Source: an uncultured Bacilli bacterium
GTDB taxonomy: Bacteria; Bacillota_I; Bacilli_A; RF39; UBA660
NCBI GenBank assembly: GCA_944359595.1
Contig: CALVSV010000072.1
Span: 1 to 11,400 of the forward strand
Direction of reading: 5' to 3'
Length of the DNA: 11,400 bases
In this document: in pieces, positions 1 to 11,400 of the stretch
Position numbering within the stretch: position 1 is the first letter of the stretch
Layout of the letters: every line of letters starts with the position of its first letter
Made by a program: the position numbers and the translations under genes
The notes under the pieces: generated by a model
The model's input: the letters and a program-made list of their open reading frames with translations, nothing else
Databases searched by the model: none
What the model was told of the DNA's origin: nothing

Positions 1-825
1 AATACTTTTAGTATTATTTATTATTTCATTATTATTTTTTTGACAAGCTCCCGCACCAATAGCTAAGTAAGATCCATTATTCCAATAATTTTTATTATGT
101 ATAGATTCATACCCTTCTTTAGAGAAATTACTTGTTTCATATTGGTTAAATCCAATATCATTTAAATACTTACAAATAATATTATACATTTCATATTCAA
201 TATCTTCATCTACATTTTTATATTTATTTATATATAATTTAGTATTTTCTTCTAATATTAAAGAATAATAAGATATATGTTTAATATTTAATTTAGATAA
301 TATATTTAAATCATTATATAAACTATTTATATTTTGGTTAGGTATAGAAAACATCATATCAATATTTATATTATATATACCAAATTTATTTAAATTATTA
401 ATAGTTTTAATAACATCACTTTTATTATGATTTCTATCAAGCAACTTAATATTATTATCATCAAATGTTTGAACACCAATACTAACTCTATTAATACCAT
501 ACTTTTTAAATAATTTAATCTTATTTATATCTAATTTAGGATTACACTCAATAGTATATTCATATATATCACACTTATTTAGTTTATTTAAAATATTAAA
601 TAATTTATCTAGTTGTTCACAAGTTAATGAAGATGGTGTACCACCTCCAATATATATTGTTTTATATTTATTATTATTATCTTTTAATTTTAATTCTTTT
701 TCTAGTTCTATCAAATATTTATCTACATATTCTTTATTATAAAATACTTTACAAAAATCACAATATGAACATATTTCTGTACAAAAAGGAATATGTACAT
801 ATAAATAATTATCTTCGTTTTTCAT
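1..825 (-). CDS. hemW: HemW-type radical SAM protein (partial, C-terminus beyond left edge)
   Basis: The first 275 residues of a HemN/HemW-family radical SAM protein are present; no stop occurs before the window edge, and about 100 residues are probably missing given the family's usual length near 375. Seen in the sequence: HIPFCTEICSYCDF at residues 11-24 (Cys15, Cys19 and Cys22 are the CxxxCxxC ligands of the 4Fe-4S/SAM site), GGGTPS near residue 60, RVSIGVQTFDD, IDMMFSIPNQ and, near the edge, NYWNNGSYLAIGAGA, which matches the HemW signature YLGIGAGA. HemW is known as a haem chaperone or trafficking protein rather than a true coproporphyrinogen oxidase; older annotations call it HemN. The ATG at 825 overlaps the preceding gene by 17 bp and has no clear Shine-Dalgarno, so translational coupling is likely. 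In Bacillus-type genomes hemW follows lepA and precedes hrcA, so hrcA-dnaK may lie beyond the left edge (inference). Confidence 0.93.
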   Translation of the reverse strand, partial: MKNEDNYLYVHIPFCTEICSYCDFCKVFYNKEYVDKYLIELEKELKLKDNNNKYKTIYIGGGTPSSLTCEQLDKLFNILNKLNKCDIYEYTIECNPKLDINKIKLFKKYGINRVSIGVQTFDDNNIKLLDRNHNKSDVIKTINNLNKFGIYNINIDMMFSIPNQNINSLYNDLNILSKLNIKHISYYSLILEENTKLYINKYKNVDEDIEYEMYNIICKYLNDIGFNQYETSNFSKEGYESIHNKNYWNNGSYLAIGAGACQKNNNEIINNTKSI

Positions 826-1333
826 TTATTAGATCTGCACTTGCTGACAACTGTTCTAATTGTTTTAATAACATTGGATCAGTTATATTTTTTTCAGCAT
901 TATATATAGCTTTATAACCAATTGAAGACATTCTACTAAATTCAGATCTACTAATATTATAAAGTATTCTATATTTTGTTATAGTATTAATATCATCATC
1001 TGTTAAAAAATATCTTTTATCTGATGTATTATGTTTTTTTATTATATTAGAAATATCTTTTAACAATTTAATATCTTGTTCAAGTCGTATTTCTGATTTT
1101 AGACGTCTTAGTTTATTTACTTCATCATTCTTACTATTTAATATTTTATTAATTATTAATCTGTCTTCATCATTTAAATATTTTACATCTTGACAGTTAA
1201 GTACTTTATTTAATTTTTCTTCACTTATTTTAAATAATAAGCAAATTTCTTTAAAATTAATATCACATGCTTTATTATAATCAATTATTGTATTTAATAA
1301 ATTATTATTATTACTAAAATTATTATATATCAT
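809..1333 (-). CDS. Hypothetical protein with a C-terminal HTH-like region, between lepA and hemW
   Basis: A 174-residue soluble protein that I do not recognise as a named family. Residues about 115-150 (INTITKYRILYNISRSEFSR followed by MSSIGYKAIYNAEKNI) have the pattern of a Cro/C1 (XRE) helix-turn-helix: a first helix, 'S..EFS' for helix 2, a turn, and a recognition helix ending in a Y..E.N-like tail. A second weak HTH-like stretch lies near residues 28-46 (KEICLLFKISEEKLNKVLN). The centre is charged and helical, perhaps a coiled coil (DEVNKLRRLKSEIRLEQD). The ATG overlaps the lepA stop by one base (TAATG), with AAAGGT 12 nt upstream inside lepA; the 3' end overlaps hemW by 17 bp. This placement implies co-translation with lepA and hemW. 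It may be a DNA-binding regulator, but the HTH reading is from pattern only. Confidence 0.7.
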   Translation of the reverse strand: MIYNNFSNNNNLLNTIIDYNKACDINFKEICLLFKISEEKLNKVLNCQDVKYLNDEDRLIINKILNSKNDEVNKLRRLKSEIRLEQDIKLLKDISNIIKKHNTSDKRYFLTDDDINTITKYRILYNISRSEFSRMSSIGYKAIYNAEKNITDPMLLKQLEQLSASADLINEKRR

Positions 1334-3132
1334 TATTCATCATCTACCTTTAATATTTCTAAAAATGCATCAGTAGGTATTTCAACACTACCTATCATTT
1401 TCATTTTCTTTTTTCCTTCTTTTTGCTTTTCTAAAAGTTTTCTTTTACGTGTAATATCTCCACCATAACATTTAGCTAATACATTTTTTCTCATAGCTTT
1501 TATATCTGTACGCGCGATAATCTTATTACCTATGCTTGCTTGAATTGGTATTTCAAACATCTGTCTAGGAATTATTTCTTTTAATTTTTCTACTATTCTT
1601 TTACCACGAGTATATGCAAAATCTTTATGTACTATCAAACTTAATGCATCAACAACTTCACCGTTCAATAAAATATCCATTCTAACTAAATTGCTTGTTC
1701 TATTACCAATAAATTCATAATCAAACGATGCATAACCTTTAGTACTAGATTTTAATCTATCAAAAAAATCATATACTATTTCTGATAACGGAATTTCATA
1801 ATGTATATTAACTCTTGTAGAATCAATATACTCCATATTTATATATTCTCCTCTTTTATTTTGACACAATTCCATAACAGATCCAATATAATTTGATGGT
1901 ACAAATATATTAGTTCTAATAAATGGTTCTTCAATTTTTTCTATTCTTTGTTTATCTGGTAATTTTTTAGGACTGTCTATTTGTATAACCTCACCATTAG
2001 TTAGTGTTACTGTATACATAACTGATGGCGCAGTAGTAATAATATTAATATTAAATTCTCTTTCGATTCTTTCTTGTATAATCTCTAAGTGTAACAAACC
2101 TAAAAAGCCACATCTAAAACCAAATCCTAGTGCAAGAGAAGTTTCTTTTGTAAATGTTAGTGATGCATCATTTAATTTTAGTTTTTCTAAAGCTTCTAAT
2201 AAATCATTAAATTTATTAGATTCTACTGGGTATAACCCACAAAATACCATAGGCTTCATCTTTTTATAACCCTTTATAGGTGTTTTAGCAGGGTCATTAT
2301 CGAGCGTTATTGTATCACCAACACTAACATCACTTATACTTTTAATACTTGCACAAATATATCCAACACAACCAGTATCTAATATATCTAGGTGCTCCTC
2401 ATATGGAGTATGCACACCAATTTCTGTAATTTCATAAACTTTATTAGTGTTCATCATTCTTATTTTATCTTTAACTTTTAATTTACCAGAAAATAATCTA
2501 ACAAGCATAATAGCTCCTTTATATGGATCAAATACACTATCAAATATTAATGCTTTAACTTTTTCATCCTTTTTTATAGGTGGGCTTGGAATACGTTTTA
2601 TTACACTTTCTAATAATTCAGTTATTCCAACCCCTGTTTTAGCACTAGTTAATATTATTTCGTCCTCATCAAATCCAACTGTATCCATAAGTTCTTTTTT
2701 TACTTTATCTACATCAGCATTAGGTAGATCAATCTTATTTATTACTGGTATAATTGTTAAATTATTTTCAAGTGCAAGATATAAATTTGCCATAGTTTGT
2801 GCTTCCATACCTTGAGCTGCATCAACAACTAATATCGCACCTTCACATGCTGCAAGAGATCTAGATACTTCATAAGTAAAATCTACATGTCCAGGGGTAT
2901 CTATTAAATTAAATATATATTCTTGATTATTATATTTATATTTTAATCTAACAGCATTTAACTTTATTGTTATACCTCTTTCGCGTTCTAACTCCATATT
3001 ATCTAACAATTGATCTTTCATACTTCTTTTATCAATTGCTTCTGTCTTTTCTAATATTCTATCCGCAAGTGTAGATTTACCATGATCTATATGAGCGATT
3101 ATAGAAAAATTTCTGATATTTTTATTTTGCAT
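1333..3132 (-). CDS. lepA: Elongation factor 4 (LepA), ribosome back-translocation GTPase
   Basis: Nearly full-length LepA/EF-4, 599 residues from the chosen start, the same length as the E. coli protein. All GTPase motifs are visible: G1 AHIDHGKST (residues 13-21), G2 RGITI, G3 DTPGH, G4 NKID and G5 SAK. They are followed by the EF-G-like domains II, III and V (including [20 protein letters not shown]) and the LepA-specific C-terminal domain with the conserved [22 protein letters not shown]-4 acts on stalled or mis-translocated ribosomes and in 30S biogenesis. A GTG at 3144 is in frame, but the ATG at 3132 is preferred: GGTGA lies five bases before it, nothing SD-like precedes the GTG, and [20 protein letters not shown] aligns with known LepA N-termini. 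It lies 19 bp downstream of corA and shares the TAATG junction with the next gene, so it is operonic. Confidence 0.97.
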
Positions 3133-3137
3133 ATTCT

Positions 3138-3142
3138 TCACC
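3138..3142 (-). promoter_or_regulatory. Ribosome binding site deciding the lepA start
   Basis: On the minus strand GGTGA is followed by five bases and ATG (3132). The same GGTGA-N5-ATG spacing is found at the ycaO gene (9599-9603). It sets the lepA start at 3132 rather than the upstream GTG at 3144, which overlaps this very motif. Confidence 0.65.
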
Positions 3143-3151
3143 ACACATATT

Positions 3152-4087
3152 TTATAACATATTCTTTTTTCTTAATATCCAAGCAACTATAATACTTAAT
3201 ATAACTGATATAAGCAGTATAATCAAAAATGAATATTCATTATTTTGTAATGAACCTAACGGTACATTCATTCCCATAAATGAAGATACTGTTGTAGGTA
3301 TAGCTACCACTATAGTTATACTAGCAAGTATTTTCATTACATTATTTAAATTATTAGATATGATTGTACCAAATACTTCAATAGTACTAGATAATATACT
3401 AGAATAAATAGATGCCATCTCACTAGCTTGTCTATGTTCTATAATAACGTCTTCTAATATATCCATATCTTCTTCATACATTTGCATTATATTAATTTTT
3501 TGTAATCTATCTAAAACTGATTCATTTGATTTTAATGAAGTAGTAAAATATACTAAACTTTTTTGTAAATCCATAAGTTTTAATAAGTGCGCATTATTTG
3601 TAGATCTTTTTAATGACTGTTCTATTCTTGATGTTTGATCATTAATAATTTTTAATTCATTAATATACATAGTCGCAGTTTTAAATAATAGTAATAATGT
3701 AAATCTACTTTTTTTAGCAGTATCAAAATCTTTAATCTTACCAGATATAAAATCATTAAATACATTTAAATTTTTAGTACACATTGTAATAAAATAATCT
3801 TTTACATGAATTATTATTAAAGGTAATGTAACACTTAATGTATGTACTTTATTTCTTTCATAAGTTGGTACATCTATTACTATTAATTTAATATCATCTT
3901 CTGTATCTATTCTTGCTTGTTCTTCTTCATCTAAAAATCTTTTTAAATAATCTTTATCTGTATTTACAAGTGAAGCAATTTTTTCTAATTCTTCGTCCGT
4001 TGGATTATATAAATTAATCCATGAATTAACTTCTATATCATTTATTTCTTCTGTAACATTATTTTTTGTCTTATATATTTTAATCAT
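3152..4087 (-). CDS. corA: CorA-family magnesium/divalent cation transporter
   Basis: A 311-residue CorA-type (MIT superfamily) inner-membrane channel that carries Mg2+ or related divalent ions down the membrane potential. Seen: a large soluble N-terminal domain (about residues 1-245) with the long helical stalk characteristic of the family, then TM1 (about 246-270) ending in SSFMGMN, whose GMN (272-274) is the family signature and pore-mouth selectivity motif. A short periplasmic loop [10 protein letters not shown] follows, then TM2 (about 286-306) and a basic tail RKKNML. The length is normal and no key element is missing. The ATG has a strong SD (AAGGTGG, 4095-4101). It sits 22 bp after the anchored hypothetical gene and 19 bp before lepA, so all are probably read from the 4638-4666 promoter. 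Substrate preference (Mg2+, Co2+, or Zn2+ efflux) cannot be told from the sequence. Confidence 0.93.
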
Positions 4088-4109
4088 TATTACACCACCT
4101 TAATAAAAA

Positions 4110-4613
4110 TTATACAAATACCACACGAGAATTTATTGACTCTATAACATAACTTCCCTCTATATATATCTTATCATAATTATTATTATTTATTATCAAT
4201 GAAAAGCTAATATTTTGATTATTATTTACACCTACTTTACTACTATCAATAAGTAAATCAATATATTCATCAGTTTTATCAACAACAATATTAGGTGCAT
4301 CATACATTTTCCCATTAATATAAACAAGCAAATTATTTATATCAATATTACTATCTTCTATTCTATATATTAATTCATAATTAGAATCTACATTACTTTT
4401 ATTATACATATTTAAAGTAACACCCTCATAATAATTATTATCATTTAATTTATTTATTATTAAATTACCTACTTCACTAACTTCTAACACATTATTCTTA
4501 GCATAAACTACACCATTATCATATTTATATCTCATAAAAAAACTACCTATAATTATTATAATGGCAATAACCATATTAACATAATAATATAATATATTAC
4601 TGTTGTTATTCAT
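4110..4613 (-). CDS. Hypothetical membrane-anchored extracytoplasmic protein
   Basis: A 167-residue protein, not recognised. Residues about 10-26 (YYVNMVIAIIIIIGSFFM) form one hydrophobic segment followed by basic RYKYD. This would fit either an uncleaved signal anchor or a short signal peptide, with the remaining ~135 residues outside the membrane. The exported part has alternating hydrophobic/polar stretches typical of a beta-sandwich (LLVYINGKMYDAP, YIDLLIDSSKVG, NISFSLIIN, KIYIEGSYVIES), is rich in Asn and Asp, and has no cysteine and no LPxTG motif. It is the first gene after a strong sigma-A promoter, and its SD (AGGGGTG, 4621-4627) lies almost at the predicted 5' end of the mRNA, so the leader is very short. 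The co-transcribed corA-lepA genes say little about its role. Confidence 0.75.
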   Translation of the reverse strand: MNNNSNILYYYVNMVIAIIIIIGSFFMRYKYDNGVVYAKNNVLEVSEVGNLIINKLNDNNYYEGVTLNMYNKSNVDSNYELIYRIEDSNIDINNLLVYINGKMYDAPNIVVDKTDEYIDLLIDSSKVGVNNNQNISFSLIINNNNYDKIYIEGSYVIESINSRVVFV

Positions 4614-4637
4614 TCAAAACACCCCTACTTGTCAGTT

Positions 4638-4666
4638 ATTCTAACACAATAATATATATATGTCAA
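4638..4666 (-). promoter_or_regulatory. Sigma-A promoter of the 4613-corA-lepA-hemW operon
   Basis: On the minus strand, TTGACA (4661-4666, a perfect -35) is separated by exactly 17 bp from TAGAAT (4638-4643, one mismatch from TATAAT). Predicted transcription start is near 4631, giving a leader of roughly 18 nt that carries the AGGGGTG ribosome binding site. This is the best housekeeping promoter in the window. Confidence 0.85.
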
Positions 4667-4669
4667 TTT

Positions 4670-4691
4670 AAAAAGTGATAAAATTTATCAC
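4670..4691 (-). terminator. Palindrome plus short T-run at the end of the 619-residue gene
   Basis: Positions 4675-4691 (GTGATAAAATTTATCAC) are a 17-bp perfect palindrome overlapping the TGA stop of the upstream gene. On the minus strand it is followed directly by five T (4670-4674), as in a weak Rho-independent terminator. The stem is AT-rich, so termination may be partial. Because it ends only a few bases upstream of the -35 box (4661-4666), it could instead be an operator for the next promoter. The sequence does not decide between the two. Confidence 0.45.
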
Positions 4692-6547
4692 TCCTTATCT
4701 ACTAAACTAATATAATCTATATATGATGAAATAATTATTTCTGTATCATCTTCTAGCACTTCTAAATTGTTATCATCTAATACTTTTTTTATTAAATTTA
4801 ATATATTTTTATATCCAATACATTTATCTATTATTAATTTGTTTTCATCTCTTAATCCATCTAAACTACCTAACATACACAGTTTCAAACAATTAATTGC
4901 ATAAGACCTATTATTTTTTCTAATAATAGAAGTTACAACTTCATTTAATAGTTTACACTTTTCTTCATCATTATAATTTCTATTAGATAAATATGGCATA
5001 ATACTATAAATATAATCTTGTATTAACTCATCTAATAATTTTACCTTATCATTTGATATAATATAAAAGCATTCATATGGTTTAATATTATCTACAACAC
5101 TTTTTCTACTATCATCTTCATTAGTAAAGCCATTTATTTTATATATTAATATATATTGTTTAATAGCATCTTTAATAAATTGTTCTTTATTATCTTTTCT
5201 ATTATTATACGTATTTATTAAAGCATTCTTTAATATTTCTTTTTTCTCGTAACTTATATTTTCTTTATTATCAATTAATATATCATTAATAAATAATTCT
5301 ATATCATCTTCTAATATATTTTCTTTTTTTATTCTATTTTTTATTATATTATTAACATCATATCTACTAATATCTTTATATATGGTTTTTAACCATGTCT
5401 TAGAATAATCATATTCAACATTATTAATATATTCTTTAATATATAATTTTATCTCTTGATAACAATTATATTTTTTAAACGTATCTATTATAGTATTATA
5501 AAATTTTTCTTTTTTTACAGTATATAATTGTTCTAATTTTTCTTTTGTATATCCAGAATATTTAAATAATATATTATCAAGCTTATTTTGATAATCACCA
5601 TTAATTATTTTATTATAATCACTTATTTTAATATATATATTAAAATATTTTTTATTATTATTATCAACATTAACATTCGATATATTATTATAATCTTTCA
5701 TCATATTTAATGTTTCATCATACCCATATATATTATATATATCAAATATTAAATCTTCTAGTATTTTAGTTTTAACTACATTAATATATTTTATAATAGT
5801 ATCAATATCTGTATTTCCATCTAAATTATCTATAAGTAAATTAATAACTATTTTTATATGTTCATCTTTTTCACGTTCTACTCTTTCCAATAAATATTTT
5901 TTAAAATCCGATGTGGATGCATCGCTAAACCTATCTTCTTTTTTTAATTTTAAAAAATATTTATATAACTTGTCGGCTAATATATCATGATATGAACAAT
6001 TTAAATCTACTGTAATTCCAATATTTTGATAATTAACAACAAAAGGACTCAAATCCAATAATCCACTTTTAATATATTCATTATTATTAACAAATTTAAT
6101 AATTTTTTCACAACTATCAATATCAAATACTCTAATAACAATATTATCATTTCTAATAGTTGGAAAAACTTTAGAACAACAGTTTATATTCTCATTTTTT
6201 ATATAATCAAATATTTTTTTTACAGATATTTCTATTCTTTCTTTATTAATTGGAACATATAACTTAATAGAACCAATCAAATAATCTTTATTATATTTTT
6301 TACTTTTTAAAGAAAAATATTCACTATTATTTTTAACAATTATATTTTTATCATATTTAAAATATCTAATCCAATTATCAAATATAGTATTATCATCACT
6401 AATATTTTCTAAAATATTATCAGTACTATAATTTGTATTTACTATCATATTATAAATATATTTTTTAATTATTTTATTATTATTATCTACAATTATATCT
6501 CTTAAAAATTCTATTAATGTATTCATTAAAAAACTTCTATTTACCAT
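4688..6547 (-). CDS. Hypothetical 619-residue soluble protein, Asn/Ile-rich
   Basis: Not recognised as a named family. No signal peptide or membrane segment is seen; it is highly charged, Asn/Lys/Ile/Tyr-rich and mostly helical after residue 200. Residues about 91-200 look like a folded alpha/beta domain: a strand SIKLYVPI, helix, CCSKVFPTIRNDNIVIRVFD, then SPFVVNYQNIGITVDLNCSY and a helix LADKLYKYF. The order 'KLYVP - R.D..V - PF - G.G...D - SY' faintly recalls HopA1-like proteins, but I would not call it on that basis. The ATG at 6547 has AAAGGA eight bases upstream; a second ATG seven codons in is possible. It starts one base after the stop of the membrane-protein gene, so the two are co-translated and may work together. 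It ends in a palindrome with a T-run. Confidence 0.75.
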   Translation of the reverse strand: MVNRSFLMNTLIEFLRDIIVDNNNKIIKKYIYNMIVNTNYSTDNILENISDDNTIFDNWIRYFKYDKNIIVKNNSEYFSLKSKKYNKDYLIGSIKLYVPINKERIEISVKKIFDYIKNENINCCSKVFPTIRNDNIVIRVFDIDSCEKIIKFVNNNEYIKSGLLDLSPFVVNYQNIGITVDLNCSYHDILADKLYKYFLKLKKEDRFSDASTSDFKKYLLERVEREKDEHIKIVINLLIDNLDGNTDIDTIIKYINVVKTKILEDLIFDIYNIYGYDETLNMMKDYNNISNVNVDNNNKKYFNIYIKISDYNKIINGDYQNKLDNILFKYSGYTKEKLEQLYTVKKEKFYNTIIDTFKKYNCYQEIKLYIKEYINNVEYDYSKTWLKTIYKDISRYDVNNIIKNRIKKENILEDDIELFINDILIDNKENISYEKKEILKNALINTYNNRKDNKEQFIKDAIKQYILIYKINGFTNEDDSRKSVVDNIKPYECFYIISNDKVKLLDELIQDYIYSIMPYLSNRNYNDEEKCKLLNEVVTSIIRKNNRSYAINCLKLCMLGSLDGLRDENKLIIDKCIGYKNILNLIKKVLDDNNLEVLEDDTEIIISSYIDYISLVDKE

Positions 6548-6548
6548 A

Positions 6549-7085
6549 TCAACTATCCTTTTTCAATTTATTCTTTTTACTATTTGGATCTATAAATATT
6601 ATATCATCCGTCTGAAAATAAGTCGCAACAACATAGAAAAATAAAAATATCAACAATCCAAAAATTGATATATAACTAATACTTGTTGGTAAATTATTAG
6701 CGCCTACTACTATAATAGATACTAATAATCCAGATAATATACTAGTTATATTTGTTATTATATTTTGTATTATCATATCGTATTTAGTAACCATATATAT
6801 TATTGTAAAAGCAATAAGATTTACAACACTCATAATTATTATAGATATGAATGTAGCAAACAATACATTTGAATTAAAACCTACTAATATTATTTCTAAT
6901 AATTTTACAACAACGAATGATGATAACAACACTTTTAATCTTTCCCAAATACTATCGTTTTTAGGAACAAATAATCTTTTAAATTTATTTTTTTCTTGAT
7001 ATTTAAAGTATATATAATTCAAAGATGATAGTATTGTAATTAGTGTATATGTAATTATTTCCCATATATACAACTCATAACTCAT
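6549..7085 (-). CDS. Hypothetical multi-pass membrane protein
   Basis: A 178-residue integral membrane protein, family not recognised. Hydrophobic segments at about residues 7-27, 51-70, 74-98, 104-128 and 136-156 suggest four or five transmembrane helices. A basic, polar stretch follows the first (KYQEKNKFKRLFVPKNDSIWERL), and the lysine-rich tail (NSKKNKLKKDS) is probably cytoplasmic. The reading frame is open to a TTG at 7103, but the ATG at 7085 is preferred because GGAG stands eight bases before it and nothing SD-like precedes the TTG. It is the first gene of a two-gene operon with the 619-residue protein (one base between stop and start) and is divergent from the GerQ-like gene. No conserved motif points to transport or enzymatic activity. 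Confidence 0.75.
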   Translation of the reverse strand: MSYELYIWEIITYTLITILSSLNYIYFKYQEKNKFKRLFVPKNDSIWERLKVLLSSFVVVKLLEIILVGFNSNVLFATFISIIIMSVVNLIAFTIIYMVTKYDMIIQNIITNITSILSGLLVSIIVVGANNLPTSISYISIFGLLIFLFFYVVATYFQTDDIIFIDPNSKKNKLKKDS

Positions 7086-7106
7086 ATAATCAACTCCGTA
7101 CAACTA

Positions 7107-7115
7107 ATTATATCA
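7107..7115 (-). promoter_or_regulatory. Extended -10 promoter for the membrane-protein/619-residue gene pair
   Basis: The minus strand reads TGATATAAT: a perfect TATAAT (7107-7112) with the upstream TGn of an extended -10. No good -35 is present at 16-18 bp (TTTTAA at best), as expected for extended -10 promoters. The start point would be near 7100, just upstream of the GGAG that serves the ATG at 7085. This also argues against the TTG start at 7103. Confidence 0.6.
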
Positions 7116-7116
7116 T

Positions 7117-7145
7117 GAATATTGTTTTTTTAAAAGTCATATTAT
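7117..7145 (+). promoter_or_regulatory. Sigma-E-like (mother-cell sporulation) promoter of the GerQ-like gene
   Basis: GAATATT (7117-7123), 14 bp, then CATATTAT (7138-7145). The Bacillus sigma-E consensus, from memory, is about KMATATT-N14/15-CATACAnT, so the -35 and spacing fit and the -10 keeps CATA and the final T. Predicted start is near 7152, with the AAAGGAG ribosome binding site immediately after. Sigma-K, which also reads CATA-type -10 boxes, is an alternative. No sigma-A type box fits this gene as well. Confidence 0.5.
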
Positions 7146-7168
7146 TAAATTGTAAAGGAGAATTGTTT

Positions 7169-7438
7169 ATGAATAATAACTATTATCAAAATCCAATAAT
7201 AGACGATAAAACATATAATAATCCATTAACATATATTGATATTTTTAATTTAAATAGGGGTAAAATGGCAACATTTTATATAGATAACGAATCAAAAGAA
7301 TGTAGTGAATTGCACGGAATAATTGAAAAAGCTAGTTATGACTATATAATAATAAGTGATCCTAAAACTGGTAAATGGACACTTCTATTACCAAATTATT
7401 TAAATTATGTTATATTTGATGAAAATATAAATTATTAA
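7169..7438 (+). CDS. gerQ: GerQ-family spore coat protein
   Basis: An 89-residue protein whose last ~65 residues match the GerQ (YwdL, PF09671) domain as I know it: YIDIFNLNRGKMATFYI near residues 22-38, then HGIIEKASYDYIIISDPKTG (49-68), and LLLPNYLNYVIFDENINY at the C-terminus, equivalent to GerQ's YLDYxxFDEEINY. In Bacillus, GerQ is a spore coat protein cross-linked by transglutaminase and is needed to localise the germination lytic enzyme CwlJ. This copy is about half the length of B. subtilis GerQ and lacks its long Gln-rich N-terminal extension; the usual GRDH before IIISDP is SYDY here. The frame is open from an ATG at 7115, but the ATG at 7169 has AAAGGAG eight bases upstream and the upstream ATG falls inside the promoter, so 7169 is the start. 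It is monocistronic and divergent from the membrane-protein operon, and it implies spore formation or a sporulating ancestor. Confidence 0.85.
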   Translation: MNNNYYQNPIIDDKTYNNPLTYIDIFNLNRGKMATFYIDNESKECSELHGIIEKASYDYIIISDPKTGKWTLLLPNYLNYVIFDENINY

Positions 7439-7482
7439 AATTTTTTTACTATTTATAAAACAAGTAAAGATCGTTTTATCCA

Positions 7483-7524
7483 GCACCCCCAACCGAATAT
7501 ATGCATGCATTCGGTTGGGGGTGC
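7483..7524. repeat. GC-rich perfect 16-bp inverted repeat downstream of the GerQ-like gene
   Basis: GCACCCCCAACCGAAT (7483-7498) and its exact complement (7509-7524) enclose a 10-nt loop. The loop with its flanks contains the self-complementary ATGCATGCAT (7501-7510). Ten of 16 pairs are G-C in a region otherwise almost all A/T. It could stop transcription of the GerQ-like gene, but no T-run follows on either strand (GTTATAATATTT on the plus side), so a classical intrinsic terminator is not shown. A dispersed hairpin repeat is the other possibility. Confidence 0.8.
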
Positions 7525-7704
7525 GTTATAATATTTGTCACATTTAATCTGCATATACAGTTAGTAACTCCCTATTCAACGCTATTTATTACTACTTTAT
7601 GTTAATTTTCAAATTATATAAACCAAAAAACGAATAAAATTTCAAAATTATAATGACAAAAAAACAAAATAGTATAAAATAAATTAAAAAAAGTTGTTTA
7701 AATT

Positions 7705-7746
7705 ATAATAACTACTATATTTATAAATATAGTAGTTATTATTTTT
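7705..7746 (+). terminator. 38-bp perfect palindrome followed by a T-run
   Basis: Positions 7705-7742 are a perfect palindrome (half-site ATAATAACTACTATATTTA, 19 bp), continued by TTTT to 7746 on the plus strand, the layout of an intrinsic terminator. It is AT-rich but long, and would end any plus-strand transcript coming through the GerQ-like gene or starting near 7680. On the minus strand a T7 run begins only 12-15 nt after the stem, so bidirectional use is possible but less likely. Confidence 0.6.
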
Positions 7747-7767
7747 GAATTAACTATAAAAAATCAT

Positions 7768-7791
7768 CTAAAAAAGTCATTCGCTTTTTAG
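7768..7791. repeat. Short near-perfect hairpin
   Basis: CTAAAAAAG (7768-7776) and CTTTTTAG (7784-7791) pair with a single unpaired A around the 7-nt loop TCATTCG. The stem is AT-rich and its role is unknown; it lies between the 38-bp palindrome and the possible short reading frame at 7835. Confidence 0.5.
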
Positions 7792-7802
7792 TACTTATTC
7801 CC

Positions 7803-7818
7803 AATAAATTAATTTATT
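7803..7818. repeat. 16-bp perfect palindrome, operator-like
   Basis: AATAAATTAATTTATT is self-complementary and lies 16 bp upstream of the ATG at 7835, just before its possible ribosome binding site. It could be a protein-binding site, but palindromes of A and T alone arise easily in such AT-rich DNA. Confidence 0.35.
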
Positions 7819-7834
7819 AGAAAGAAGTGATTAT

Positions 7835-7897
7835 ATGATATCAATAAATTCAAATAAATACAAGTCTTTTTTAGATTTCTTCAAAAAATATGGTTGA
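7835..7897 (+). CDS. Possible 20-residue peptide or cut-off start of a gene
   Basis: ATG at 7835 encodes MISINSNKYKSFLDFFKKYG and stops at TGA (7895-7897), the three bases directly before the 81-bp inverted-repeat element. AAAGAAGTGA lies upstream at a plausible distance, a mediocre ribosome binding site. Two readings are possible: the 5' end of a plus-strand gene whose rest was lost when the element inserted, or a chance frame. The peptide has no Cys and only Ser-type residues typical of any sequence, so it is a poor azoline precursor. No family is recognised. Confidence 0.25.
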   Translation: MISINSNKYKSFLDFFKKYG

Positions 7898-7978
7898 TGT
7901 AAATGTTAAAATAGAATTGGACAAAAATGTCAATCTAGAAATTGGACAGTTTGTACCAATTCTATTTTAACATTTACA
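7898..7978. mobile_element. 81-bp element with 23-bp perfect inverted ends (MITE- or IS-end-like)
   Basis: The left arm 7898-7920 (TGTAAATGTTAAAATAG then AATTGG) is exactly complementary to the right arm 7956-7978, with 35 bp between. The element begins TGT and ends ACA, and just inside the left arm reads TAGAATTGGACA. A near copy, TAGAAATTGGACA, occurs at 7936-7948. TG...CA termini with TTGGACA nearby resemble ends of IS3-family (IS150-group) insertion sequences, so this may be a non-autonomous derivative or the fused ends of a deleted IS. No clean target duplication is seen: only GA flanks both sides. The stop codon of the neighbouring minus-strand gene (7974-7976) lies inside the right arm. 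It could also act as a terminator for that operon, since a T6 run follows shortly after on the minus strand. Confidence 0.6.
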
Positions 7979-8297
7979 GATGATATCTTTCTAAACTTTT
8001 ATTAGCTAACAAATATGCAAGAATACCACTAGTATAATAATACTCAATATTGTTTTCATTAAGCATTTTATTATATTCATCAAATATTTTATATATCAAT
8101 TTATGATTTTCATCTAAATGACAAAAATTAGGATTGATCTGCATATTTATTAACCATAAATATCTATTATATAAATAATCAACGCTCACATTGTAATCAT
8201 TTGCAATTAATTCTAGTTTATGCATTCGGCTTTTATCATCACATATATCACAATATGCATTATAAATTAAAATGTCTAGTTTATCTTTTTCACTCAT
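7974..8297 (-). CDS. Nucleotidyltransferase-like protein, apparently cut off before its active site
   Basis: 107 residues. The end, IFDEYNKMLNENNIEYYYTS then GILAYLLANKSLERYH, resembles the N-terminal part of nucleotidyltransferase-fold proteins ('...gI.YyltGglA.yL..k.l.RyH.DIDi..'), in which the catalytic D-x-D follows within a few residues of R-Y-H. Here the frame reads RYHL and stops in the right arm of the 81-bp inverted-repeat element, so the catalytic motif is absent. The N-terminal half is charged and helical with an HTH-like KLELIANDYNVSVDYLYNRY. The ATG at 8297 has a good SD (GGAGG, 10 bases upstream) 18 bp after the ycaO stop, so it was the last gene of the RiPP operon. I infer a fragment disrupted by the element. 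An intact small protein of another kind is the alternative. Confidence 0.5.
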   Translation of the reverse strand: MSEKDKLDILIYNAYCDICDDKSRMHKLELIANDYNVSVDYLYNRYLWLINMQINPNFCHLDENHKLIYKIFDEYNKMLNENNIEYYYTSGILAYLLANKSLERYHL

Positions 8298-8315
8298 AAT
8301 TATAAATCCTCCATT

Positions 8316-9593
8316 CTATGGAAACGGATGAGGCATATCCGTTAACTTATCACTATATTTTAAATTCAATTTTTTTGGTACAAGAAAAAACCGAGTTGCT
8401 CCTAGTCTTGGATATATATGACTTTTATTTAAATCAATTAGACTTGGTGCTATAACTTTAACCACTTTAATACCTGTTTTCTTTATATCATCAGTAGTTA
8501 ATTCCTTATAATATACATCTATATTTTGCAATTTTAAATTTTTTATTAAATCATTAAAAGATGTAACTTCTCTTTTATAATCAATTACTTTGCTATTAAA
8601 TAGTAATTTATTAAAATTATTACTTTGATAATATAAAAAGTGCTCATATAATGTTTTAATTTTTTTTGGATTTTCTTGACGAACATCCATTATATTTAAA
8701 GAATAAAAATAAGTAAATAAACATTCTTTTAATGACTTATTAATTGCATAATCCGAATTTAAATTAGCACATGCACCTATACCATAATGTATATGATTTT
8801 TTTCGTTTTTATAGATAATAGATAAATAAATTGGAACTTTAATATCAGAATATAGCTTATATATTTTTATATTATATTCTTTTTTTATTATATTTATCAA
8901 ATTTAAATTTTTTGTATCTAATGTTTCTAAATTTATTTCTGGTGGATCTAATCGTTGCATAAAATTAATCATTAATGCGTCTCTTTCTATTAATTCCAAC
9001 AATCCACTTTGTATACACTCATCTAATGTAAAACCCGCCGCCATACCAGTAGATGTAGTTTCAGCCACTGGTTTATTTAAATCATATGGCAAATATATTA
9101 AACTTGCAGGCCAATATTTAAATGTTTGTTTATTATCAATACTATAAATCTTTGTCCATTCTATTTTTTCCTTATTAAGATTTAGAAATAAATTAGAGTT
9201 GTTATATTGATCTTCACTATACGTAAAAAAATTATCAAAAGTATTTTCTTTTTTTAAATTTGCTTTAATATTTCTTATAATTTCTTTTTTGGGAATATAT
9301 GACATACAATAACGTTCTAACGCCTCTGCTAAACAACTAGTCATAGCAATCTTTTCATCTTCATTCACACCTAAACCACCACTAGAAATTTCTCTACTTG
9401 AACCAAACAAATCAACAGTATTAGCACTTAAACATTGATACATACAAAGATTATACTTATCTAATTCATATCGTTTTAACATAGCGTTTACTATTCCAAA
9501 TTTATCACTAAATATATCAGTTAACTTTTCATAATCTTTTCCTAAAATATTTATTATTTCTTTTTTACTTAATATCAATTTATTCTTTTTCAT
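8316..9593 (-). CDS. YcaO-domain cyclodehydratase (TOMM/azoline RiPP biosynthesis, SagD-type)
   Basis: A 425-residue YcaO protein of the kind that uses ATP to activate the backbone amide and cyclise Cys, Ser or Thr in a precursor peptide to thiazolines or oxazolines. Seen (numbered from the 428-residue upstream GTG): SSGGLGVNEDEKIAMTSCLAEALERYC (about 73-99), matching the first ATP/Mg segment with E93/E96-type acidic residues; TSTGMAAGFTLDECIQSG then LLELIERDA (183-209), the second ATP-binding segment; and YGIGACANLNSDYAINKSLK (273-292) with the following E. GATRFF near 401 and the final PHPFP are the PxPxP tail typical of azoline-forming YcaOs. The length is normal and nothing essential appears lost. 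The ATG at 9593 is chosen (AGGTGA five bases upstream); GTG 9602 and ATG 9596 are too close to that SD. It overlaps the F-like gene by 14 bp. Confidence 0.92.
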   Translation of the reverse strand: MKKNKLILSKKEIINILGKDYEKLTDIFSDKFGIVNAMLKRYELDKYNLCMYQCLSANTVDLFGSSREISSGGLGVNEDEKIAMTSCLAEALERYCMSYIPKKEIIRNIKANLKKENTFDNFFTYSEDQYNNSNLFLNLNKEKIEWTKIYSIDNKQTFKYWPASLIYLPYDLNKPVAETTSTGMAAGFTLDECIQSGLLELIERDALMINFMQRLDPPEINLETLDTKNLNLINIIKKEYNIKIYKLYSDIKVPIYLSIIYKNEKNHIHYGIGACANLNSDYAINKSLKECLFTYFYSLNIMDVRQENPKKIKTLYEHFLYYQSNNFNKLLFNSKVIDYKREVTSFNDLIKNLKLQNIDVYYKELTTDDIKKTGIKVVKVIAPSLIDLNKSHIYPRLGATRFFLVPKKLNLKYSDKLTDMPHPFP

Positions 9594-9915
9594 CATATTC
9601 ACCTGGCACTTTTAATATTGAATGTAAAACAATTTCTCCATTTTTATATATTTCAATTATTTGATTATTTTTTAAAGTATCTTTATATTTATTAATTAAA
9701 TAATTAGATTTTGTTTTAAACATTTTTTTATATATTTTAAATGTATATATGCTATTAGATTTAATTCTTTTATAAAATGATTTTTCATCAAATTTTGAAT
9801 TTATTAATGGACCAATTAAATATGACTTTTTAGTTTTGGCAATTAATATTGATTTATTTTTAATATTTCTTTTTTTTAAATAATCACCATAAAATAAATA
9901 ATTATTATTTAACAT
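9580..9915 (-). CDS. Minimal E1/F-type TOMM partner protein (Ocin-ThiF-like remnant)
   Basis: 111 residues. The N-terminal half, YLKKRNIKNKSILIAKTKKS then YLIGPLI (33-38) and FYKRIKSN (47-54), follows the pattern of ThiF/E1-like cyclodehydratase partners ('..lN......p.L.v...g...iGPlf.pg.t.Cy.C...Rl.sN'). The end NGEIVLHSILKVPG (92-105) matches their 'G.v..H.vl.vPgC..C'. The two CxxC zinc-binding pairs of the family are missing (KSFYKR and PGEYDE stand in their places), as are the usual N-terminal peptide-binding (RRE) and adenylation-fold domains. A docking partner that couples YcaO to its substrate is the likely role, since these E1 homologues present the leader peptide to YcaO. TAGGAG eight bases before ATG lies inside the upstream gene, which it overlaps by 11 bp; it overlaps ycaO by 14 bp. 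The family call is from pattern and context, so moderate. Confidence 0.6.
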   Translation of the reverse strand: MLNNNYLFYGDYLKKRNIKNKSILIAKTKKSYLIGPLINSKFDEKSFYKRIKSNSIYTFKIYKKMFKTKSNYLINKYKDTLKNNQIIEIYKNGEIVLHSILKVPGEYDEKE

Positions 9916-11089
9916 ATTTAAGACTCCTATTTTTCTGATTTTTCATAAAACTTTGAGCTTCTTCATTAAAATTATCTAAATTATTAATTAAATTTTCTTT
10001 TTCTTTAGTTTTATCATTAACACTTATAAACCATTTTCCTATACTTGTATTCATAAAGTTTTCTATTTCATTAAACGTCCTATTCTGCTTTGTTTTATAT
10101 AGTGGATCACATACTTTAAATCCATATTCATCATATCCTGTAAGTAAAACTGCATGATATCCACCAGGAATCTCACCTGCCAATATTACTAAATTACCGT
10201 CTTGCAATTTTTGTTTTAATAAATTAATAGTTATATTCACACCATTTACAACTTTTGCACCTTTATTTTCTGCATAATTTAAATATTCTTTATATTCAGA
10301 CATTGCAAGTTCAAAATTATCACTATTAATAGTTCCTTGATCATTTTTAAATAGTTCTTTATTTTCATGATAAATTGTTGTCTCTAATCCATTCTTGGCC
10401 ATATAAAATGCTAATGCTGAAAATGGAGTTCCACTCATATACTTTGAACCAAATATTCTATATAACCTTCTCTCATCATACCAATTTGCTTTTGAAATAA
10501 CTTTATAATACTCTAATACCATCATCATACAAACAATAGCACAAGTATCTCCTCTTTGTTTATATGGTCTTACATTTTTATCCATATTGTTTTCCCTTTC
10601 TTTTTTTAAAACTTCTAATGCTTCTACGATTATATTATTATTAAATTCATATATATAACCATTATTTTTCAAAATACCACTACTATTAAGATATTCTAAA
10701 ATTTTCCTTCTAAATAAGAATCCGGAAATACCAATTAAATTGGAAGCAATTAGTTTTTCATCTAAATTATCATAGATAATAATATCTCTAATTGCTTTTC
10801 TATCTTCATGTTCAAGAGTAAAATAAAAGTGTTGAGTTTTATAATGTTCAGATATTTTATAATGTTTTATATCTTCTAAAATTTTGCTTTCTGACATTAA
10901 TAGATTATGTTTGAATTTTTTTTGAAACCTAGATAAAAATATTTTTTCATCCCCAGCGTGATATTTTTTTAATAAATAATCTTTAAATTTTTTAGTATCG
11001 TTATCGTTTGTTTTAAGTAAATATATATAATATAAATGGTCTATTTGATATTGAGCAAAAAATGTTTCAACAGGTGGTGTAATTAACAT
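9905..11089 (-). CDS. Two-domain protein: unknown N-terminal half plus C39-like cysteine peptidase
   Basis: 394 residues. From about 173 the sequence follows papain-fold C39-like peptidases (PF11814/PF13529 type): VRPYKQRGDTCAIVCMMM (Q178 as oxyanion-hole residue, C183 as nucleophile), ERRLYRIFGSKYMSGTPFSA then LAFYMAKNGLETTIY, GGYHAVLLTGYDEYG (H312) and CDPL (D328), so the catalytic set looks complete. Residues 1-165 are helical, charged and unrecognised; SNLIGISGFLFRRKILEYLN followed by SSGILKNNGYIYEF could be a winged-helix unit, possibly an RRE-like leader-binding module (inference). There is no signal peptide, so it acts in the cytoplasm. Leader removal from the peptide modified by the neighbouring YcaO is the likely task. 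The ATG at 11089 has no clear SD and follows the ATPase stop by 10 bp, so it may depend on coupling or be a new junction. It overlaps the next gene by 11 bp. Confidence 0.75.
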   Translation of the reverse strand: MLITPPVETFFAQYQIDHLYYIYLLKTNDNDTKKFKDYLLKKYHAGDEKIFLSRFQKKFKHNLLMSESKILEDIKHYKISEHYKTQHFYFTLEHEDRKAIRDIIIYDNLDEKLIASNLIGISGFLFRRKILEYLNSSGILKNNGYIYEFNNNIIVEALEVLKKERENNMDKNVRPYKQRGDTCAIVCMMMVLEYYKVISKANWYDERRLYRIFGSKYMSGTPFSALAFYMAKNGLETTIYHENKELFKNDQGTINSDNFELAMSEYKEYLNYAENKGAKVVNGVNITINLLKQKLQDGNLVILAGEIPGGYHAVLLTGYDEYGFKVCDPLYKTKQNRTFNEIENFMNTSIGKWFISVNDKTKEKENLINNLDNFNEEAQSFMKNQKNRSLKYVK

Positions 11090-11099
11090 TATATTTGCT

Positions 11100-11400
11100 T
11101 TAGCTAATAGATAATTCTCTCATTCTTATCATAGAATACTCATCAAACATATTAAGTGATGAATGTGTGCCCATTTTTTTAATAGGTAGTATACCTGTCA
11201 TATATACTAACCCTACATACGATTTATCTTTAAATAAATTTCTTAAGAAGTCTAAATATTTATTTTGTAATTCTTTATTATTTCTATTTTCTCTTAATAT
11301 TGCGTCCCATTCATCTATTATAAATATAAATTGTTCTTGTTCTTTTGAATATATAATATCAAACGCTTCAGACAAAATATTTATTTCTTCCTCTTTTAAA
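11100..11400 (-). pseudogene. AAA-ATPase-like protein (PF09820 type), N-terminus beyond the edge and C-terminus cut off
   Basis: The frame is open to the right edge, so the gene starts beyond 11400. The visible ~100 residues contain QFIFIIDEWDAI (Walker B, with the DEWD typical of this family), YLDFLRNLFKDKSYVGLVYM then TGILPIKKMGTHSSLNMFDE and YSMIRMREL. These match 'predicted AAA-ATPase' proteins that usually continue with GFTE-EV and a PD-(D/E)XK nuclease domain for several hundred more residues. Here the frame ends SIS and TAA (11100-11102) right after REL, so the C-terminal part is gone and the next gene begins 10 bp later. This family is multicopy and mobile in many anaerobes, so a remnant at an island edge is plausible. 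An apparent TTG at 11375 is only an internal codon. Confidence 0.8.

What the first reader, a model, noticed from the sequence alone, without database searches (positions are those of the whole stretch)
7974..11089. Compact RiPP (TOMM-like) operon: C39-like peptidase, shrunken F-type partner, YcaO
Seen: three overlapping minus-strand genes, including a YcaO with intact ATP-binding segments and a PHPFP tail, directly preceded by an F/E1-like 111-residue protein and a C39-like peptidase. Known: such YcaOs with an E1/F partner make azolines in peptides, and C39-type peptidases can remove leaders. Inferred: a streamlined azoline-RiPP pathway in a low-GC Gram-positive host. No precursor, dehydrogenase or transporter is in view, so the product would be unoxidised azolines, or the missing parts lie to the right of the window or elsewhere.
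Basis: partly seen in the sequence, partly recalled or inferred. Interest (0 to 1): 0.78.

Follow-up and report, generated by a model that had tools for sequence, protein, structure and literature searches.

The report
Tiny-precursor YcaO peptide-modification operon
The window holds a piece, broken at both ends, of a conserved bacterial operon that probably turns an 18-residue peptide into a small ring-bearing product; the candidate peptide gene was found in relatives just beyond the break.

Summary

The window copy is broken at both ends (7978/7979 and about 11119). A 98.9%-identical locus and four further loci show the whole operon: an 18-codon ORF, a hairpin, [helical domain + C39 peptidase], mini-E1, YcaO, a nucleotidyltransferase-like protein, then ThiE, a radical SAM protein or neither. 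The ORF encodes MRKLMRKFNKKYDMLCTA or a variant (Cys replaced by Ser in one) in 5 of 5 intact loci. A degenerate DNA pattern for it hits 3 of 386 family genomes, all operon carriers.

Verdict: a new variant of azoline-RiPP (TOMM) systems with an unusually short precursor. Product, chemistry and function are unproven.

The parts
9905..11119 (-). 5'-truncated gene for the helical-domain + C39-like peptidase protein (the window ORF holds the last 394 of 536 residues); peptidase domain about residues 308-503 of the intact protein
   Evidence: PF13529; 98.9% DNA identity to L003 ends at 11119; Q320, C325, H454, D470 invariant in 78 aligned sequences; AF2 pLDDT 93.3; LahT/PCAT-like fold
9580..9915 (-). 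111-aa shrunken E1-like cyclodehydratase partner (mini C protein, without leader clamp and without CxxC)
8316..9602 (-). YcaO, azoline-forming type, PHPFP tail (true start probably 9593 or 9596)
   Evidence: PHPFP invariant in 18 aligned relatives
7979..8297 (-). 3'-truncated gene for a nucleotidyltransferase-like protein (about 106 of 290 residues)
   Evidence: identity to L003, whose ORF runs on to 290 aa; alignment of five intact copies; only sub-threshold NTase family hits
7898..7978 (.). 81-bp palindromic repeat at the left breakpoint
   Evidence: self-complementary, 83%; related stretches on contigs C80 and C64 of the same genome
11100..11399 (-). fragment of an AAA-ATPase_like gene joined at the right breakpoint; not part of the operon. 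In intact relatives this side holds the start of the peptidase gene and the 18-codon candidate precursor
   Evidence: PF09820 34.9 bits, cut-off 26.1; homology to L003 stops at 11119

Best explanation
The window carries a remnant, or a misassembled piece, of a conserved azoline-RiPP operon of uncultured Bacilli. In intact relatives the operon starts with an 18-codon candidate precursor gene (M-R-x-[LI]-x-[RK]-K-F-[ND]-[KR]-K-x-D-M-[LI]-[CS]-T-[AV]-stop) behind a strong Shine-Dalgarno sequence, then a hairpin, then the enzymes. Proposed order of events: (1) the basic N-terminal part of the peptide acts as leader; (2) the YcaO, helped by the mini E1-like protein, uses ATP to cyclodehydrate Cys16 (Ser16 in one genome), perhaps also Thr17, to a thiazoline or oxazoline, and with no dehydrogenase recognised in the operon the ring stays an azoline or is changed by an accessory enzyme; (3) the C39 domain removes the leader, leaving a product of a few residues, while the fused helical domain may bind the precursor because the mini E1 lacks the leader clamp; (4) the nucleotidyltransferase-like protein, and in some genomes a radical SAM protein, tailor the product. 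Shown: gene order and conservation, the model-level folds of S111 and of the peptidase domain, and the exclusive linkage of the ORF to the operon in the genomes searched. Inferred: every chemical step.
Confidence: 0.65

Rival explanations
1. The 18-codon ORF is a regulatory leader or arrest peptide that controls the operon, and the YcaO system acts on another peptide or protein encoded elsewhere.
For: Its position before a hairpin and the operon is what an attenuator or arrest peptide would have. The residues next to the stop codon are among the best conserved, as in arrest peptides (recalled).
Against: The terminator scan of L003 did not flag the hairpin, and no run of one regulatory codon is present. 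Amino-acid conservation covers the whole peptide. The one varying core residue changes Cys to Ser, both YcaO substrates. No other candidate was seen in the intergenic stretches read, apart from one vague look-alike in L054.
Confidence: 0.18
2. The YcaO installs something other than an azoline (thioamide or amidine) on the short peptide or on a protein.
For: YcaOs do all three chemistries (PMC7136475 passages); MJ1094 is among the PDB matches (its thioamidating role is recalled).
Against: Azoline formers score far better, the PHPFP tail is invariant in 18 relatives, the partner is E1-like by fold, and Cys/Ser-Thr sits at the candidate core.
Confidence: 0.12
3. On the breaks (a separate question): they are an assembly error and the host has the whole operon. 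The alternative is a real, recently moved fragment.
For: Error: two different genes are cut at each side, the left one at a repeat with related stretches on other contigs. YcaO and S111 are still open and nearly identical to L003 (4 and 2 nonsynonymous codon differences).
Against: The rest of the peptidase gene, ThiE and the precursor pattern were not found elsewhere in G000. The genome is 92% complete in 166 contigs and one search scored only three candidates per genome, so this is weak.
Confidence: 0.5

Closest known systems
[quoted passage not shown] LynD, TruD, MusD, McbBCD)
   Same: PxP-tailed YcaO with adjacent E1-like partner, a peptidase in the operon, a candidate precursor gene upstream with Cys/Ser and Thr in its C-terminal end.
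   Different: The partner has 111 aa and aligns only to the E1-like part (LynD 112-322); the precursor has 18 aa; no dehydrogenase or transporter recognised; nucleotidyltransferase-like gene and a helical domain fused to the peptidase.
Haloazolisin-type clusters (PMC4603692, passages read)
   Same: Truncated C-protein domain; the leader-binding part is missing, so another protein is suspected to bind the leader.
   Different: Those are archaeal, with fused C-D enzymes and mostly Ser-rich cores; here C and D are separate and the core has one Cys/Ser plus Thr.
LahT150 / C39 domains of AMS/PCAT transporters (structures; PMC6363468 seen as listing)
   Same: Papain-like C39 fold and catalytic residues; leader removal in RiPP pathways.
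   Different: No transporter attached; fused to a soluble helical domain; no Gly-Gly motif in the candidate precursor.
Microcin C (MccA/MccB) and pantocin (PaaA)
   Same: Very short ribosomal precursor (MccA has 7 residues, PMC7136475 passage) and an E1-like protein; nucleotide addition is a possible parallel.
   Different: No YcaO as core enzyme there (recalled); here the E1-like protein is much smaller and the NTase-like protein is a separate gene.

Membership tests
Azoline-forming RiPP system (TOMM/LAP) | YcaO with PxP tail, related to azoline cyclodehydratases | tested here: met
Azoline-forming RiPP system (TOMM/LAP) | NCBIfam SagD-family model TIGR03604 above its curated cut-off (not strictly defining) | tested here: not met
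   199.7 bits against 219.25; the broader TIGR00702 cut-off is met, 78.7 against 75.65
Azoline-forming RiPP system (TOMM/LAP) | E1-like (C) or ocin-ThiF-like (F) partner protein | tested here: inconclusive
Azoline-forming RiPP system (TOMM/LAP) | Precursor gene with Cys/Ser/Thr in the core, encoded next to the enzymes | tested here: met
   candidate ORF in 5 of 5 distinct intact loci and 3 of 386 family genomes; absent from the broken window copy; that it is the substrate is inferred
Azoline-forming RiPP system (TOMM/LAP) | Precursor is modified to azol(in)es | not testable with these tools
   needs expression and mass spectrometry
Azoline-forming RiPP system (TOMM/LAP) | Leader-binding domain (RRE) in a partner protein | tested here: inconclusive
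   S111 aligns to LynD only from residue 112; the helical domain of the peptidase protein could not be folded and searched alone
C39-type leader peptidase | C39 fold with Gln, Cys, His, Asp catalytic residues | tested here: met
C39-type leader peptidase | Double-Gly cleavage site in the substrate | tested here: not met
   no Gly in any of the five candidate precursors
Nucleotidyltransferase (NTP_transf_5 or aminoglycoside NTase) | Pfam match above the curated cut-off | tested here: not met
   of five intact copies only the one in L054 has hits, 14.0 bits (cut-off 31.2) and 14.5 bits (cut-off 21); SG and DxD positions invariant in five copies (meaning of the motif recalled)

The most novel reading that the evidence does not exclude
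A new, transporter-free, chromosomal RiPP class of uncultured reduced-genome Bacilli. It makes a very small, intracellular, cofactor- or signal-like product (a nucleotidylated azoline of about L-C-T-A) from what would be the shortest precursor of any YcaO system known to me. A mini E1-like protein without leader clamp helps the YcaO, and a new helical domain fused to a C39 peptidase recognises the precursor.
Probability: 0.3. Interest if true: 0.82.

Novelty: new variant of a known kind. Interest (0 to 1): 0.62.

Why it matters
If right, it shows how small an azoline-RiPP system can be: an 18-residue precursor and a 111-residue E1-like partner. Both are easily missed by family-based annotation (no model hit S111 here). 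A LAP rule quoted in PMC13289728 (passage) needs a dehydrogenase-type model beside the YcaO, and the survey in PMC7136475 (passage) needed an E1- or ThiF-like model hit, so both could pass it over. The carriers read here are uncultured, with genomes of about 1.2-1.5 Mb, and no export gene was recognised, so the product may act inside the cell. The gene set is small enough to test in a laboratory E. coli strain.

Tried and rejected
Non-RiPP YcaO: disfavoured by profile scores; in the tree E. coli YcaO lies apart, but on a very long branch and with midpoint rooting. Defence system: no PADLOC hit at E 0.01 for the four core proteins; the radical SAM protein of L010 scores 55 bits as viperin but 112 bits as MoaA-like, below that model's cut-off of 231. 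S111 as the precursor itself: no conserved Cys/Ser/Thr-rich end. ThiE as a core member: in L003 and L004/G027 only, not found in G006, G095 or G847, so treated as accessory; the idea that the operon makes the thiamine thiazole was not tested. Viral contigs: YcaO 0 relatives, precursor pattern 0. Plasmids: no match to the peptidase protein. Literature: the searches listed no paper that, by title, abstract start or the passages read, describes this operon; one search found none of the five peptide strings. That library lacks most subscription papers and holds no bioRxiv collection. Promoter scan of L003 no better than shuffles (56 against 53.7). Rfam: two T-boxes and two tRNAs only, none at the precursor.

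Full report
WHAT IS THERE. The window is a whole contig (G000:C72, 11,400 bases) of a 1.19-Mb, 92%-complete assembly, 16-29% GC in 1-kb windows. The three reported minus-strand ORFs are present. The YcaO matches PF02624 with 145.7 bits. It falls below the SagD cut-off (199.7 against 219.25 bits) but above that of the general YcaO-kinase domain. It is the only PF02624 match in this genome.

THE WINDOW COPY IS BROKEN. A locus in another MAG (L003, CALVYK010000001.1, 'uncultured Bacilli bacterium') is 98.9% identical to the window over 7979-11119 and aligns to nothing else in it. In L003 the peptidase gene codes for 536 aa, not 394, and the ORF that the window ends after 107 aa codes for 290 aa. 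At the right break an AAA-ATPase_like fragment is joined to the peptidase gene; at the left break lies an 81-bp palindrome with related stretches on two other contigs. The missing peptidase part, ThiE and the precursor pattern were not found elsewhere in G000, but the assembly is incomplete and one search scored only three candidates per genome. Assembly error and real rearrangement both remain open.

THE INTACT OPERON. Five distinct intact loci were read: L003; L004 (same length and layout as the G027 contig, L009); L010 (G006); L038 (G095); L054 (G847). All have the order peptidase protein, S111, YcaO, nucleotidyltransferase-like protein. The first three genes overlap, except that peptidase and S111 abut in L054. 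The fifth gene is ThiE in L003 and L004 (L003: TIGR00693 200.5 bits, cut-off 145.1), a MoaA-like radical SAM protein in L010 and L054 (57% identical), and neither in L038. L054 adds a Nudix-C39 fusion. relA lies directly upstream in three of the five (L003, L004, L010). No transporter or SagB-type gene was recognised, but only the operon proteins and a few neighbours were scanned with Pfam; the rest were read as ORFs.

SPREAD. YcaO searches: 4 of 59 relatives (own genome included, one a weak partial hit), 2 of 288 in the order and 2 of 17 in the genus of G095. Peptidase profile: 22 of 386 family genomes, of which 4 (G000 included) match well beyond the C39 domain; the other 18, and a second copy in G006, match the C39 domain only. 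In a phylum-wide sample 1 of 392 matched, the own genome. Eleven of the stand-alone C39 loci were read. None has a YcaO, S111 or nucleotidyltransferase relative beside it. Their surroundings mostly differ, but in L043 the gene follows relA directly and in L041 it sits beside mraY, genes that also lie near the operon in L003. So a cytosolic C39-like gene is common in this family, and the operon's helical domain was probably joined to one; the order of events is open. The protein database gave 234 YcaO, 144 peptidase and 119 S111 relatives (the first two are lower bounds, as only 8,000 candidates were scored). Of listed hits whose longest contig has at least 9 kb, 20 contig lengths are common to the YcaO (49) and peptidase (60) lists and 8 to all three, which fits co-localisation.

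THE CANDIDATE PRECURSOR. The stretch upstream of the peptidase gene in the five loci holds an ORF of 18 codons behind AGGAGGT-type sites: MRKLMRKFNKKYDMLCTA (L003, L004), MRKLLKKFNKKYDMLCTA (L038), MRRILKKFDRKFDMICTA (L054), MRMLRRKFNRKLDMLSTV (L010). A hairpin lies between it and the peptidase gene in all five; the folded stretches beat shuffles clearly in two (z -3.0 and -4.5), the others have z -1.4, -0.3 and -1.0. Column shuffling reaches the observed synonymous fraction in 0.26%, the third-position excess in 1.8% and five open frames in 0.98% of 5,000 trials; the pairs are not independent. A degenerate pattern made from these sequences, with one mismatch allowed, hits 3 of 386 family genomes, namely G006, G027 and G095, the three with a full-length peptidase match. 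That it finds its own sources is by construction; that it finds nothing else in several hundred megabases is the informative part. The core position that varies is Cys to Ser, both YcaO substrates.

MECHANISM. Cyclodehydration of Cys16/Ser16 (possibly Thr17) by YcaO plus mini-E1, cleavage by the C39 domain and tailoring by the nucleotidyltransferase-like or radical SAM protein is the reading that uses all conserved parts. [quoted passage not shown] here that part is missing, so the helical domain or the YcaO's own N-terminus must do it. All chemistry is inferred. The main rival is that the ORF is a regulatory or arrest peptide.

NOVELTY. The kind (YcaO azoline RiPP) is known. The 18-residue precursor, the mini E1, the fused peptidase and the nucleotidyltransferase-like gene make it a new variant. 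The searches listed under Tried and rejected showed no paper that describes it. PMC4603692, PMC7136475, PMC10036551 and PMC13289728 were seen by passages; all others as listings.

Noticed in passing
7115-7438 (+): A GerQ-like spore-coat protein gene (PF09671, 64.5 bits) in a 1.2-Mb genome; L003:17209-18177 also encodes a collagen-like Gly-Pro-Thr repeat protein of a kind seen on spore surfaces (recalled).
   Followed up: no
L054:2598-3554 (-): Nudix domain fused to a C39-like peptidase domain, directly after the radical SAM gene of the operon in G847.
   Followed up: partly
L039-L048 and L050 (11 loci read): A stand-alone C39-like peptidase gene of about 195 codons recurs across the family, mostly in differing surroundings; in L043 it directly follows relA and in L041 it sits beside mraY.
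   Followed up: partly
L054, minus strand, between the precursor (8779) and 9211: A second small ORF (27 codons, ending KKYMLFNGATNF) upstream of the candidate precursor, followed by a terminator-like hairpin and a T run; vaguely like the precursor.
   Followed up: no
7483-7524 and 7692-7755: Two more strong palindromes in the stretch between gerQ and the operon remnant; the first looks like a terminator stem.
   Followed up: no
L003:10952-11629; L004:7905-8543: ThiE overlaps the nucleotidyltransferase-like gene and is the only ThiE match in those genomes; other thiamine genes were not checked.
   Followed up: partly
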